Positions 1 to 64,000 of a DNA stretch of 64,000 nucleotides are shown here, piece by piece. The translations under genes and the position numbers were made by a program. Positions within the stretch are counted from its first letter, which is position 1, and every line of letters starts with the position of its first letter. The notes beneath the pieces were generated by a model, which was not told the origin of the DNA, made no database searches, and saw nothing but the letters and a program-made list of their open reading frames with translations. The stretch lies in NCBI RefSeq assembly GCF_002224365.1, contig NZ_CP022437.1:2790001-2854000 (forward strand), written 5' to 3'. Source of the DNA: Virgibacillus necropolis (GTDB lineage: Bacteria; Bacillota; Bacilli; Bacillales; Amphibacillaceae).

Positions 1-921
1 CCGAATGATTTCGATTTACTCCATGATGATATGTGGCTTAAACAAGCTTCCTTTGAGAAAGCGCAACAAACTATGTTAGAAGAGGCTTGTCAGTTTGCCA
101 TTAAAAATAGTTCAATTCAAAAAGAGCAGGTCGAGTTTTTTATCAGTGGCGATTTGATAAATCAAATTACACCGACAAGCTTTGCTGCAAAAGCGTTAGA
201 TGTACCCTATTTCGGTCTATTTAGTGCTTGTGCTACTTCAATGGAAAGTCTTGCATTATCTGCCTTTTTGATAAATGGACAAGGGGCCAATTATATATTA
301 AGTGGTAGTGCAAGTCACAATGCAGCAACAGAAAAACAGTTTCGTTATCCTACAGAATATGGTGGCCAAAAGCCACCTACCGCCCAATGGACGGTAACTG
401 GGGCTGGTTGCGCATTAGTTGCTAAGGAAGGAAAAGGTCCAGTAATAACTTCCGCAACGATTGGAAAAGTAGTAGACATGGGAATGGCCGATCCGTTTAA
501 TATGGGTGGTGCGATGGCCCCTGCTGCAGTGGATACATTAGAAACCCATTTAAGAGAACGGAATGTTGATCCTTCCTACTACGATTTAATCATAACTGGC
601 GACCTTGGTCATGTCGGGCGAGAGGTTTCATTAGATCTCCTTAAAAAACAAGGTATCTCTATTTCAGAAGATCAGTATGTAGACTGTGGATTGACCATCT
701 ACCGAGAAGGGCAACCTGTTCTAGCTGGGGCAAGTGGAGCCGGATGCTCATCTGTTGTCACGTACGGCCATTTCTTAAACAAAATGAAACGCGGAGAACT
801 AAATCGTATTCTTGTAATTGCAACAGGTGCATTACATTCTACATTAAGTGTGCAGCAGAAGGATCCAATCCCCTGTATAGCGCACGCAGTCTCTATTGAA
901 ACAGGAAGTGATAGTATATGA
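1..921 (+). CDS. spoVAD: Stage V sporulation protein AD (5' end outside window)
   Basis: The reading frame is open from base 1 and already inside the protein, so about 30 N-terminal residues are missing. SpoVAD is a thiolase-fold protein of the SpoVA channel that binds dipicolinic acid and helps move Ca-DPA into the forespore and out at germination. Visible family signatures are [12 protein letters not shown], the thiolase-like [13 protein letters not shown], the [20 protein letters not shown] block and the C-terminal [10 protein letters not shown]. It overlaps spoVAE by four bases (ATGA), indicating translational coupling. The following DUF1657 and DUF421 genes mark this as a spoVA2-type operon rather than the canonical spoVA operon. 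Identification is firm. Confidence 0.95.
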
Positions 922-1268
922 TTTTTTTCTGGGCATTTGTTATAGGTGGACTTATTTGTGTGATTGGGCAAATTATGTTTGATGTTTTTAAACTAACACC
1001 AGGACATACCTTGAGCATACTTGTTGTCGCTGGAGCAATCCTAGATGGCTTCGGGTTGTACGAACCACTAATAAATTTTGCTGGTGCTGGCGTAACGGTA
1101 CCGATTACGAATTTCGGAAACTCGTTGGTACATGGTGCGATGGCCGCAGCAGAAGAACACGGTATAATAGGCGTTGTAACAGGCATGTTCCAGGTTACTA
1201 GTTCAGGTATATCAGCTGCGATTATATTTGGCTTTATTGGTGCACTATTTTTTAAACCTAAAGGTTAA
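918..1268 (+). CDS. spoVAE: Stage V sporulation protein AE (SpoVAEb type)
   Basis: A 116-residue integral membrane protein with three to four hydrophobic segments, the usual size for SpoVAEb. It contains the conserved loop [19 protein letters not shown], in the middle of the protein, typical of the family. SpoVAE is a membrane subunit of the SpoVA channel that carries dipicolinic acid across the inner spore membrane. Its start codon overlaps the spoVAD stop (ATGA). DUF1657 follows 18 bases downstream with its own Shine-Dalgarno site, so the gene sits in the middle of a polycistronic sporulation operon, expected to be forespore-specific from family knowledge. Confidence 0.93.
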
Positions 1269-1286
1269 GTAAGGAGACGAGCATTT

Positions 1287-1490
1287 ATGACTATTGGATC
1301 ACAGGTGAAAAGTTGTTTTTCTTCGTTAAAAAGCGCTGAAGCAACATTAATTTTATTGGCGAATAAAGCACAAGACCAGCAAACGAAGCAAGTATATGAA
1401 GAAGCAAAGATGATTGTAGACGAGGTGAAAAATGACTTACAGAAACAGGTTATTTATCTTGACCAGGAGGAACCACAATATAAAAGCTAG
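1287..1490 (+). CDS. DUF1657 domain protein
   Basis: A 67-residue, probably all-helical and soluble protein beginning MTIGSQVKSC, matching the DUF1657 family that recurs in spoVA2-type operons. The strong ribosome-binding site AAGGAGACGAGC precedes the ATG. Its helical pattern (KSCFSSLKSAEATLILLANKAQD) resembles the C-terminal 50 residues of the DUF421 protein encoded next, so the operon carries this module twice, once free and once fused. No biochemical function is established for the family; its linkage to SpoVA suggests a role in spore DPA handling or resistance. Confidence 0.85.
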   Translation: MTIGSQVKSCFSSLKSAEATLILLANKAQDQQTKQVYEEAKMIVDEVKNDLQKQVIYLDQEEPQYKS

Positions 1491-1523
1491 TGAAATTCGG
1501 CTATTTTAGAAAGGATTTTTGGT

Positions 1524-2381
1524 ATGCCAGATTGGGTTACTATCATCATAAGATCGTTTATCTTACTTGTAGTACTTTTTTTTATTACAAAAGGGTTAGG
1601 CAAAAAGCAACTATCACAGATGAATATTTTTGAATATATAACAGGTATTGTTATTGGTAGTATTGTTGCGATGCATGCGGCAGATACTGAAACAAACTTC
1701 TTTCATGCTCTTGCTGCATTGTTAGTATGGTTTTTGATTCCACTTGCCGTTGAATTTCTCTCAGAGAAAAGTAAATCATTCCGAAACTTTGTCCAAGGTA
1801 GTAGTACAGTGTTCATTCAAGACGGTAAAATTATGGAGGATAACCTTAAGAAAGAACGTTTTACCACTGATGAGCTACTCGAAAAGCTCCGTTCCAACAA
1901 TATCTATAAGGCATCAGATGTTGAGTTCGCTGTACTTGAACCCTCTGGCAGCTTAAATGTGATGGAGAAAAAAGAAAACCAACCGATAACCGCAAAGGTT
2001 CTTGGGATGAAACTTCCCACGGAAAAAGAACCACAAACGGTAATAATGGATGGAAAAACATTAATGGAACCATTGGCAAATCTCTCGTTAAATACAAATT
2101 GGTTAGAAACAGAACTAGACAAATTAAATGTTAGTATTGAAAATGTCTTTCTAGGACAGGCGGATACAGATGGACAGCTTACCGTCGATTTATATGATGA
2201 CAAAATTGCAGTCCCTGCTCCCTCAGAAAAACCATTACTTCTTGCTAACCTAAAAAAATGCCAAGCTGATCTTGAACTTTTCGCATTGGCTACAGAGAAT
2301 CAGAAAGCCAAACAATTGTATCAAACGAATAGTCAAAAGTTGCAGCAGGCTATTGATCTCGTATCGGCATACTTAAAATAG
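1524..2381 (+). CDS. DUF421 (YetF-like) membrane protein with DUF1657-like tail
   Basis: A 285-residue protein. The N-terminal third has about three membrane helices, including the family pattern ITKGLGKKQLSQMNIFEYITGIVIGSI. A cytoplasmic DUF421 domain follows, with a phosphatase-like or nucleic-acid-independent YetF fold and the motif FIQDGKIMEDNLKKERFT. The last roughly 50 residues (LLLANLKKCQADLELFALAT onward) resemble DUF1657 and extend beyond ordinary YetF proteins. Proteins of this architecture accompany spoVAC-spoVAD-spoVAEb in spoVA2 operons linked to higher spore heat resistance in Bacillus. The exact function is unknown. A good RBS (GAAAGGA) lies upstream. Confidence 0.85.
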   Translation: MPDWVTIIIRSFILLVVLFFITKGLGKKQLSQMNIFEYITGIVIGSIVAMHAADTETNFFHALAALLVWFLIPLAVEFLSEKSKSFRNFVQGSSTVFIQDGKIMEDNLKKERFTTDELLEKLRSNNIYKASDVEFAVLEPSGSLNVMEKKENQPITAKVLGMKLPTEKEPQTVIMDGKTLMEPLANLSLNTNWLETELDKLNVSIENVFLGQADTDGQLTVDLYDDKIAVPAPSEKPLLLANLKKCQADLELFALATENQKAKQLYQTNSQKLQQAIDLVSAYLK

Positions 2382-2444
2382 TCTTTTTAGAATAGCTTAC
2401 TTTCATGTATAATTTGTTTATTGCATGGAAGGAGCTGTTTTTAT

Positions 2445-3134
2445 TTGCTTAAAAGATGGTTAGGCACATTTCTACTACTAATACTACTTTTAGGCTGTAC
2501 ACCTAATGAACATGAAGCGACCTTTGTCAGAACTGTAGATGGCGATACACTAATCGCTGCTATAGATGGAAAAGATGAATACATACGATTGTTATTGGTG
2601 GATACACCAGAAACGAAGCATCCCGATAAAGAGATTCAACCATTTGGCCCTGAAGCAAGTGAATTCATAAATAAATCCTTCTCCCCTTCTGACCCAATTC
2701 AAATCGAATATGGAACAGAAAAAAGGGATAAATATGATCGATTGATTGCATATGTTTATACCGAGGATGGTCAAATGATAAACGAGCTTCTACTTGAAAA
2801 AGGTTTGGCTAGAGTCGCATACGTCTATCCTCCAAATGATAAATATGTGGAAGAATTTCGTGAATTAGAATCCGAAGCAAAAAACAAAGAAATCGGTATT
2901 TGGAGTATTGATGGCTATGTGACAGCGGATGGTTTTAACGCAGAATCAATCCCAGTGATCCCGGAAAAAAGTGAAAAAAAACCTAACGATAACATTACTG
3001 ATCCAGACCGTGATTGTGGGGATTTTTCATCTCAAGAAGAAGCACAAACATTCTTTGAATCTGCTGGAGGACCCGGAAAAGATTCACACCGCCTTGACGG
3101 CGAAGGAGACGGTCTCGTGTGCGAAGGATTATAA
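2445..3134 (+). CDS. Thermonuclease-family lipoprotein with excalibur domain
   Basis: A staphylococcal-nuclease-like enzyme expected to hydrolyse nucleic acids at the cell surface. A TTG start at 2445 is chosen because AAGGAG precedes it by ten bases and it gives a proper lipoprotein signal (LLLILLLGC, lipidated Cys near residue 18). The SNase core shows VDGDTL, RLLLVDTPETKHP and KYDRLIAYVY, which hold the metal-binding acids and catalytic arginines and glutamate. The C-terminus is an excalibur calcium-binding domain (DRDCGDFSSQEEAQTFF and DGEGDGLVCE). A TATAAT at 2408-2413 suggests its own promoter. A frame-continuous TTG at 2421 is less likely because it would lengthen the signal sequence. 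Confidence 0.88.
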   Translation: MLKRWLGTFLLLILLLGCTPNEHEATFVRTVDGDTLIAAIDGKDEYIRLLLVDTPETKHPDKEIQPFGPEASEFINKSFSPSDPIQIEYGTEKRDKYDRLIAYVYTEDGQMINELLLEKGLARVAYVYPPNDKYVEEFRELESEAKNKEIGIWSIDGYVTADGFNAESIPVIPEKSEKKPNDNITDPDRDCGDFSSQEEAQTFFESAGGPGKDSHRLDGEGDGLVCEGL

Positions 3135-3152
3135 AAGAGAATGTTTAAAAAG

Positions 3153-3180
3153 ACAGTAGTGGCCAAACTACTGTTTTTTA
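3153..3180 (+). terminator. Rho-independent terminator after nuclease gene
   Basis: ACAGTAGT pairs with ACTACTGT across a short loop and is followed by TTTTTTA. It lies about 20 bases after the nuclease stop codon and separates this gene from the germination operon. Confidence 0.8.
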
Positions 3181-3310
3181 TTTAATTTAGTTTCTACACC
3201 CGCTGTATCGTCCAAATTATTCTTCAATTCTATCCTGAAACATGCATCATACATAATTTGCCTCCCATTGTGACAACATAAGTGAATAATATACGTTTGG
3301 GGGTGGCTTT

Positions 3311-4840
3311 TTGTTTAAAAATCTAATAACAAAATACATGACCACAAGTAAAGAAAAATTATATACCCAGCAATCCTCAGAAGAAGCCATTTCGATTAAG
3401 GAAAAGGACATTACATCTAACCTTGATCATACGACAAGTACATTCAAATCCATCTATTCCTATCCGAACAACAGTGATGTTAAATTCCGAGATATACAAA
3501 TCGGTGGTATCAATAAAAAAGCTGTACTTGTTTTCATTAATACAATTTCTGATACAGACATGATTGAAAAACAAATACTTAATCCCCTTTTACTTAATGA
3601 AGAACCTTCACGAAAAATTGATGATCTGATATCTGCTCAATCCGTTAGTACGGCAAAAAAAATCCGGGATATTCTAAAGGAAATCAATAAAGGAAATGTG
3701 GCACTCTTCATTCAAGGTGAAAAACAAGCGTTTATTATTAACGCCGCCAACTTCCAAGGTAGAGGAATTGAAAAAGCAGAAAATGAGGTTTCTTTAATTG
3801 GATCTAAAGAAGCGTTTAACGAAAAAGTTATGACGAACATTTCGTTAATTCGAAAAAAAATTAAAAGCGAGGACTTGGTTATAGAGTCTACTACCGTATC
3901 CAAGCGATCCAACAATGAAGTCTATTATGTCTATGTAAAAGACTTGGTTAATGATGAATTATTACAAACAGTTAAGGAGCGAATAGATCAAATTGATATC
4001 GATTCTATCCAAAACTTAGCGATACTAGAACAGCACATTGAAGAACGACAAAAGTCTATTTTTCCAACTATCTTAAATACGGAGCGACCAGATCGTGCGG
4101 CATCCTTTCTTGAAGAAGGTTATATTGTATTACTCATGGATAACTCACCAGCTTCACTTGTATTACCCGCTACGTTTTGGTCATTTTACCATACAGCAGA
4201 AGATCGATACGTGCGCCTTTTTTATGGGAATGTCACACGGTTAATACGAATGATGGCAATGTTCATTGCCTTATTCACCTCTTCCATTTATATTGCGGTT
4301 ACAAACTTCCATGCTGAAATGGTACCACCTGATTTATTACTTGCTATCGCTGCTACAAGGGAAAAAGTACCCGTTGGAGCCATATTGGAAGTACTATTTA
4401 TGGAACTCGCGTTTGAATTAATCCGAGAAGCAGGACTACGGATTCCAGGCCCAATTGGGCCAACAATTGGAATTGTTGGTGCCTTAATTCTAGGGCAAGC
4501 TGCCGTTCAGGCAAACATTGTAAGCCCGATAGTTGTAATTGTAGTTGCCTTAGGTGGATTAAGTTCATTTGCGATAGGTAATATCAGTATGAACTTTACT
4601 ATTAGAATATGCCGTTTTGCTTTTATCCTAGCCGCCGGTGCATTTGGAATATATGGCATTACCGCTTTATTTGTAGTAGGTATATTTTATATGGTTTCCA
4701 TTAAGTCTTTTGGTGTTCCATATCTGTCTCCATTAACACCTAAATATCTTTCATCTGGTGATACCATTTTTAGAAGGATGCTGAAAAACGAAATATTCCG
4801 CCCGAGCTATTTAAAGCCTAAAGACATGAAAAAGAAATAG
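3311..4840 (+). CDS. gerAA: Spore germination protein, GerA family A subunit
   Basis: A 509-residue GerA-type receptor A subunit. The N-terminal half is a large soluble region with the conserved GNVALFIQGEKQAFIINA stretch. The C-terminal half has five or so membrane helices with the family hallmarks DRAASFLEEGYIVLLMDNSP, ELIREAGLRIPGPIGPTIGI and ALGGLSSFAIGN. It sits in the spore inner membrane and, with B and C subunits, senses germinants and triggers ion and Ca-DPA release. The start is TTG after GGGGGTGG. First gene of a four-gene operon with short spacings. The germinant cannot be read from sequence. Confidence 0.94.
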   Translation: MFKNLITKYMTTSKEKLYTQQSSEEAISIKEKDITSNLDHTTSTFKSIYSYPNNSDVKFRDIQIGGINKKAVLVFINTISDTDMIEKQILNPLLLNEEPSRKIDDLISAQSVSTAKKIRDILKEINKGNVALFIQGEKQAFIINAANFQGRGIEKAENEVSLIGSKEAFNEKVMTNISLIRKKIKSEDLVIESTTVSKRSNNEVYYVYVKDLVNDELLQTVKERIDQIDIDSIQNLAILEQHIEERQKSIFPTILNTERPDRAASFLEEGYIVLLMDNSPASLVLPATFWSFYHTAEDRYVRLFYGNVTRLIRMMAMFIALFTSSIYIAVTNFHAEMVPPDLLLAIAATREKVPVGAILEVLFMELAFELIREAGLRIPGPIGPTIGIVGALILGQAAVQANIVSPIVVIVVALGGLSSFAIGNISMNFTIRICRFAFILAAGAFGIYGITALFVVGIFYMVSIKSFGVPYLSPLTPKYLSSGDTIFRRMLKNEIFRPSYLKPKDMKKK

Positions 4841-4851
4841 GAGAATTAACT

Positions 4852-5949
4852 ATGGAGCAAACCAGCGGAAAAATTGGTATAAGAGAATATATAGCCATCG
4901 TATTGTTAACAATTGGTACAAAGCTAGCAGATGACTTACCAGCAATTTTGTATAGTTCATTATATAATGCGGCATGGATGACACCAATTATTAGTGGTGT
5001 CATTTCGATCCTCCCGCTTTATTTGTTACTAAAAACAATGATGTATTATAAGGAAAAAAGCTTACTGGAAATTATTGTTCATCTCTTTGGAAACTACATC
5101 GGGTTTGTCATTATATTTATTCTATGGATTGTAGGCACTGCTGCCATTGTTATTGATAGTGCCATTTACACTGATATCATCGGAACAATGTATTTTACAA
5201 GAACGCCAACTATCGTTATCTACGCTATTTTAATAGGTGTATGTGTTTACGCGGCGAAACACGGATTAGAACAAATCGGCTCAGTTGCAAAAGCCGTACT
5301 TCCATATATCAAAGCTTCTTTATTTTTCGCATTAATTTTAACGATGATAGAAGGTAACTTTGCATTTCTATTCCCAGTGCTTGGTCCTGGTGGATGGGAG
5401 GTAATTAAAGAAAGTTCAATACGACTTTCCATTTATGGCGATATCTTATACTTGAGTCTTCTAACACCCTACATTCGAAAGACAAAAGATTTTACAAAAG
5501 GTACATGGATTGCGTTTGTGATATTAATTGTTGAATTAACAATAGCCATATTAGCATATGTACTCCTATTTGATTATAATACTGCACATTTGTTGAATTA
5601 TCCATACCATGAGGTAATTCGCTATATTAGTATAGGATTTCTAGCAAATATGGAAACACTCTTTTTTCCATTTTGGTTAATTGCTACATTTATTCGATTT
5701 GCGGTTTATCTATACATAAATGGACTCTTATTTGGAAGGCTTTTTCGTATTAAAGATTTTGAACATATGATCCCTTCACTTGCTACGCTATTTTTATTCC
5801 TCGGGTTAATATTAGAAAATGAATCGATAGCACTCTCAGAATTAAGAGATCACTTGTTATTTGTAGTAACACCTATTTTTTTCGGGCTACCTTGTATGTT
5901 GTGGATATTGGCCAAATTCAAGGGGGATTACAAAAATGAAAAAACATAA
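4852..5949 (+). CDS. gerAB: Spore germination protein, GerB family (B subunit)
   Basis: A 365-residue polytopic membrane protein with about ten helices, of the amino-acid permease-like spore germination family (GerAB/YndE). The N-terminus GKIGIREYIAIVLLTIGTKLADDLP is a variant of the family start. As the probable germinant-binding subunit it would confer ligand specificity. It begins 11 bases after the gerA stop behind AGGAGAATTAAC, and its end overlaps the gerC start by 14 bases, showing tight operon organisation. Assignment to the family is secure; the particular receptor type is not. Confidence 0.92.
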   Translation: MEQTSGKIGIREYIAIVLLTIGTKLADDLPAILYSSLYNAAWMTPIISGVISILPLYLLLKTMMYYKEKSLLEIIVHLFGNYIGFVIIFILWIVGTAAIVIDSAIYTDIIGTMYFTRTPTIVIYAILIGVCVYAAKHGLEQIGSVAKAVLPYIKASLFFALILTMIEGNFAFLFPVLGPGGWEVIKESSIRLSIYGDILYLSLLTPYIRKTKDFTKGTWIAFVILIVELTIAILAYVLLFDYNTAHLLNYPYHEVIRYISIGFLANMETLFFPFWLIATFIRFAVYLYINGLLFGRLFRIKDFEHMIPSLATLFLFLGLILENESIALSELRDHLLFVVTPIFFGLPCMLWILAKFKGDYKNEKT

Positions 5950-7192
5950 ACTTGTATATAAAATTAGCTGTCTTTTCATTTTAACGCTTATACTAAGTGG
6001 ATGCTGGAACCAGAGTCAAATCGAGGAAAGAGCTTATGTGATTGCAATTGGACTAGATAATGCTAAAGACGAAAATCAAATTAAGCTTACCTACTTAATC
6101 GCAAATCCTGAATATGGTTCACAGATACAGGGTGGTGGTACAAAAGAACCTCCACATGAAATAATAAGCTTTGTTACAGATGATCTCACAACATCCAGAA
6201 ATGCGGCTAATGTTGTAATTTCAAAAGAAATCACCTACGATTTACTGACCGTATTGACTGTCTCACAAGAATTTGCTAAGGATAAAGATTTTATAAGATG
6301 GATGTATGACACTACCAAGGATCCAGAAATTAGACGTGATGTACATTTGGTTGTTACCAAAGAGAATGCTAGTGAGTTTTTCAAAAAAAATGAACCCAAA
6401 CTCGAAACAAGGCCACATAAATATTTCGATATGATTTTAGATCGTGGTGTTGAAACTGGTATGTTACCAAGTTCTGAGTTGATTGAATACTTTAGAATTA
6501 CAGAAGCAGATGCTGATCTTTTTTTGGCCATGTATGGTACAACTAAACAAAATGATGATGAGAATCAAAAGCGTGATAATGATAATTTTACTGCTGGTGA
6601 ATTTCGCTATTCGGGGCAAACAAATACAACAAATTTCGCTGGTTCAGCCGTTTTTAAAGAAGGAATAATGATTGGAAAACTTACAGCAGACGAAACCCGT
6701 ACAACCATTATGTTGAACGACGAATTAAACGCTACTGACGTTTTGACTACCTATACAGACCCCTTTAATGAAAATTATCGTGTGGCAACAAGAGTTAATA
6801 AAACAAAGCGTAATAAAGTTGAAATGGATTTAACGGCTCGAACACCAACAATTGATGTTACAATTCCTATTGAAATTGAAGTGTTATCAGCTCATAGTAT
6901 GGTGGACTATGAGAAAGACATATCAAAAAGAAAGAAATTAAAAAAATCCATCGAAAAGGAAATAAGAACAAAGATCGAGAATCTTGTTAGAAAGACTCAA
7001 GAGGAATTTAAAGCAGAACCATTCGGTTGGTCATTAGTAGCAAGAAAAAAGTTTTTAACAATACCTGCTTATGAAGAATTTGACTGGATGAAATCCTATC
7101 CTGATATGAAGGTCAATATAAAAATAAACGTTACGTTCGGTCAATTCGGCCGTCAAAGTGAATTACCAAATGAAAAGGAAATAAGGGATTAA
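5936..7192 (+). CDS. gerAC: Spore germination protein, GerC family lipoprotein
   Basis: A 418-residue lipoprotein with signal ILTLILSGCWNQSQIEERAYVIAIGLD. The cysteine after LSG is the lipidation site, and the WNQ..IEERAYVIAIG motif is diagnostic for GerAC. Residues from about 200 on form the conserved C-terminal domain ending in the NVTFGQFG region. It acts on the outer face of the inner spore membrane with the A and B subunits. The start overlaps gerB by 14 bases behind AAGGGGGATTAC. Length and composition are normal. Confidence 0.93.
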   Translation: MKKHKLVYKISCLFILTLILSGCWNQSQIEERAYVIAIGLDNAKDENQIKLTYLIANPEYGSQIQGGGTKEPPHEIISFVTDDLTTSRNAANVVISKEITYDLLTVLTVSQEFAKDKDFIRWMYDTTKDPEIRRDVHLVVTKENASEFFKKNEPKLETRPHKYFDMILDRGVETGMLPSSELIEYFRITEADADLFLAMYGTTKQNDDENQKRDNDNFTAGEFRYSGQTNTTNFAGSAVFKEGIMIGKLTADETRTTIMLNDELNATDVLTTYTDPFNENYRVATRVNKTKRNKVEMDLTARTPTIDVTIPIEIEVLSAHSMVDYEKDISKRKKLKKSIEKEIRTKIENLVRKTQEEFKAEPFGWSLVARKKFLTIPAYEEFDWMKSYPDMKVNIKINVTFGQFGRQSELPNEKEIRD

Positions 7193-7193
7193 C

Positions 7194-7346
7194 ATGACAT
7201 TATTTGTTTGGATCATGATCACTATCGTATTTTTATACACAATGGGGTTTTCCATAAAGCTTTGGAAAGAAAGCAAAGTTGGTTCTTGTGCTGTAGCATT
7301 AGTTGCTGTAGCAATTGTGATTGCCCCCTTTTTCACTGTACTTTGA
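7194..7346 (+). CDS. Small two-helix membrane protein at the end of the ger operon
   Basis: A 50-residue ORF starting MTLFVWIMITIVFLYTMGFS, one base after the gerC stop, with AAGGGAT as possible RBS. Hydrophobic segments at about residues 3-20 and 31-49 flank a short basic loop (KLWKESK). Some gerA-type operons of Bacillus carry a small D subunit with two membrane segments that modulates germination. Position and topology match that role, but this protein is shorter than the D subunits I know of, so the match is an inference. A long hairpin terminator follows immediately. Confidence 0.7.
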   Translation: MTLFVWIMITIVFLYTMGFSIKLWKESKVGSCAVALVAVAIVIAPFFTVL

Positions 7347-7348
7347 AG

Positions 7349-7389
7349 GAACAATTGGCCCTCTACAAATTGTAGGGGGCCAATTGTTC
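7349..7389. terminator. Bidirectional hairpin between ger operon and dehydrogenase
   Basis: GAACAATTGGCCC pairs perfectly with GGGCCAATTGTTC, and the stem continues inside with CTACA/TGTAG, giving a hairpin of about 19 pairs with one mismatch. It sits between convergent genes (ends 7346 and 7392) and probably terminates both transcripts, although the flanking T-tracts are short. Confidence 0.75.
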
Positions 7390-7391
7390 TA

Positions 7392-8384
7392 TCACTCACT
7401 TATTTTAATGCCTACTTTACCAAATTGATTGCCTTCTTTTAGGTAATAAAATGCTTCTTTTGCGTGATTCAGTTCAAATGTTGTATCCACTATCGAAGCA
7501 AGCTTGTGATTTTCAACAAACAGAAGCATGTCTCGTAGCTCCTCCCTACTACCCATCGTTGTACCGAAAAGCTGATACTGTCCATAGAAAAATTCACGTA
7601 GGTTTAAATCAACTGTATCCTCCGTTGTGGCACCGAATACTACTATACGTCCACCCTTTTTCAATACCTTTAATGAACGGTTAAATGTGGCCCTGCCGAC
7701 ACTTTCAATTACTAAGTCTACTGTTTCATTCGCTAATTCCGCTTTCCAATCACTTGTTGTATCAAGTGCGATATCTGCCCCTAAAGCAATGGCTTTTGCG
7801 CGTTTTTCTTCACTGCGAGATGTAACAATCACCTTTGCTCCTACGCTTTTTGCAAACATAATCAGATATGATGCCACACCACTTCCGGCACCAGGAATAA
7901 ATACCGTATCCCCTTCTTTTAATTCACCTTTCGTAAATAAAGCCCGATATCCTGTTAAAGCTGACAATGCAAGAACTCCAGCCTGATCCCAGGACAGATG
8001 GGCTGGCTTTTTTTCTACTTGTTCAGCTGATATAGCAATTTTTTCAGCAAAGGTACCATGATCTGGCATCCCTAAAATATCAAAGTCTTTTGGCGGTGCA
8101 TCACTTTTTTCATCCCAGCAAAGAGAAGGATTAATTATCACTTCATCCCCTACCGAAAATGCCGTAACATCCGCTCCTACTTTCTCTATTACTCCTGCTC
8201 CATCAGACCCTAAAACAAGCGTTTCCCCTTCTTTTCCCCGTCGTTTTGGAATCCCAACGTCTCGCCGGTTTAATCCTGCAGTACGAATACATACAAGTAC
8301 CTCATCATCATTCAAGTTAGGTTCAGCAATATTCTTTACTTCCAAGTTCCCATTTTCATGTACAAATGCTTTCAACACAATCAT
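7392..8384 (-). CDS. Zinc-type alcohol dehydrogenase-like / quinone oxidoreductase family protein
   Basis: A 330-residue medium-chain dehydrogenase/reductase. It has the N-terminal GroES-like domain (GLNRRDVGIPKRRGKEGETLVLGSDGAGVIEKVG) and a Rossmann domain with the nucleotide motif GAGSGVASYLIMFAKSVGA. The catalytic zinc ligands of true alcohol dehydrogenases are not evident, so an NADPH-dependent quinone or enal reductase is more likely; it resembles Bacillus subtilis YogA. The ATG overlaps the arsA-like stop (ATGA). A TTG at 8375 is better spaced from GGAAAGG and gives the usual MKAFVHENG start, so the true start may be there. Last gene of the cory-CC/ArsA transcript. Confidence 0.85.
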   Translation of the reverse strand: MIVLKAFVHENGNLEVKNIAEPNLNDDEVLVCIRTAGLNRRDVGIPKRRGKEGETLVLGSDGAGVIEKVGADVTAFSVGDEVIINPSLCWDEKSDAPPKDFDILGMPDHGTFAEKIAISAEQVEKKPAHLSWDQAGVLALSALTGYRALFTKGELKEGDTVFIPGAGSGVASYLIMFAKSVGAKVIVTSRSEEKRAKAIALGADIALDTTSDWKAELANETVDLVIESVGRATFNRSLKVLKKGGRIVVFGATTEDTVDLNLREFFYGQYQLFGTTMGSREELRDMLLFVENHKLASIVDTTFELNHAKEAFYYLKEGNQFGKVGIKISE

Positions 8385-9316
8385 CCTTTCCGAAAATATT
8401 CACTAAAGTTTTCTAGCTGTTGCTTATCTGTAATATCGTTTGAAAATAAAGGAATATAAACTAATTCCTGTTTAGTAAATGTTTCTTCAATCATTGTTAT
8501 ATATTGTCTCTCATGTTCCTTCCTTTTTCCAAGGAATTCGCCTTCTGGATTTTCTGGAAGTATTTTATTTACGAGTAATGTCTTCACATGCAAATGATAA
8601 TCATCCAGCAAACTAAGTGCTTTTTTCGTTTCCAAAATAGGTAGTCGTTCTGGATTTAATACGAATACAAAGCTTGTCTGATTAGGGTCTAGTAAAATTT
8701 TTCTAGCCGCCGAAAATCGTTTCTGACGTTTCTTTAACACCTCATAGATTGGATCCTCAATTGGCTCGCCATCGTTTAACAATTGTGTATAGTTTTCATT
8801 TGTTTTTTGTCGTTTTTGTAGCAATCCTTCAATCCAAACTCCCATCAGTTCTGGCAGAGATAATAGTCGAATGGTGTGCCCGGTTGGTGCTGTATCAAAA
8901 ATGATTGAATCATAGTGTTCACTTTCCTCTAAAATAATCGATATCAGTTTATCAAATAAAGCTGCTTCATCAGCGCCAGGTGAAGCCTTCGCAGTATCTA
9001 GCTGCCGATGCACCTCTTCCGTCATACCTGAATGAACAATCCCTTTTATATTTTCTTTAACACCTTTAATATAGTTCGTTGTTTCAATTTCAGGATCTAT
9101 CTCAAGGGCAGCAAGATTAGTGGAAATATTCGTTATTTTACCACCAATTTTTTGATTAAAAATATCTCCAAGATTATGGGCGGGATCGGTTGAAACGAGC
9201 AACGTTTTGGAACCCTTTTCAGCTGCTTGCCAAGAAAGTGCTGCGGCTGATGTTGACTTTCCTACACCACCTTTTCCCCCAACAAATACTATCTTATTCT
9301 GTAACTCTTGCATCAT
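8381..9316 (-). CDS. ArsA/Get3-family ATPase
   Basis: About 311 residues. The deviant Walker A motif FVGGKGGVGKST lies at residues 11-22; the switch-like TDPAHNLGDIF and the FDTAPTGHTIRLLSLPELM signature follow, as in ArsA/TRC40 ATPases. A single ATPase half is present, with no arsenite-pump neighbours (no arsB, arsC or arsR), so arsenite export is unlikely. The start at 9316 or 9313 follows AGAAGG. It lies 25 bases after a cory-CC-star gene and overlaps the downstream reductase, so the three form one unit. The client of the ATPase is unknown; tail-anchored protein targeting or redox-linked assembly are possibilities. Confidence 0.88.
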   Translation of the reverse strand: MMQELQNKIVFVGGKGGVGKSTSAAALSWQAAEKGSKTLLVSTDPAHNLGDIFNQKIGGKITNISTNLAALEIDPEIETTNYIKGVKENIKGIVHSGMTEEVHRQLDTAKASPGADEAALFDKLISIILEESEHYDSIIFDTAPTGHTIRLLSLPELMGVWIEGLLQKRQKTNENYTQLLNDGEPIEDPIYEVLKKRQKRFSAARKILLDPNQTSFVFVLNPERLPILETKKALSLLDDYHLHVKTLLVNKILPENPEGEFLGKRKEHERQYITMIEETFTKQELVYIPLFSNDITDKQQLENFSEYFRKG

Positions 9317-9341
9317 ATGCACCTTCTTTTTTCACAAGGAT

Positions 9342-9599
9342 TTAGCAACAACGAATGCCAGACAATGGTGATTTTTCCATCCCCATTCGTAGATGCCAAT
9401 CATGAAATTGTTCGATCATATAAGGATAAAGTTCAAGTGTATAATAATAAACAGGATTCGGTATACCGATCATCTCTGAGTATAGTAACAATAAAAATAA
9501 ATCATCTTGATCACGAAGTTCTCGTGCAATTTCTGTTCGATGCGGCATACTTAATACTTCTTCATAAAAGTCTACTAGTTTTTTTAGATGATCTAACAT
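9342..9599 (-). CDS. Cory-CC-star family protein
   Basis: An 85-residue protein recognised by the core RTEIARELRDQDDLFLLLLY, the IGIPNPVYYYTLELYPY motif and the invariant C-terminus RCC directly before the stop, from which the family takes its name. Predicted largely helical and cytoplasmic. The ATG at 9599 follows GGTGGTGA. Family members occur next to ArsA-like ATPases, as here, which suggests a functional pair. The vicinal C-terminal cysteines invite a metal-binding, thiol-relay or membrane-tail role, but none is established. Confidence 0.85.
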   Translation of the reverse strand: MLDHLKKLVDFYEEVLSMPHRTEIARELRDQDDLFLLLLYSEMIGIPNPVYYYTLELYPYMIEQFHDWHLRMGMEKSPLSGIRCC

Positions 9600-9617
9600 G
9601 CAGTCACCACCGTTAAT

Positions 9618-9669
9618 GGGGACAGTCCCCCATCTCTTTATCGCTTTACCGTAATGGGGGACTGTCCCC
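9618..9669. repeat. REP-like inverted repeat
   Basis: GGGGACAGTCCCCCAT (9618-9633) and its exact reverse complement ATGGGGGACTGTCCCC (9654-9669) are separated by 20 bases. Each arm is also itself nearly palindromic (GGGGACAGTCCCC), as in REP/BIME elements. It lies between the cstA stop and the cory-CC-star start on the same strand, where it may attenuate or stabilise read-through RNA. Confidence 0.85.
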
Positions 9670-9675
9670 TATACC

Positions 9676-11409
9676 TTATTTTATCGTTTTAGAATCATCT
9701 ATATTTTTCGTCAAGGTTGAGAAAGCCGTTAAAATGATCCATACAGCAAAGACAAATATGACGGCACCAAAGACAAACAAGAGCGTATTGGAGTTTGATC
9801 CGAACCAGGACCATTCAAAAACTACTTGTTGGAACATAGCAAGCAAAGTCATGAATAGAACAAAAATCATTGGTATTAATGTGATTAAATAATTTCGTCC
9901 TAGTCGTTTTAACCAAATCGAAATTAATAATAAACTGATTCCAGCAAGTAATTGATTGGAGGTACCGAATAATGGCCATAGTAGATAGCCGCCTGACCCA
10001 AAGCCTTTTGGTCCCTCTGGTAGTAAAACTAATGCCGCACTGGCTACGACTGCTATAGAAGTTGCCACATGTGTCTTAGATAATGCAGGCATCTTATATT
10101 CAACACCAAGTTCTGCAATAATATAACGCATTAACCGAACAGAAGTATCGAGTGATGTTGCAGCAAAACTAATGATAATAATTGATACAATCGTTGTCGC
10201 AACTTCTGGTGGAATCATCAGTCCTGTTGCCAACCTACTAGCACCTTCAACAAATACGCCAAGACCTGATCCACTAGAAGCAGCGAAACTACTGTACGTT
10301 GCGAGGAATTCTTCTTTACTTGGGAAGAATGTTACAACAGCGATTATTGAAATTAGCGCCAAAACACCTTCACCTACAGCACCAAAGTACCCAACTAGTC
10401 GTGCATCCGTTTCTTTATTTAATTGTTTGGACGACGTACCAGACGATACAAGGCCATGGAAACCTGAAATCGCACCACAGGCAATCGTTATAAACAGTAA
10501 CGGGAACCAAGAAGTATCAGTATCCACATTCGTAATTGGAGCTGTAATCTCAGGGTTTGTGAAAAGCAAACCTAAATACATTATAGCTAAGCCTACAACC
10601 AGTTGATGAGAATTTATAAAATCACGTGGCTGTAAAAGCTTCCATACTGGTAAAGTAGAGGCAATATAAACATAGACCATCAAGATAATAATCCAAATAA
10701 AGAATGCGGTTGATACGGCACCAAGTCCAAATAGCCCTGCTCCACCTTCACCACCCATGTATTGAACTAAATCAATTTGCATGAAGTCTACTTTACTGGC
10801 GACGACAGCGGTGATGTACATTACAGCAAGTGCAAGTAATGACGGAATCAACATTTTTTGTTTTCTTTTATAAACCGCGAATCCTATCCATATCGCTAAA
10901 GGAATTTGAATAAAAATTGGAATAACGCTAGCTGGATAAGAAATAAATAAATTTGCAATTACCCAAGCGAATACAGCGTTTACCATTAATACAAGAATAA
11001 GTATAATAAATAGGAATAATACTTTTGCGCGTTGACCTATTAGCCTATGTGCCAGCGTTCCTACTGATTGTCCTTTGTTCCGTACAGAAAGCACAAGTGT
11101 ACCAAAGTCATGCACACCCGCTGCAAATACAGTTCCTAATATTACCCATAAGAATGCAGGAAGCCAACCCCAATAAACTGCTATAGCAGGTCCAACTATA
11201 GGAGCTGCACCGGCTACCGATGAAAAGTGATGCCCCCATAAAACAAATTTATTTGTAGGTACAAAATCCACCCCATCTTCATATTTATGTGCAGGAGTTA
11301 CATAATTAGGGTCTAATCGAAAAATCTTCTCCGCGACAAATTTTGAATAGTAACGATAACCCAAAGCAAACACAATAAGACCAATAATAGCAACTAATAT
11401 AGCATTCAA
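9676..11409 (-). CDS. cstA: Carbon starvation protein CstA (peptide/pyruvate transporter family)
   Basis: A 577-residue, about 16-helix membrane protein. Signatures include GYRYYSKFVAEKIFRLD, the FVLWGHHFSSVAGAAPIVGPAIAVYWGW block and SSGTSSKQL. CstA-family carriers import peptides or pyruvate during nutrient limitation. The frame is open upstream to 11580, but that extension is encoded by an inserted repeat and is not family sequence. The TTG at 11409 follows AAGGGAGGT by eight bases and restores the normal N-terminus, so it is taken as the start. The promoter region has been invaded by the element at 11457-11601. The REP-like repeat follows the stop. Confidence 0.92.
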   Translation of the reverse strand: MNAILVAIIGLIVFALGYRYYSKFVAEKIFRLDPNYVTPAHKYEDGVDFVPTNKFVLWGHHFSSVAGAAPIVGPAIAVYWGWLPAFLWVILGTVFAAGVHDFGTLVLSVRNKGQSVGTLAHRLIGQRAKVLFLFIILILVLMVNAVFAWVIANLFISYPASVIPIFIQIPLAIWIGFAVYKRKQKMLIPSLLALAVMYITAVVASKVDFMQIDLVQYMGGEGGAGLFGLGAVSTAFFIWIIILMVYVYIASTLPVWKLLQPRDFINSHQLVVGLAIMYLGLLFTNPEITAPITNVDTDTSWFPLLFITIACGAISGFHGLVSSGTSSKQLNKETDARLVGYFGAVGEGVLALISIIAVVTFFPSKEEFLATYSSFAASSGSGLGVFVEGASRLATGLMIPPEVATTIVSIIIISFAATSLDTSVRLMRYIIAELGVEYKMPALSKTHVATSIAVVASAALVLLPEGPKGFGSGGYLLWPLFGTSNQLLAGISLLLISIWLKRLGRNYLITLIPMIFVLFMTLLAMFQQVVFEWSWFGSNSNTLLFVFGAVIFVFAVWIILTAFSTLTKNIDDSKTIK

Positions 11410-11456
11410 AATCTTTACCTCCCTTAGAAAATTAATAGAAACATACCTATTAAAAC

Positions 11457-11601
11457 TGTTCAAAAAGGAGGATAAAAAGGACCGAGAAGTTCGAGGCAGC
11501 GTAGCTTTGAGTACCGGAACGTATGCTATTAATACGTGAGGAACGGAAAAGCAAGCTAACGAAGAAATTCGATGCGTCATTTTTACCGGACTTTTTGAAC
11601 A
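11457..11601. mobile_element. MITE-like element, copy 1, with target duplication
   Basis: A 145-bp element with terminal inverted repeats TGTTCAAAAAG and CTTTTTGAACA. It is flanked by near-identical direct repeats ACCTATTAAAAC (11445-11456) and ACCTCTATTAAAAC (11602-11615), which looks like a target-site duplication. Its reverse complement aligns with the element at 16819-16931 (shared blocks CGAATTTCTTCGTT, CTTTTTCCG-like and GAACTTCT). No coding capacity. It lies only about 47 bases upstream of the cstA start codon, within its leader or promoter. Confidence 0.75.
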
Positions 11602-11750
11602 ACCTCTATTAAAACTTATGTGAAGACAATTATGATTAGTACCAACTTCTACCAGCTAGATCAAGATGCGCCCTGGAAAGTATATCGTAGTTATTTCGAG
11701 ATATCCGCCAATAACACTGGACAAATGGAATATAAGTTAACCTCCTGATA

Positions 11751-12218
11751 TTACTCTTTTCCCATTCCTCGCAAAAATTGCAAAAGCATTGTTACACTAC
11801 GATTTATTTCTGGATCTTTTAATGCTTTAATTAAGTCCAGATAAGATGTCTTTTCGGATTCATCAAATGTGCGTGATTTTTCTAATCCATCGTTAAGTTT
11901 TCCAGTAAAATGTTTTAGTTCTTCTACATTTAATTCCCCGATTAATAAAAAGAGACTACTTACATTTTCTAGTGTCGCGGAGTATTGTGGTTTATTCAAT
12001 TCACGCATAACATTGTCAAGTGCAGTTTCTTTTTGTTTTACTAATGAATGCGTCATGTCAAGCATGCCATTATCATTTATGGTGCTTAAAAAATCAATGC
12101 CTTTCAAAATGGCATCTTTATTTTCACTAACTGCCCTTGCGACCTCTTCCAGGTTTTGTTCATGAACAACATCATCTGGAATTTCTATTTTTTTAATTTT
12201 TGTTATTGGATTAGCCAT
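11751..12218 (-). CDS. yrhD: DUF1641 protein (YrhD-like)
   Basis: A 155-residue soluble, helix-rich protein of the DUF1641 family, ending in the typical [19 protein letters not shown]. In Bacillus, yrhD is encoded with the formate dehydrogenase gene yrhE, and here the start overlaps fdhF by eight bases behind AAGGTGAAG, so the two are translationally coupled. The family has no proven activity; the fixed pairing suggests an accessory or partner subunit of the dehydrogenase. The 133 bases downstream show nothing recognisable. Confidence 0.88.
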
Positions 12219-15162
12219 CTTGCTTCACCTTGCTTCCCGGAAAAGTATAGTCATCACGTTCCCATTTTCGGTCGACACGAACTCCCATTTGTGGCTGGCG
12301 ATTACCACGTCTATGATTATTGAATGGAAGTGGACTTTTTCCTTTTTTCTTTAAAACCTCCATTTTAACTGCAATTTCCTTGTATGCAGGAGTATTCGTT
12401 TCCTTATCTACGGTGTTATCTGTTAAATAGTTTATGGCTGATTTCCCATTATCATTGAGTGGTATAAAAAGTTCTTTTCCACGTACTCGATCCGTTATAT
12501 GGACAATTCCAGTCGCATAGCCCGCAACAGATGTTAATTTTACTTTTGCACCTTCCTCAATACCCCGCTTTTTTGCTAACTCAGAGGATACTTCAATAAA
12601 TGCATTTGGTGTTTTTCTTGAAATTCCTTTTGATTTATAGGTCATGTTTCCCTCATGGAAATGCTCTAGCAATCTACCATTATTCACGTGCAAATCGTAT
12701 TCCTCATTCATGCCATAATCCAGATCAAATCCTACAGGAAATAATTTAGCCTTCTTATCCTCAAACGGAAACCCATCCGTATATAATAATGGTGTATCCG
12801 TACCATCCGCTGCTACAGGCCATTGCAAACTATTATATTCCGTTAGCAAATCATAATTTACACCAGCAAACAATGGAGCGAGCGCTGCTGATTCATCCAT
12901 GATTTCCGATGGATGCTTATATCCCCAGTCATAGCCTAATTCTTTTGCAATTCCCATGAGAATCTGCCAGTCCGGCATTGAATCCCCGAGAGGATCAAGT
13001 GCTTGATAGAGTCGTTGAATTCGACGCTCAGTATTGGTAAAAGTCCCTTCTTTTTCAAGACTTGGTACTGCTGGTAATACAACATCGGCATATTCACACG
13101 TTTTGGTCAAAAATAAATCCTGAACGATAAAGAAATCAAGCTTTTTAAATGCATCGGTTACATAATTAATATTTGAATCTACTATCCCAGTATCTTCACC
13201 AATAACATATAATCCACGCAATTTGCCTCCATGTATTGCATGAATCATTTGGTGATTGTCTTTTCCAGGCTCACTAGATAATTCCACATTCCAAGCATTC
13301 TCATATTTTTTCCTAGCATTATTATCAGAAACCTTTTCATAGCCAGGGAAGAAATCTGGCATACTACCAAAATCACTACAGCCTTGAACATTATTATGGC
13401 CCCGCAATGGGTATGCACCAGTTCCGCTTCGCATGTAGTTTCCTGTCACTAATAGTAGATTCGAGATTGCCGTACTAGTGTCACTGCCCAATTGATGCTG
13501 TGTAACTCCCATTGCCCAACATATTGCTACTTTGTCAACGCTCACAACCTGTTTAGCTATTTCAATTAATGTTTCCTGAGAAATGCCGGTAATCTTTTCA
13601 GCATACGCTAAAGTGAACTTTTCAAGGCTTTCTTTATATGCTTCAAAATCGTTAACCCACTGATCGATAAACGGACGATTTTCAAGGCCTTGATCGATAA
13701 TGTATTTAGTAACAGCAGATAGCCATACCAGGTCTGTTCCACTCTTAGGTTGAAAAAAACGATCCGCTCGCTCTGCCATTTCATGTTTTCGTAAATCGAA
13801 TACAAATAATTTTTGTCCAAATAGCTTTTGTGAACGCTTAATTCGCGATGCAAGCACTGGATGTGATTCAGCCGTATTCGATCCAATCGTAATTACCATT
13901 TCTGCTTCAGCAATATCATTGATGGAACCAGAATCACCACCATGACCAACCGTGCGAAATAGTCCTTTCGTAGCTGGTGCTTGGCAATAACGGGAACAGT
14001 TATCAATATTATTCGTGCCGATTACCTGGCGTGCTAGCTTTTGCATTAAGTAAGATTCTTCGTTGGTTGCTTTTGAGGATGAAATAAACCCTAATGCATC
14101 TGGGCCATGTTCATCCTTAATGTCGGTAATACGTTTTGTGATATACGAAATGGCCTCATCCCACTCAACCTCTTCAAATTGGTCACCCCGACGGATTAAC
14201 GGTTTAGTGATACGCTCTTCTGAATTCACATAATCCCAACCGAACTTCCCCTTGATACAAGTAGAAATCCCATTCGCTGGTGAATGCTGTTGTGGTACAA
14301 CCTTTAGTATTTTACGGTCTTTAGTCCAAACATCAAACGTGCAACCAACACCACAGTATGTACAAACCGTTTTCGTCTTTTCAATACGTTCTTCCCGCAT
14401 CGATGCCTCGGTATCAGAAACGGCAAATAACGGACCATATCCCGGTTCCGCTTTTTTCGTCAAGTCAATCATTGAACGCAATAATCCTGGTTTATGATCT
14501 GTCATATAGCCCGCTTCACCGATCATGTCTTTTTCCATTATTGCATTACATGGACAAACAGTTGCACATTGTCCGCAACTAACACAGGATGATTGATCAA
14601 TCGGTACGTCGTTATCCCAGACAACACGTGGTTGTTCCCGGTCCCAGTCAATTAGTAGCGTTTCGTTTACCTCTACATCCTGACAAACCTCCACACACCG
14701 GCCACAAAGGATACATTGATCTGGGTCATACCGATAAAACGACCCTGAATTATCTATTTCATATTCCTTTGATTTGAATGGCTTGGATTGATGTTCTAAA
14801 CCAAATTCCGCCACTGTATTATGAATCTCGCACGTTTCGTTGTTATAGTCGCAAACTGTACAATACAGTTCATGCTTTTCCAAAATTGTGTCTAATGCTT
14901 CTTTTTGGGCAGACTTCACATAATCGATGGTAGTGTTTACATTCATGCTTGTTTCAATTGTCATACCACAAGCACGTGTCATTTCCCCGCCTACCTCTAC
15001 CATACATGTATCACAGGTTTGAATAGGTCCAAGTGACTCGTTATAGCAAATTTGCGGAACCGACTCAGCTGTTGTATTGATTAAGTCTAATAAGTTTTGT
15101 CCAGGCTTTGCTAAGTATTCTGCTCCATTAATTGTAACAATGATATGTTCTTGATCTTGCAC
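12211..15162 (-). CDS. fdhF: Formate dehydrogenase, molybdopterin catalytic subunit
   Basis: A 983-residue molybdoenzyme oxidising formate to CO2. From the N-terminus it has: a 2Fe-2S ferredoxin-like domain ([21 protein letters not shown]), the NADH-dehydrogenase-G-like Cys/His cluster ([19 protein letters not shown]), a double 4Fe-4S ferredoxin ([25 protein letters not shown]), the molybdopterin 4Fe-4S site ([13 protein letters not shown]) and the bis-MGD domains. The metal ligand region is [20 protein letters not shown], so a cysteine rather than selenocysteine type. It starts with GTG behind GAGGGGG. It matches B. subtilis YrhE in layout; cytoplasmic, as no Tat signal is present. Confidence 0.93.
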
Positions 15163-15310
15163 AGAATTTCCCCCTCTTATTTTATATCATTATCCCCGTC
15201 ACTCATATTGGTTATCGATTGTGTTTTTCTCCAAAATTCTACTCCCAATCTTAGAAATTTTCTAGCACTTAAATCATTCACTGAATTTTTATATTATTAT
15301 ACCACAAAAT

Positions 15311-15345
15311 AAAAAAGCACTTCCATGATAAGGAAGTACTTTTTT
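15311..15345. terminator. Bidirectional terminator downstream of gdh
   Basis: AAAAAGCACTTCC pairs with GGAAGTACTTTTT around an ATGATAA-like loop. On the minus strand it ends in a T7 run, serving the glutamate dehydrogenase gene whose stop lies ten bases upstream. Confidence 0.85.
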
Positions 15346-15354
15346 GCATTATAT

Positions 15355-16734
15355 TTAATAAAGTTTTCCTTGACGGTATAAAACAGTCGATAGCTTGGAG
15401 ACCGCATAAATATAACAATTTTGACGTAATGGGTGTGGGTCACCAAAAAATTGCGGCAAAATCGTATCAAATGTTTCTTTCATCTTGGCAAATTGTTTCG
15501 TATAGACCTCTTCTTCTGTGTAAAATTGTGTGTCTCTTCCCTGAATCCACTCATAATAAGAAACAATTACACCGCCAGCATTAGCCAAAATGTCCGGGAC
15601 AATAATGGTGCCATTATCACTTAAAATTTGATCTGCTTCAGCGGTTACAGGCGAATTGGCACCTTCGACAATAATGCGCGCTTTGACGTCATGAACATTA
15701 TCCGCATGTACTTGATCTTCAAGCGCCGCCAAAATCAAAACATCTGTGTCAAGACTTAATATATCATCTCGATCCTTAATAGTGGCCTTAACCTCTGCAT
15801 TTGCAAGCTGTTCTTCACTTGTAGGTAAGTCACCATTATTAGACTCAGACACCTTGATTAATGCAGGAATATCAAGACCGTCCGAATTATATAATGTTAC
15901 ATTACGGTCACTCACTGCGACGACTTTGTTATTTAAATAATTACATCTATACGCCTCGATTGCTGCAATTGATCCAACATTTCCAAAACCCTGTACGGCC
16001 ATTGTTAAGTCTTTCCCGCTATGATCGAGAGCTGTTTTGGCAAAAATATTTTCCCGTTCTTCAAGCCACTTTCGTTGTTCTGAAACAAAATTATGAAGCA
16101 AATAGCGGAATGTATAATAAACACCTCTACCAGTTGCTTCTCTACGTCCTAATGACCCTCCGTTCACAACGCTTTTACCCGTAAAGCTTCCACGATATCT
16201 ACTACCAGGACGAATACTCTTGTACTCGCCCATCATCCAGTCCATTTCACGTTCACTTGTTCCAACATCTGGCGCTGGTATATCTTTATCAGGCCCCAAA
16301 ATTTCACTAAAGTATTGGACATATTTCTTACAAATTAAATTTAATTCTTTGGTTTCAAATTCACGCGGGTTAATCGCGACACCACCCTTTCCGCCACCAA
16401 ACGGAACATGATGGAGTGCATTTTTCAGTGTCATTAATGAAGATAGATTAATAACTTCCTCTTCATTAACAGACTCGTGAAATCGAATACCACCTTTGTA
16501 TGGTCCTAAAATATTGTTGTGTTGCACACGGAATGCAGGTATACGTACTACCTTATCATTTTCAAGAGTAACCCGTAAGAATGATTTGTTAACATGGTTT
16601 GGTGTGGAGAGAATGGATACTAAAGAGGTAAAAGCCTTTTCTCTAATCCCATCTTGCAAATCTGGTAAAAATGATTCGTCATCATATAGTGCGTTTAATG
16701 ATTCTTGTACAATCGAGCTTGTTTGTTTCGACAT
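15355..16734 (-). CDS. Glu/Leu/Phe/Val dehydrogenase family protein (glutamate dehydrogenase-like)
   Basis: A 459-residue enzyme of the NAD(P)-dependent amino acid dehydrogenase family, interconverting an L-amino acid and its 2-oxoacid with ammonia. The substrate-site lysines are visible: K80 in GPYKGGIRFH, K104 in MTLKNA and catalytic K116 in GGGKGG. The Rossmann motif is VQGFGNVGSIAA, and the NAD-domain ends with ANSPVTAEAD and NAGGVIVSYYEW. The last motifs are those of glutamate dehydrogenases, but the sequence is divergent from RocG/GudB. The ATG follows GGAGGT. Single-gene transcript ending at the hairpin downstream. Confidence 0.87.
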   Translation of the reverse strand: MSKQTSSIVQESLNALYDDESFLPDLQDGIREKAFTSLVSILSTPNHVNKSFLRVTLENDKVVRIPAFRVQHNNILGPYKGGIRFHESVNEEEVINLSSLMTLKNALHHVPFGGGKGGVAINPREFETKELNLICKKYVQYFSEILGPDKDIPAPDVGTSEREMDWMMGEYKSIRPGSRYRGSFTGKSVVNGGSLGRREATGRGVYYTFRYLLHNFVSEQRKWLEERENIFAKTALDHSGKDLTMAVQGFGNVGSIAAIEAYRCNYLNNKVVAVSDRNVTLYNSDGLDIPALIKVSESNNGDLPTSEEQLANAEVKATIKDRDDILSLDTDVLILAALEDQVHADNVHDVKARIIVEGANSPVTAEADQILSDNGTIIVPDILANAGGVIVSYYEWIQGRDTQFYTEEEVYTKQFAKMKETFDTILPQFFGDPHPLRQNCYIYAVSKLSTVLYRQGKLY

Positions 16735-16818
16735 AAATAAAGTAACCTCCAGTAAAAAATTTCTTCTACTAATGATTACCCTATATTTCTAAATATATGC
16801 CTCAGATTTAAAAAGGAA

Positions 16819-16931
16819 GTTCAAAAAGTCACCAAATGATAAACGGCGAATTTCTTCGTTGCGCAGTTTTTCCGGTCCTCAAAATCTTCGCGCCTTGAAC
16901 TTCTTGTTTCTAATTTGCCACCTTTTTGAAC
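16819..16931. mobile_element. MITE-like element, copy 2
   Basis: A 113-bp element with ends GTTCAAAAAG and CTTTTTGAAC. Its interior (CGAATTTCTTCGTTGCGC, TTTTTCCGGTCCTCA, GCGCCTTGAACTTCTTG) matches the reverse complement of copy 1 with small deletions. It lies six bases beyond the stop codon of the permease gene, on the gdh-permease boundary. No ORF of its own. Confidence 0.7.
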
Positions 16932-16937
16932 GCACAT

Positions 16938-18359
16938 TTAAAGTAAAAAGATCGCAACCAACGTGGATATGAGTAACCCTGTTATAACTGGAATAAAGTT
17001 TTTTCGCACTAAATCCATGACAGATACACCGCAGAAACCAGCGATGGCGATTAAAGAAGACCATGCAACAAGTGTTCCACCACCAGTCCAAATGGCACCC
17101 ATTTGACCTATTGCTGCAAGTGTTTCTGTATCAATCGAACCATTATTAAGGGAAGCAGCTAGTGCACCAGTTAACGGTAGTCCTGAAAATCCGGATCCAT
17201 CTAGCCCAGTTATAATACCGATAATTAATACACTAAACCCAGCTAATAAAGCACTTTGTGGCAGATACTGTTGAACAGACTGGACAATATCAAACAAAAA
17301 GGCAGGAGGATTTTCGTCAATTCCAAGAATACTTCCAGCAAAATCTGCACTCCCTAAAAAGAAAAACCCTGCGATCGGAATTACTGGCCCCATCGCTTTG
17401 AAGGCAAAAATAAATCCTTCTGTAATATGGTTACTGACATAATCTAATGCGTGATGTTTGCCAAATGCAACCGTCGCAAGCAGTAATAAGATTACGGCAA
17501 CGCCACCAATGAAGGCAGCCCCTCCACCACCTTCAAATCCACTCATACGACCAGACGTTAATTTCGTTGAGATCATATAAATAACTACCGCCAACAAGGA
17601 TACCGGGACTACTATTGCAAACACTTTACTCCATGTTGATAAATGGGAACCATGGGGCTTGTTTGTTGATTCTGTTTCTGTTTCCAACCTCGCCAAATCT
17701 GCTTCAATTAGCGGACTGTCCTTTTTACGAATTGTCTTGCGATACATGAGATAAGCCAAAAGAATGGCTACACCACCAGTAATCAGTGATAAAATTAACG
17801 CTGTATCGGCTACTGCTGCTGTACTGATACCAGCTGATTTTGCTGATAAACTTGGTGCTACCTGTACAATATAATCAGACGAAAGTGCCATTCCTTGCCC
17901 AGCTAAAGCAATTGCTACTGCGGCTGTCATTGCAGGAAGACCCGCTCGTACGGCTGCAGGAACCAACAACGCACAGATAAGTGGTACAGCGGGGGTCGGC
18001 CAGAAGAATAACGAGATAACATACGTTACCCCGATTAAAACGAAAAACGATACATGGCCATTGACCATCATCTTTTGAATAGGTTGAATCATCCGACGAT
18101 CCGCCCCAAGATCTCGCAAGGCATGAAGTAGTGCCATCATAAATGTAATGATTAGGAAGATACTAAATAGTTCCGTTGCTGCAACAAGGTTAGCATTGAA
18201 AATTGCGGTGAATCCATCAACCAAGTTCCCTTTATATACCCATGCGATTACGAACGTTCCAAGCAAGGTGGGAAGTACAACACCCTTCTTGAAAATCATG
18301 GTTCCAATAATTATTAACGTGAATAATCCATATAACCAATGTGAAACGGTTAACTCCAT
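16938..18359 (-). CDS. Putative ion/organic-anion permease
   Basis: A 473-residue integral membrane protein with about 12 helices arranged as two halves around a hydrophilic loop near residues 205-235 (KTIRKKDSPLIEADLARLE). The segment SLFFWPTPAVPLICALLVPAAVRAG and the GLDGSGFSGLPLTGALA motif resemble the ion-transporter (IT) superfamily and B. subtilis YhfA-like proteins. The substrate cannot be deduced; carboxylates are the usual suspects. It follows GGAAGTAG at its ATG and is not obviously linked to its neighbours. Confidence 0.65.
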   Translation of the reverse strand: MELTVSHWLYGLFTLIIIGTMIFKKGVVLPTLLGTFVIAWVYKGNLVDGFTAIFNANLVAATELFSIFLIITFMMALLHALRDLGADRRMIQPIQKMMVNGHVSFFVLIGVTYVISLFFWPTPAVPLICALLVPAAVRAGLPAMTAAVAIALAGQGMALSSDYIVQVAPSLSAKSAGISTAAVADTALILSLITGGVAILLAYLMYRKTIRKKDSPLIEADLARLETETESTNKPHGSHLSTWSKVFAIVVPVSLLAVVIYMISTKLTSGRMSGFEGGGGAAFIGGVAVILLLLATVAFGKHHALDYVSNHITEGFIFAFKAMGPVIPIAGFFFLGSADFAGSILGIDENPPAFLFDIVQSVQQYLPQSALLAGFSVLIIGIITGLDGSGFSGLPLTGALAASLNNGSIDTETLAAIGQMGAIWTGGGTLVAWSSLIAIAGFCGVSVMDLVRKNFIPVITGLLISTLVAIFLL

Positions 18360-18494
18360 ACTTCTACTTCCTTTCTCACACCCTTTATTTTTGAATGTGC
18401 TATAACCTATGCATTTTTACAGGATTGGGTGAAAGAAAGCTCTCGATTTTATGGGTGGTACATATTCTATTATTTGTTGTGACCCCAATTGAAG

Positions 18495-18599
18495 TCATCA
18501 GCATCTTTAGCCAGTTCACCAGCAACTACTGAATGGTCATCAGCCACTTTAAGGCAATCATCAGTAACTTTTACAGTTTCATCAGCACGTAGCAGTTAC
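18495..18599. repeat. Five 21-bp imperfect tandem units
   Basis: TCATCAGC-like units begin at 18495, 18516, 18537, 18558 and 18579, an exact 21-bp period. On the minus strand one frame reads heptad-like units such as ADETVKV, TDDCLKV and ADDHSVV, ending in a stop, but no start codon or RBS precedes it. It occupies the gap between the permease and the small zinc-ribbon gene; otherwise 18360-18600 shows nothing. Confidence 0.8.
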
Positions 18600-18603
18600 C
18601 ATA

Positions 18604-18634
18604 CAAAAAGACAGCCCTATTAAAAGGCTGCCTA
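18604..18634 (-). terminator. Terminator of the zinc-ribbon gene
   Basis: On the minus strand GGCAGCC pairs with GGGCTGTC around a TTTTAATA loop, followed by TTTTTG. It overlaps the stop codon at 18632. Confidence 0.8.
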
Positions 18635-18769
18635 TCCATTCTCATTATCTAGTTTATCTGCACACTCGTCACATAAAAGCTTACCATTTTCTTGATATCC
18701 ATCAAAAAATCCATTCTCACAATACACATTGTTACCACATGATTGGCACACGCCAATTAACTCTCGCAT
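18632..18769 (-). CDS. Small zinc-ribbon protein
   Basis: A 45-residue protein starting MRELIGVCQSCGNNVYC, behind AGAGGTGATG. Cysteines occur as C8-C11 and C33-C36 (CDEC) with an extra C17, the spacing of a small zinc ribbon. I considered the sigma-G inhibitor Gin, which is also a short double-CxxC protein, but the surrounding residues do not match it. Function unknown. The longer open frame to 18829 runs into an intergenic repeat and has no ribosome-binding site. Confidence 0.7.
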   Translation of the reverse strand: MRELIGVCQSCGNNVYCENGFFDGYQENGKLLCDECADKLDNENG

Positions 18770-18802
18770 ATCATCACCTCTTATAGACAGTATATCAGAA
18801 AA

Positions 18803-18913
18803 GCGCAAGCGCCTTGAAAGACACGACAAGCATAAGCAGATCGGTGCAGTGTGGGTGCTCTGCCCGCGCGGAAGCGAACTGCTTATGTCCCTTAGTGTCT
18901 AGGCGCTTGCGTT
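18803..18913. repeat. GCGCAAGCGCC-ended intergenic repeat
   Basis: About 110 bp bounded by GCGCAAGCGCCT and AGGCGCTTGCG(T), with inner complementary blocks GACACGACAAGCATAAGCAG and CTGCTTATGTCCCTTAGTGTC. The whole unit can fold as a long interrupted hairpin. It is much more GC-rich than its surroundings. Similar units are common in intergenic regions of Bacillaceae. It lies upstream of the zinc-ribbon gene and downstream of thiT. Confidence 0.75.
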
Positions 18914-18950
18914 GGACAGATAATCGCCAAAACTTTATACTTTGCTCTTC

Positions 18951-18990
18951 AAAAATGACAGCCTTGATAAGAATCAAAGCTGTCATTTGC
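18951..18990 (-). terminator. Terminator of thiT
   Basis: On the minus strand AAATGACAGCTTTGAT pairs with ATCAAGGCTGTCATTT and is followed by a T run. It lies 12 bases past the thiT stop. Confidence 0.85.
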
Positions 18991-19001
18991 TGAGCGACTT
19001 A

Positions 19002-19574
19002 CTAAGCTGCGTTCAACAATGTTCTTGGCTGTTTGTGGAACAAAAAGAACACAGCGATGGTACAAATAATAAATGATGGTACCATGTAAGAAATATTATA
19101 TAGTAACGAATACATCCAGACCGTTTGCCCATCGATTGCAGATTCGAAAAAGACAACACCCGCACTATAATGAGCAATAAAACGTAGGCTTGAAGCTAGC
19201 AATACACCAAACATGATATATGTTAAGTATTCTTTTGTATGACCGTCTTTAACAGCTTTTTGAACTTTATTTGCAAAGATTCCAGCAAATCCTATAACAG
19301 TGAAAGCAATCCCATAATCCAAGATTCCTTGAATTGGAGTTAAAATATAGGCTGTACCTGTTGCCACCTGCAAAACTCCCCACAAGAATCCAGACAACAA
19401 GCCACCTTTGATACCCCACCGAAATGCAACAATAAAGACTGGGATCATCGCAAGTGAAATCGATCCACCCTGTGCCCATATTTTAAAAGACAAAAATGGA
19501 GCAAGATCCAATACGAGTGCTAATGCTGTAAAAATGGATACCTCAATTAAAAATAAAATCTTTTTTGACCGCAA
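19002..19574 (-). CDS. thiT: Energy-coupled thiamine transporter ThiT
   Basis: A 190-residue, six-helix S component of an ECF transporter, binding thiamine and working with the shared EcfAA'T module encoded elsewhere. Family features are SLAMIPVFIVAFRWGIKGGLLSGFLWGVLQ and the C-terminal YSLLYNISYMVPS helix. The start is the TTG at 19574, seven bases after GGGGAGGT; upstream in-frame codons overlap the terminator of the riboswitch and are rejected. Control by thiamine pyrophosphate is evident from the riboswitch and terminator directly upstream. Confidence 0.92.
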   Translation of the reverse strand: MRSKKILFLIEVSIFTALALVLDLAPFLSFKIWAQGGSISLAMIPVFIVAFRWGIKGGLLSGFLWGVLQVATGTAYILTPIQGILDYGIAFTVIGFAGIFANKVQKAVKDGHTKEYLTYIMFGVLLASSLRFIAHYSAGVVFFESAIDGQTVWMYSLLYNISYMVPSFIICTIAVFFLFHKQPRTLLNAA

Positions 19575-19603
19575 AACTATTACCTCCCCTATTTTTATCC
19601 AAC

Positions 19604-19660
19604 AAAAAAGCAATGCCTAGGGGAAGTTTCCTGATGGGGAATCCTTACACATTGCTTTTA
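19604..19660 (-). terminator. Expression-platform terminator of the TPP riboswitch
   Basis: On the minus strand AAAAGCAATG pairs with CATTGCTTTTTT across a GC-rich interior. It stands between the aptamer and the thiT RBS and would form when ligand is bound, aborting transcription. Confidence 0.8.
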
Positions 19661-19671
19661 TCCATCAAAAA

Positions 19672-19765
19672 AGTCACGATCCCTACGCTAGTATTAACTA
19701 ACAGGTTCAAAGGGTCTGAACAATACTTGTTCACTCTCAGCCAAACGGCTCCCCCTGTAGGCTTT
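19672..19765 (-). promoter_or_regulatory. TPP riboswitch (THI element)
   Basis: The minus strand carries the conserved THI-box blocks in order: AGGGGGAGCC, GGCTGAGA, GACCCTTTGAACCTG and the closing GCGTAGGGATCGTGA. These form the pyrimidine-sensor and pyrophosphate-sensor helices that bind thiamine pyrophosphate. Located directly upstream of the terminator and thiT. Confidence 0.97.
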
Positions 19766-19829
19766 TTATATTGCCTTTTTCATTACAATTATTATAACGA
19801 ATAACTATCAGTTTAACAATACTAATTTA

Positions 19830-21611
19830 CTAGGATAACTCAAGAAACTCCTCAACGTCTTTAACACATAGCTTCATCGCATTCTCCCAGAAATCAGGTT
19901 TCGTTAGATCAATGTTTAAATGTTTTGCCGCCAGATCCTCGACATTCATTTGCCCAGTATCGCGCAATAACGCAATATAGTCGTCTTCAAAGTCTTCGTC
20001 TGATTCTAATGCATTTGCATAAAGCCCAAGACTAAATAAATAACCAAACGTGTACGGGAAGTTATAAAATGGCACACCAGTAATATGGAAATGCAGCTTA
20101 GAAGCCCAGAAGTTCTCATCATAATCATCAATAGCATCGCAATACGCTTCTTTTTGCGCTTCTACCATCAACTCATTTAATCGCTTAACGGAAACCATGC
20201 CTTGCTCTCGTTCTTCATAAAAACGGTTTTCGAACAAAAATCTAGCATGAATGTTCATAAAAAATGCTACACCCCGTTGTACTTTATCCTCTAATAATGA
20301 CAATTTTTCCTTAGCATCCTTTGCATGCTTAACAGATGCATCTGCTACAATCATCTCTGCAAAGGTGGAAGCCGTTTCTGCAACATTCATCGCGTATCCT
20401 TGATTTAAACCATGAATATCATTCATCACATGCTGATGGTAAGCATGGCCAAGCTCATGGGCTAATGTTGCAACGTTTGATGAAGTACCTGAATACGTCA
20501 TGAAAATTCGTGTTTGTTCACTATCTGGAAAGCTTGTACAAAATCCACCAGGCCTTTTTCCAGCACGATCTTCTGCTTCAATCCACCGCTTATCAAACGC
20601 CATTTGTGCAAAGTCCGCCATTTTGGGACTGAACGTGCGAAAATGTTTGACAATAAAATCGGCACCCTCTGAAAAAGTATTTGTCGTTACAGAATCAGAA
20701 AGAGGAGCACCAATATCAAACATGCTTAGCTTTTCACGCCCTAACAATTCGGCCTTTCTCTGTAAAAACTTCACAAACGGTTGCTTGTAATCGGTAATTG
20801 CCTTCCACATAGCATCAAGGGTCTCTTTTTTCATACGATTGATTTCAAGCGGTTCTTTCAAAACAGAATCCCATTTACGGTGCTTATATTTTTGTAAACG
20901 AAATCCAGCTAGATGATTGAGTGTTTGCCCAAATAAATCTGAATTAGCATTCCACGCCTTGTCAATCTGTGCTGCAACATGTTCGCGAACAGAGCGATCG
21001 GGATTGCTTAATTTATTGGACGCCTGGCCGACTGAATAGGACTTGTGCTCCCCATCTATTTCAAGTTCAACACTCATATTTCCAACTAACGCATCATACA
21101 TTTGACTCCAACCATGATAGCCATCTACAGCTAAATCATTCATTAATACTTCTTGATCTACAGATAGTTGTTCTTTAGCTTTGTTTCTATTCTCATTTAA
21201 TACAAACGAAACCTCGTTAAGTGTCGAGTGTGTTAAAAGTTCATCCCATTTTCCATCATCTATTTGCACTAATTTTTGATCAAGATTCGTACGGATTGCA
21301 TCCATTTCCGCTTTAAGCTCACTGCGCTTCCCAACTAACATACTAGCCTTTGCGTCTTTTACATCTTGCGCACTCAAACAGCTTATGTAAGCAAACGCTT
21401 CCCGTAATTTTTTCATCGTAACCTCAAATCGATCAACAATAGCAACCAACGTGTCTGCACTGACACTAGTCGGATTAAATTGTTGTACGGAATCTAAAAG
21501 TTGTTCCATTGAAGCCTTAATCTCTTGCAAATAGGAGTCGAACTGTTTTGAGTTACTACCACCCTTGAAAATAATATCTAAATCCCATGTTAGTTCATAC
21601 GTTTTTTCCAT
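19830..21611 (-). CDS. M3 family oligoendopeptidase
   Basis: A 593-residue cytoplasmic zinc metallopeptidase that degrades short peptides. The HELGHAYHQ zinc motif is near residue 384, followed about 25 residues later by the third ligand in AMNVAETASTF. The N-terminal helical half and the C-terminal HFHITGVPFYNFPYTFGYLFSLGLYA motif are typical of the PepF/M3 subfamily. ATG behind GAGGAGAG. A monocistronic unit between thiT and the amidase. Length matches the family. Confidence 0.92.
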   Translation of the reverse strand: MEKTYELTWDLDIIFKGGSNSKQFDSYLQEIKASMEQLLDSVQQFNPTSVSADTLVAIVDRFEVTMKKLREAFAYISCLSAQDVKDAKASMLVGKRSELKAEMDAIRTNLDQKLVQIDDGKWDELLTHSTLNEVSFVLNENRNKAKEQLSVDQEVLMNDLAVDGYHGWSQMYDALVGNMSVELEIDGEHKSYSVGQASNKLSNPDRSVREHVAAQIDKAWNANSDLFGQTLNHLAGFRLQKYKHRKWDSVLKEPLEINRMKKETLDAMWKAITDYKQPFVKFLQRKAELLGREKLSMFDIGAPLSDSVTTNTFSEGADFIVKHFRTFSPKMADFAQMAFDKRWIEAEDRAGKRPGGFCTSFPDSEQTRIFMTYSGTSSNVATLAHELGHAYHQHVMNDIHGLNQGYAMNVAETASTFAEMIVADASVKHAKDAKEKLSLLEDKVQRGVAFFMNIHARFLFENRFYEEREQGMVSVKRLNELMVEAQKEAYCDAIDDYDENFWASKLHFHITGVPFYNFPYTFGYLFSLGLYANALESDEDFEDDYIALLRDTGQMNVEDLAAKHLNIDLTKPDFWENAMKLCVKDVEEFLELS

Positions 21612-21682
21612 ACAATCTCTCCTCGTGTAAATAAAAATTCTAATTCTATTATAACGATGATTTTGAATAGTTACACCATTTT

Positions 21683-22504
21683 TTATTTAAATGTTGCTCC
21701 AGTTTCCGGATGTGCATATATGTTCACCTTTCCAAAATCGCGGGTAGTGATTGTATAAACGTGTTTTAAGGGACTTCCAAGAACTTTGTATTCGAGTCCA
21801 TTAAATTTAGAGGGCCTAAGGAATCCTTTTTCATTGCCTTTGACAGGACTTCTATCTAATGGATACACGCGCCATGAACCAGCACTTTCAGGTAGTCTTA
21901 GAATTTTCGCTGACTTAGCTTGCAACTTTTCATCCTTTACGCTTGGCAAAAAATAATCGTTTCCAGTGAACAAACAAAATCCTTTCACTACCGCTTCAGC
22001 ATAGGTTTCCCACTGTGTTTGTAACTGACGAATATCATCCTTTTTTGAATCAGCAAAACCATACTCAATAATCGATGTTGTGACCGTTCCTGTATTTCTG
22101 TTCATGAAATAAAAATCCAGGTTAGAATTCACTGGCAACTTCCGAGTGAAAACTCGTCTAATATTCTGTCCAGCAGCTTTCATTTCCGCTGCTATTTTAC
22201 TAGACATTTCTTTCCCACCATATATAGAGTGAATAATTTCAGCCCCATCTCCACCGCCAGCATTTATATGGTTGGAGTGGCAAAACGTCGCCCCGCTATT
22301 GCGTACAATTCGTGTTCTCACTTCTGGTGTAAGTGTTACATCTGATTGCCTTGTTAATGAAACGGGTATTCCTAATTGCTTATACCGATTGTACTGGTAT
22401 AAAGATATCTTCAAATTTAAATCCTTTTCCTTCCAAAATCTGTTTGACCCACCGCCAGGATCCTTTCCCCCATGTCCTGGATCAATAATTAGTAATGGCT
22501 TCAT
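21683..22504 (-). CDS. N-acetylmuramoyl-L-alanine amidase (Amidase_3)
   Basis: A 273-residue protein whose first 180 residues form a zinc-dependent amidase domain: IDPGHGGKDPG (first His ligand), a variant SNHINAGGGDGAE loop and the catalytic-glutamate region TSIIEYGFADSKKD. It would cleave the amide bond between muramic acid and the stem peptide. The C-terminal 90 residues (RVYPLDRSPVKGNEKGFLRPSKFNGLEYKV is their start; given here only as a landmark by its first residues RVYPLDRSPV) form a small substrate-binding-like domain. There is no signal peptide, as in phage-type or sporulation amidases that leave by lysis or with the mother cell. Confidence 0.82.
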   Translation of the reverse strand: MKPLLIIDPGHGGKDPGGGSNRFWKEKDLNLKISLYQYNRYKQLGIPVSLTRQSDVTLTPEVRTRIVRNSGATFCHSNHINAGGGDGAEIIHSIYGGKEMSSKIAAEMKAAGQNIRRVFTRKLPVNSNLDFYFMNRNTGTVTTSIIEYGFADSKKDDIRQLQTQWETYAEAVVKGFCLFTGNDYFLPSVKDEKLQAKSAKILRLPESAGSWRVYPLDRSPVKGNEKGFLRPSKFNGLEYKVLGSPLKHVYTITTRDFGKVNIYAHPETGATFK

Positions 22505-22615
22505 CTCAATTTCCTCCTTTAATAAGTTCTACCTCTACAATCGATAGTTCTTAAAAAAAGGTGGCAGAAGTTTTTAAATGCACAACAGATATATGCTCTC
22601 GAGCACTCTCTAAAA

Positions 22616-23071
22616 TCAATGTATCGGAATATTATTTTCTACAGCTTTCTTTAACGCTTGTTGCATATAACCCATGCCATTGTAAGCTTCAAGCGGAAAC
22701 TTCATAGGCATCCTATCATCAAAGCTACCTTCTATTACCTTTTTATATTTTTTACCTGTCAAAATGATAAGTTCTTCAACTTGATCAAGGCGTTTTGCCT
22801 TCACTTGATGTTGTAATCGCTCAAGCGTGATAATTTCCTTCTCTTTTTGATTAAATGTCACATCATAATTCTCATCAACTATATCCTCTGGCATTAAAAA
22901 GCCGTGTTTTGCCGACAAAACTACCCATTGATCGGTAAACTGCAATGCGTAGTTACGGCATAATGTATGGAATGTTCCAATGTACGTATCCTTAACTTGT
23001 GTAGCACCTCGATTTGGCTCCTTATCCCATATTTTCTTTTTCCCACATGGGATAATACATAATTGGCTCAT
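22616..23071 (-). CDS. DUF6884 domain protein
   Basis: About 151 residues, starting MSQLCIIPCGKKKIW at the ATG behind GAGGTG. The first residues form a conserved CGKKKIWD-type segment, followed by TYIGTFHTLCRNYA, a VVLSAKHGFLMPEDIV motif and LTGKKYKKV. These are typical of the DUF6884 family, seen mostly in phage and stress islands and related in fold to tRNA-guanine transglycosylase-like or DUF4433-type enzymes. The activity is not known. Neighbours give no clue. Confidence 0.7.
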   Translation of the reverse strand: MSQLCIIPCGKKKIWDKEPNRGATQVKDTYIGTFHTLCRNYALQFTDQWVVLSAKHGFLMPEDIVDENYDVTFNQKEKEIITLERLQHQVKAKRLDQVEELIILTGKKYKKVIEGSFDDRMPMKFPLEAYNGMGYMQQALKKAVENNIPIH

Positions 23072-23183
23072 AATTTTCACCTCTACTGTACAATCTTATT
23101 AGATACATCGTACCACTTTTCATGTTCTTGTTTATTTAAAAATGAACAGGGTAGATTAATACTAGCTGCTATTAATAAATTAC

Positions 23184-23212
23184 TTGACAACACATTCTAA
23201 TCATTATATACT
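23184..23212 (+). promoter_or_regulatory. SigA-type promoter of yceI
   Basis: TTGACA and TATACT are separated by 17 bases, 50 bases upstream of the yceI start codon: a near-consensus vegetative promoter. Confidence 0.85.
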
Positions 23213-23262
23213 AGGTATCGAAAAGTAACCAACACACAATTAATAACATGGAGGTAATTGAA

Positions 23263-23796
23263 ATGGCAAAAGTAAATTGGAACGTTGATACAGCACACAG
23301 TTCATTAGAATTCGTAGTTAAACATATGATGATTTCAAAGGCAAAAGGTGCATTTAACGACTTTGAAGCGGTAATCGAAGCCGACCCAGACAATCTTGAA
23401 GATGCAAAAGTTGAATTTACTGTAGACATCAATAGTATTGATACTCGCAAGAAAGATCGTGATGATCACTTACGTTCAGCAGACTTTTTTGATGCAGAAA
23501 ATCATCCAAAAATGACATTTGTAGCTACTGATATTAAAAAGAAATCTGGTAACAATTACGATGTGACTGGTGACTTAACTATCAAAGGAACAAAGAATCT
23601 TGTGACATTTGACGTTGAATATGAAGGTTCTGGAAAAGATCCATGGGGTAACGAAGTAGCTGGTTTCAGTGGTTCAACTAAAATTAGCCGTAAAGAATTT
23701 GGCCTTACCTGGAACGCTGCACTTGAAACTGGTGGCGTAATGGTAGGAGACGAAGTAAAAATTAATATCGAAATTGAAGCGATTAAACAAGCATAA
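23263..23796 (+). CDS. YceI family polyisoprenoid-binding-like protein
   Basis: A 177-residue lipocalin-like beta-barrel protein beginning MAKVNWNVDTAHSSLEFVVKHMM, with the family signatures DDHLRSADFFDAENHPKMTF and KISRKEFGLTWNAALETGG. YceI-fold proteins bind isoprenoid chains or fatty amides. No signal peptide is present, so this is a cytosolic version. The ATG at 23263 follows GGAGGT; the in-frame codon at 23248 lies inside the RBS region. It has its own strong promoter and a clean terminator, so it is monocistronic and probably well expressed. Confidence 0.92.
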   Translation: MAKVNWNVDTAHSSLEFVVKHMMISKAKGAFNDFEAVIEADPDNLEDAKVEFTVDINSIDTRKKDRDDHLRSADFFDAENHPKMTFVATDIKKKSGNNYDVTGDLTIKGTKNLVTFDVEYEGSGKDPWGNEVAGFSGSTKISRKEFGLTWNAALETGGVMVGDEVKINIEIEAIKQA

Positions 23797-23813
23797 GTGC
23801 TGTTAGAAGCATG

Positions 23814-23848
23814 AAAGGCTCTACTTTTTAAAAAGTAGAGCCTTTTTA
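23814..23848 (+). terminator. Terminator of yceI
   Basis: AAAGGCTCTACTTTTT pairs with AAAAAGTAGAGCCTTT, followed by more T residues; 18 bases after the stop codon. Confidence 0.9.
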
Positions 23849-23967
23849 TATTTTCTAATTCCTGTTTGAATATAGTAGTTTTGAGGTAATGATTAAATAG
23901 GGTCAAAATATCCAAATTTTAGCATAGCTTTAGAGTTATACGCATGATTTTTTGTAACAGTGAAAAG

Positions 23968-23979
23968 CTATCATGATAG
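23968..23979. promoter_or_regulatory. Palindrome upstream of aconitase (possible operator)
   Basis: A perfect 12-bp palindrome CTATCATGATAG lies 35 bases before the acnA start codon, where a repressor could block transcription. The regulator is not identifiable from sequence and the site could be chance. Confidence 0.3.
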
Positions 23980-24013
23980 TAGCAATATTTTTTGAAAAAG
24001 AGGAGGTAACATT

Positions 24014-25960
24014 GTGCCGTTAAATGTCGCGCAAAAATTAATCAAGGATCACTTGGTTTCAGGAACAATTGAAAAAGGTGAAGAAATTGGACTTAAAATT
24101 GATCAAACGTTAACACAGGATGCAACTGGAACAATGGTTATGCTGGAGCTTGAAGCAATGGGATTAGACTATGCCAAAACTGAAGCTTCTGCACAATATG
24201 TTGATCACAACTTAATTCAGGTCGACAGTAAAAACCCTGATGACCATTTATTTCTAGAAAGTGCTACACGTCGGTTTGGAATGTATTATAGCCGTCCTGG
24301 AAACGGGGTAAGTCATCCAATCCACATGCAACGCTTAGCAAAGCCTGGAAAGACGTTACTTGGCTCTGATAGTCATACATGTGCGAATGGCTGTATGGGA
24401 ATGCTCGCAATTGGAGCCGGTGGTATTGATGTCGCAATGGCAATTACAGGTGAACCAATTTACATTAAGATGCCTGAAGTTATGGGAGTTGAGATAACTG
24501 GTAAGCTTCCTGATTGGGTTAGTGCAAAAGACGTTATTTTTGAATTGTTACGCCGTTATGATGTAAAAGGTGGCGTAGGTAAAATTATTGAGTACTATGG
24601 ATCTGGCCTTGACAACTTATCTGCAATGGATCGTCATGTTATCGCAAACATGGGGGCTGAGCTTGGAGCAACCGCTACTGTATTCCCATCTGATAAGGAA
24701 GTCAAACGTTTTTTAAAACAACAAAACCGTGCAGACGACTGGATTGAGCTGAAGGCAGACAAAGGGGCAACATATGATCTTCATGATACAATAAACCTTT
24801 CCGAATTAGTGCCGTTAGTAGCAAAACCTTCTAGTCCAGGTAATGTTGTCCCTGCAAGCGAACTAAAGGATACGCCAATTTATCAATCGTACATCGGATC
24901 TTCAGCAAATCCAGGATTTCGTGATTTTGCTATAGCAGCTGAAATTGTAAAAGATCGCCAAATAGCTGATAGTTTATCATTTGACATCAATCCAACCTCA
25001 AGACAAATGCTCACAAACCTTGTAAAAGAAATGCATATCGCAAGTCTATTGCAAGCTGGAGCTCGTCTCCACCAAGCAGGTTGTAATGGATGTATTGGTA
25101 TGGGACAAGCGCCTGCAACTGGTAGAAATAGTCTACGTACAACACCACGTAACTTCCCAGGCCGATCAGGTACAAAAGAAGATAGTGTTTACTTATGTAG
25201 TCCAGAAACAGCCGCAGCGTCAGCCTTGACTGGGAAAATCACCGACCCACGAACACTTGATTTTAACTATCCCAAAATCAAGGATCCAGACGAATCAACC
25301 GTGGATGACCGTTTATTAGATAAGCCATTATCTTATGATGATGCACAAAAAACAGAACTTGTGAAAGGTCCAAATATCGTTTCCATTCCAGAAATGGACG
25401 CATTGCCAAACGAGCTAAAAATTCCAATTTTACTAAGTGTTGGCGATAACATGTCTACAGATGGAATACTAGCTGGTGGGGCTCGCGTGTTACCATTCCG
25501 TAGTAATCTTCCAGAAATCAGTAAGTTTACATTTGAAGCAATTGACCCAACCTATTATGATCGCGGAATGAAAAGTAAGGATACTGGAGGCCACGCTATC
25601 ATAGGCGGATATAACTATGGTCAAGGTTCAAGCCGCGAACATGCAGCACTTGCTCCTAGGTACCTAGGGCTCCGCGTTGTCATCGTTAAAGATTTCGCCC
25701 GCATCCATTGGCAAAACCTTGTCAACTTTGGCGTCGTTCCATTGGTATTCACAGATGAAGAGGATTTCAATATGTTGACTCAGGGAGATATCCTAGAATT
25801 TACCGACCTGCGGGATAAAATTAAAAATGGCAATGAATTTACTGTAACGATTAAAGGAAAAGAAGGAAAGATTAATGTTCGTCATGCCCTTTCCGAACGC
25901 CAAGTTAACATCGTTTTGCACGGTGGACTAATTAACTGGATCCGTCAGAAACAAACATGA
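24014..25960 (+). CDS. acnA: Aconitate hydratase
   Basis: A 648-residue 4Fe-4S dehydratase isomerising citrate and isocitrate in the TCA cycle. The first cluster cysteine region is GSDSHTCANGCMGMLAIGAGG, and the other two cysteines lie in AGCNGCIGMGQAP. The swivelling domain ends with YGQGSSREHAALAPRYLG. At 648 residues it is the short, monomeric type found in many Firmicutes and archaea rather than the 900-residue CitB, so a second aconitase may exist elsewhere. The start is GTG behind GAGGAGGT. Transcription probably stops at the tandem hairpins at 26058-26250. Confidence 0.9.
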   Translation: MPLNVAQKLIKDHLVSGTIEKGEEIGLKIDQTLTQDATGTMVMLELEAMGLDYAKTEASAQYVDHNLIQVDSKNPDDHLFLESATRRFGMYYSRPGNGVSHPIHMQRLAKPGKTLLGSDSHTCANGCMGMLAIGAGGIDVAMAITGEPIYIKMPEVMGVEITGKLPDWVSAKDVIFELLRRYDVKGGVGKIIEYYGSGLDNLSAMDRHVIANMGAELGATATVFPSDKEVKRFLKQQNRADDWIELKADKGATYDLHDTINLSELVPLVAKPSSPGNVVPASELKDTPIYQSYIGSSANPGFRDFAIAAEIVKDRQIADSLSFDINPTSRQMLTNLVKEMHIASLLQAGARLHQAGCNGCIGMGQAPATGRNSLRTTPRNFPGRSGTKEDSVYLCSPETAAASALTGKITDPRTLDFNYPKIKDPDESTVDDRLLDKPLSYDDAQKTELVKGPNIVSIPEMDALPNELKIPILLSVGDNMSTDGILAGGARVLPFRSNLPEISKFTFEAIDPTYYDRGMKSKDTGGHAIIGGYNYGQGSSREHAALAPRYLGLRVVIVKDFARIHWQNLVNFGVVPLVFTDEEDFNMLTQGDILEFTDLRDKIKNGNEFTVTIKGKEGKINVRHALSERQVNIVLHGGLINWIRQKQT

Positions 25961-26057
25961 TGATTTTAAAGCCTCGTAAAGGCAAGTAGTTCACTTACCT
26001 TGGAGAAAGTATCAACTAGCAGATAGTTTTAATAACAACATCATTTACCAGTTTAAA

Positions 26058-26250
26058 GTCCTTCATCGGTATGATGAAGGACTTTTCTTCTGCGTTTCCG
26101 CGTTCTTTTGACCTTCATCGGCTTGATGAAGGTCTTTTCCTCTGCATTTCCATGTTCTTTTGTTCTTCATTGGCTTGATGAAGGTCTTTTCCTCTGCATT
26201 TTCATGTTCTTTTGATCTTCTTCAGCCTGATGAAGGACTTTTTCACTGCG
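26058..26250 (+). repeat. Four tandem 52-bp terminator-like hairpin units
   Basis: CTTCATCGG-like half-stems begin at 26061, 26113, 26165 and 26217, an exact 52-bp period. In each unit GTCCTTCATC or GACCTTCATC pairs with GATGAAGGAC/T around four to five bases and is followed by CTTTTC or CTTTTT, so each is a plausible terminator. Unit ends carry CTCTGCATTTCCATGTTCTTT-like spacers. The preceding bases 25961-26057 show no feature. Confidence 0.88.
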
Positions 26251-26280
26251 TTACTTATCGTAATGGCTCGTTTTTTTAAA

Positions 26281-28305
26281 CTATGACCTTCTCTTCATCA
26301 ACCATAAGAAATACGGTGCTCCTATAATCGCGACGATAATTCCTGATGGGATTTCATTTGGTGCTAATAACGTACGACTAAATAAGTCAGCAACTAATAA
26401 TAACAACCCACCAATTAATAGCGTGACAGGCAATAAACGTCGATTAGAAGGCCCTACTATTAGCCGCGCTACATGCGGTGCTATTAACCCGATAAAGCCA
26501 ATCGCACCAACAGCAGCTACACTAAATGCCGCCAAAATTGTTGCTAAAAATGCTAACTGGAACCGTGAAGACATTACTCGCAAACCAAGTCCTTTTGCAG
26601 TATCGTCACCTAAAGATAAGGTATCCAATATCGAAATCCTTAGTCCAATCAATGGAAAAATAATTACGATAGGCCACAGTAAATAATGAGTAAACTCTGT
26701 CCATCCTTTGGCATACGTTGTTCCTGATAACCAAGTTAACGCTGCAGCAACACCTAAATCAGATTGAACAACGAGAATCTGGATAATCGCCGATCCAAAT
26801 GCTGACACACCAATTCCAAGCAACGCCAAAATCGTTGGCTGAAATTTTGCCCGAATCGCAAGCAGCATAACCACCATAAAGAATACAAATGAACCAACCA
26901 TTGCGCCAATCGGTATCCAGAATGCTGACACACCAAACACGAACATCGTTAGCAATGCGCCGACTCCTGCCCCGGACGTAATTCCAATTACAGAAGGATC
27001 AGCCAATGGGTTCCGCAAGACACCTTGAAAAATTAAACCACTTACCGCTAATATCATTCCACTTGTTAGGGCAACAATCGCGCGTGGTAACCGCAAATCT
27101 AGAACTAAATTTTTCATAAAATCATTTGTATCACCAAAGAAAGCTTGGTACATAAGGACAGGTTCGAATCCATAATTACCAGAAGCTAGATTTACAAACA
27201 ACACGATGACAATTAATCCGGCCAAAATTGGCAGAATAACCCTGAGTGGCATCCCCGCTGTCATCTTTCCAGCGATCACAGATGTATTTTCTTCCCCGTA
27301 TTGTGTTTTTTTCATCCGTAAAACTAACCAAATTAACCATGGGGCGCCAATTAATGCCGTTATCGCACCGACTGGTAATTCCGAGAATGAAGGGTCTATG
27401 ATTCTTGCCAAAATATCGGCCATCAATAGAACGTTTCCCCCCCAAATGAATGAGGCAATTACAAGTGGGACATGCTTCCGGTACCCAATAAGCTTAATGA
27501 TATGTGGTGCCACTAGCCCGACAAACCCAATTGGACCAACAACACTTACCGTTACAGACGTTAACAAAACCGCAGCTACAACGGAAGTAAATTTAACAAC
27601 ATTCACATTCTGTCCTAAAGCAATTGCCACATCATCGCCGAGTGTTAAGGTATCTAGCTTAAATGACAGTGCTAAAATTACAACAAAACCTACAATTACA
27701 AACGGATAGGAAAATTGCACACCGCTCCAGTCATTTTGGATCAATGTCCCAGATCCCCAGAGAAACAATCCAGCTGTTTCATTTTCATAAAAAATTTGCA
27801 GAACACTTGTCAAAGAGGAGAATAAAAATGTGACAATCATTCCAGCCAAAACCATTCGAACTGGAGATGCCCTATTTCCTCCAGATAAAATAAACACGAT
27901 TAAAAAAGTCCCTATTCCACCTAGGAAAGCAACAACAACCCCATTACCAAAAAGAGCAACTGGAAAAAAGACAGTACTAGCTACTACTGCAAAATACGTT
28001 CCAGAATGGATACCCAGTGTACTTGCAGAGGACAACGGGTTTTTTGTCACAGTTTGCAAGACAACCCCCGCAACCGCTAGTGCTCCACCAGCAAGGATTC
28101 CCATCATAGCACGTGGCAACCTGAGAATCCGAACCGTGTGATGTGCTAAAGTATCAGTTGGCTTTAAAATAGCATCAATGACCGTTGCTGCTGGTATCGA
28201 TACATTTCCTTGATTAATATGTATAAACGTTAAGAGGAATAAAAGCGCGGTCCCACCCCCAAAGGTAAGAACCGCTACTATTGATTTTTGTAATGTCGTA
28301 CGCAT
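26281..28305 (-). CDS. Fused iron-siderophore ABC transporter permease (FecCD x2)
   Basis: A 674-residue membrane protein made of two FecCD permease halves in one chain (roughly 1-335 and 350-674), like FhuB. Each half repeats the same signatures: RLPRAMMGILAGGALAVAG / DLRLPRAIVALTSGMILAVSG, GLVAPHIIKLIG / GLIAPHVARLIVG, and the ABC-contact region. It forms the channel for ferric-siderophore import with the binding protein encoded four bases upstream. No ATPase gene is present here, so an FhuC-like ATPase must be supplied in trans. Confidence 0.92.
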   Translation of the reverse strand: MRTTLQKSIVAVLTFGGGTALLFLLTFIHINQGNVSIPAATVIDAILKPTDTLAHHTVRILRLPRAMMGILAGGALAVAGVVLQTVTKNPLSSASTLGIHSGTYFAVVASTVFFPVALFGNGVVVAFLGGIGTFLIVFILSGGNRASPVRMVLAGMIVTFLFSSLTSVLQIFYENETAGLFLWGSGTLIQNDWSGVQFSYPFVIVGFVVILALSFKLDTLTLGDDVAIALGQNVNVVKFTSVVAAVLLTSVTVSVVGPIGFVGLVAPHIIKLIGYRKHVPLVIASFIWGGNVLLMADILARIIDPSFSELPVGAITALIGAPWLIWLVLRMKKTQYGEENTSVIAGKMTAGMPLRVILPILAGLIVIVLFVNLASGNYGFEPVLMYQAFFGDTNDFMKNLVLDLRLPRAIVALTSGMILAVSGLIFQGVLRNPLADPSVIGITSGAGVGALLTMFVFGVSAFWIPIGAMVGSFVFFMVVMLLAIRAKFQPTILALLGIGVSAFGSAIIQILVVQSDLGVAAALTWLSGTTYAKGWTEFTHYLLWPIVIIFPLIGLRISILDTLSLGDDTAKGLGLRVMSSRFQLAFLATILAAFSVAAVGAIGFIGLIAPHVARLIVGPSNRRLLPVTLLIGGLLLLVADLFSRTLLAPNEIPSGIIVAIIGAPYFLWLMKRRS

Positions 28306-28309
28306 ACGA

Positions 28310-29299
28310 TTACTCTTCTACCATTGCATCAACTAACTGTTCGGTTAATACATGGGCAGATAAAATACCGCCAAATGTCCATGTATCCCCTGGAAGCTGA
28401 TGTGTATTTCCATTTTTAACAAAACTTAGATTTTCCCAAACTGGGTTACCTTTAAGCTGATTCTCAAAAATATTGTCATCCTCCTGGACAATGTACAAGA
28501 ATTGCAACTCTTCTTCTTGGAAATTTTGTAATGCTTCAATCGTTACTTCACTATATCCATATGGTTCAAGCTTATCTGATTCATAGGCATTTTCAAAGCT
28601 TAGTCGTTCCATGATTTGAGATACGATAGAATTGCCCGTAAACATTCGAATTATCGGTGTGTTTTGCGCTGAATATGCTTGTGTTGCAATATATTTCGAT
28701 CCTTCTAATCCTGCATCCTTTACGCGTTTCGCTTGGTCATCAATAAATCCTTCTAAATCAGAAATCGCAAGTTCCGCCTCTTCTGTTTTATCAACTATCG
28801 TAGCGACTTTTTTGAACTCTTCTTTCATGTTTTTATACTGATTTTTCGTTGCTTCTTCTGAATATGGCGCGAACGTTACAACTGGTGCAATATCTTTTAG
28901 ATTATCTAAAATGTCTTCATGTCTATATTTAACTGCGATGATCAGATCAGGGTTTAATCGTGAAATAGCCTCTAGGTTAGGTTCCTGACGAGTTCCAACA
29001 TCTTTCACACTTTTTGCTAGCTTTTCGTCTACATTAATCCACTTGTTATAGCCATCTAAATCAGCCACACCAGTAGGTTGGATACCTAAAGCTAATAAAT
29101 CTTCCGCATATGACCATTCCAAAACTACAATATTTTTTGGTGTCCCCTTAATGGTTTGAGTCCCCATTGCATCCTCAATTTTGATTTCACGATCTGTCGT
29201 ATTTTCATCCTTACTTTTAGTATCCTCTTTACTTGGATCATTACATGCCGCCAAGAGTGTCAAAACAAGTATGCATGCCAGTATTATTGCTTTTTTCAT
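28310..29299 (-). CDS. Iron-siderophore substrate-binding lipoprotein
   Basis: A 329-residue lipoprotein with signal ILVLTLLAACNDPSKED (Cys as lipid anchor) followed by a charged linker. The periplasmic-binding-protein fold of the TroA/FecB class shows TPKNIVVLEWSYAEDLLALGIQPTGV and ISRLNPDLIIAVKYRHEDI. It captures the ferric siderophore and delivers it to the fused permease downstream, to which it is closely spaced. A nitroreductase-family gene lies directly upstream in the same transcript. Ligand class, probably hydroxamate or citrate type, is inferred only. Confidence 0.9.
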   Translation of the reverse strand: MKKAIILACILVLTLLAACNDPSKEDTKSKDENTTDREIKIEDAMGTQTIKGTPKNIVVLEWSYAEDLLALGIQPTGVADLDGYNKWINVDEKLAKSVKDVGTRQEPNLEAISRLNPDLIIAVKYRHEDILDNLKDIAPVVTFAPYSEEATKNQYKNMKEEFKKVATIVDKTEEAELAISDLEGFIDDQAKRVKDAGLEGSKYIATQAYSAQNTPIIRMFTGNSIVSQIMERLSFENAYESDKLEPYGYSEVTIEALQNFQEEELQFLYIVQEDDNIFENQLKGNPVWENLSFVKNGNTHQLPGDTWTFGGILSAHVLTEQLVDAMVEE

Positions 29300-29314
29300 A
29301 TGTATTCCTCCCCA

Positions 29315-29878
29315 TTAATTATTAATCCACTCGATCGCATTTTGTATGGAAGTGCGATTTTTTGCTTTTGGTACTTTGTTAGGATACCCAATTTGTACAA
29401 CAGCGATTAGTTTATGGGTATCAGGCGATAAACCTATATCTCTGATAAATACTTTATCCAATAAAGTTTCCTTAGCTGTCCACATGGTTCCAATACCGAG
29501 ATTCCATGCCGCCAATTGAAAGTTTTGGATAAAGGCACATACAGCTGCATAATTCTCGTCATCTATGTATCCTCCACCATCTTCCTTTTCCATATAAAAC
29601 AAAGCGTGATGTGGTACTGACCTGAAAAATTTATCATAAGAAACACGTGCCTTTTGAAGCTTTTTCTCGTCTAAAGTTTTTAATAATCCTAAACGTATGT
29701 AACTATCTACTATTTTTTCACCAAACGAGGATCTTGCCTCATCCTCATAAAGCTTTATCATCCATGGTTCTTTCATATGATGGTTTGGCGCGTAAGAAGC
29801 TAATCGAAATAGTTCCAGCAGTGTATGACGCTCAATTTTATCTGGCTTGTAATCAAGGATGGTTCGTCTTGATTGCAT
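29315..29878 (-). CDS. Nitroreductase family flavoprotein
   Basis: A 187-residue FMN-dependent oxidoreductase (YdjA/TdsD-like) opening MQSRRTILDYKPDKIE, with the FMN-binding RR motif, the SYAPNHHMKEPW loop and the LAAWNLGIGTMWTAK segment. It is the first gene of the iron uptake operon, 15 bases before the binding-protein gene, and a Fur-box-like site lies 50 bases upstream. In this context it may reduce ferric siderophore or supply a related redox step; this is inference from position, as the family reduces many substrates. Confidence 0.85.
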   Translation of the reverse strand: MQSRRTILDYKPDKIERHTLLELFRLASYAPNHHMKEPWMIKLYEDEARSSFGEKIVDSYIRLGLLKTLDEKKLQKARVSYDKFFRSVPHHALFYMEKEDGGGYIDDENYAAVCAFIQNFQLAAWNLGIGTMWTAKETLLDKVFIRDIGLSPDTHKLIAVVQIGYPNKVPKAKNRTSIQNAIEWINN

Positions 29879-29928
29879 CGTTTCATTTAAATCTATTTAT
29901 CTCACCTCTTCACTCACTCGCAGCAATT

Positions 29929-29947
29929 GATAAAGATTCTCATTATC
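29929..29947 (-). promoter_or_regulatory. Fur box upstream of the iron uptake operon
   Basis: GATAAAGATTCTCATTATC matches the 19-bp Fur consensus (GATAATGATAATCATTATC) at 16 positions and is an imperfect inverted repeat. It lies about 50 bases before the nitroreductase start on the minus strand, so iron repression of the operon is predicted. Confidence 0.75.
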
Positions 29948-30020
29948 ACTAATGATGTTACCCTATCCCCTTTTTATTGTCAATAAAATTTTAAAATTTA
30001 AAGTATGTATACTACTCCAA

Positions 30021-30057
30021 CAAAAAAACCAACCAATTATCAGTAAGTTGGTTGGTT
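30021..30057 (-). terminator. Terminator of the small membrane protein gene
   Basis: On the minus strand AACCAACCAA pairs with TTGGTTGGTT, followed by a T7 run. It overlaps the stop codon of the gene at 30056. Confidence 0.85.
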
Positions 30058-30307
30058 AATTAATGTATACTAGAAAAACGATGATCGACGCAATAATTGT
30101 GACAAGATAAATAGATGACAAGATGGGTATATTTGATTTCAATGACGATGTTTCATATTCATGAGAGCGTCGTAATTCATCCTCGATTGTGTCACCTTCA
30201 TCTTCATACTTTTTCATTTTCTTTTCCTCTTGCTTAAAAGCAAAAATCGTCCCAAAAAGAGCTAAAGCAAATAACACGATTAATAGAATCCAAATTCCAG
30301 TAGACAT
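30056..30307 (-). CDS. Small membrane protein, hypothetical
   Basis: An 83-residue protein with two hydrophobic segments (about residues 3-22 and 62-82) separated by a highly charged linker (KQEEKKMKKYEDEGD). Both ends are therefore anchored and the charged loop is on one side. An AAGGAGGT RBS lies before the ATG. It ends within its own strong terminator. I recognise no named family, and the neighbours (iron operon, insertion element) give no functional hint. Confidence 0.75.
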   Translation of the reverse strand: MSTGIWILLIVLFALALFGTIFAFKQEEKKMKKYEDEGDTIEDELRRSHEYETSSLKSNIPILSSIYLVTIIASIIVFLVYIN

Positions 30308-30400
30308 GCGTACTACCTCCTTATTAAACTTATCTCTATTATCGCTTATTTAAAGAGAAATGTCTGTTACAAAAACCACATATTTGTGAACATTGAACTA

Positions 30401-30470
30401 CCCACCACTTAACATCCTTACGGATTGTTTGAAGTGGGGGAGTCTAAAAAAGACATGTATGGTACATGAC
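30401..30470 (-). ncRNA. Right-end hairpins, candidate omegaRNA-like region
   Basis: Directly after the tnpB-related stop, the minus strand forms CATGTA/TACATG (about 30453-30468) and then CCCCCACTTC...AGTGGTGGG (30401-30440, inner pair AATCC/GGAT). In IS605-type elements this position encodes the guide-scaffold omegaRNA. That it is transcribed and functional here is inference. Confidence 0.4.
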
Positions 30471-30484
30471 CGTATCCCGTTCAA

Positions 30485-32191
30485 CTAGGATGCGGTTTTT
30501 CCATTTTTCAACTTCAACAGACCTTTTATTTCCAAGTCTGTAAGAGCCCCTGAATCAAAAAGTTCGTTCGTAGAACGAAACTTGTCTAAGTTGAAAAAAT
30601 TTGAATGGTAGTACGAATTAGTATGTATACCTTTCAACGCATTCGAAATATACTTCCAATGCACCCAATGATGAGCACCTACTATCTTCTCTGGTAGTAG
30701 TGTGCCCAACACCGGTGGAAGTTTTTCTTTAAAACCCATTGCTCTACGAGCAATTACAAAACTTGCTGCTTCCTGTATCGATATACCTAATCTTTTCATA
30801 TACTTCATCTTACCTATTTGACTTGTATATGCAGGATTGACTTCAAAAACTGCAATGTCCTCTTTTTCAGCTCGTGATTTTATTGCAGAAAGCATCTTTT
30901 TGTATGCGAAAGCAGACATCATCCTATTTGCTTTTTTGTTTCCGTAGGGATTAGATAGCTTTGATGATGTCGTATTTAGTTTCTCAACTACTATCGGCTT
31001 ATTTGTACGAGTAGCAATGTTAATGACCTCTATTGCTTCGGCTTCAATGATTTTCGTCGTCTGTCCACTTTTCTTGCCTTTCAAATCAAATTTTAAAGAC
31101 CAGGAACCTAGGAGTTGACCATTTGAATTAACATTTGATACTGCGAAATGATCAACGTTACAGTCAATGCCAATTGCTCCATATGTCTTGGAATGATTCA
31201 CAAACGCTTTTGATTCTTCATCAAACATCGTTTTAAAGATGTAGTATTCCCCCCAGTCTTCTATTGCCCATGCTACTGGCTTCCCGTAATTCTTTTTATT
31301 CTTACAATTCGTCTGTGCAAGGATCCTACTCTCTACTTTTTCTTGACCATAGGGGAAATACAGGTTCTCAATTTCAACTAAGACACCTTTCGGTGTCTTG
31401 AAACGAAGCACTTTATTCGTCCCATCATAGTTAAAAACAAAATTTCCACAGCGTGAGTCCTTACGACCAGAAATAACCATTTTTCGGTATCTATTCTCTT
31501 CCCAAGTCTTTTGCCAAAGTTTATGGTTATCAATATACGTATCGACAGTGTACTGTGCTTGGAATTGTTTTTTTGAACCAAAGACGACGCTCGGTATTTT
31601 CGTCTTTAAAGATTTTAGGCTATCTTCGTATTTGTTCAATTTGAAGTTTAAAAAACCAATTCGTGTGTGGAGTCTTTTGATTTCAGTATCTAAGTATGTA
31701 TGTTCAAATTGATACGTATGATAATACAAATCAGTCTTATTTTTGAATTGCACGACAAAGTAGTTACCCAACTTTTCCATTCTTGAATTTTGGGGGGATG
31801 ATGGCTTTCCGTTTCTAAATGTTTTTTTAATTTTTTTTAATGACGTTAGTTTTGATTTGTCTTTTTTTATTTTATTTTTGATCGACTTAATTTGAGTCTC
31901 TTTGTTTTTCATGTATAGCTTCTTTAACTCGTCTAGACTCTTTTCTTTTGCTTTAGCCTCTTGAACGGCGCTATTGGTGTAGTAATCATCCAACGAAAAC
32001 CTGTTCTTCACCGTAAGGTGCAAAGATTTGTCTCGTTTTTTCAATCCAGAGCGCTTTTCTTTTGTTGCTGTACTAAAGGCAAACTGCTTCGCTCTATTAA
32101 ACACAAAGAGAGCATGACCAATAGCATCAACGTTTTCATCCAAAATGGTATTCTTATAGATACGATTTGAAAAATACGCCTTAATTCCCAT
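30485..32191 (-). CDS. TnpB-related protein (RuvC-like, no zinc finger)
   Basis: A 568-residue protein of the IS200/IS605 accessory TnpB-related group. The N-terminal half is basic and helical. RuvC-I Asp is at D343 (AIGIDCNVDHFAV) and RuvC-II Glu at E403 (VVEKLN). In ordinary TnpB, the NPAYTSQ motif is followed by a CxxC zinc finger and a DxNAA motif with the third acidic residue. Here NPAYTSQIGKMKYMKRLG runs straight into ISIQEAASFVIARR with no cysteines, and Q473/E474 stand where the Asp is expected. It is long for TnpB (about 400 residues). Starts at ATG behind AGGAG. It may be an altered nuclease or an RNA-guided binder. Confidence 0.85.
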   Translation of the reverse strand: MGIKAYFSNRIYKNTILDENVDAIGHALFVFNRAKQFAFSTATKEKRSGLKKRDKSLHLTVKNRFSLDDYYTNSAVQEAKAKEKSLDELKKLYMKNKETQIKSIKNKIKKDKSKLTSLKKIKKTFRNGKPSSPQNSRMEKLGNYFVVQFKNKTDLYYHTYQFEHTYLDTEIKRLHTRIGFLNFKLNKYEDSLKSLKTKIPSVVFGSKKQFQAQYTVDTYIDNHKLWQKTWEENRYRKMVISGRKDSRCGNFVFNYDGTNKVLRFKTPKGVLVEIENLYFPYGQEKVESRILAQTNCKNKKNYGKPVAWAIEDWGEYYIFKTMFDEESKAFVNHSKTYGAIGIDCNVDHFAVSNVNSNGQLLGSWSLKFDLKGKKSGQTTKIIEAEAIEVINIATRTNKPIVVEKLNTTSSKLSNPYGNKKANRMMSAFAYKKMLSAIKSRAEKEDIAVFEVNPAYTSQIGKMKYMKRLGISIQEAASFVIARRAMGFKEKLPPVLGTLLPEKIVGAHHWVHWKYISNALKGIHTNSYYHSNFFNLDKFRSTNELFDSGALTDLEIKGLLKLKNGKTAS

Positions 32192-32282
32192 AAGTCATGC
32201 TCCTGTCTTATTATATTATAGTTATTATATCAGAATGTCTGTTCCTATTCCAACAAAAATCTCCTTCGGAGGGGCGATTCAT

Positions 32283-32332
32283 CCCCCACTTAACACTGGT
32301 TTTAGAAACCTTCGAGTGTTTGATAGTGGGGG
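32283..32332. repeat. Left-end palindrome of the IS200/IS605-like element
   Basis: CCCCCACTTAACACTGGTTT pairs with AAACCTTCGAGTGTTTGATA-type and AGTGGGGG sequence, giving a long imperfect hairpin with outer arms CCCCCACT/AGTGGGGG. The same outer arm occurs in the right-end hairpin at 30401-30440. The rest of 32192-32282 holds the tnpB leader with a CTCCTTCGGAG mini-hairpin. Confidence 0.7.
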
Positions 32333-32346
32333 TCTTCTCACCCTAA

Positions 32347-32388
32347 GATAAAAACCCCCTTAAATGTTCCGCTGAACGCTTAAGGGGG
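32347..32388 (-). terminator. Terminator of the ndh unit
   Basis: On the minus strand CCCCCTTAA pairs with TTAAGGGGG across an 16-base loop containing GCGTTCAGCGGAAC, followed by TTTTTAT. It closes the ndh and small-protein transcript just before the insertion element. Confidence 0.85.
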
Positions 32389-32433
32389 CACTTAGTTAGC
32401 CACGATTAATCGTCTTCTCCACACTTAGGGCTT

Positions 32434-32535
32434 TTAACGGAAATCTCGGCTGTTTTCCATTGTACGAGTTGCAACTACATACCCTACCAAGGAAGCAATA
32501 GTAACTAATAAATAGCAAAATATATTCTTGTTCAT
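32434..32535 (-). CDS. 33-residue single-helix membrane peptide
   Basis: An ORF too short for standard tracks: it starts MNKNIFCYLLVTIASLVGYV at 32535, directly behind the strong RBS GAGGAGGG, and ends ENSRDFR. Residues 5-21 form one membrane helix followed by a charged tail. It lies 52 bases after the ndh stop and before the shared terminator, so it is probably co-transcribed with NDH-2. No family recognised. The good RBS, the correct placement and the helix pattern make it a plausible real gene. Confidence 0.6.
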   Translation of the reverse strand: MNKNIFCYLLVTIASLVGYVVATRTMENSRDFR

Positions 32536-32587
32536 AACAACGTTCCCTCCTCTATTTGGAGATATATATGATTGATTGATTTAAATT

Positions 32588-33799
32588 TTAAAATAGACGT
32601 AGCTTACCTTTTTTAAGAATTAACCTTGGTCCACCTAATAAGAATAAGTAACGATTATCGACTACCTTCTTCATTGCAGAAGCAGGTTTGCCATATAGCT
32701 TTGTACCAGAAAAAACAGTTCCCATCGCATCTGCATTTCCTAATGACGCTACAGTACCTTTGTCATCAAAAATAAACGACTCTAACGCTTCGTTATGAAG
32801 CAATGCCTTAATGTTTGCGGCACACGTATCTGCATGTTGCATCGCAGCTTGAGCTGTAGGTGGGAATGGACGACCTTCCGCCTTGTTCATTACCCAGGCA
32901 CAATCACCAATAATGAAGATTTTTTCCTCACCAGGTGCACGCAAATCTCCATTAACCGTAACCTTACCTTTTGTAATTTCAAAACCAGATTTACTAAGTA
33001 TAGAGTTACCTGTTACGCCGCCAGTCCATACGATAGTGCCAGCCTTAACTTCTTCTCCTTCATTTATGACGAAACTTTTCGTTTTACATTCTTGAATTTT
33101 AGCGCCAATTTTAAATTCGACTCCACGATCTTCTAAAGACTTTTTCGCATAAGCGACAAGCTCTTCATTAAATCCTGGAAGAATAGAAGGAGCGGCTTCA
33201 ACATTAATGATTTTTGGAATGCTTGGATCAATATCATACTTCTTACAAAGTTTTGGAACCTGTTCGGCTAATTCTCCAACAAATTCGATACCAGTGAATC
33301 CACCCCCACCAACAAGAATAGTTAAATCTTCTTTCTTGGATTTAGGATCTAATTTATATTTAGCGAATTGATATTCAATATGTTCACTGATTAATCGACT
33401 TGTTTCAATATCCTGGATAGAGAAAGCATTTTTTTCCATTCCTTTGATTCCGAAAGTATTCGTTTCAAACCCAAGGGAAATAACTAAATAATCATAGGAT
33501 ATTTCACTATTTTCTAGCACAACACGGTTTTCATCTTTTTTCACTTCAACAACAGAATCATAAATCAAGCGTACACGATTCGGACTAAAAACATCACTTA
33601 TCATCATCCGTGCTTGGTTTTGATTTCTGGTACCAGCTGCGATTTCATGTAACCATGTAGTTTGATAGTGATAATTGTGCTTATTTACAAGCACGATTTC
33701 TGCTTCTTCCGCCCCCAACTTCTGTGTTAAGCGTTTGGTTGTCATCATTCCAGCATAGCCTGCTCCTAGAACAACGATTCTTGGTTTGTTCGTATTCAC
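32588..33799 (-). CDS. ndh: Type II NADH dehydrogenase (NDH-2)
   Basis: A roughly 403-residue FAD-dependent NADH:quinone oxidoreductase at the inner face of the membrane. The FAD-binding motif is VVLGAGYAGMMTTKRL, the NADH-binding motif TILVGGGGFTGIEFVGEL, and the C-terminal quinone/membrane-anchoring helix is in the final 60 residues (RYLFLLGGPRLILKKGKLRLF). It resembles B. subtilis YumB/YjlD-type enzymes. The GTG at 33799 is eight bases behind AAGGTGG; the ATG at 33811 abuts that RBS and is less likely. The 33-residue membrane peptide follows in the same unit. Confidence 0.92.
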   Translation of the reverse strand: MNTNKPRIVVLGAGYAGMMTTKRLTQKLGAEEAEIVLVNKHNYHYQTTWLHEIAAGTRNQNQARMMISDVFSPNRVRLIYDSVVEVKKDENRVVLENSEISYDYLVISLGFETNTFGIKGMEKNAFSIQDIETSRLISEHIEYQFAKYKLDPKSKKEDLTILVGGGGFTGIEFVGELAEQVPKLCKKYDIDPSIPKIINVEAAPSILPGFNEELVAYAKKSLEDRGVEFKIGAKIQECKTKSFVINEGEEVKAGTIVWTGGVTGNSILSKSGFEITKGKVTVNGDLRAPGEEKIFIIGDCAWVMNKAEGRPFPPTAQAAMQHADTCAANIKALLHNEALESFIFDDKGTVASLGNADAMGTVFSGTKLYGKPASAMKKVVDNRYLFLLGGPRLILKKGKLRLF

Positions 33800-34017
33800 G
33801 TAAACATCCACCTTCCTTATTGATTACCGTTAAATTGAAATCTAAGGTATTTACTCCATAATTAGTGTTTATGTAGTATTCATTCAATACGTTAAAATAT
33901 TTTTAATACCATATCTATAATAGCAAACTTTTATTTAATAGGCTAACAATCATGCGAAAAATTTTGCATATACGACGTGAATAAGGTATTTTGGACTTAT
34001 CAGAATTGAGGTGTGTT

Positions 34018-34674
34018 ATGGAAAAGCTAGTTATACATGCGAATGATCCTGCGGTACTCGAGCTTTGTGAGGCCGATTCGTTAATGAAAAAGTTAGTCGG
34101 AATTGTTGGTGACGTAGAATTCACCCTACGCCCCAATTATTTTTTATCATTAATCCGTTCCATAGTTGGTCAACAAATATCTGTTCAGGCAGCAAGCGCA
34201 ATATTTAATCGACTTGAAGTCCTATTAGACCATAACGTGACAGCGGCAGGTATCGTAGAAAAGTCAGAAGAGGAGTTGCGCAAAGTTGGGCTTTCCGTTC
34301 GAAAAGTTACCTATATGAAAGATTTAAGTGAAAAAGTTATGCAAGGTGCAATTAAGTTAGATAAACTAGATCAACTAGATAATGTTTCCATTATAAAATT
34401 ATTAACTAGCGTCAAAGGGATTGGAAAATGGACTGCTGAGATGTTTTTGATTTTTTCACTTGGTAGAATGGATGTATTAGCTATAGACGATATCGGCATA
34501 CAACGTGGAGCGAAATGGCTCTATCAAGTAGATCAATCTGAACGTCGAAATATATTAATTGACAAAGCTGAAGTTTGGACTCCCCACTTCACCATTGCCT
34601 CAATCTACCTGTGGGAAGTCGTCCATTTAGAGTTAATGTTTACGTATGATTCGATTGATGATATGGATAATTAG
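34018..34674 (+). CDS. DNA-3-methyladenine glycosylase (AlkA-like)
   Basis: A 218-residue HhH-GPD base-excision glycosylase that removes alkylated purines. The LIRSIVGQQISVQAASAIFNRL helix is the family signature; the helix-hairpin-helix is LLTSVKGIGKWTAEMFLIFSLGR, and the catalytic aspartate follows in DVLAIDDIGIQRG. It lacks the N-terminal TBP-like domain of E. coli AlkA. The ATG at 34018 follows GAGGTG; an in-frame TTG at 33991 lacks an RBS. Monogenic, ending at a hairpin shared with the convergent neighbour. Confidence 0.9.
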   Translation: MEKLVIHANDPAVLELCEADSLMKKLVGIVGDVEFTLRPNYFLSLIRSIVGQQISVQAASAIFNRLEVLLDHNVTAAGIVEKSEEELRKVGLSVRKVTYMKDLSEKVMQGAIKLDKLDQLDNVSIIKLLTSVKGIGKWTAEMFLIFSLGRMDVLAIDDIGIQRGAKWLYQVDQSERRNILIDKAEVWTPHFTIASIYLWEVVHLELMFTYDSIDDMDN

Positions 34675-34687
34675 TTTCCGGAAAAAA

Positions 34688-34716
34688 TTTGGGCGATGCG
34701 TAATGCATCGCCCAAA
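34688..34716. terminator. Bidirectional terminator, glycosylase/DUF2512
   Basis: TTTGGGCGATGC pairs perfectly with GCATCGCCCAAA around five bases. On the minus strand it is followed by TTTTTTC. It serves the two convergent genes. Confidence 0.85.
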
Positions 34717-34721
34717 CTTGG

Positions 34722-35186
34722 TTATTTATGTTTGTCGTTTTCTTTCTTTTTTTCATCAACAGAATGTTCATTGGTTTCCTCTGCGAATTCAGTTTGCAAT
34801 CGGTCTGAAGAATAAGGAGTCTTTTCACCTTCAGGAACCGTGTGAAAAACTTGTTCTCTCATGTAAACATGAAATAAAGATTCGCATAAAGCCATAAACA
34901 CAGCTGCGAAAAGCGACGCAATTACAATCGGCATTGTTATATCAATGATTAAAGTTCCTAAGATCCAAAGCGACAAAAAGGCCAATCCCAGATCTGCAAT
35001 CGATGCTATGATGTAACCAAACCGAGGTAGCACAAATAAGTCACCAATAATGTAAGCAACACCAGTCACAAGCACACTGATCCAAAATAAACGACCTAAG
35101 GAAGCATTATAAAAAATACCAAAGATAGAATAAACCACAATTGCCGTGAAAATAAACTTAATACCAAGCGCCTTCATATGTTTCAT
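34722..35186 (-). CDS. DUF2512 membrane protein (YndM-like)
   Basis: A 154-residue protein with four membrane helices in the first 110 residues (opening KALGIKFIFTAIVVYSIFG; FVLPRFGYIIASIADLGLAFL in the middle) and a hydrophilic, charged C-terminal tail. This is the YndM family of Bacillaceae, whose expression in B. subtilis is tied to sporulation; the function is unknown. It stands alone on the minus strand. Confidence 0.8.
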   Translation of the reverse strand: MKHMKALGIKFIFTAIVVYSIFGIFYNASLGRLFWISVLVTGVAYIIGDLFVLPRFGYIIASIADLGLAFLSLWILGTLIIDITMPIVIASLFAAVFMALCESLFHVYMREQVFHTVPEGEKTPYSSDRLQTEFAEETNEHSVDEKKKENDKHK

Positions 35187-35258
35187 AGAATAAATCCACC
35201 CTTTATTATGGAATTTACTCCTAGTATGAAACAGACTTAGGCAAAATAACCAAAAAAT

Positions 35259-35945
35259 TTATACTGGTCGAACTGTAATCTCATTTACATTCACATAATC
35301 TGGCTGCGTAACCGCATAAACTACTGCCTTTGCAATATCATCAGCCTTCAACGGCTCACGGTCACTTGGTTTTGATGCAATCGCCGTGTCCACTTGACCT
35401 GGTGAAATATTCGTTACGCGAACTCCCGTACGAGCAAGCTCTTTTTCCAGACTCATTGATAATGCGTGAACCGCAAATTTAGTTGCACTGTATACAGCGC
35501 TGACTTTATTTACTTCAAGACCGGAAACCGAAGCAATATTTACGACATGCCCAGAAGAACGTTCCAACATCCCTGGCAATGTAGAATTAATGCCATAAAG
35601 TACACCTTTAATGTTTGTGTCAATCATTTGATCCCAGTTTTCAGTCTGCCCATCCTGTATACGTGATCCAAGAACTGCTCCTGCATTATTTACATATATA
35701 TCGACTTGGCCGAATTCCTCTATAGCTCGTTTAGCCAAATCATCAACATCCGACTTTTTCGCCATATCCGTAACTACCGCAATCGCGTTTCCATTAATTT
35801 TAGAAACAACGCCATCTAGTTTATCTTTTCTTCTGGCTGCAAGGACCACATTTGCACCCTCGTTAGCTAAATGTTCTGCAACTGCGGCCCCAATACCGCT
35901 ACTAGCACCTGTTACAACAGCTGTTTTTCCAGTTAATTTCCCCAT
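35259..35945 (-). CDS. Short-chain dehydrogenase/reductase
   Basis: A 228-residue classical SDR with cofactor motif [19 protein letters not shown], the [11 protein letters not shown] strand, and the catalytic Ser-Tyr-Lys set in [27 protein letters not shown]. The RRKDKL after the second strand favours NADPH. The C-terminus is short, ending [12 protein letters not shown], as in YdaD/YdfG-type broad-specificity reductases. The natural substrate is not deducible. Single gene. Confidence 0.9.
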
Positions 35946-36076
35946 AGAAATATCACTCCTTTTAAGTTAAGTCTAACACCTAATTTTCAGGTTCAATAAT
36001 GATATGCAAACCATTCGATTATACTTAGACAATCGTTTTACTTTTCTTGTATCTGAAAAGTAATACCTCATTTCAG

Positions 36077-36105
36077 TTAAAACGCTTACAAAAGTATGGT
36101 ATAAT
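36077..36105 (+). promoter_or_regulatory. Promoter with embedded cre-like site
   Basis: TTAAAA and TATAAT are 17 bases apart, and a TG one base before the -10 makes it an extended -10 promoter. The 14-mer TTAAAACGCTTACA (36077-36090) fits the CcpA cre consensus TGWAARCGYTWNCW at 13 positions and overlaps the -35, suggesting carbon catabolite repression of the AMP-binding-fragment gene. Confidence 0.6.
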
Positions 36106-36171
36106 TTTGATAATTCATATAATAAAAATCCTGTATTCTGATAAAAAGATAGAAGTAAAGGTGGGATAAGA

Positions 36172-36678
36172 ATGGTAAGTACAACAGTACGAATAATTGA
36201 TGATCAAGGTGAAAATGTTAAACATGATGGGATAGAAATTGGTGAAATAATTGTAAAGGGCCCAAGCGTAATAGATCATGATTCGGGCAATAACAATGAA
36301 AATGAAGGTTGGTTGCGCACAGGCGACATGGGCACAATAGATGAAGAAGGTCGAGTGAAAATTGTTGATCGCAAAAAGGATATTGTTTTAAACGATAAAG
36401 ATGCCATCTCATCTATCGAGGTGGAAAGCGTATTTACTAAACATCCTGCTATTCGAGAAATAGCAATCATCGTTAGACCACATAAAAAATTAGGAGATAT
36501 TTTACATGCTATCGTTGTGTTGCAAGAAGGTCATCTACTAACCAAAGAAGAACTGTTTCTTTATGCAAAAGAAAATCTTGAAGAAATCAAATGTCCAAAA
36601 GAAATCACATTCATGGATGAGTTACCTAAAACACCTAGTGGTAAAATACAAAAAATCCAGTTAAGCGAATTAGTATAG
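36172..36678 (+). CDS. Stand-alone C-terminal part of an acyl-CoA synthetase (ANL family)
   Basis: A 168-residue protein equal to the last third of a medium/long-chain acyl-CoA synthetase. It starts in the RIIDDQG strand and contains EIGEIIVKGP, the A7 motif GWLRTGDMGTID (residues 46-57), the hinge Asp at D66 (VDRKKD) and the A10 lysine K158 (PKTPSGKIQK). The AMP- and acyl-binding N-terminal domain is absent, and no trace of it is visible upstream. A full promoter and an RBS (AAAGGTGGGATAAG) precede the ATG, so it appears expressed. It may be a decay product or a domesticated partner or regulator. It cannot catalyse adenylation alone. Confidence 0.8.
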   Translation: MVSTTVRIIDDQGENVKHDGIEIGEIIVKGPSVIDHDSGNNNENEGWLRTGDMGTIDEEGRVKIVDRKKDIVLNDKDAISSIEVESVFTKHPAIREIAIIVRPHKKLGDILHAIVVLQEGHLLTKEELFLYAKENLEEIKCPKEITFMDELPKTPSGKIQKIQLSELV

Positions 36679-36684
36679 ATGATA

Positions 36685-37006
36685 GAAAAGCATCGCATAT
36701 AGGAGGCTGCTGAAAAGGTTAAATATAGTACAAAATATGTGGATCTACCATCGCAACTTCGAATATACTGCGCGCACCTTAGGGCGAGTGTCGAGTCTCC
36801 TCGAACTGCCGTCCTGCGGGGTCTCGACGATCTCTTGCTTCCCGCAGGATAAGGAATGCTCCCCCTGAAAAGGCATCGCACGAAGAAAAAATGCTTTTCT
36901 TTTTCGAGGAGTCTCCGTATATTCGAGATGCTAAGGTAAGGTGAAAAGTTAAATTGTTAAAATCCATCACTTTTTCAGTAGCCTCGCCTATAGCGGTGCT
37001 TTTTTA
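36685..37006. mobile_element. GC-rich MITE-like repeat within a terminator-like hairpin
   Basis: Inner ends GAGGCTGCTGAAAAG (from about 36701) and CTTTTTCAGTAGCCTC (to about 36987) are inverted repeats. Outside them, AAAAGCATCGCATATAG and CTATAGCGGTGCTTTTTT are also complementary. The interior of about 290 bp is unusually GC-rich (GTCGAGTCTCCTCGAACTG, CCTGCGGGGTCTCGACGA) and has no credible gene. It fills the gap between the AMP-binding fragment and the EamA gene; the rest of 37007-37061 is featureless. Confidence 0.6.
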
Positions 37007-37061
37007 ATTACCTAATTTATAGTGTAGTTGGGCAAACTTACCGAAGCGCTTTTATCTCTCC

Positions 37062-37955
37062 CTATTTGTTAGAAATTGTCCGGTTAAAATACCTCTTGCG
37101 TTGATAGGTTGACAGAATAACTCCACCAACGATTAACAACGACCCCAATATCTCTACTAGTGTAATTGGTTTAAATAACAAAACTAGGCCCACAATCATC
37201 GCTACAAAAGGCTCCAAATTCGCTAACATCGATGCCTTTGAAGCATCCACATGGCGGATATTATTATTCCATAGAAGCGTCGCTACACCGTGTACAACGA
37301 TTGCCGTACCAATTAAAAATGCCCAGTCGCCAGTACTAGCACTTAATCGTATCGGATTATCCATTAAAAATGCAAATGGAATAGATACCATGAAACCAAC
37401 AACATTAGAATAAAGCGTAACACTAAGTGGATCGATTCGTTGTGATAGTAATCTCGTTATAATAATCATTATTGCAAAAGAAATCATCGTAACAACGATC
37501 CACATCAAACCTTGTTCAACATGAATGGACGATAGACTTCCTTTTGTAACTACAAAGAAAATCCCAATAATAGCTACAAAAGACCCTAGTATCATGCGAA
37601 TTGTTACTTTTTCTTTTAAAAATATGGCTGCCAAAAAACCAGTTAAAATAGGTGTAGTCGCTAAAATTAATGCAGATAATGTTGTATCAGCCGTTTGCAT
37701 CCCCACAAAAAATGTCCACTGATTAATATAAACCCCAACAATACCTAGAACTAAAATAGCTAGTAAATCTTTTCTATTTATCCGTTTAAAATGTCTTTTA
37801 TAGGCGGCAATTCCAATTAAGAACAGTACAACAAATAAAAGTCGAAGCATGGTTAACATAGACGGAGAAAATTCCTGTACTAAAATTTTTCCAAAGATAA
37901 AATTACTGCCCCACATCACTATGCAAAACGTTAACCAAGAATAAGCCTTTAACAT
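37062..37955 (-). CDS. EamA/DMT family transporter
   Basis: A 297-residue ten-helix protein with two EamA repeats (about 5-140 and 150-290). The first helix has the pattern FCIVMWGSNFIFGKIL and the second repeat ends NLEPFVAMIVGLVLL. Drug/metabolite transporters of this type export small metabolites or amino acids; the substrate is not deducible. ATG behind a weak AAAGGGAC. It is convergent with the MITE-like region and divergent from padR, with about 120 bases between. Confidence 0.88.
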   Translation of the reverse strand: MLKAYSWLTFCIVMWGSNFIFGKILVQEFSPSMLTMLRLLFVVLFLIGIAAYKRHFKRINRKDLLAILVLGIVGVYINQWTFFVGMQTADTTLSALILATTPILTGFLAAIFLKEKVTIRMILGSFVAIIGIFFVVTKGSLSSIHVEQGLMWIVVTMISFAIMIIITRLLSQRIDPLSVTLYSNVVGFMVSIPFAFLMDNPIRLSASTGDWAFLIGTAIVVHGVATLLWNNNIRHVDASKASMLANLEPFVAMIVGLVLLFKPITLVEILGSLLIVGGVILSTYQRKRYFNRTISNK

Positions 37956-38059
37956 ATGTATTCAGGTCCCTTTCCATCCAAAATCATTACTAAATTCAAC
38001 TATACCGCACTATAACGTCGAATTGAAACAAAGCGTATTTTTAGCTGTGTCATAAAAAT

Positions 38060-38088
38060 TTGTATTTTTATTCCACACCTTGTATACT
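38060..38088 (+). promoter_or_regulatory. Promoter of the padR-chrA operon
   Basis: TTGTAT and TATACT separated by 17 bases, with TG directly before the -10. The expected start point falls at the left edge of the palindrome at 38091. Confidence 0.75.
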
Positions 38089-38090
38089 TG

Positions 38091-38120
38091 TTATCGAAAA
38101 CCGATATTGGATTCCGATAA
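38091..38120. promoter_or_regulatory. PadR operator-like palindrome
   Basis: A 30-bp dyad: outer arms TTATCG/CGATAA and inner blocks AA, CC, ATAT, GG, TT mirror each other, with mismatches only at regularly spaced positions. It lies between the -10 box and the padR RBS, an ideal position for autorepression by the PadR dimer. Confidence 0.75.
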
Positions 38121-38136
38121 CGAAGGGAGGATTAAT

Positions 38137-38442
38137 TTGGATAATAAAGTGCTCAGAAAATTGTTTTTGGGATTCATTCAAATCCATATTCTGCATCATG
38201 CAAAAGAAGAAGCAATCTATGGTTCTTGGATGTTAGAAGAATTGCGTGAACATGGCTATGAAATCAGTGCGGGGACACTATATCCAATTCTTCACACCAT
38301 GGAAGTGGATCAATTATTGAAAAAGGAAGATGTAAAAGTGAATGGAAAAATAAGAAAGTACTATCAGATTACAAGTAAGGGTGAAGAAGTGCTAAATGAA
38401 GCCCGAGCAAAAGCATATGAACTTTTTAAAGAAATTAACTAA
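38137..38442 (+). CDS. PadR family transcriptional regulator
   Basis: A 101-residue winged-helix repressor of the short PadR-2 class, with the family helices IQIHILHHAKEEAIYGSWMLEEL and the wing motif SAGTLYPILHTMEVDQLLK, ending in YYQITSKGEEVLNEAR. TTG start at 38137 behind GAAGGGAGG; the longer frame to 38080 would run through the promoter and operator. It is the first gene of a two-gene unit with the chromate transporter 18 bases downstream, so it probably represses this operon in response to chromate or related stress (inference). Confidence 0.88.
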   Translation: MDNKVLRKLFLGFIQIHILHHAKEEAIYGSWMLEELREHGYEISAGTLYPILHTMEVDQLLKKEDVKVNGKIRKYYQITSKGEEVLNEARAKAYELFKEIN

Positions 38443-38460
38443 CGAAACTGAGGTGATTAC

Positions 38461-39666
38461 GTGGAAAAACAGACTAATAAAAAGAACCGTTTCCAGATCC
38501 TTATAGAAATTCTATTCGCTTCAACTAAGTTAGGACTCACTTCATTTGGCGGTCCAGTTGCCCATTTGGCTTACTTTAAAGATGAATATATTGATCGGCG
38601 TAAATGGTTGGATGAAAAAACCTACACAGATATTATTGCCCTTTGTCAATTCCTCCCTGGTCCTGCAAGTAGCCAAGTGGGGATTGCAATAGGCATGATG
38701 CGTGGCGGGCTTCTTGGTGGGATAATATCATGGATTGGGTTTACAGTTCCCTCAATCATTGTTCTAATTATTTTTGCGTTGCTTTATCAAAACTTTTCTT
38801 TAGGAGACGCCGGATTTATTCATAGCTTAAAAATAGTAGCCGTAGCGGTTGTATTACATGCTTTGATAGGATTAGGGAAGAAATTAACACCAGATAAGAC
38901 CAGACTCGCTATAGCCATTGTAGCTGCCACAGTTATGTTAATTTATCCATCAGCATGGATGCAAATTCTACTAATTGTAGGAGCAGGAATGGTGGGTCTA
39001 AAACTCTTTAAAAATAGAGCAGAGTCAAAAGTGAAACCTTTTTCTGTGAACATATCGAAGAAAACAGGAATTATTTCATTAAGTATACTTGTTTTTTCAC
39101 TTATTGCACTTCCGATATTAACAAAGCTCACGGATAATCCCCTAGTGAATATATTCGATATATTTTTTAGAGTTGGGTCATTAGTTTTTGGTGGAGGACA
39201 TGTAGTATTACCGATGATTGAACGAGAGATTGTGCCTCATGGTTTGATGACAGCCGATCAGTTTCTAGCCGGATATGGAATGGCTCAAGCTGTACCTGGA
39301 CCATTGTTTACGTTCTCCAGTTATTTAGGAACGATGATGGAAGGAATCCCAGGTGCAATAGTAGCCACAATTGGCATATTTTTACCATCATTTTTGCTTA
39401 TTGTAGCAGCTTTACCGTTTCTGAATGGATTACGTAAACGTTCTTCATTCCAAGGAATTCTGATGGGTGTTAATGCAAGTGTTGTTGGAATTTTACTTGC
39501 AGCATTCTATGATCCCGTTATAAAAAGTTCCATTTTTGATGCCTCGGACTTCGCCTTAGGTATTATATTATTCGCATTACTAAACATTTGGAAAGTACCA
39601 GCTTGGCTTATCGTCATATTAGGCGTTCTAGGTGGATATGTTCTTAACATTATTGGTTCACTATAA
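38461..39666 (+). CDS. chrA: Chromate transporter ChrA (two-domain)
   Basis: A 401-residue CHR-family anion transporter with two homologous halves. Motifs are TSFGGPVAHLAYFKDEYI and QFLPGPASSQVGIAIGMMRGG in the first half and GGGHVVLPMIEREIV plus GYGMAQAVPGPLFTFSSYLG in the second. ChrA exports chromate and may act on other oxyanions. GTG start behind GAGGTG. Control by the adjacent PadR protein mirrors the known Bacillus arrangement of padR-like regulators with chrA genes. Confidence 0.92.
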   Translation: MEKQTNKKNRFQILIEILFASTKLGLTSFGGPVAHLAYFKDEYIDRRKWLDEKTYTDIIALCQFLPGPASSQVGIAIGMMRGGLLGGIISWIGFTVPSIIVLIIFALLYQNFSLGDAGFIHSLKIVAVAVVLHALIGLGKKLTPDKTRLAIAIVAATVMLIYPSAWMQILLIVGAGMVGLKLFKNRAESKVKPFSVNISKKTGIISLSILVFSLIALPILTKLTDNPLVNIFDIFFRVGSLVFGGGHVVLPMIEREIVPHGLMTADQFLAGYGMAQAVPGPLFTFSSYLGTMMEGIPGAIVATIGIFLPSFLLIVAALPFLNGLRKRSSFQGILMGVNASVVGILLAAFYDPVIKSSIFDASDFALGIILFALLNIWKVPAWLIVILGVLGGYVLNIIGSL

Positions 39667-39705
39667 TCTTAGAGGATGTCAGCGAATGATGACATCCTCT
39701 AAGAT
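39666..39705 (+). terminator. Hairpin after chrA
   Basis: A perfect 16-bp stem, ATCTTAGAGGATGTCA with TGACATCCTCTAAGAT, begins at the stop codon. The T-tract is weak (TTTAATGCTGTTT), so termination may be partial. Confidence 0.7.
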
Positions 39706-39841
39706 TTAATGCTGTTTGATACTAACATAACTGTCTGAATTTGAGATTGTATGTCTTTCTTTGTCGAAAGCATTTACAAAAAAACCTAAATCATGCATAA
39801 TACTGAATGGTTATTCGTGAAAAATAGGAGGATTTAAACAA

Positions 39842-40024
39842 GTGAAAACAAAATTAATGCAGTCTATTAACACAAAAAGACAAGAAATGATCCATTTGGC
39901 AATGAACAAAGGATTTACCAACAAGGAAACAGTGAAATGTAGTAAAGAACTTGACAGCCTACTTGATTTACATATGAAGGTTAAGACTACAACGCCTCTT
40001 TACTCTTCCTCCTCAATTGGTTAA
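39842..40024 (+). CDS. Spo0E-like aspartyl-phosphate phosphatase
   Basis: A 60-residue protein with the family motif MIHLAMNKGFTNKETVKCSKELDSLLD. In Spo0E proteins the serine-containing SQELD helix (here SKELD) docks onto Spo0A~P and removes the phosphate, delaying sporulation. The usual Q is K here. GTG start behind AGGAGG. A monogenic unit, followed by AAGCAAC/GTTGCTT and a strong terminator at 40098. Confidence 0.85.
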   Translation: MKTKLMQSINTKRQEMIHLAMNKGFTNKETVKCSKELDSLLDLHMKVKTTTPLYSSSSIG

Positions 40025-40097
40025 GCAACTGCCTATGTTGCTTCTATATATGATAATTAAGTCTAATCAATAGATAAGGAAAAAGAGATAGTTTATC

Positions 40098-40126
40098 AAA
40101 GAGCAAAGCCATTGCTCTTTTTTTTA
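40098..40126 (+). terminator. Terminator downstream of the Spo0E-like gene
   Basis: AAAGAGCAA pairs with TTGCTCTTT and the T run continues for eight bases. Confidence 0.85.
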
Positions 40127-40243
40127 TAGTCAACAACAAATTGCCAGCTTAATATTACATTAAGGTTACAATTCGTTAATAAGTATTTAATATTTCTGAA
40201 ATTTTGTTATACTTGAGACAAATTTACTATAGGGGGTAAAACA

Positions 40244-40393
40244 ATGAATCCACTCACCTTAAATATAAAGTTGTCTCAAGCATTTAAACATAAATTAGAT
40301 AGAGAGCTTACAAACAATGAGGAAGATTTTATAAAGTGGATTGTAGAACAAGAAATTGATAAAAAACGATTAAAAGAGGCACTCACCTTTTAG
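40244..40393 (+). CDS. 49-residue hypothetical protein
   Basis: A short ORF starting MNPLTLNIKLSQAFKHKLDR behind the RBS AGGGGGT, ending KKRLKEALTF. It is charged, probably two helices, without membrane segments. It follows the terminator of the Spo0E-like gene by about 120 bases, which include TTGTTATACTTGAG-type promoter-like sequence, so it may be an independent unit. No family recognised. The neighbouring region 40394-40590 contains only a T10 run and decayed sequence. Confidence 0.5.
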   Translation: MNPLTLNIKLSQAFKHKLDRELTNNEEDFIKWIVEQEIDKKRLKEALTF

Positions 40394-40593
40394 GCATTTT
40401 TTATCACTATAAATGGGGCCAGCAATAATGACAAGCCCTAATTTTCTAATTCACACTGTTTCTTTGTAATTCTTCCATCCATTTCAGCATTCAATGGGTG
40501 TTCCATATCCACCTAACTTAATAATTTTGTCTGGGCCAACCAATAAAGGTTGTCTTTTTTTTTTACACTGAAAGAAGTATAAAAGTACAAAAT

Positions 40594-42747
40594 CTACTTC
40601 TTAAACTCCATTCTCCAACTGAAATAATCGTTAGACGGGTTCTTTTCATAATGTAAATATGCATTAAATTTATTGCCTTTTTTACTTGCTAAACCTTTCA
40701 CATACGCAGTTCCATTAGTCAATAAGGATTTTACCATTGTTTTCGTTGGCTTTTTCTTCATCGTTGCCAGGTATTTATCATTCTTCCAAATAACAAATTT
40801 GCATCCACTCTTCCAATTACTACATCCGAACCCTTTTTTGCCTTCAATAATCGTACCGTCACATTGTGGACATTTTCCAAGGGGTTCTCTTGAGATTGTA
40901 GTTGATGTTAATTGATTGATAATCCCCGCTTGATCAACTCTAATCGTTTCAACTGATTTCCTGGTGAAGTCAAAAACAACACGTAAAAATTCATCTTTCA
41001 TTACTGAACCTTTTTCGATATCTGCTAATGTTTTTTCCAGACGTCCTGTAAATTCCAAGTCAAATATCTCGTGAACAGGAAAGGTTTCTACCAGTTTTGT
41101 TCCAAGTTCTGTACTTGCTAGATTTTTATTTTGAGCGGTGATATACCCTACATCTTTTAGCTTTTTAATCGTTTCTGCTCTGGTTGCTGGGGTACCAATG
41201 CTGAATCCAGTTAAGACACCGCCCATTATTTCCTCGACATCATCTTCCTTTATCCCTTTTCCGCACGTTTCCATGACCCGAAGCAAGGTTTTTTCCGTAT
41301 GGCTCTTCGGTGGTTTGGTAACATGACTAGAAACCTCTGAATCTACCACATTTACTTGGTCACTTTTCTGGACGAGAGGTAGCAATATATCCTTCGACTG
41401 GATTTTCTCAACCTTCTTCCACCCTTCCACTAGTTGGACCTTACCCTTGGAATGGAATAACCCCTTTGCCTCTATATCGGATACTTTTGTAATTAACTTT
41501 GTTTCTTCATATAAAGCTATAGGCATGAATTGCATGATAAAACGATTTTTAATCGCTGTATAGACTAATTGTTGGTCACCACTCAAACGAGAAGGCTTCA
41601 TGTAAGTAGGAATAATCGCACTGTGACTTTCAACTTTTGCACTATTAAATACGCGCTTTGATTTCATGAACTTGATTTCATCTTTATAGGGTAGACTTTC
41701 TGAAAGCGTCTTTAAAACGTTTGCCGCTTTTCCTACTAGACTATCATCCAGTGCTGTACTTGACGTACGCGGATACGTAATAAACTTCTTTTCATATAAT
41801 GACTGGGCAACCTTCAACACTTTATCTGACGTCCATCCATTATATTTATTGGTAATGTAACCTTGTAGATTAGATAGGTTAAACAGAAATGGCGGGAATT
41901 CTTTCTTCTTCTCAACTTGTTTATCAATAATAATTGCTTGTTTATCGGAAAGTTGATTTTGGATAGATTCTAGGAGTTGCTTTTCCTTGAACTTTTCTGT
42001 CTTCCCTTCCGTGTATGTACCCTGAAACGCATTGTTATCAACCGTTTGAAAGGTAGCTGTTAATTTGTAATAGTTTTCAGGAACAAAGTTTTCTATTTCC
42101 TTATCTCGATCATAAATAATTTTTAAAGTTGGCAGTAAAACCCTGCCTATATTCAGAGCTTTTCCGCTTCCTTTTTGATATTTCAATGTTGCAACTGATG
42201 TCAAATTAATCCCGATTACCCAATCAGCCCACTGCCTGCTGATGCCTGCATCTTGCAAAGGCTGCATTAACTCGTTTGGCTTCATTTGATCGATACCTCT
42301 TCGTACTTCATCCGGAGTCCATTCGTTAATCAATAATCGATATACAGGTTTATTTGGTTTCAAATTATTGATAATGCTGTCTCCTATAACTTGTCCTTCC
42401 CTGTCATAATCGCAGGCAGAGATGACTAGCTCAACATCATTTCTGCGCATCAAATACTGAATAATTTTCAATTGTTTCCGAGCTCCACTATCGGCTACAT
42501 CCCTATTTCGCGGATTACTTTTTACTTTGTATTTGAATTCTTCTGGGATGAATGGAAAATTGTCCATCTTCCATCGAGCCATTTTACTTTCATAATCCTT
42601 TGCATCAAAAAGTTGAAGAAGGTGCCCAAATGCCCAAGTAATAATAAAGCCATTCCCTTCAAAATAGCCATCTTTTTTATCTTTAATTTTAAGAGCATCT
42701 GCAATGTTTTTTGCCACTGAGGGCTTTTCAGCTAAAATTAATCTCAT
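40594..42747 (-). CDS. topB: DNA topoisomerase III
   Basis: A 717-residue type IA topoisomerase. The TOPRIM domain opens LILAEKPSVAKNIADALK and has the DYDREGQ metal triad near residue 100. The catalytic tyrosine lies in KKFITYPRTSSTAL. One C-terminal zinc-ribbon is visible (CPQCDGTIIEGKKGFGCSNW). It decatenates single-strand-containing DNA during replication and recombination. The ATG at 42747 gives the canonical MRLILAEKPS start and has GAGTG upstream; GTG at 42756 is the alternative. 42748-42985 shows only a weak CTTGAAG/CTTCAAG inverted repeat. Confidence 0.92.
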   Translation of the reverse strand: MRLILAEKPSVAKNIADALKIKDKKDGYFEGNGFIITWAFGHLLQLFDAKDYESKMARWKMDNFPFIPEEFKYKVKSNPRNRDVADSGARKQLKIIQYLMRRNDVELVISACDYDREGQVIGDSIINNLKPNKPVYRLLINEWTPDEVRRGIDQMKPNELMQPLQDAGISRQWADWVIGINLTSVATLKYQKGSGKALNIGRVLLPTLKIIYDRDKEIENFVPENYYKLTATFQTVDNNAFQGTYTEGKTEKFKEKQLLESIQNQLSDKQAIIIDKQVEKKKEFPPFLFNLSNLQGYITNKYNGWTSDKVLKVAQSLYEKKFITYPRTSSTALDDSLVGKAANVLKTLSESLPYKDEIKFMKSKRVFNSAKVESHSAIIPTYMKPSRLSGDQQLVYTAIKNRFIMQFMPIALYEETKLITKVSDIEAKGLFHSKGKVQLVEGWKKVEKIQSKDILLPLVQKSDQVNVVDSEVSSHVTKPPKSHTEKTLLRVMETCGKGIKEDDVEEIMGGVLTGFSIGTPATRAETIKKLKDVGYITAQNKNLASTELGTKLVETFPVHEIFDLEFTGRLEKTLADIEKGSVMKDEFLRVVFDFTRKSVETIRVDQAGIINQLTSTTISREPLGKCPQCDGTIIEGKKGFGCSNWKSGCKFVIWKNDKYLATMKKKPTKTMVKSLLTNGTAYVKGLASKKGNKFNAYLHYEKNPSNDYFSWRMEFKK

Positions 42748-42985
42748 TTTATTCACTCATTTTTCATTCGTATTTTTCTATAGTATACCATGTTTTAAGC
42801 AGTGATGGAACGAATGTTCTTTTTAAAATTCATCTAAGTAAAAATTCTTGAAGCGTCCATAAGTATATCCTTCAAGGAGCGTTATCCCACTTTCAATTCA
42901 TATAAAAGCACTATTACCTATGGATCTACTCTGGGATGATCAATTTGTGAACTCAAGTCTCTTCCTTTATTTATGAAAAGATCTT

Positions 42986-43954
42986 TTATCCATTCTCTTG
43001 TTTTAATGTCAATATGTTAATTTGAGGCGAATTAAATAATCGGAATTTCAAAAAGGAAATCGCGTCACTACTCCCCAATCCGGTGCTCACATATTGTTTA
43101 AGACCTTTATACTCCCACAGACCTTTTACTCGATCTTGTGGTGGAAAGAAACCACCATTTCCATACCATGCCTCCGGAACAAAAAGCGCTCCAATGAATG
43201 GAAGACGAATTTGCCCCCCATGATAATGTCCTGTTATTAATAAATCATAATCACGCAACTTTAAATCAGTCGCGTCTTCTATGTGATCAATCCGAGAATC
43301 AACTACAGGGTAATGGTTGAGCGCAATTAGTACATCGAGGTCTGCTGCTTTATTTAATTCCTCCAATAACCCTTGTTGATAAGTAAGGTATTTTTTATTC
43401 GAAGCATAGGATGGCTTAGGTATTCCATTTGGTATTCCAACGTTTCCTATTGATAACTCAAAGTTTACAAAACTAAGAGTTGCGCCGTCCATCGAAACAG
43501 TTTCGTAACTCTCTAGAAACGTAACCCCTCTTTTCTCCATCCCTTGAACAAATTCACTTTTATTAATGGTTTGGTTCACTTGATAGCTTTCTGGATCCGC
43601 GTTTCCAGGTACATACCATGCATGTTCTTTACCCTTAATACCTTCTAAAACCGTATAAAAAGGTTTATAGTTTGTACTACTGACTCCGTCCATCATATCT
43701 CCCGTAAAAACAATCGCATCATATTCAATAGAATTAATAGCGTTAATCAGCTTTTTTTGATTTTTGCCAAATACCTTTTCATGGAGGTCAGAAATTTGCA
43801 GGATCTTAAAACCGTCCAACTGTTCAGGCAGATCATCTATCGCTATATCTTGTTTTACTACGGTAATACGGTTATTGTCCCAGAATGTATAGATAGCAAG
43901 AACAACCAATACGACTAAAAAAACTACCAAAACCTTACCTCCTATTTTTTTCAA
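42986..43954 (-). CDS. Membrane-anchored calcineurin-like metallophosphoesterase
   Basis: A 322-residue protein with an N-terminal membrane helix (LVVFLVVLVVLAIYTFW). A calcineurin-fold domain follows, with ISDLHE, VFTGDMMDG, PGNADPE (the usual GNHD replaced by GNAD), ALNHYP and ITGHYHGGQ. The family hydrolyses phosphodiesters with a two-metal site; YkuE-like relatives act outside the membrane. The GNAD variant replaces a usual His near the metal site and may alter activity. TTG start behind AAGGAGAGCG. Same direction as the acyltransferase, 77 bases away. Confidence 0.85.
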   Translation of the reverse strand: MKKIGGKVLVVFLVVLVVLAIYTFWDNNRITVVKQDIAIDDLPEQLDGFKILQISDLHEKVFGKNQKKLINAINSIEYDAIVFTGDMMDGVSSTNYKPFYTVLEGIKGKEHAWYVPGNADPESYQVNQTINKSEFVQGMEKRGVTFLESYETVSMDGATLSFVNFELSIGNVGIPNGIPKPSYASNKKYLTYQQGLLEELNKAADLDVLIALNHYPVVDSRIDHIEDATDLKLRDYDLLITGHYHGGQIRLPFIGALFVPEAWYGNGGFFPPQDRVKGLWEYKGLKQYVSTGLGSSDAISFLKFRLFNSPQINILTLKQENG

Positions 43955-44031
43955 AGCTTATCGCTCTCCTTTTAATGCAGAAAACACCCAGTGTTAATTA
44001 ATTTTGATTCCATTTAACTAAATGTCGAAAA

Positions 44032-45114
44032 TCAGGTTGCTTTTTGCTTCCTAACCGTATACTCAGCAAGACCTGGTATAGCCTTATTATCTATTGTTGC
44101 TATTACAGGCTTGTAAATAAGATTTATTGCAAAGGAAGTAATTAGACAAAGTGTAAAAAGCCATAAATAAATAAAAACTGGATACTTCGGTACAAAAATC
44201 AGTCCCGGAAAAAAGGATATGTAAAAAAACATATGTGTCAGCCAAATATTTGTGGAATGATTACCAAAAAAAGTAAAAACTTTTTGTATGAACTCCTTCT
44301 TGTCCATTAGGCAAAAGAGACAAATAAATAGAACTGCTGTAAATGGAGCGATTATCATAGATTCATAAAGTCCATGTATGATTACCAGCGTAATCATACC
44401 GATGCCACACCACGTATTTTTAAATCTTCTAGTGTTAACTTTGTTGTAGAGTTTTGAATAAATCTTTTCTTTTGCAAAAATGATGCCTATTACAAATGCA
44501 AGTTGTGATGTGCCAAATAAGACAATAGCGTTAACCAACATAATTAATATCGTGTTATCCCCTAGATCAATTACATGCTTTATTCTTTGTATATAGGTAA
44601 TCAAATAGATGAAGCCCGAAATTATTAATACAGCAATTGAGCGATTCCTCTTCACCCATTTAATAATAGGAGATGCTAATAAAACTAATATGACATACGT
44701 TTGCAAGTACCACCATGCTCCGTTATAAGAATTGGAGAGCAACGAAAAGTTAAGCAAAAATTCCTTAATTCCTCCTGGGAATGCTTCTGTATTTCCAGTT
44801 AAGAATGCAATACCAATAAACATTAAAAGAATGATCCAAAAGTTGATTAACAGTTTAAAAATTCTTTTGCCGTTCTTTCTTGAGCTGTTTCCTTTGGTTA
44901 GACTAAAAGAAAGACCATACCCACTTGCAAACAAATAGATAGGGACACAAGCATCTCCAAATAAACCGATATAATAAATAAGTGGTACTCCATTGATCAA
45001 AGGGAAGGTTTCGTATAATCCATTCACCTCTTTCCTTGCAAATAAATGAAGGGAAACCATAAATAAAATAGCTATCCCTTGAAGCATTTTCATGTCTCTT
45101 TTTGAGAATTCCAT
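44032..45114 (-). CDS. Acyltransferase family membrane protein (Acyl_transf_3)
   Basis: A 360-residue protein with about ten membrane helices, opening RDMKMLQGIAILFMVSLHLFAR with the family histidine in the first helix. Such proteins transfer acetyl or other acyl groups to sugars or peptides outside the cell. It starts 35 bases after the stop of the lasso exporter gene on the same strand, so it may belong to the lasso transcript as a tailoring enzyme, or it may be an unrelated cell-surface modifier. The sequence alone does not decide. Confidence 0.8.
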   Translation of the reverse strand: MEFSKRDMKMLQGIAILFMVSLHLFARKEVNGLYETFPLINGVPLIYYIGLFGDACVPIYLFASGYGLSFSLTKGNSSRKNGKRIFKLLINFWIILLMFIGIAFLTGNTEAFPGGIKEFLLNFSLLSNSYNGAWWYLQTYVILVLLASPIIKWVKRNRSIAVLIISGFIYLITYIQRIKHVIDLGDNTILIMLVNAIVLFGTSQLAFVIGIIFAKEKIYSKLYNKVNTRRFKNTWCGIGMITLVIIHGLYESMIIAPFTAVLFICLFCLMDKKEFIQKVFTFFGNHSTNIWLTHMFFYISFFPGLIFVPKYPVFIYLWLFTLCLITSFAINLIYKPVIATIDNKAIPGLAEYTVRKQKAT

Positions 45115-45149
45115 GGCTTTTCCCTTCTATCTTTCAATTGATTGCTTAT

Positions 45150-46943
45150 TTACTTAGCTTCCAACTGATTTTGCAATAAATGACTAAACATACTTTTCTT
45201 TTCTTCTGCTAGCTGAGTAAACCCACCCTTTTGAATTACTTCACCTTCGTCTAAAACAACAACTTGATCAGCATTACGAATCGTTGATAAGCGGTGGGCA
45301 ATAACAATAATCGTCATCTTGCCCTTTAGCCGTTCTAGTGCCTCTTGGATTTTCACTTCATTTTCCGTATCAAGTGCACTTGTCGCTTCGTCTAACACAA
45401 GGATCGATGGGTTCCGAAGAATAGCTCTCGCTAGGACAAGCCGTTGCCGTTCTCCCCCTGACAGTTTAATTCCACGATCACCAATTAAGGTATCAAGACC
45501 AGCAGATAGCTTACTTACAAATTCAGCCGCTGAAGAAAATTCTAGTGCTTCCCACATTTCTTCTTCGCTTGCATTTGGTTCAACCAACAGTAAGTTTTCT
45601 TTAATACTGGCATTAAACAGGAAAGGATCTTGTGGCACATAGCTAACCGCACGTCTTAAGGCTAAAAGACTTTCACTTGTCAAAGGTATTCCATCTATTA
45701 GGACTTGCCCCTTTTCTGGCTGATTTAAGCCCATTAATAAATCAATCAATGTACTTTTTCCAGCACCAGACCGTCCAACAAAAGCTGTCATTTGATTAGA
45801 TGGTATGATTAAATTTATATCTTGCAAAGCATAGTTCATTTCATTTTGATTATATCGGAAATAGACGTGATCACATTGAAGATTGTACTTTATGTGTAGA
45901 GGGGGAATTTTATTATCCATTCCCATTTCAAATTCTTGAGCATTCCTGCATTCATGTTGCAAAGCCTTTACTGCTTTAAAGGCTGGGATCGTTGTTGCTA
46001 TTTGTTCCATTGAAGATTGAATACCCGCAATTCTTGGCCAAAGCCTGGAAAAAATAATAATAACTAACATTAATTGACCTGCCTGTGCACTAAATATTGT
46101 AACGGCTACATAAATAAATGCTGCAATTAATACACTAGATGCGACTTTATAATATAATTGAGAAGTTGTTTTCAATTTCGTGTATTCGACTTGTTCATTT
46201 TGCATTCTATTTGTAATGGAACCAAACCAATCCATTCTAGAACTCTCTAACGTATTACTCTTTATATCTTTTATCCCGTTAACTTGATCCGTTATTCCAG
46301 CAAGGTAGTTCTTCCCTAATTCATAATTTCGTTTTCCAAGAGCCAGAGATCTTTTTAGAAATTTCCGATTTAAAAAGATAAGAACCAGACCACAGAGCAG
46401 TACAAAGATGGTTATATTTGGTGAGAGCCAGAAAGCTAGCCCTACCTGGATAAATGTAAACACAAGGGAAGAAACAAATTTTAAAAATGAATTCGTTCCT
46501 GCACTGGCACGAGCTAATTCTGCCGTTAATATGTTAATAAGATCAGATTTTCTTTGCTTTATGAAAAAGTCCCAATTTGAATAAAGTAATGATCCGTATG
46601 TTTCAATACGCATATGTCTTAAAAAGCCAAGCTGAATAACCGCATTTTTAACTGTTAACTGTCGATTCATTACATTTTGAGCAATCACAACAAAGACAAA
46701 TATCCCCAAAATCAACGGTAAACCCAATGAACTTGGAATATTATTTACGAATCCAAACATACTCATAAATGGTATCTCTTCAACACCCATATCGACAATC
46801 CCGCTCATACTAATTAAAGGAACTAATAATATGATTCCAATACCTTCAAGCAAACCAATAGCAGTCATTGCAACAAGATTTATATAAAGAATTTTTCCAG
46901 AATACGCGTGTATTTGTTTTAAAAAGTAAAAAACATGACCCAT
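45150..46943 (-). CDS. Lasso peptide ABC exporter (permease-ATPase fusion)
   Basis: A 597-residue half-transporter: six membrane helices in residues 1-320, then the ATPase domain with Walker A GRSGAGKSTLIDLL (about 390-404), the Q-loop in SYVPQDPFLFN, the signature LSGGERQR and LVLDEATSALD, then the H-loop IAHRLSTI. It would export the mature lasso peptide and provide self-protection, the role of the D protein in such clusters. It begins 12 bases after the nucleotidyltransferase gene. The final gene of the core cluster. Confidence 0.9.
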   Translation of the reverse strand: MGHVFYFLKQIHAYSGKILYINLVAMTAIGLLEGIGIILLVPLISMSGIVDMGVEEIPFMSMFGFVNNIPSSLGLPLILGIFVFVVIAQNVMNRQLTVKNAVIQLGFLRHMRIETYGSLLYSNWDFFIKQRKSDLINILTAELARASAGTNSFLKFVSSLVFTFIQVGLAFWLSPNITIFVLLCGLVLIFLNRKFLKRSLALGKRNYELGKNYLAGITDQVNGIKDIKSNTLESSRMDWFGSITNRMQNEQVEYTKLKTTSQLYYKVASSVLIAAFIYVAVTIFSAQAGQLMLVIIIFSRLWPRIAGIQSSMEQIATTIPAFKAVKALQHECRNAQEFEMGMDNKIPPLHIKYNLQCDHVYFRYNQNEMNYALQDINLIIPSNQMTAFVGRSGAGKSTLIDLLMGLNQPEKGQVLIDGIPLTSESLLALRRAVSYVPQDPFLFNASIKENLLLVEPNASEEEMWEALEFSSAAEFVSKLSAGLDTLIGDRGIKLSGGERQRLVLARAILRNPSILVLDEATSALDTENEVKIQEALERLKGKMTIIVIAHRLSTIRNADQVVVLDEGEVIQKGGFTQLAEEKKSMFSHLLQNQLEAK

Positions 46944-46955
46944 TCGTTTGTCCCC

Positions 46956-48146
46956 CTAAGGTAATGCATGCTTCCATATTTTTCTTGTTTTCCTCCAAGC
47001 CCATAATATCGGGCGCAACGGAAAATATAAAAAATGAAGTCGTTTTGGTAGTGGCAGCGTTTCTGCATCTTCAGGATATGGATACAGGAAGCTGATAATA
47101 AAAATAGTCTTTTGCTGAAAAGACATTAAAGAAAACAAATAACGTTTGTGATAGCGAGCAACTTCGTCAGGAACAGGGTCAGTATGTAAATTTATCATTG
47201 CCTCGAGGTAAAATATCGCTTCTTGAGCTAATTTTCTTGGACGTTTGCTTATAAATAATGATTTCATTTCATTTGTTAATTGTGCATTTAACAACTTTGA
47301 TGCCAAGATAATGCTCTGTCCACCTATACCAAGGAAATAGTTTGATTTTAATAATTCGTGAACCATTTCCCAGTTAATGTCTTGTTTCATAATGCGGTGA
47401 ATATCTACTACCCAACGTAGACGTGACCAACCATGACGAGAACCGTGTGATACAAGAAATAAAAACAAATCTTCTTTTCCTAATAAATAAACAGGAAAAC
47501 TTGTAAGTGTACTCTTATTTTTTCGTTTCCATAATTCGCAAAATCCTGGTTCTTTACTTGGACCAGGATTCAGCCGCCAATGGATTTCTAATTTAATATT
47601 TTTTACTGGGTGTATGTATGTAACATGATGATGTCTCCATTTCCAGTCATTCAACACTGTTTGTATATAATCATCTTTCTTATACCCATGACTAACAAGT
47701 AGTTGTTCTGCTTGATCAATTTTTTCTACGGGAATCAGCATATCTAAATCACTTGACGTGCGAAGTGAAACATCACCATATAGTTCATGGGCAAGCACTG
47801 GACCCTTTAAAAAAAGGAGACTTATTTGACTTTCTGCAAACCATTTACTTACACGTTCCATTTCCCCACTTAAATGTAGCATTTGAAATGTATTTTGCAT
47901 GTACTGCTGCTGCAGAAACTGTCTTACGTATGTTGGAACCAACTGCTCTTCAAGTAGCTTTATTTTATTATGGAGTAATGGATATACACGGTGATGCTTC
48001 GCTTGATTAATAAAGGCGTTCCAATCGATCTTGTTGCATAGTTCTACTTGATGTTCTTTGATGTATTGTTCATTTCCTTCTTTTAGTAACGCAAGAATTA
48101 GATTTACTTCCTTGGGAATACGCGCAAGATCAAGTGTGTTATCCAT
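46956..48146 (-). CDS. Nucleotidyltransferase family protein of lasso cluster
   Basis: A 396-residue soluble protein with the minimal nucleotidyltransferase signature TSSDLDMLIPV (metal-binding D133 and D135) after LLFLKGPVLAHELYG. Proteins of this family recur in Firmicutes lasso clusters of the paeninodin type. Their role is unproven; transfer of a nucleotide, or of a group onto the phosphorylated peptide C-terminus, has been imagined. ATG behind AGAAGGAG, 25 bases after B2. Tight spacing on both sides places it firmly inside the cluster transcript. Confidence 0.82.
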   Translation of the reverse strand: MDNTLDLARIPKEVNLILALLKEGNEQYIKEHQVELCNKIDWNAFINQAKHHRVYPLLHNKIKLLEEQLVPTYVRQFLQQQYMQNTFQMLHLSGEMERVSKWFAESQISLLFLKGPVLAHELYGDVSLRTSSDLDMLIPVEKIDQAEQLLVSHGYKKDDYIQTVLNDWKWRHHHVTYIHPVKNIKLEIHWRLNPGPSKEPGFCELWKRKNKSTLTSFPVYLLGKEDLFLFLVSHGSRHGWSRLRWVVDIHRIMKQDINWEMVHELLKSNYFLGIGGQSIILASKLLNAQLTNEMKSLFISKRPRKLAQEAIFYLEAMINLHTDPVPDEVARYHKRYLFSLMSFQQKTIFIISFLYPYPEDAETLPLPKRLHFLYFPLRPILWAWRKTRKIWKHALP

Positions 48147-48171
48147 AGTTTTCTCCTTCTAGATCTTTCAT

Positions 48172-48612
48172 TTATACTACCTTTGCAAATTTGGCAACAA
48201 CAGTGAATTTCTCCATTCCTTCTGAGCCAGAAACATAAAATGACCCACTCCTTAGCCAAGCGTGGGCAATTAACTCGCCATTTTTATCTTTGGCGGTGCC
48301 TAAATATAGTGTCGAATCAATATGACGACGTGCCAGCAATTTCTGACCAGCAATCGCTTTTACTAGACATTGGCTTTCCCAGAAAGTGTGTGGACTCATA
48401 ATTCTTATTGCTGCAGATACATCTTTTATTATTCCCAAGTACTTAGAATCTTCTGTGTATGCAGTTTCATCCATATTTTTACCCAAAGATGGAGCAATTT
48501 TGGCGAAAGGCAAGCCCTTGAGAAGGCGTGCCCATCCCAAACAAATAAAGGCCTCTAGCAATAACATTTTTGTTTTCCAATTCAATGAAAAAAAAGTCCT
48601 TATCTTTTTCAT
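48172..48612 (-). CDS. Lasso peptide leader protease B2 (transglutaminase-like)
   Basis: A 146-residue lasso maturation protease. The catalytic cysteine is C82 in WESQCLVKAIAG and the histidine H117 in AHAWLRSG; the third residue cannot be fixed, as no Asp stands at the expected place after the His. It would cut the leader after the conserved Thr-Met of both precursors, after recognition by the separate B1 protein. It is separated from B1 by the second precursor gene and a hairpin. SD AAAGGA lies rather far (11 bases) from the ATG. Confidence 0.92.
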   Translation of the reverse strand: MKKIRTFFSLNWKTKMLLLEAFICLGWARLLKGLPFAKIAPSLGKNMDETAYTEDSKYLGIIKDVSAAIRIMSPHTFWESQCLVKAIAGQKLLARRHIDSTLYLGTAKDKNGELIAHAWLRSGSFYVSGSEGMEKFTVVAKFAKVV

Positions 48613-48683
48613 AAGGTTCTCTAATCCTTTCTAACAAGTCTAGTATCCGTACATGTTTAATAACTCATTTTAAAGTTTGTTAA

Positions 48684-48718
48684 CCAACCTTTATACTATT
48701 TAAGAATATAGAGGTTGG
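48684..48718 (-). terminator. Hairpin after precursor A2
   Basis: On the minus strand CCAACCT pairs with AGGTTGG, and the stem is extended by TATA/TATA and AT-rich pairs around a TTAA loop. No strong T-tract follows. It sits 30 bases beyond the A2 stop and before B2, and may protect the short precursor RNA or cause partial termination. Confidence 0.6.
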
Positions 48719-48747
48719 CTATGTAAGGTTACTGATGAATGACTTAA

Positions 48748-48888
48748 TTAGCTATCTCCAACTCCACCATGGCCGTAATTATCATCCAACCAATCCTCAA
48801 ACCAATCAAACCAGTCTTCCCAGTCCCCGGTCATTGTTTTTCTAACATCTAATACTTCTAAAACAGGCTTACTCCATTTTCCTTTCAT
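48748..48888 (-). CDS. Lasso peptide precursor A2, Trp/Asp-rich core
   Basis: A 46-residue ORF, missed by length cut-offs, behind GGGAGGTG. The leader (1-19) is MKGKWSKPVLEVLDVRKTM, with the W/YxxP recognition motif and Thr at -2, virtually the same as A1. The 27-residue core begins T-G-D-W. Asp at core position 9 would allow the usual nine-residue ring. Trp stands at core 4, 7, 10 and 14, Phe at 8 and 11, and acidic residues at 3, 5, 6, 9, 12, 13, 16 and 17. The glycine-rich tail ends in Asp-Ser, so the terminal Ser could be phosphorylated by K. There are no Lys or Arg in the core. Lies between B1 and B2. Confidence 0.88.
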   Translation of the reverse strand: MKGKWSKPVLEVLDVRKTMTGDWEDWFDWFEDWLDDNYGHGGVGDS

Positions 48889-48948
48889 TTTTTCACCTCC
48901 CTTTAAGGAAAAAATTAAATTAGCACTTTGCTAGAATAAATACCAAGA

Positions 48949-49239
48949 TCAAGAGGCTGCCCCATCTTCTATCTTAATCAGCCTTTCGTCCAATAATAGA
49001 TTTAAGAAAGACAAGACTTGATCCCAGCATTCATCTTGTTTGACCTCATAATGCTTCATTAAAAAAGCTATTAAATCTTCTGTTGTAGTAGGGTCTTTAA
49101 TTTGTTCCCAAATCTCTCCCCCCATTTCCCCAAGGTTGTAATATTTTCCATTATGAATACTTAACATTACTTTTTCGCCATCCATATCACTTACGATGTT
49201 TCCTTGTTCTTGGCTAACAATACTTTGGTTTTTAATCAT
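48949..49239 (-). CDS. Lasso peptide B1, PqqD-like RRE protein
   Basis: A 96-residue PqqD-fold protein with the family beta-hairpin and helices (GEKVMLSIHNGKYYNLGEMG and GEIWEQI). As a RiPP recognition element it binds the leader peptides and presents them to protease B2. Its ATG overlaps the K stop (ATGA at 49236-49239), showing translational coupling. The precursor A2 gene follows 60 bases downstream, an unusual position for a precursor. Confidence 0.93.
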   Translation of the reverse strand: MIKNQSIVSQEQGNIVSDMDGEKVMLSIHNGKYYNLGEMGGEIWEQIKDPTTTEDLIAFLMKHYEVKQDECWDQVLSFLNLLLDERLIKIEDGAAS

Positions 49240-50171
49240 CTGACTTTCTCTCCTTTACCTATTTTAGTTAAAATTAAATTCACTAATTCATGAGCAGTGA
49301 AATGAGAAACAGGCCGTTTAATTTTGTATAGGTCAATTTTATTAACAATTTCTGCAGTCGTGCTAAAATGCCATTCCATTAATCCCGAACGGTTAATTAG
49401 AAAGTTACGGTATGTATGATTGAACAAGGTATGTAGTCGTTCAAGATTTTTAATAGGATAAATTTCAATCTCATAATCATTCGTTTTATTTAGTTCAAAC
49501 ACCCCAGCCAGAGGTACTGGTTCAGTTGCAAATTGCTCTGGAACCGGAACGGCGAACTTTGTTTCCCTGTCGATGATTGGCCTAAGGGGTTTTGAATCAA
49601 TACCAAATTTATCTAAGCTTTCTATCCAAAGTTTCTGCTGTGGATATGCAGGTGTCACAATTGGGATATTGTTTTCATTTACCGTAACTGGAATTACATC
49701 ATCACTTAGTAGTTGATACCCCCTGCTTAAAAATGCGGAAGCAAGCGTTGATTTGCCTGCACCAGAATCACCTACTACCGCATATGCTTTTCCATCTATT
49801 AGTAAAGCACTTCCGTGTAGTGGTAGTATTTGTCTTTGCATTAATAATGCACCCATGCAAGTACCAAGAATGTAGAGTCTAATTTGAGCCTCCTTTGAAC
49901 CATTTATAGGTGAAACAAAAACCTTATTCCCTTTTTGAATGAGGAAAATAGCTGTGTCTGGAACATGAAACAAAACGAAGTCCTTTTTGACAACAAGATA
50001 TTTGTTTTTTTCCGATAGTTTAGACCACATATTTAGTAAATCAGCGTAATGTATACCAATATCCGTCAATTCCTCATCCGTATTTAACTGAGGCAACTCT
50101 GGCAGAGGAAAGTCACTAGAAATACTCAAACCGAAAGCTTTGTAAACGTTTTTTTGGATAGTATCTATCAT
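49236..50171 (-). CDS. HPr-kinase-like lasso peptide kinase (PadeK type)
   Basis: A 311-residue HprK-like kinase with LPLHGSALL (H119), Walker A GDSGAGKST at 134-142 and the catalytic-base/metal region QLLSDDVIPV (157-162). In the paeninodin system the homologous kinase phosphorylates the C-terminal serine of the precursor. Both precursors here end in Ser (Tyr-Ser and Asp-Ser), consistent with that activity. ATG behind CGGAGGAG. A promoter-like site lies about 215 bases upstream, and the stop overlaps the B1 start. Confidence 0.9.
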   Translation of the reverse strand: MIDTIQKNVYKAFGLSISSDFPLPELPQLNTDEELTDIGIHYADLLNMWSKLSEKNKYLVVKKDFVLFHVPDTAIFLIQKGNKVFVSPINGSKEAQIRLYILGTCMGALLMQRQILPLHGSALLIDGKAYAVVGDSGAGKSTLASAFLSRGYQLLSDDVIPVTVNENNIPIVTPAYPQQKLWIESLDKFGIDSKPLRPIIDRETKFAVPVPEQFATEPVPLAGVFELNKTNDYEIEIYPIKNLERLHTLFNHTYRNFLINRSGLMEWHFSTTAEIVNKIDLYKIKRPVSHFTAHELVNLILTKIGKGEKVR

Positions 50172-50385
50172 CGAACTTCTCCTCCGTTTTTAAGAGTACA
50201 ATTTAAATTTGACATACCCTCATGGTTTTCTTCTTTTCATTAGGCACATCAAAACAATCGGTTTCCATTCAACCATCGTTCAATATAAAGAACGAAAACA
50301 AGAAAAAAAGACCTTCACACTGTTTTGAGAAGCATACTATTTTGCTAATTATTCTTATTTTGTTCTTTATAAAGTATTATAAGAT

Positions 50386-50415
50386 GAATTTATCATCTTT
50401 TACATGTAGTGTCAA
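50386..50415 (-). promoter_or_regulatory. Internal promoter between A1 and K
   Basis: On the minus strand TTGACA is followed, after 18 bases, by TAAATT with TGA directly before it (extended -10). It would drive K, B1, A2, B2 and the downstream genes separately from C-A1. The remaining bases 50172-50385 are AT-rich with no ORF that I can support. Confidence 0.6.
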
Positions 50416-50448
50416 TAATACTTTTACAATGTTTTGCTAATTATGTAT

Positions 50449-50476
50449 AGACCTGCATACCACGGTATGCAGGTCT
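50449..50476. terminator. Perfect hairpin after precursor A1
   Basis: AGACCTGCATACC and GGTATGCAGGTCT form a perfect 13-bp stem 20 bases after the A1 stop. The T run is on the plus-strand side, so minus-strand termination may be incomplete; the stem would at least stabilise the precursor message. Confidence 0.7.
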
Positions 50477-50495
50477 TGTTTTTCATAAGTATTTA

Positions 50496-50633
50496 TTAAC
50501 TGTAATGAACAACATCGTCTTCCATTGCGTCTGGATCAGGTTGAACCTCATCTGGGTAATGTAATCCTGGTCCCGCCATAGTCATATTAATATCAAGTAC
50601 TTCTAATAATGGCTTACTCCATGTCTTTTTCAT
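50496..50633 (-). CDS. Lasso peptide precursor A1 (paeninodin-like)
   Basis: A 45-residue ORF behind AAGGAGGTG, 12 bases after the C gene. Leader 1-19 is MKKTWSKPLLEVLDINMTM with the recognition motif WSKP and Thr at -2. The 26-residue core begins A-G-P-G-L, has Asp at core position 9 for a nine-residue macrolactam with Ala1, then a QPDPD segment, and ends V-H-Y-S. Paeninodin has the same AGPG start, Asp9, QPDPD and HYDS-type end, so this is a close relative. The C-terminal Ser is the likely phosphorylation site of K. Followed by a perfect hairpin. Confidence 0.93.
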   Translation of the reverse strand: MKKTWSKPLLEVLDINMTMAGPGLHYPDEVQPDPDAMEDDVVHYS

Positions 50634-50645
50634 GTTTTCACCTCC

Positions 50646-52580
50646 TTAAAAAGTTTTTTTAATAAATCGATACACAATTAAACTTCGCATTAGTAACTTG
50701 AATTCTGAATCAAGTATAAGTTCCGGCTTTGGATTTTCCTTTACTTTTGACATTGCAGATTTAATTATATTTAGATTAAGATATTCAGCCATTGCCGGGT
50801 CCGTGGTAATACTTTGGAATTCATTTATCAATTCGGACCACTGTGGAAGTAGTCTTTGGATACCATCCACTCCCTGTGCTCCTTTTACCAAGTGATTTAA
50901 CCTCACTTTATCAGGTAAGATATTTTTAGTTACCCTACGAATTAATGATCGATCCACGCCTTTTTGAATATACTGCGAATCCGGTACAGATAAACAAAAC
51001 TGGACAACCCGGAGGTCATTCGTTGGATCGCGATTCCAGATTGAGTTTCTTAAGGAAAACTTTGTATCAACTGTTCCATTACTCCGATAAAATAGTTTTT
51101 CAAACTGATTTTCTCTAGCCTCAAAGGTGCTTGGTAAGGTAGAACCTGTTTCATCTATACCAAAACTTTGTATCCTTTCAAATACGTTTTTTCTTTCAGC
51201 GAATGCTAGATTAATTAACATCGGTATGGAAGGTTCTGATCTAGAGCTGAATTTATTTTTTATCGATGGAAATGTTTTTTTTCCTATAACAGACAACACT
51301 CTTTTTCTTCCTGTCCCTTTAACATGAATAAATGCATTTATTTCTCTGTTTAGATTTATCCAACGAAGACTCCTGAATAGCTTCGTATAATAATCTAAAG
51401 CATTTCCCCACGAAATAGTATAATTACCCCGCGATCCATTTAAAAGCACCTTCACCCCCTGCTGGCTTGCTACCTCATATATTCCAGATATCCAATAGGA
51501 GTTTTCGAAAAATTTATATGGCATTTCAAGTACATCTAACCACTTATCCATTTCAGTTAAAGGGCTTTTATCTGGAAAACTTAGATAGTTTGGATTAATA
51601 TTTCCGACATGATTAACAGTTGATTTAATAAAAGGTCTCTCATCTGCTAATTTACTTTTTGGTGTCCAGTCTTCGAAACCATCCATCGGAACATAACTGA
51701 ACGTGTGCAATTGTTTTTTATCTTTTTCTAGTGCTTTAGCAGCAAAACCAACAACGGAACCAGAATCTAATCCTCCACTTAAGCGTGATCCTACCTTATG
51801 ATCAGTTCGCAAGTAATCATTGACCACATTTCCAAATAGTTCTTTAAAGGCTTCCTCGTACTCGGTATTTGACTTTAAATTTAATTTATACTTCGTAGTT
51901 AATGTACTGTATCTTGAAAGAGTAACATTACCTTTAATTACTGATATTGTATGTGACGGTGGAATTTGGTCAATCCCCTTATACACAGTTGCAAGTGGAT
52001 TCACAGTATCAAACATATCCGGAATAGCGAGAAAGTCTGCAAGCCACTCTTCGTTTAAACTTTTTTCCACATACGGTAAAGATAATAATGGTTGTATCAC
52101 CGTACAAAAGGCAAAACAATGATGGTTATTGTAAAAGTAAAGTGTTCTAGCGCCTGAAAAATCCCTAGCACCAAATAACTTTTGATTTTGCTCATCCCAA
52201 ATCATAAAAGCAAAGTCTCCTACCAAATGTTTTGCTACCTCATCTCCCCATCTGCAGTATGCTAATAAGATTAATTGACTATCTGGCATAATTTTTCTTT
52301 TATATTTCTTAACCTGCAAACTTTCAAATAACTCTTCACGATTGTCAATAATAGCATCGGCAGTAATCGATAACTGCCTCTCATAGTCATAATAAGGAAG
52401 TGGTTCTTCTACTGACTCTGGAGTAATCCATTGCGCTTGGCAACCAAGAAAGATATTCCTTTGTTGCCAAATTTGTATATCATCAGCAGGGAACCTCTGA
52501 AGAGTCTGCATCATGCCATTGCTTTGCTCGTTAGATATAGGTTCATTATTACTATTGTAAATCCCAGCTATAGCGCTCAT
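50646..52580 (-). CDS. Lasso peptide cyclase C (asparagine synthetase homolog)
   Basis: A 644-residue protein of the asparagine synthase B fold: N-terminal glutaminase-like domain (MSAIAGIYNSNNEP) and an ATP-pyrophosphatase domain with SRLSGGLDSGSVVG near residue 268. The N-terminal nucleophilic Cys of glutamine amidotransferases is replaced by Ser, so no glutamine hydrolysis is expected. The enzyme adenylates the ring Asp side chain and closes the macrolactam with the core N-terminus. The start at 52580 follows GGGGAGAG; the frame opens 21 bases earlier. It precedes the A1 precursor, unusual in that precursors commonly come first. Confidence 0.92.
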   Translation of the reverse strand: MSAIAGIYNSNNEPISNEQSNGMMQTLQRFPADDIQIWQQRNIFLGCQAQWITPESVEEPLPYYDYERQLSITADAIIDNREELFESLQVKKYKRKIMPDSQLILLAYCRWGDEVAKHLVGDFAFMIWDEQNQKLFGARDFSGARTLYFYNNHHCFAFCTVIQPLLSLPYVEKSLNEEWLADFLAIPDMFDTVNPLATVYKGIDQIPPSHTISVIKGNVTLSRYSTLTTKYKLNLKSNTEYEEAFKELFGNVVNDYLRTDHKVGSRLSGGLDSGSVVGFAAKALEKDKKQLHTFSYVPMDGFEDWTPKSKLADERPFIKSTVNHVGNINPNYLSFPDKSPLTEMDKWLDVLEMPYKFFENSYWISGIYEVASQQGVKVLLNGSRGNYTISWGNALDYYTKLFRSLRWINLNREINAFIHVKGTGRKRVLSVIGKKTFPSIKNKFSSRSEPSIPMLINLAFAERKNVFERIQSFGIDETGSTLPSTFEARENQFEKLFYRSNGTVDTKFSLRNSIWNRDPTNDLRVVQFCLSVPDSQYIQKGVDRSLIRRVTKNILPDKVRLNHLVKGAQGVDGIQRLLPQWSELINEFQSITTDPAMAEYLNLNIIKSAMSKVKENPKPELILDSEFKLLMRSLIVYRFIKKTF

Positions 52581-52687
52581 AATTTTCTCTCCCCACATCA
52601 CACAATTAATAATTCAAACACTTAATAACGAACGTAATTTGCATAGAATCGGATCTCTCATCATTCATTGTAATAAATAAACCTGGA

Positions 52688-52855
52688 TGAATGCAGTATT
52701 GAATATACCAGTTTAGTTCTATATAAAGAACGTTACCACACAAGTTTACTTTATACAAGTGAAATTTCGGCAAATTCAGAAACTGGTGAATTGATTGAAC
52801 CAGGGCATGTAGCTTATGGTCAGCTATTTCATAAGTCCTTATAAATATTACAAAC
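52688..52855 (+). pseudogene. Start-less ORF remnant
   Basis: An open frame of about 55 codons without a start codon or RBS, reading DECSIEYTSLVLYKERYHTS and later GELIEPGHVAYGQLF before a stop at about 52855. It looks like the 3' remnant of an unidentified gene, left between the lasso cluster and the decayed glycosyltransferase. It could also be chance. Confidence 0.3.
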
Positions 52856-52859
52856 TACG

Positions 52860-53194
52860 ATGCCCGCGAGACTATTCATTGCTTCACTGTATAAAGTTTC
52901 TATACATTTCACAAGAATCCAATCATCAGCATCAACAAACATTACATAACCATATCTAGATGTTTAGCCCCCGCTCTTCTAGTGGCAATGCTTCCCTCAT
53001 TATCCTAATCTCTCACAATTATCCTATTGTCTATTTTTTTGTATTTTTCACATATTGCTAAACTGTTTTCAATCAAACCATCATTAATCAAAAATAATTG
53101 AATTATTTGAATAATTGTCTAATAATTGATTTAATGCACTTTTCAAGTTTTCTTCCAGATTATATATAAGGACTCCGATACTAATTTCGTTCAT
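52860..53194 (-). pseudogene. Decayed GT2 glycosyltransferase fragment
   Basis: Starting at an ATG (53194), the minus strand reads MNEISIGVLIYNLEENLKSA, then after frameshifts DGLIENSLAICEKYKKIDNRI, DNEGSIATRRAG and MFVDADDWI in different frames, with internal stops. These segments line up in order with the start of the GT2 gene immediately upstream (53234-54292: LVNDGSTDNSLKICEKYRKTDNRI, NEGTVVTRRKG, MFVDSDDWID). It is a degenerate duplicate truncated after the nucleotide-binding region. The 3' two thirds are missing. Confidence 0.85.
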
Positions 53195-53233
53195 TAAAAT
53201 TCTCTTCCTTCATTTTCCACTCTATCGTACTAC

Positions 53234-54292
53234 TTATACAACAGCCAATTTTGATGCAATTTTCATTAGTGCATGTTTGTATTTTTTCTTCTTATAAATA
53301 TTCTCTCCTATATTAAAAAGATAGTTTACATCTTTATTTCTAATAGCATTTAAAAACGAATCTGAAAAAAACTTTATTGATCCTCGATTATCTATTGCCT
53401 CTAGGATATAATCATTTGATACGTATTCAAATATTTGTTGTTTTATTTCCAATTCAGTTAGGTTACCAAGAAATAAATCGTATAAGCATCTTTTAAACAT
53501 GTTAAGCAACATAATACTTGGTCCATTGTAATTACTTTGTTTTGTATTTTGATAATGTTCATCTATAACTTTCTTTTGTATTTTAAAACCTTCTATTACA
53601 TCTTTAAATAAATCGGGCATATATCGAGATGTAAAGCCACCTAATCGATAGTAATATAAACTTTCATCTACAACTTTAAGTCTGTCTGCTTTCATTAACA
53701 TTTCCAAATTATAAAACAGATCTTCCCCAAAAAATTTAATTTTATCAATATATTTACCACTGCTCATTAATAACTCTCTTTTGTATAACTTTGCACATAG
53801 TGAAGCTGGAAACGGGTGACCATGGAAGTAGGCTATAGCTAATTCATCTTTTATTTCCTCTTTATTGAAAACCCTATCTTCCTTAAAATAAATACTATTA
53901 TTTTTTTGTTTAATTAACCCATTTCCAAACGTTCTAAGGGTGTTACATACAATAATCTCAAGCGAATCTTTAATAGCACCTTTGTAAAGAATTTCTATCG
54001 TCTTTTTATCTATCCAGTCATCAGAATCAACAAACATGATATAGTCTGAACTTGATGCATCAAGTCCTTTCCTTCTAGTAACTACAGTACCTTCATTCTT
54101 CTTATCAATTATCAAAATTCTATTATCCGTTTTTCGGTATTTCTCACATATTTTTAAACTGTTATCTGTTGAACCATCATTTACTAATATTAACTCAAAA
54201 TCTGTAAAAGTCTGTTTAAGAACAGACTTAATACATTTTTCAAGGTTTTTTCCTGGATTATATATAGGAATTATTACACTTACTTTACTCAT
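53234..54292 (-). CDS. Glycosyltransferase family 2
   Basis: A 352-residue inverting glycosyltransferase, opening VSVIIPIYNPGKNLEKCIKSVL, with the nucleotide-sugar binding FELILVNDGSTDNS and the metal-binding MFVDSDDWID, then the acceptor region HPFPASLCAKLYKRELL. It adds one sugar to a lipid-linked glycan at the cytoplasmic membrane face. Start ATG with a weak RBS. A decayed copy of its 5' end lies directly downstream. Part of the polysaccharide cluster; donor sugar unknown. Confidence 0.9.
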   Translation of the reverse strand: MSKVSVIIPIYNPGKNLEKCIKSVLKQTFTDFELILVNDGSTDNSLKICEKYRKTDNRILIIDKKNEGTVVTRRKGLDASSSDYIMFVDSDDWIDKKTIEILYKGAIKDSLEIIVCNTLRTFGNGLIKQKNNSIYFKEDRVFNKEEIKDELAIAYFHGHPFPASLCAKLYKRELLMSSGKYIDKIKFFGEDLFYNLEMLMKADRLKVVDESLYYYRLGGFTSRYMPDLFKDVIEGFKIQKKVIDEHYQNTKQSNYNGPSIMLLNMFKRCLYDLFLGNLTELEIKQQIFEYVSNDYILEAIDNRGSIKFFSDSFLNAIRNKDVNYLFNIGENIYKKKKYKHALMKIASKLAVV

Positions 54293-54425
54293 CTAAGCCC
54301 ACTCTTTTCTACTATCTAATTTTTTATCCCAAATGACATCAAGCTTAAGAAATCTTATTATTTTGACCTGACTGACGGTTAGTGTTAATACTAAAGGTAT
54401 TTCATGTGGCTGAAGCTTGTGCTCT

Positions 54426-56210
54426 TTACATTACAGACCGTTTCGCGCCATTATTAATTTCTACTAACCTTCCATTACTTATTTTGAATACAATATCACA
54501 GTTTTCTATAGTACTTAACCTATGCGCTATAATAATTAAAGTTTTTTCAGTTTTTAAACTGTCAATTGCCTTCATAATTTCTCTTTCTGTATTAGTATCT
54601 AATGCAGATGTAGCTTCATCCATAAAAAGTATTTCTGGGTTATGGTATAATGCACGTGCAATCCCTATTCGTTGACGTTGGCCTCCAGAAAGTCGAACAC
54701 CTCGTTCTCCAACCGAAGTTTCTAATTGATCTGGAAGTGATTCAACAAACTCTTTCAATTGAGCCTGATCTAACGCTTTCCAAACTTCATCATCCTCAAT
54801 TTGTCCACTGTCTACCCCAAATGCGATATTGCCACGGATGGAGTCATCTGATAGGTATATAGATTGCGGAATATACCCTATTTTTTGTTGCCATAATGAT
54901 TTTTGATCATATAAGTTTTTACCATCTACTAATACGCTACCACTTTCTGGCTGAAACAGACCAAGAATAATATCGACAAGGGTTGTTTTTCCAGCTCCAG
55001 ATTCCCCTATAAAAGCAACGGATTGACCAATAGGTATAGTTAAAGATACATCCTTTATAGAATAGGCATTTTGTTTCGGATAACGAAAAGTAACGAGATT
55101 TAATTTAATTGAATCAAGAAATGTTTTCTCCCCTTTATTAATTAAGGCTGACTTTGCATCATAAGGAGTAGTTAAATATTCCTCTTTATTATTAAACAAA
55201 TCATCATAGACTATAGATAAAGCGGGTTGACTATATCGAATAGTTGTTATCAATGCAACAACTCTTGTTATAGAAGGCATTAATCGAAAAGCGGCCATAG
55301 CAAAAAGCGCCATAGTTGATACTACTTCTGTTGTACTTGTTCCTTGAAAAACAACAATTAGCATCGTGATAAGAACGATCGATACCAGCAACGTTTCAAT
55401 AAATAGCCTTGGCACTTGCTCTAACATCTTCATATACCTGCTATTGTTCGCTTTGATTTGACTTTGACCTGTGTATGCTTTAATAAAGAAGTTTTCTTTT
55501 CCTGAAACTTTAACCTCTTTACTCGCTCCTAAGCCTTGATTCACCCATTTAATCATCGTCCCACTAACTTTTTGTTGTTCTTCACCTAAATAACTGATTT
55601 TTTTACGAAGAATTGTAAAAAACAAAAAAACACTTCCACCTAATAAGATAGAAGCTACTATTGTTGCAACCGGAGCTGTCACTAAAAGCAATACTAAAAT
55701 ACAAATAGTCACAAGAATTTCCGTAAATAACTGAAATCCCGATATGACTATCCCCTGAAACACCTTAGATACTTCTCCATTCACATTACGTAATAGATCT
55801 GCTGTATTTCGTTGTAAATGGAAAGTATATGGTTTTATCAAATATTCTTTAAACAAATCACGTGATAATTTAACTTGCTGATTTAAGATGACTCTAAATT
55901 GCGCATAGTTGAAAAGAAGTAAGTATAGATTTTTTAAAACAAAAGTTGTCAATAGTAGCGCAACAGAGAATATGATAAACGATGTTGTTGATTGGAAATT
56001 AAATAAATCATATATATTTGATAGGATTGCTTCTTCCTGAATGATTGATGGATTTGTTACAATTCCAACAAAGGGAATAATTAACCCTATTCCTACAGTC
56101 TCAAATAAAGCTGCTATTATCATCATAAAGAACAAAATTAATAACTTTTTCTTTTCTCTTTTATTAAAAAGACTTAGTATTTTTTTTACTGTACCCTTCA
56201 ATTTGTTCAC
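54426..56210 (-). CDS. ABC transporter, flippase-like (MsbA/PglK type)
   Basis: A 594-residue half-transporter. Six membrane helices are followed by an ATPase domain with Walker A GESGAGKTTLVDIILGLF, the Q-loop GYIPQSIYLSDD, signature LSGGQRQRIGIARAL and LFMDEATSALDTN. The position inside a glycosyltransferase cluster suggests that it flips a lipid-linked oligosaccharide, as PglK does. It resembles the lasso exporter only in general architecture. 54293-54425 holds no feature. Confidence 0.85.
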   Translation of the reverse strand: MNKLKGTVKKILSLFNKREKKKLLILFFMMIIAALFETVGIGLIIPFVGIVTNPSIIQEEAILSNIYDLFNFQSTTSFIIFSVALLLTTFVLKNLYLLLFNYAQFRVILNQQVKLSRDLFKEYLIKPYTFHLQRNTADLLRNVNGEVSKVFQGIVISGFQLFTEILVTICILVLLLVTAPVATIVASILLGGSVFLFFTILRKKISYLGEEQQKVSGTMIKWVNQGLGASKEVKVSGKENFFIKAYTGQSQIKANNSRYMKMLEQVPRLFIETLLVSIVLITMLIVVFQGTSTTEVVSTMALFAMAAFRLMPSITRVVALITTIRYSQPALSIVYDDLFNNKEEYLTTPYDAKSALINKGEKTFLDSIKLNLVTFRYPKQNAYSIKDVSLTIPIGQSVAFIGESGAGKTTLVDIILGLFQPESGSVLVDGKNLYDQKSLWQQKIGYIPQSIYLSDDSIRGNIAFGVDSGQIEDDEVWKALDQAQLKEFVESLPDQLETSVGERGVRLSGGQRQRIGIARALYHNPEILFMDEATSALDTNTEREIMKAIDSLKTEKTLIIIAHRLSTIENCDIVFKISNGRLVEINNGAKRSVM

Positions 56211-56244
56211 ACCCTTTCAATGTATTATTACCCAACCAAACTAT

Positions 56245-56544
56245 TCACATAAGATTAAACTTATTTTTAGCTAATACAAACTTATTAAAAATGTTTACGT
56301 TCCTCTGAATACAGATCAATTTATGTGCTTTGTAGTACAAATATGGACATCGATAAATTAATATGTCTTTATAGAATTCTTCATCATTCAAAATTGATGA
56401 TATTATTTTATGTTTTTCATTTATTGTAAGAGTACTGTTTACAACATCATTCATATAGGCTAAAGTAACTCCAACATAATAACTTTTAACTTTATTCTTA
56501 TAAATTTCAAGATGGTATTTGTTGCATTTTTCAAAAAGGACCAA
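56245..56544 (-). pseudogene. Glycosyltransferase-like C-terminal remnant joined to a broken pyruvyltransferase
   Basis: About 99 codons from a TTG without RBS. The stretch KSYYVGVTLAYMNDVVNSTL and KHKIISSILNDEEFYKDILI resembles the C-terminal helical tail of GT2 proteins such as that at 53234-54292, not the rest of a pyruvyltransferase. It overlaps the end of the upstream frame by 14 bases at a T5 tract. It appears to be a deletion junction between two former genes; a simple frameshift is the alternative. Confidence 0.55.
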
Positions 56545-56929
56545 AATTAGCCCCTATAATAAAAGATTTCTTTTTTAACCTGTTAAATTCATCAGGTAAT
56601 ACTCTCCTTTTAATCAAAGCCTCTTCCCACCCTATCCCTTCCATAAATATAGATCCTCCTATATTTAAAAGGGCATCATATTTTTTATACTTTAATAATA
56701 ATTTATTTATTTTGTGGAAAGCATCGATTTTGCGTATCCCGAAGAAATTCACGCTCATACTTTTTAGTATACTCACATTTTTGTATTTTTTAAAAATTCC
56801 ATTGTATTTGGTATTTGATGTAAGTAAATACCAATCTACATTAGGATATCTATCAAATAATACTTTCAAAAATAAATCGTCCCCCAAGTTTTGAGAGAAG
56901 TAAGCATTTACTAAAATTTTCTTTTTCAA
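56531..56929 (-). pseudogene. Truncated polysaccharide pyruvyl transferase
   Basis: 132 residues equal to the N-terminal third of polysaccharide pyruvyltransferases: ILVNAYFSQNLGDDLFLKVLF, ALLNIGGSIFMEGIGW and IIGANFGPF, immediately followed by a stop. Full-length relatives have about 350-380 residues and the C-terminal Rossmann domain is missing. It therefore cannot form the complete PEP- and sugar-binding site. The downstream ORF at 56245 does not supply the missing domain. Confidence 0.75.
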
Positions 56930-56960
56930 TTTCTTCCACCTCTGTTTTTATATAATTGAT

Positions 56961-58158
56961 CTAGTAATTCTTTACGATTTCAAAAAGTTTTTCTAGTTCA
57001 ATAGTTGAATTGATTCTTTCCTTATCTAGGTTATTGGTAAAGATGTTACATAACTTTTTATTCTTTATTAGTTTCTTTACACCTTCATACAATTCACTTT
57101 CATCAATATTTACTATAAGTCCCGTTTCCTCGTTTCTTATCTGCTCATTAGCTCCATTAACGTTAGTAGCTACAATAGGTTTTTTTAAGGATCTAGCTTC
57201 TAATGTTGTAATACAATAGCCTTCATATCTAGATGGTTGAACATATATATCACACTGATCCATGTATGGATATGGATTGGGATCTGAACCTAACAAGATA
57301 AATTTATCCTGGAGATTGTATTCGTTTATTAACTTTTCATATTTGCTTCGTGAACTACCTTCACCTAAGCAATACCATTTGACTTTATATCCTTCTTTTA
57401 CAAGCCTGGCTAACACTCTTATAGCTAAATCCTGGCCTTTTTCAGTTGTTAACCTACCAACAGTTAGGATCCTTACCCCTTCAAAATTATCAATAAATCC
57501 TTTTCCTTCTTTTGATTGATCCTGAATTACTTTCGGAGACACCAAATTTAGAAAAACCTCAGATTTCTTTTTTATTGTAGGAACCAATTCAATAAGTTTA
57601 TTTTTCGCTTCATTAGAAACAACAAAGATTTTATCGAATTTTTTATATAGCTTAGTCGCAAAGTTTACGTCGAACCCTATTTTAGTAATATCAAAATGAA
57701 TCCATTGAATTTTCTTTTTTGCTTTTATTTTATGGATAACAAAATAGCTTATGAAGTCCATTGGACCAGCATAAGCTACAGCAATATCATATTCATTTGT
57801 AAAGTTAGGAACATCTTTTAGGATATATTTTAAAAAAATACTTTTATTTTTAGTTACTTTAGATATTAGGTATATTAAGAGGGAAATTAAATCCTCTTAT
57901 TACGTGACCTGTTTTAAATAAGCTTTTGACCACTTCTCTTGGTGGCTTATTTAATGAATCTTGTAATTCGTTATATTCCTTTACATACTCTACATGCACC
58001 TCACTTGGTATTGAAGCTAAAAACCCTCCATATTTCTCTAACATTAATATTGTGATATCATATTCACTCTTTGGAATCTCAGAAATCATATTGAGTAAAG
58101 CCTTTTCTGTTCCGCCTACATTCATATTTATAAGCATGAAAACTATTTTTTTCTTCAT
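56961..58158 (-). pseudogene. Frameshifted GT4 glycosyltransferase
   Basis: Two overlapping pieces make one GT4 protein. Codons from 58158 read MKKKIVFMLINMNVGGTEKALL up to HVIRGFNFPL and a stop at 57859. The adjacent frame continues LISLLIYLISKVTKNKS through DIAVAYAGPMDFISY to the donor-binding domain (LTVGRLTTEKGQDLAI, YVQPSRYEGYCITTLEA) ending at 56961. The frame change lies near 57885-57900. The intact protein would be close to 400 residues, like its paralogues at 58174 and 61885. A sequencing error at this point would give the same picture. Confidence 0.8.
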
Positions 58159-58173
58159 GGTTTTTACTCGCTT

Positions 58174-59364
58174 TCATCCAAGTAATTGATAAAACTTTTC
58201 AACTTCCTCAATGTTACCTTTTTTTTCACCCCTTAGATATTGAATTATAGTCTCTCTTAGTTCTTTATCATTTATTAATTGCATTATTCCATCTGAGACT
58301 GCTTCTGGATTCATATCAACTACAATGCCGTTCTTTCCTTCTACCATCTGAGCGTATACTGCATCAAATCTTGTGGTGACAACTGGTACATTAAGCATTC
58401 GTGCTTCTGCAATCGCTAAACCAAATCCTTCAAACTTTGAGGTCTGTACGTAAATATCTGCATTTTTAATAAACGGATAAGGATTTGATCTAGTACCCAA
58501 TAATATAAAGTGCTGCGTTAAATTGTTTTTATCTATAAATTCCTCTATTTCTTTCTGTTGAGGACCTTTTCCTAATACGTACCATCTGAAATTGATACCA
58601 TTCTCTTTCAGCCTTTCACACGCATTTAAAGCTATATCATAACCTTTTTGATAATCAAGTCTACCTATAGTAAGGATTTTTACACCTGTAAAATTATCAT
58701 CATAACTTTCTCCTATATTAGCCATTTCAACTATCAAATCTGGATTATTTATATCATGAATCACTCCCACCTTTTCTGAACAATCGGGGAAGGTTTCCAA
58801 GAATATTTCCTTTGTTGTATCAGAAACAGCAACTATTTTATTATATTTATCATAAAAATCTTTTTGGAACGTTTTATCTTGTTCTTTCAATTTATAACTA
58901 ACATTTACCCAAGCAAACTTCTTCTTCGCCCTTACCTTGTCAGCTATATAAAAAGTAGGGACACCTTGTGCGTAACTGATAGCAACATCATAGTACTTAG
59001 AATTTTTTTCAATATTTTTAGAAACACTTTGCCAAAAAACCCTGGCTTTCTGTGAGTTACGGTAATTTTCCTTTCGTATTCCTATTGAATATTTCATTCT
59101 TGAATAAAGCATTTTATAATTAGAGTTTTTGAGAGTATAAATAAGAGATTGCTTTATGTTTAACTTTGTGTATTCCGTGTACTTCAATGGCTTTAAAATA
59201 GTTACTTCTTTCGGGACTAAACTTTCAAGAATCGTTTCATGTGCAAAAAGCATTAAATCGACGGAGTACTTTGTGTAGTCCAATAATGACAACAAAGTTA
59301 CTAAACTCTTTTCTGCACCTGCACAATCCAGTGAATCTATAGCAAATAATAGTTTCTTTTTCAT
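58174..59364 (-). CDS. Glycosyltransferase family 4
   Basis: About 396 residues starting MKKKLLFAIDSLDCAGAEKSL, a GT-B fold retaining glycosyltransferase. The acceptor side has the glycine-rich CAGAEKSLVTLL loop; the donor domain has ILTIGRLDYQKGYDIALNAC and the EX7E-type YVQTSKFEGFGLAIAEARML. ATG at 59364 is used because GGAG precedes it, although the frame opens 15 bases earlier. It is a paralogue of the broken gene downstream and of the gene at 61885, indicating duplication within the cluster. Confidence 0.88.
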   Translation of the reverse strand: MKKKLLFAIDSLDCAGAEKSLVTLLSLLDYTKYSVDLMLFAHETILESLVPKEVTILKPLKYTEYTKLNIKQSLIYTLKNSNYKMLYSRMKYSIGIRKENYRNSQKARVFWQSVSKNIEKNSKYYDVAISYAQGVPTFYIADKVRAKKKFAWVNVSYKLKEQDKTFQKDFYDKYNKIVAVSDTTKEIFLETFPDCSEKVGVIHDINNPDLIVEMANIGESYDDNFTGVKILTIGRLDYQKGYDIALNACERLKENGINFRWYVLGKGPQQKEIEEFIDKNNLTQHFILLGTRSNPYPFIKNADIYVQTSKFEGFGLAIAEARMLNVPVVTTRFDAVYAQMVEGKNGIVVDMNPEAVSDGIMQLINDKELRETIIQYLRGEKKGNIEEVEKFYQLLG

Positions 59365-59381
59365 TTTATCAAGCTCCATAA

Positions 59382-60839
59382 TTAGGTTATAGTTCTTCTT
59401 TTAATTAACCTTTTGAGGAATGTTTTATATTTTAGTTTAATAGCTATAATTCTTAACTTAGTTATTTTCATTCTCTTTGTGAAGCTATACCACAACAATT
59501 CCTTATTTTTGTTACCAGGGCAGTCAGATAATAGGCTGTTGATCTTATGAATACCTTTTTTATCTTTAAAGGTGCGTTGCTTTTTCTTTATGTTTTTCAC
59601 AGTCTTTAATGTAGCAAATTTAATACCTTCATAATAAAAATGATTTTCTGGATTAAAAATGATATCATCAACAGATTTTTTAAAAGTTAGCAATTCGTTA
59701 TTATAGCTTCTAAGGCAATCAGAGTCTGAACATTCTTCTAGTAAATTATGTCCATAATGAATAAAATCTAAATTAAGAGACTCACGAATCCCGTATGCTG
59801 CCAGTACGGAATCCGAAATGACACAAAAACATTCATTATCGATAGTTTTATCATTTAAAAGTTGTTTGTACTTATTAGTATTTCTTCTTAACTTTTCAAA
59901 AGAACCTAGTATGGCATTGTTCAAGAAATGTATACTATTTTCGTTTAAAAACATTTGAGTTAGTCTAATCGTATCGTTGTGTGTTTCATTTATATAAAAA
60001 GAATTCACAGGATTGCTATAAAGCCTAGTTAATTCTTCATGTATTCTAGATAGTTTTTCAAAATTCTTTGTTTCAAAAACAAAAACACTAATAGTTCCCA
60101 CTCCATTAGTAAAAGAACTAAGCACATTACTTAGATCTTGATAGTCATTATTGTACAATTGCATCATTAAATTTTTTGGACCTTCTTTTACTATCTTAAT
60201 ATCCTTTTCGTAATAAATAGATCCATGTTTGCTAAGTACTTCCCTAACATCCTGCTTTTTTTCAAGAGATTTCGGAAATAGAAGAACAACATATGTATCT
60301 TTTTTTAACTTACAATATTCATAAGCAATTGCATCTGCCCACTTGGTACGAAGACCTTTTTGCTTAAAAAATTCATGATTATAATTTACACCACTTGCGT
60401 TCAATCTAATGGTCTTTACTTTTTTGTTATAAAGTAGTGCTGCTGTTAGCCGATGGGCACCATCAATTGGGACATTATCTTTATTGATAGGTAATAATGA
60501 TAATGTCCCATCAAAGCCATTTTCTTTTACAGATTTTAAGGTGCGGTTAAATGAATTAACAAAGGATGCAATCCCTTTTTTACCTGAATCATCATCTTCA
60601 TCATACTTATTAAAGACCCAAATATGGTCTTCATAAAGTCTATAACCCCAACTACTATTAAACTTGTTTTCATGGAACTTCCCATAAATATACTTTGCCA
60701 TGATATCGAATCTTCTGTGGTCAATTAATGTAAGTGGCTCAAATTCTAACTCTTTTGCATCATGCTTAATATCTGCTTGATCTAGACGTTTCAAGTTTAA
60801 TTTTCGTAAAGTGTCGGCTTCTTTATCCATATTAATCAT
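59382..60839 (-). CDS. ParB-like / nucleotidyltransferase-like protein of polysaccharide cluster
   Basis: A 485-residue protein I cannot name. Residues 110-150 hold LSLLPINKDNVPIDGAHRLT, with the DGAHR motif (126-130) of the ParB/sulfiredoxin fold, which in SbnI/SerK-type enzymes acts as a small-molecule kinase. Residues 337-363 read CFCVISDSVLAAYGIRESLN then LDFI, similar to the SDxVLxxxGxRxxxDLDF pattern of polysaccharide-cluster nucleotidyltransferase-like proteins. The basic C-terminus (residues 450-485) may bind membrane. It overlaps the GT2 gene by eight bases. Activation of a phosphorylated substituent for the glycan is a guess. Confidence 0.6.
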   Translation of the reverse strand: MINMDKEADTLRKLNLKRLDQADIKHDAKELEFEPLTLIDHRRFDIMAKYIYGKFHENKFNSSWGYRLYEDHIWVFNKYDEDDDSGKKGIASFVNSFNRTLKSVKENGFDGTLSLLPINKDNVPIDGAHRLTAALLYNKKVKTIRLNASGVNYNHEFFKQKGLRTKWADAIAYEYCKLKKDTYVVLLFPKSLEKKQDVREVLSKHGSIYYEKDIKIVKEGPKNLMMQLYNNDYQDLSNVLSSFTNGVGTISVFVFETKNFEKLSRIHEELTRLYSNPVNSFYINETHNDTIRLTQMFLNENSIHFLNNAILGSFEKLRRNTNKYKQLLNDKTIDNECFCVISDSVLAAYGIRESLNLDFIHYGHNLLEECSDSDCLRSYNNELLTFKKSVDDIIFNPENHFYYEGIKFATLKTVKNIKKKQRTFKDKKGIHKINSLLSDCPGNKNKELLWYSFTKRMKITKLRIIAIKLKYKTFLKRLIKRRTIT

Positions 60840-61872
60840 ATTGTTTCACCCGCTCCAAACCAACTGGCTGTGACAGTATCCTAGATTTCCTTAATCCCTT
60901 TCTTAATCCAAGAAAAAAGACATTAAAATAAGGATGTAACATAAATAACTGTAATTGGTTGCTAAGTTGCTTATCACCATTAGCCGCTTCTTTTAAAGCA
61001 ATATAGTTAGTCTGGATATAAGACTGGATTTCCCCCCTATACATACCTCCTTTATCTTGACCCCTGTTTATCAGCAACAAATTATAATGAATCAAACACG
61101 TTTTTAAAATCACCTTATATGATTCATCTATCAGTTCCTCGTAAAACTCTTCAATGAATCTGTGCCTTTCTTTTAACCCTTTAATGATGTCCAAGTTCCG
61201 TGGAATGTAGGTTGCAACGATACTGTCTTCACGTTGGAAATAGTTATACATGGGTTTGTCTAAAAGAACAAAGCGATTCACCTTTTTCATTACCTGGTGT
61301 GCCCACAATACATCCTCAAACAATACTCCTTGTTCGAATTGGATATCCTGGATCATTTCCGTTTTGTACAATTTCCCCCAAGCAAAGTTCTTCACTCGTT
61401 CGTTTATAACTAATTCATACATCAATGTTTTATTATCTAAAAGTGCGAATGATTCATTTTTCTTTTGATGCCTGTTATCGATAAGTAATTTCTGATCATA
61501 GGCATAATAAAAAGCTGATTGAACGATATCAGCTTTATATGTATAACTACTATTCACCATGTTTTCGATCATTTTATTTTCTAACCAATCATCACTATCC
61601 ACAAAAACTGTAAATTCCCCTGTTACATGTTTCATGCCATGATTTCTTGCATCAGATAGCCCACCATTCTTCTTATGAAGAACCTTTACTCGATCATCCA
61701 ACTTTCCATAGTGATCAGCGATAATTCCACAGTTATCTGGTGAACCATCATCAACTAAAATCACTTCTATATTTGGGTATGTTTGATTAAGAATGCTATC
61801 GACGCATCTGTGTATATATTTTTCCACCTTATAGATAGGAACAACAACACTAACTTTTTCTTTTTGCAGCAT
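60832..61872 (-). CDS. Glycosyltransferase family 2
   Basis: A 346-residue GT-A enzyme with VSVVVPIYKVEKYIHRCVDSIL, VEVILVDDGSPDNCG-like donor loop (IEVILVDDGSPDN) and FTVFVDSDDWLENKM, then LFEDVLWAHQVM of the acceptor region. It is expected to extend the lipid-linked repeat unit at the membrane. ATG behind GAGGAG. It overlaps the ParB-like gene and follows the GT4 gene by 12 bases, so the genes are co-transcribed. Confidence 0.9.
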   Translation of the reverse strand: MLQKEKVSVVVPIYKVEKYIHRCVDSILNQTYPNIEVILVDDGSPDNCGIIADHYGKLDDRVKVLHKKNGGLSDARNHGMKHVTGEFTVFVDSDDWLENKMIENMVNSSYTYKADIVQSAFYYAYDQKLLIDNRHQKKNESFALLDNKTLMYELVINERVKNFAWGKLYKTEMIQDIQFEQGVLFEDVLWAHQVMKKVNRFVLLDKPMYNYFQREDSIVATYIPRNLDIIKGLKERHRFIEEFYEELIDESYKVILKTCLIHYNLLLINRGQDKGGMYRGEIQSYIQTNYIALKEAANGDKQLSNQLQLFMLHPYFNVFFLGLRKGLRKSRILSQPVGLERVKQYD

Positions 61873-61884
61873 CTATTGCTCCTC

Positions 61885-63063
61885 CTAAACTAATTGGTAT
61901 AGTTTCTCTAATTCATCACCATTATGATAGTTATTCCTTGTGCAGTTAGTAGCCAGCTTTTCTCTTAACTCAGTGTTCTGATAGAGTTTTTCTATCCCAT
62001 CAGCTATTCCTTCAGCAGACAATTCACAAATATAGCCATCAAATCCATCTTTGACCTGACTTTGCGCAGTTGGATAATTGGTTATCATCACTGGCTTTGC
62101 TAATATTTGAGCTTCTCCTACTGTAACTGCTTTGCCCTCATACCTGGATGGCTGCACGTATATAGCTGCTGCTTTCATATATGGATATGGGTTTTTTTTC
62201 TTCCCTAAAAAGATAAACGAATCTTCTAGATCGTTCTCTTCTACTAATGCTTTAATCATATCCTCGTCTCCACCATACCCAACCACATACCAAGCGATGT
62301 CAACATAGCCCCTATCTTTTAATACTTTTAAAGCCTTAACTGCATTGTCGATTCCCTTTGCATGCGATAACCTAGCTACCGTTATCACTTTAAACCGAGA
62401 ATCATCAAGCATTGGGTTATCCATTTTTTCATTCGATAAGGTTGTCACAAAGTCGGGTGAGGTAATATTCTCAATGACCTTTACCTTTTTTTCTAAGATT
62501 GGATACTTAGAGATAAATGCATTTCTACAATCATCAGATACTGCCACGATATAATTAAATTTATTCCACATTTTTATGTCTATTTCTATTTCCGTCTCTA
62601 CTGTTGAAAAATCAGTGTGTATCCAAGCGATTTTAGTTCTTGCCTTCACCTTTTCTGCAACAAAGTAATGTGGCCATAAGTAACTAATCGCCACATCATA
62701 TGTCTTTTCTAACTTCGGTAAAAAAGGTAATGCGTATTTCCACATGTACTGCATTTGCTTATATCCACTTTCTGATGATCTATCTGTAGTTGCTTTGTAC
62801 TTCGCCAGAATCCTTGCCAACCCCATTACAGGCTTTCCAGATTTCAAAATTTGTCCGATAGACATTCTAAATGTTTTATAAGTCTTAGATTCTTCTAGTA
62901 GATTTGGCTTCTTAGGGAGCAAATCCATAAAATCACCTGTATGACTGTATAACATAAGATCTATCTTATAATTGTTGTAATCAAAGTTATTAAGCAAACT
63001 GATAAGACTTCTTTCAACTCCCCCAACCTCCATATCAAAGGAAGCGATTACTATATTCTTCAT
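61885..63063 (-). CDS. Glycosyltransferase family 4
   Basis: About 392 residues starting MKNIVIASFDMEVGGVERSL behind GGTGGTG. A GT-B fold with VITVARLSHAKGIDNAVKAL and YVQPSRYEGKAVTVGEAQIL as donor-binding site. It shares its N-terminal GGVERSL loop and overall plan with the genes at 58174 and 56961. Its start overlaps the end of the upstream glycosyltransferase by 29 bases. Confidence 0.88.
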   Translation of the reverse strand: MKNIVIASFDMEVGGVERSLISLLNNFDYNNYKIDLMLYSHTGDFMDLLPKKPNLLEESKTYKTFRMSIGQILKSGKPVMGLARILAKYKATTDRSSESGYKQMQYMWKYALPFLPKLEKTYDVAISYLWPHYFVAEKVKARTKIAWIHTDFSTVETEIEIDIKMWNKFNYIVAVSDDCRNAFISKYPILEKKVKVIENITSPDFVTTLSNEKMDNPMLDDSRFKVITVARLSHAKGIDNAVKALKVLKDRGYVDIAWYVVGYGGDEDMIKALVEENDLEDSFIFLGKKKNPYPYMKAAAIYVQPSRYEGKAVTVGEAQILAKPVMITNYPTAQSQVKDGFDGYICELSAEGIADGIEKLYQNTELREKLATNCTRNNYHNGDELEKLYQLV

Positions 63064-64000
63064 GTGCACCACCATCACTATACTTGTAGATATTCATCAA
63101 ACTTGAAATTCCTTTAGTCAGGGAATATCCTTTTTCTTCAAATGTTTCTATAATTTTATTTGTATTTTTTTCTTTTTTATTTGCGACTTCTAGTATCCTC
63201 TTGGCCCAAACATCGGGTCCATTAGCTAATGTAAGCTTTGAAACCAAGCCTATTTCCAAGTCTGCCTCTGGCTGAATAGCCTCTGATACTACACACGGCA
63301 CTCCACTCGCCTGGGCTTCTAACAAAACAAGACCTAATCCTTCATATAAAGATGGGAAAACAAATACATCCATACAATGTAGCATCGTTGATATGTTAGT
63401 TTGTATTCCTACAAACCTGATGTTTTCATGCAGGTCCTCTTTTTTAGCTTCTTTTTCTACTTGTTGCCTTAAGTCCCCATCTCCCACTAACAGCAACTTA
63501 ATTGTAGGATTTCTCTCGACAACACGTTTCATTACTTGCAACAAAAACGCATGATTTTTTGCTTCTATAAATCTGCCAATATGACCAATTACCAAACTAG
63601 TTCCAAATCCTTTTTTCACTTTGAATTTGGTAACTTCTATTTTTGGTTCTTTTAGAAATGTTACGTAATCAATTGGGTTTGGGAAATAGGAATATTTTTG
63701 TTTAGCTACTCTATTTCCACCAAATAAATATTTCCCTGCTCCATTACTACAGGCTAATAAATTCGTAGAGAAGGTGCTAATCATTAAACGCATTAGCATA
63801 ATGTAGCTTTTCCTAACAAAACTAAAATCGTCATCTGCAGTGGTGTGTGCATGGGCTATTCTTATTTTTATACCTGCCATAAATGCAGCCATATTTGCAA
63901 CTCCACAATGAAATAATGTATGTGCATGAACAACGTCATATGGTCCATACTGTCTAATAGCCTGATAAAGTTGTTTAACCGAACGTGTTTTTGATAACCT
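63035..64000 (-). CDS. Glycosyltransferase family 4 (5' end outside window)
   Basis: Open from the window edge (at least 321 residues), continuing upstream of the first Met at 63892 with VKQLYQAIRQYGPYDVVHAH, so the true start lies beyond base 64000. The N-terminal domain has DVVHAHTLFHCGVANMAA; the donor domain has IGHIGRFIEAKNHAFLLQV and VFPSLYEGLGLVLLEAQASG, typical of CapM/EpsF-like enzymes. First visible gene of the cluster. Confidence 0.9.
   Translation of the reverse strand, partial: RLSKTRSVKQLYQAIRQYGPYDVVHAHTLFHCGVANMAAFMAGIKIRIAHAHTTADDDFSFVRKSYIMLMRLMISTFSTNLLACSNGAGKYLFGGNRVAKQKYSYFPNPIDYVTFLKEPKIEVTKFKVKKGFGTSLVIGHIGRFIEAKNHAFLLQVMKRVVERNPTIKLLLVGDGDLRQQVEKEAKKEDLHENIRFVGIQTNISTMLHCMDVFVFPSLYEGLGLVLLEAQASGVPCVVSEAIQPEADLEIGLVSKLTLANGPDVWAKRILEVANKKEKNTNKIIETFEEKGYSLTKGISSLMNIYKYSDGGAHEEYSNRFL

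Follow-up and report, generated by a model that had tools for sequence, protein, structure and literature searches.

The window analysed here, a 64,000-nt stretch of the Virgibacillus necropolis genome (GCF_002224365.1, NZ_CP022437.1 positions 2,790,001-2,854,000, forward strand), carries on its minus strand a complete paeninodin-type lasso operon with the gene order C - A1 - K - B1 - A2 - B2 - Nt - ABC - acyltransferase (Table 1). Residues 4-92 of the B1 protein match the paeninodin RRE (9x90_B). Glycosyltransferase genes lie upstream of the operon. On visual inspection two short open reading frames (52829-53194, minus strand) look like fragments of the family 2 glycosyltransferase at 53234-54292 and are perhaps a decayed copy of it; Pfam gave nothing for them at E 0.001. 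Rfam gave no match within 48500-50700. Our subject is A2, the small gene between B1 and B2.

Table 1. Features of the A2 operon (positions within the window).
Feature	Position	Strand	Basis
A2 precursor gene (leader, core, stop), 46 aa and stop	48748..48888	-	NF033524; orthologue in sister species
A2 leader, 19 aa, WxxPxL motif, Thr at -2	48832..48888	-	Sequence; motif as in PMC13381572 (source available in part); predicted cut site
A2 core, 27 aa, Trp/acidic, C-terminal Ser	48751..48831	-	Sequence; compared with 234 other distinct cores
A2 ribosome-binding site	48894..48901	-	Sequence (GGGAGGTG)
Hairpin directly downstream of A2	48682..48720	-	z -2.65 in the window, -2.49 in L062 (sister species, same place)
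C, lasso cyclase	50646..52601	-	Best model NF033535, 399 bits, below cut-off 525; PF00733, 80.7 bits
A1, ordinary paeninodin-type lasso precursor, directly downstream of C	50496..50633	-	NF033524, 60.8 bits
K, HPr-kinase-like putative C-terminal Ser kinase	49236..50171	-	PF07475, 28.2 bits, below cut-off 33.3; place and kind as PadeK/PsmK (PMC9266682, available in part)
B1, PqqD-like RRE	48949..49239	-	NF033536, 133.5 bits; PDB chain 9x90_B, E 2.5e-30
B2, leader peptidase	48172..48612	-	NF033537, 104.4 bits; PF13471, 67.6 bits
Nt, NTP_transf_5 protein (PsmN-like)	46956..48146	-	PF14907, 190 bits
ABC exporter	45150..46943	-	PF00005 and PF00664
Acyl_transf_3 membrane protein, in sister species too	44032..45114	-	PF01757

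The ATG of A2 is preceded at 5 bases by a good ribosome-binding site, and the encoded peptide passes NF033524, the NCBIfam model of the paeninodin family (39.5 bits, cut-off 27). Judged by its sequence, it carries the marks of that family, namely a WxxPx[L/V] leader, Thr at -2 and a C-terminal Ser as putative kinase site; cleavage after Thr(-2)-Met(-1) was placed by the rules of the family. In the core, Trp occupies positions 4, 7, 10 and 14, Phe positions 8 and 11, and Tyr position 19. There are 9 Asp or Glu residues, Asp at residue 3 among them, and no Lys or Arg; the tail is Gly-His-Gly-Gly, and the C-terminal Ser27 is the sole Ser of the core. A preliminary description of this DNA had counted four Trp, two Phe, about nine acids and no Lys or Arg, and our recount agrees. 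It had also stated that no similar characterised lasso peptide was known, and our searches likewise met no characterised peptide closely homologous to A2.

Two genomes of the genus were compared, that of the window and that of a sister species (G530, locus L062). The latter has a syntenic A2 orthologue between B1 and B2, identical to A2 at 27 of 48 aligned positions (BLASTP), with 5 Trp, a Gly-Asp-Ser end and an NF033524 score of 27.8 bits (cut-off 27). A tandem-repeat pattern of D-W-x triplets, with an acid at 3, 6 and 9, fits both orthologues as judged by eye. The coding sequences differ by dN 0.285 and dS 1.005, giving a dN/dS of about 0.28, a rough figure for so short a sequence. Given the NF033524 score, the syntenic orthologue with this dN/dS and the hairpin in both species, A2 is, on sequence grounds, a real gene and not a chance open reading frame. 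As to its location, among 194 loci with consecutive B1 and B2, which contain duplicates of the same species, the median gap between the two matches is 37 nt, and only L062 and L063, the two focal genomes, exceed 300 nt; the gap of 212 nt at L225 had no precursor found inside.

Between the two species the A2 cores are identical at 12 of 24 aligned positions, with gaps in addition, as against 24 of 26 for A1; what has been kept therefore appears to be the overall make-up of the core and less so a fixed ring. When the two A2 orthologues are aligned at their best, the ring is displaced by 3 residues. A third orthologue was not found in searches of genome contigs, viral contigs, plasmids and phages: the alignment scan with A2 and its orthologue returned 150 stretches from genome contigs and 77 from viral contigs, none of them confirmed, and plasmids and phages gave no match at E 0.01; the window's own or near genomes were possibly omitted from these scans. 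Similarly, a B1 scan of genome contigs (best 80 of 208 loci) yielded new cyclase-adjacent cores with at most 3 Trp each, and no additional precursor of the A2 kind.

For comparison, precursors were gathered from 162 selected loci and from 80 named loci (the best 80 of 208 by the B1 scan), many of them from the same species. Inclusion depended on the leader pattern, the ribosome-binding-site pattern, a correctly placed Thr and a core above a minimum length, and rows failing these were dropped, such that the leader motif is common to all precursors by way of selection. After removal of repeats, and with the two focal cores set aside, there remained 202 distinct cores whose gene immediately follows that of a cyclase, and 32 for which this is not so; a false match at L299 was excluded, and the lasso-looking core of L135 is counted within the 32. 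Because related species are over-represented, the counts that follow describe the two groups and do not test them.

Against this background the composition of A2 is as extreme as the preliminary description had held. The 4 Trp of A2 and the 5 of its orthologue compare with a maximum of 3 in either group, and residues 1-9 contain 3 and 4 aromatics, respectively (maximum 2 in the 202, 3 in the 32). The acid fraction of A2 (0.333) is high, but not unique, being reached by 5 of the 202 cyclase-adjacent and 2 of the 32 other cores. Thr1, described earlier as uncommon, occurs in 1 of the 202, and a Thr-Gly start likewise in a single cyclase-adjacent core. Cores free of Lys and Arg number 33 of the 202 as against 1 of the 32, and here A2 resembles the cyclase-adjacent group more.

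The two groups follow different rules. Precursors outside the cyclase-adjacent group were met in many genomes. Every one of the 202 cyclase-adjacent cores carries Asp or Glu at 8-10, whereas only 11 of the 32 others do (Fisher p ~3e-22, relatedness ignored), a share that composition alone would yield: among the first 30 non-adjacent cores such an acid was observed in 9, while 15.3 would be expected from composition. In contrast, a C-terminal Ser is present in 201 of the 202 and in 30 of the 32. Since 21 of the 32 have no acid at 8-10 and yet 30 end in Ser, the kinase rule is kept in this group and the cyclase rule is not. Lys1 is found in 25 of the 32 and in none of the 202, and an aromatic residue at core position 2 is likewise absent from the 202; A2 has Gly2, its orthologue Trp2. 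At the ring position A2 has D9 and the orthologue E9, which is weak evidence because the two cores hold 23-33% acids. A position-class score for residues 1-10, which in a leave-one-out control placed 194 of the 202 and 30 of the 32 in their own group, puts A2 on the lasso side (+6.14) and the orthologue on the other (-2.75). Separately, 17 cores out of the first 151 beside a cyclase (L117, L120, L148, L167, and L170 among them) have an acid at 10 and none at 8-9, so that the ring would span ten residues or cleavage would fall one residue further on.

Among 44 successive pairs of dissimilar cores (identity <=0.42), the second core is immediately preceded by a cyclase gene in 32. In the remaining 12 it is not: two are the focal pairs, and in ten the second core has no lasso-like start; these ten second cores begin with Lys1 in 7 cases and with N-N, T-H and F-R in the rest, and have an acid at 8-10 in 3. 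Seven further tandem pairs, with a cyclase within 900 nt that was read as common to both precursors, show 62% identity or more. Going by its first residues, A2 is thus the sole lasso-like core without its own cyclase in the dissimilar pairs surveyed, as against 32 of 32 with one, and it departs from the rule for such cores in not being encoded directly after a cyclase. The sister species has two cyclases, each with a precursor of its own directly after it, and the A2 orthologue adjoins neither of them. At L171 and L188 a second cassette, precursor-K-B1-ABC, lies beside the lasso cluster, and the cores of its precursors lack an acid at 8-10.

Two clusters, L081 (G448) and L097 (G524), have the order A-K-B1-B2-Nt-ABC and no C. 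No recognisable lasso cyclase was found in either whole genome, the best matches to the C protein of the window being 26-28% identical, although in G524, with an assembly of about 220 contigs, there is room for a missing cyclase piece. For comparison, the second match within the window genome is 28% identical, and identities of 49-82% were obtained for the full-length cyclases in G530, G312, and G331, a partial G312 match (41% over 242 residues) being kept out of this range. Cyclase model scores reach at most 225 bits in G448 and G524, whereas the best of each of five other genomes scores 316-361; B2 is present in both G448 and G524. Among the named loci, L249, L296, and L302 have a B1 relative and no C match within the stretch; L249 has K, B1, B2, ABC, a Lys1 precursor and a GNAT gene.

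GNAT genes recur near precursors that do not follow a cyclase. The first 32 of these (the two focal precursors and 30 more) lie in 30 loci, and 21 of the loci encode a protein of one GNAT family (L082, L084, L085, L094, L104, L127, L168, L172, L178, L181, L184, L199, L202, L211, L213, L116, L147, L173, L194, L209, and L219). Three members were scanned; all showed a weak likeness to Acetyltransf_5 (Pfam), two also to FeeM, and one was over the Acetyltransf_5 cut-off. The adjacent precursors have a paeninodin leader, mostly a Lys1 core, and a C-terminal Ser, and possibly yield N-acylated linear phosphopeptides. In 12 of the surveyed loci, genes for Wzz, BY-kinase-like and Polysacc_synt_2 proteins come next, and several genomes have the precursor at a distance of about 22-33 kb from a lasso-type cluster. 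L127 (G002) has a Lys1/GNAT precursor in a genome in which the B2 model found nothing (1 of 13 genomes). Orphan Trp-rich precursors with an NGG start, three Trp and the same kind of leader occur at L128, L129, L131, L132, and L144, where matches to C, K, B1, and B2 were absent from the locus stretches around them.

The A2 core also has the periodicity of an amphipathic helix. Its highest-moment 14-residue stretch has a helical hydrophobic moment of 0.90, which none of 3000 shuffles reached; the orthologue has 0.66, reached by 3.2% of shuffles in one run and 5.3% in another. The maximum in the 202 cyclase-adjacent cores is 0.55, and two of the 32 others have 0.68 and 0.78. As a control for the shuffling, p<=0.01 was obtained in 3 and p<=0.05 in 12 of 149 cyclase-adjacent cores. 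AlphaFold predicts a helix at residues 23-38 of A2, that is, core residues 4-19 (block pLDDT 84 and 78; two sequences, mean pLDDT 72.8), whereas for A1 it predicts only a four-residue helix in the core (one sequence, mean pLDDT 70.1). The leader is helical in both models as well, which is uninformative on the bound state. These helix tests were picked after the sequence had been seen.

The gene, leader, operon, orthologue and helical periodicity are all features of the sequence itself. As to the product, we put roughly even confidence in a linear, Ser27-phosphorylated, amphipathic peptide and narrowly favour this over a lasso. We propose that A2 would be a genuine second substrate of the lasso operon. 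B1 would bind its WxxPxL leader, K would phosphorylate Ser27, Nt may add hexose, B2 would free the core by cutting behind Thr(-2)-Met(-1), and export would fall to the ABC protein. C, dedicated to A1, would close no ring on A2, as the comparative counts suggest, and the product would for that reason be linear and phosphorylated. Residues of about 4-19 would form an amphipathic helix with the aromatics on one face and the acids on the other. We infer binding, phosphorylation and leader removal on good grounds by analogy with PadeK/PsmK, from the fit of WxxP leader and RRE, and from the role of Thr(-2) in relatives. In the available portions of PMC9266682, the C-terminal Ser is a PadeK target while the peptide is still a precursor but no longer in the mature lasso. 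PsmK attaches a single phosphate or several, and hexosylation of this Ser requires PsmN, with the question of whether PsmN is itself the glycosyltransferase left open in those portions. The excerpted text of PMC13381572 reports that the paeninodin RRE pocket accommodates a WxxP leader, and that of PMC10368454 that Thr(-2) serves as a recognition element in processing. Our guess, given the adjoining glycosyltransferase genes, is a role at the surface or membrane.

The linear reading draws on the cyclase pairing, the cyclase-less clusters, the non-adjacent precursors without a ring acid, the helix and the divergence of the core, on a comparison base of two A2 orthologues and surveyed relatives that are not independent of each other. 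Counting against it are D9/E9, the positive residue 1-10 score of A2, the lack of Lys and Arg, the absence of Lys1 and GNAT, a cyclase in the same operon, and the acid at 8-10 in three of the ten non-focal second cores that lack a cyclase. Several of these points speak for a true lasso, in which C would join Thr1 to Asp9 and the Trp-rich tail would thread the ring with its indoles as plugs, a reading to which we attach a substantial but lesser probability. It would be served by an intact leader and Thr(-2), by C lying within reach in the same operon, by a ring acid in both orthologues, by a permitted Thr-Gly start and by the lasso-side score, but it has to contend with the missing cyclase gene where all 32 second lasso-like cores in dissimilar pairs have one, with the Trp2 and crowded aromatic ring segment of the orthologue, neither of which has a counterpart among the 202, and with the displaced ring in the orthologue alignment. 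For the same reasons, namely the orthologue's negative score, its Trp2 and the want of an own cyclase gene, the name 'lasso precursor' given in the preliminary description holds in the sense of a paeninodin-family precursor within a lasso operon, whereas a lasso product is doubtful; the part of that description most likely to be correct is its hedge that A2 may form a different topology.

Two other readings seem improbable to us. A2 may be a bait or regulator that, bound and phosphorylated in the manner of A1, modulates the lasso pathway and gives no exported product; its A1-like kind of leader and C-terminal Ser, its place between B1 and B2 and the fast divergence of its core would fit, yet a ribosome-binding site of its own, a downstream hairpin conserved between the two species, the low dN/dS and the retained unusual composition argue for a product. 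A shade less probable still is a derived GNAT-coupled Lys1-type precursor that no longer has Lys1 or the acyltransferase and has relocated to the operon. That group has the same leader and includes Trp-rich amphipathic cores (L147 and L104), and GNAT was found in two of three other family genomes searched (G448 and G312) and, at E 0.001, in neither genome of the genus; however, A2 has neither Lys1 nor GNAT, no sequence intermediate links the two, and the core likeness to L147 is short and was judged by eye.

There is also a broader proposal, to which we give slightly less than even credence: that the lasso machinery (B1, B2, kinase, transferase, and exporter) also works without ring closure, turning precursors that have a lasso leader and a kinase site, and neither a ring acid nor a dedicated cyclase, into linear C-terminally phosphorylated peptides, of which A2 would be the Trp-rich amphipathic form, and that some clusters have lost the cyclase altogether. 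Should A2 not be a lasso, one operon would make two topologies from one kind of leader, with selectivity set by core and cyclase, and the cyclase-less clusters in two genomes would let one ask what lasso maturation enzymes do without a knot. If, on the other hand, A2 is a lasso, its core is the most Trp-rich of its kind in the compared set and would probe the limits of bulk that a lasso ring accepts.

Among known systems, aromatic-rich actinobacterial lasso peptides such as RES-701 also have several Trp, Phe or Tyr residues in the core; the RES-701 core is not known to be strongly acidic and its cluster differs from that of A2. At 16 aa it is also shorter (PMC7280977, as far as the available text goes). 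Within the titles and abstract openings of the literature searched, we met no Trp-rich acidic paeninodin core and no cyclase-less WxxP cluster, which leaves their absence from print unproven. A2 resembles the paeninodin-type lasso peptides (NF033524; paeninodin and pseudomycoidin) in its WxxPxL leader, Thr(-2) and C-terminal Ser, and its operon has the same components (C, K, B1, B2, Nt, and ABC) as those described in the accessible part of PMC9266682. Unlike them, A2 has 4 Trp in a core that does not resemble the AGPG, NGPG or LG types, lacks its own cyclase gene and lies between B1 and B2. The Lys1-type WxxP precursors beside GNAT in other genomes share with A2 the leader, the C-terminal Ser, the lack of an adjoining cyclase and, at times (L147 and L104), a Trp-rich amphipathic core, but A2 starts with Thr1 and has no adjacent GNAT gene.

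The LPP are linear phosphopeptides made with an RRE, an HPrK-like kinase, an NTP transferase and an exporter, often near lasso clusters and polysaccharide genes; their leaders have YxxP and are served by an SpI-like peptidase, and the phosphorylated residue of the one studied is Ser3 (PMC13381572, Nat Commun 2026, from the portions available). As a candidate member of this class A2 was rejected because three LPP features fail: its leader has WxxP and not YxxP, its peptidase is B2, with no SpI-like leader peptidase among the nine proteins of 44032-52601 in a Pfam scan, and it has Asp3 in place of Ser3, its only Ser being the C-terminal one. Nevertheless, on the portions of that source available, the published linear polyphosphorylated peptides are the closest precedent for a linear A2. 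Both the paeninodin precursor family and linear phosphopeptides near lasso clusters are already known, and A2 is an unusual variant.
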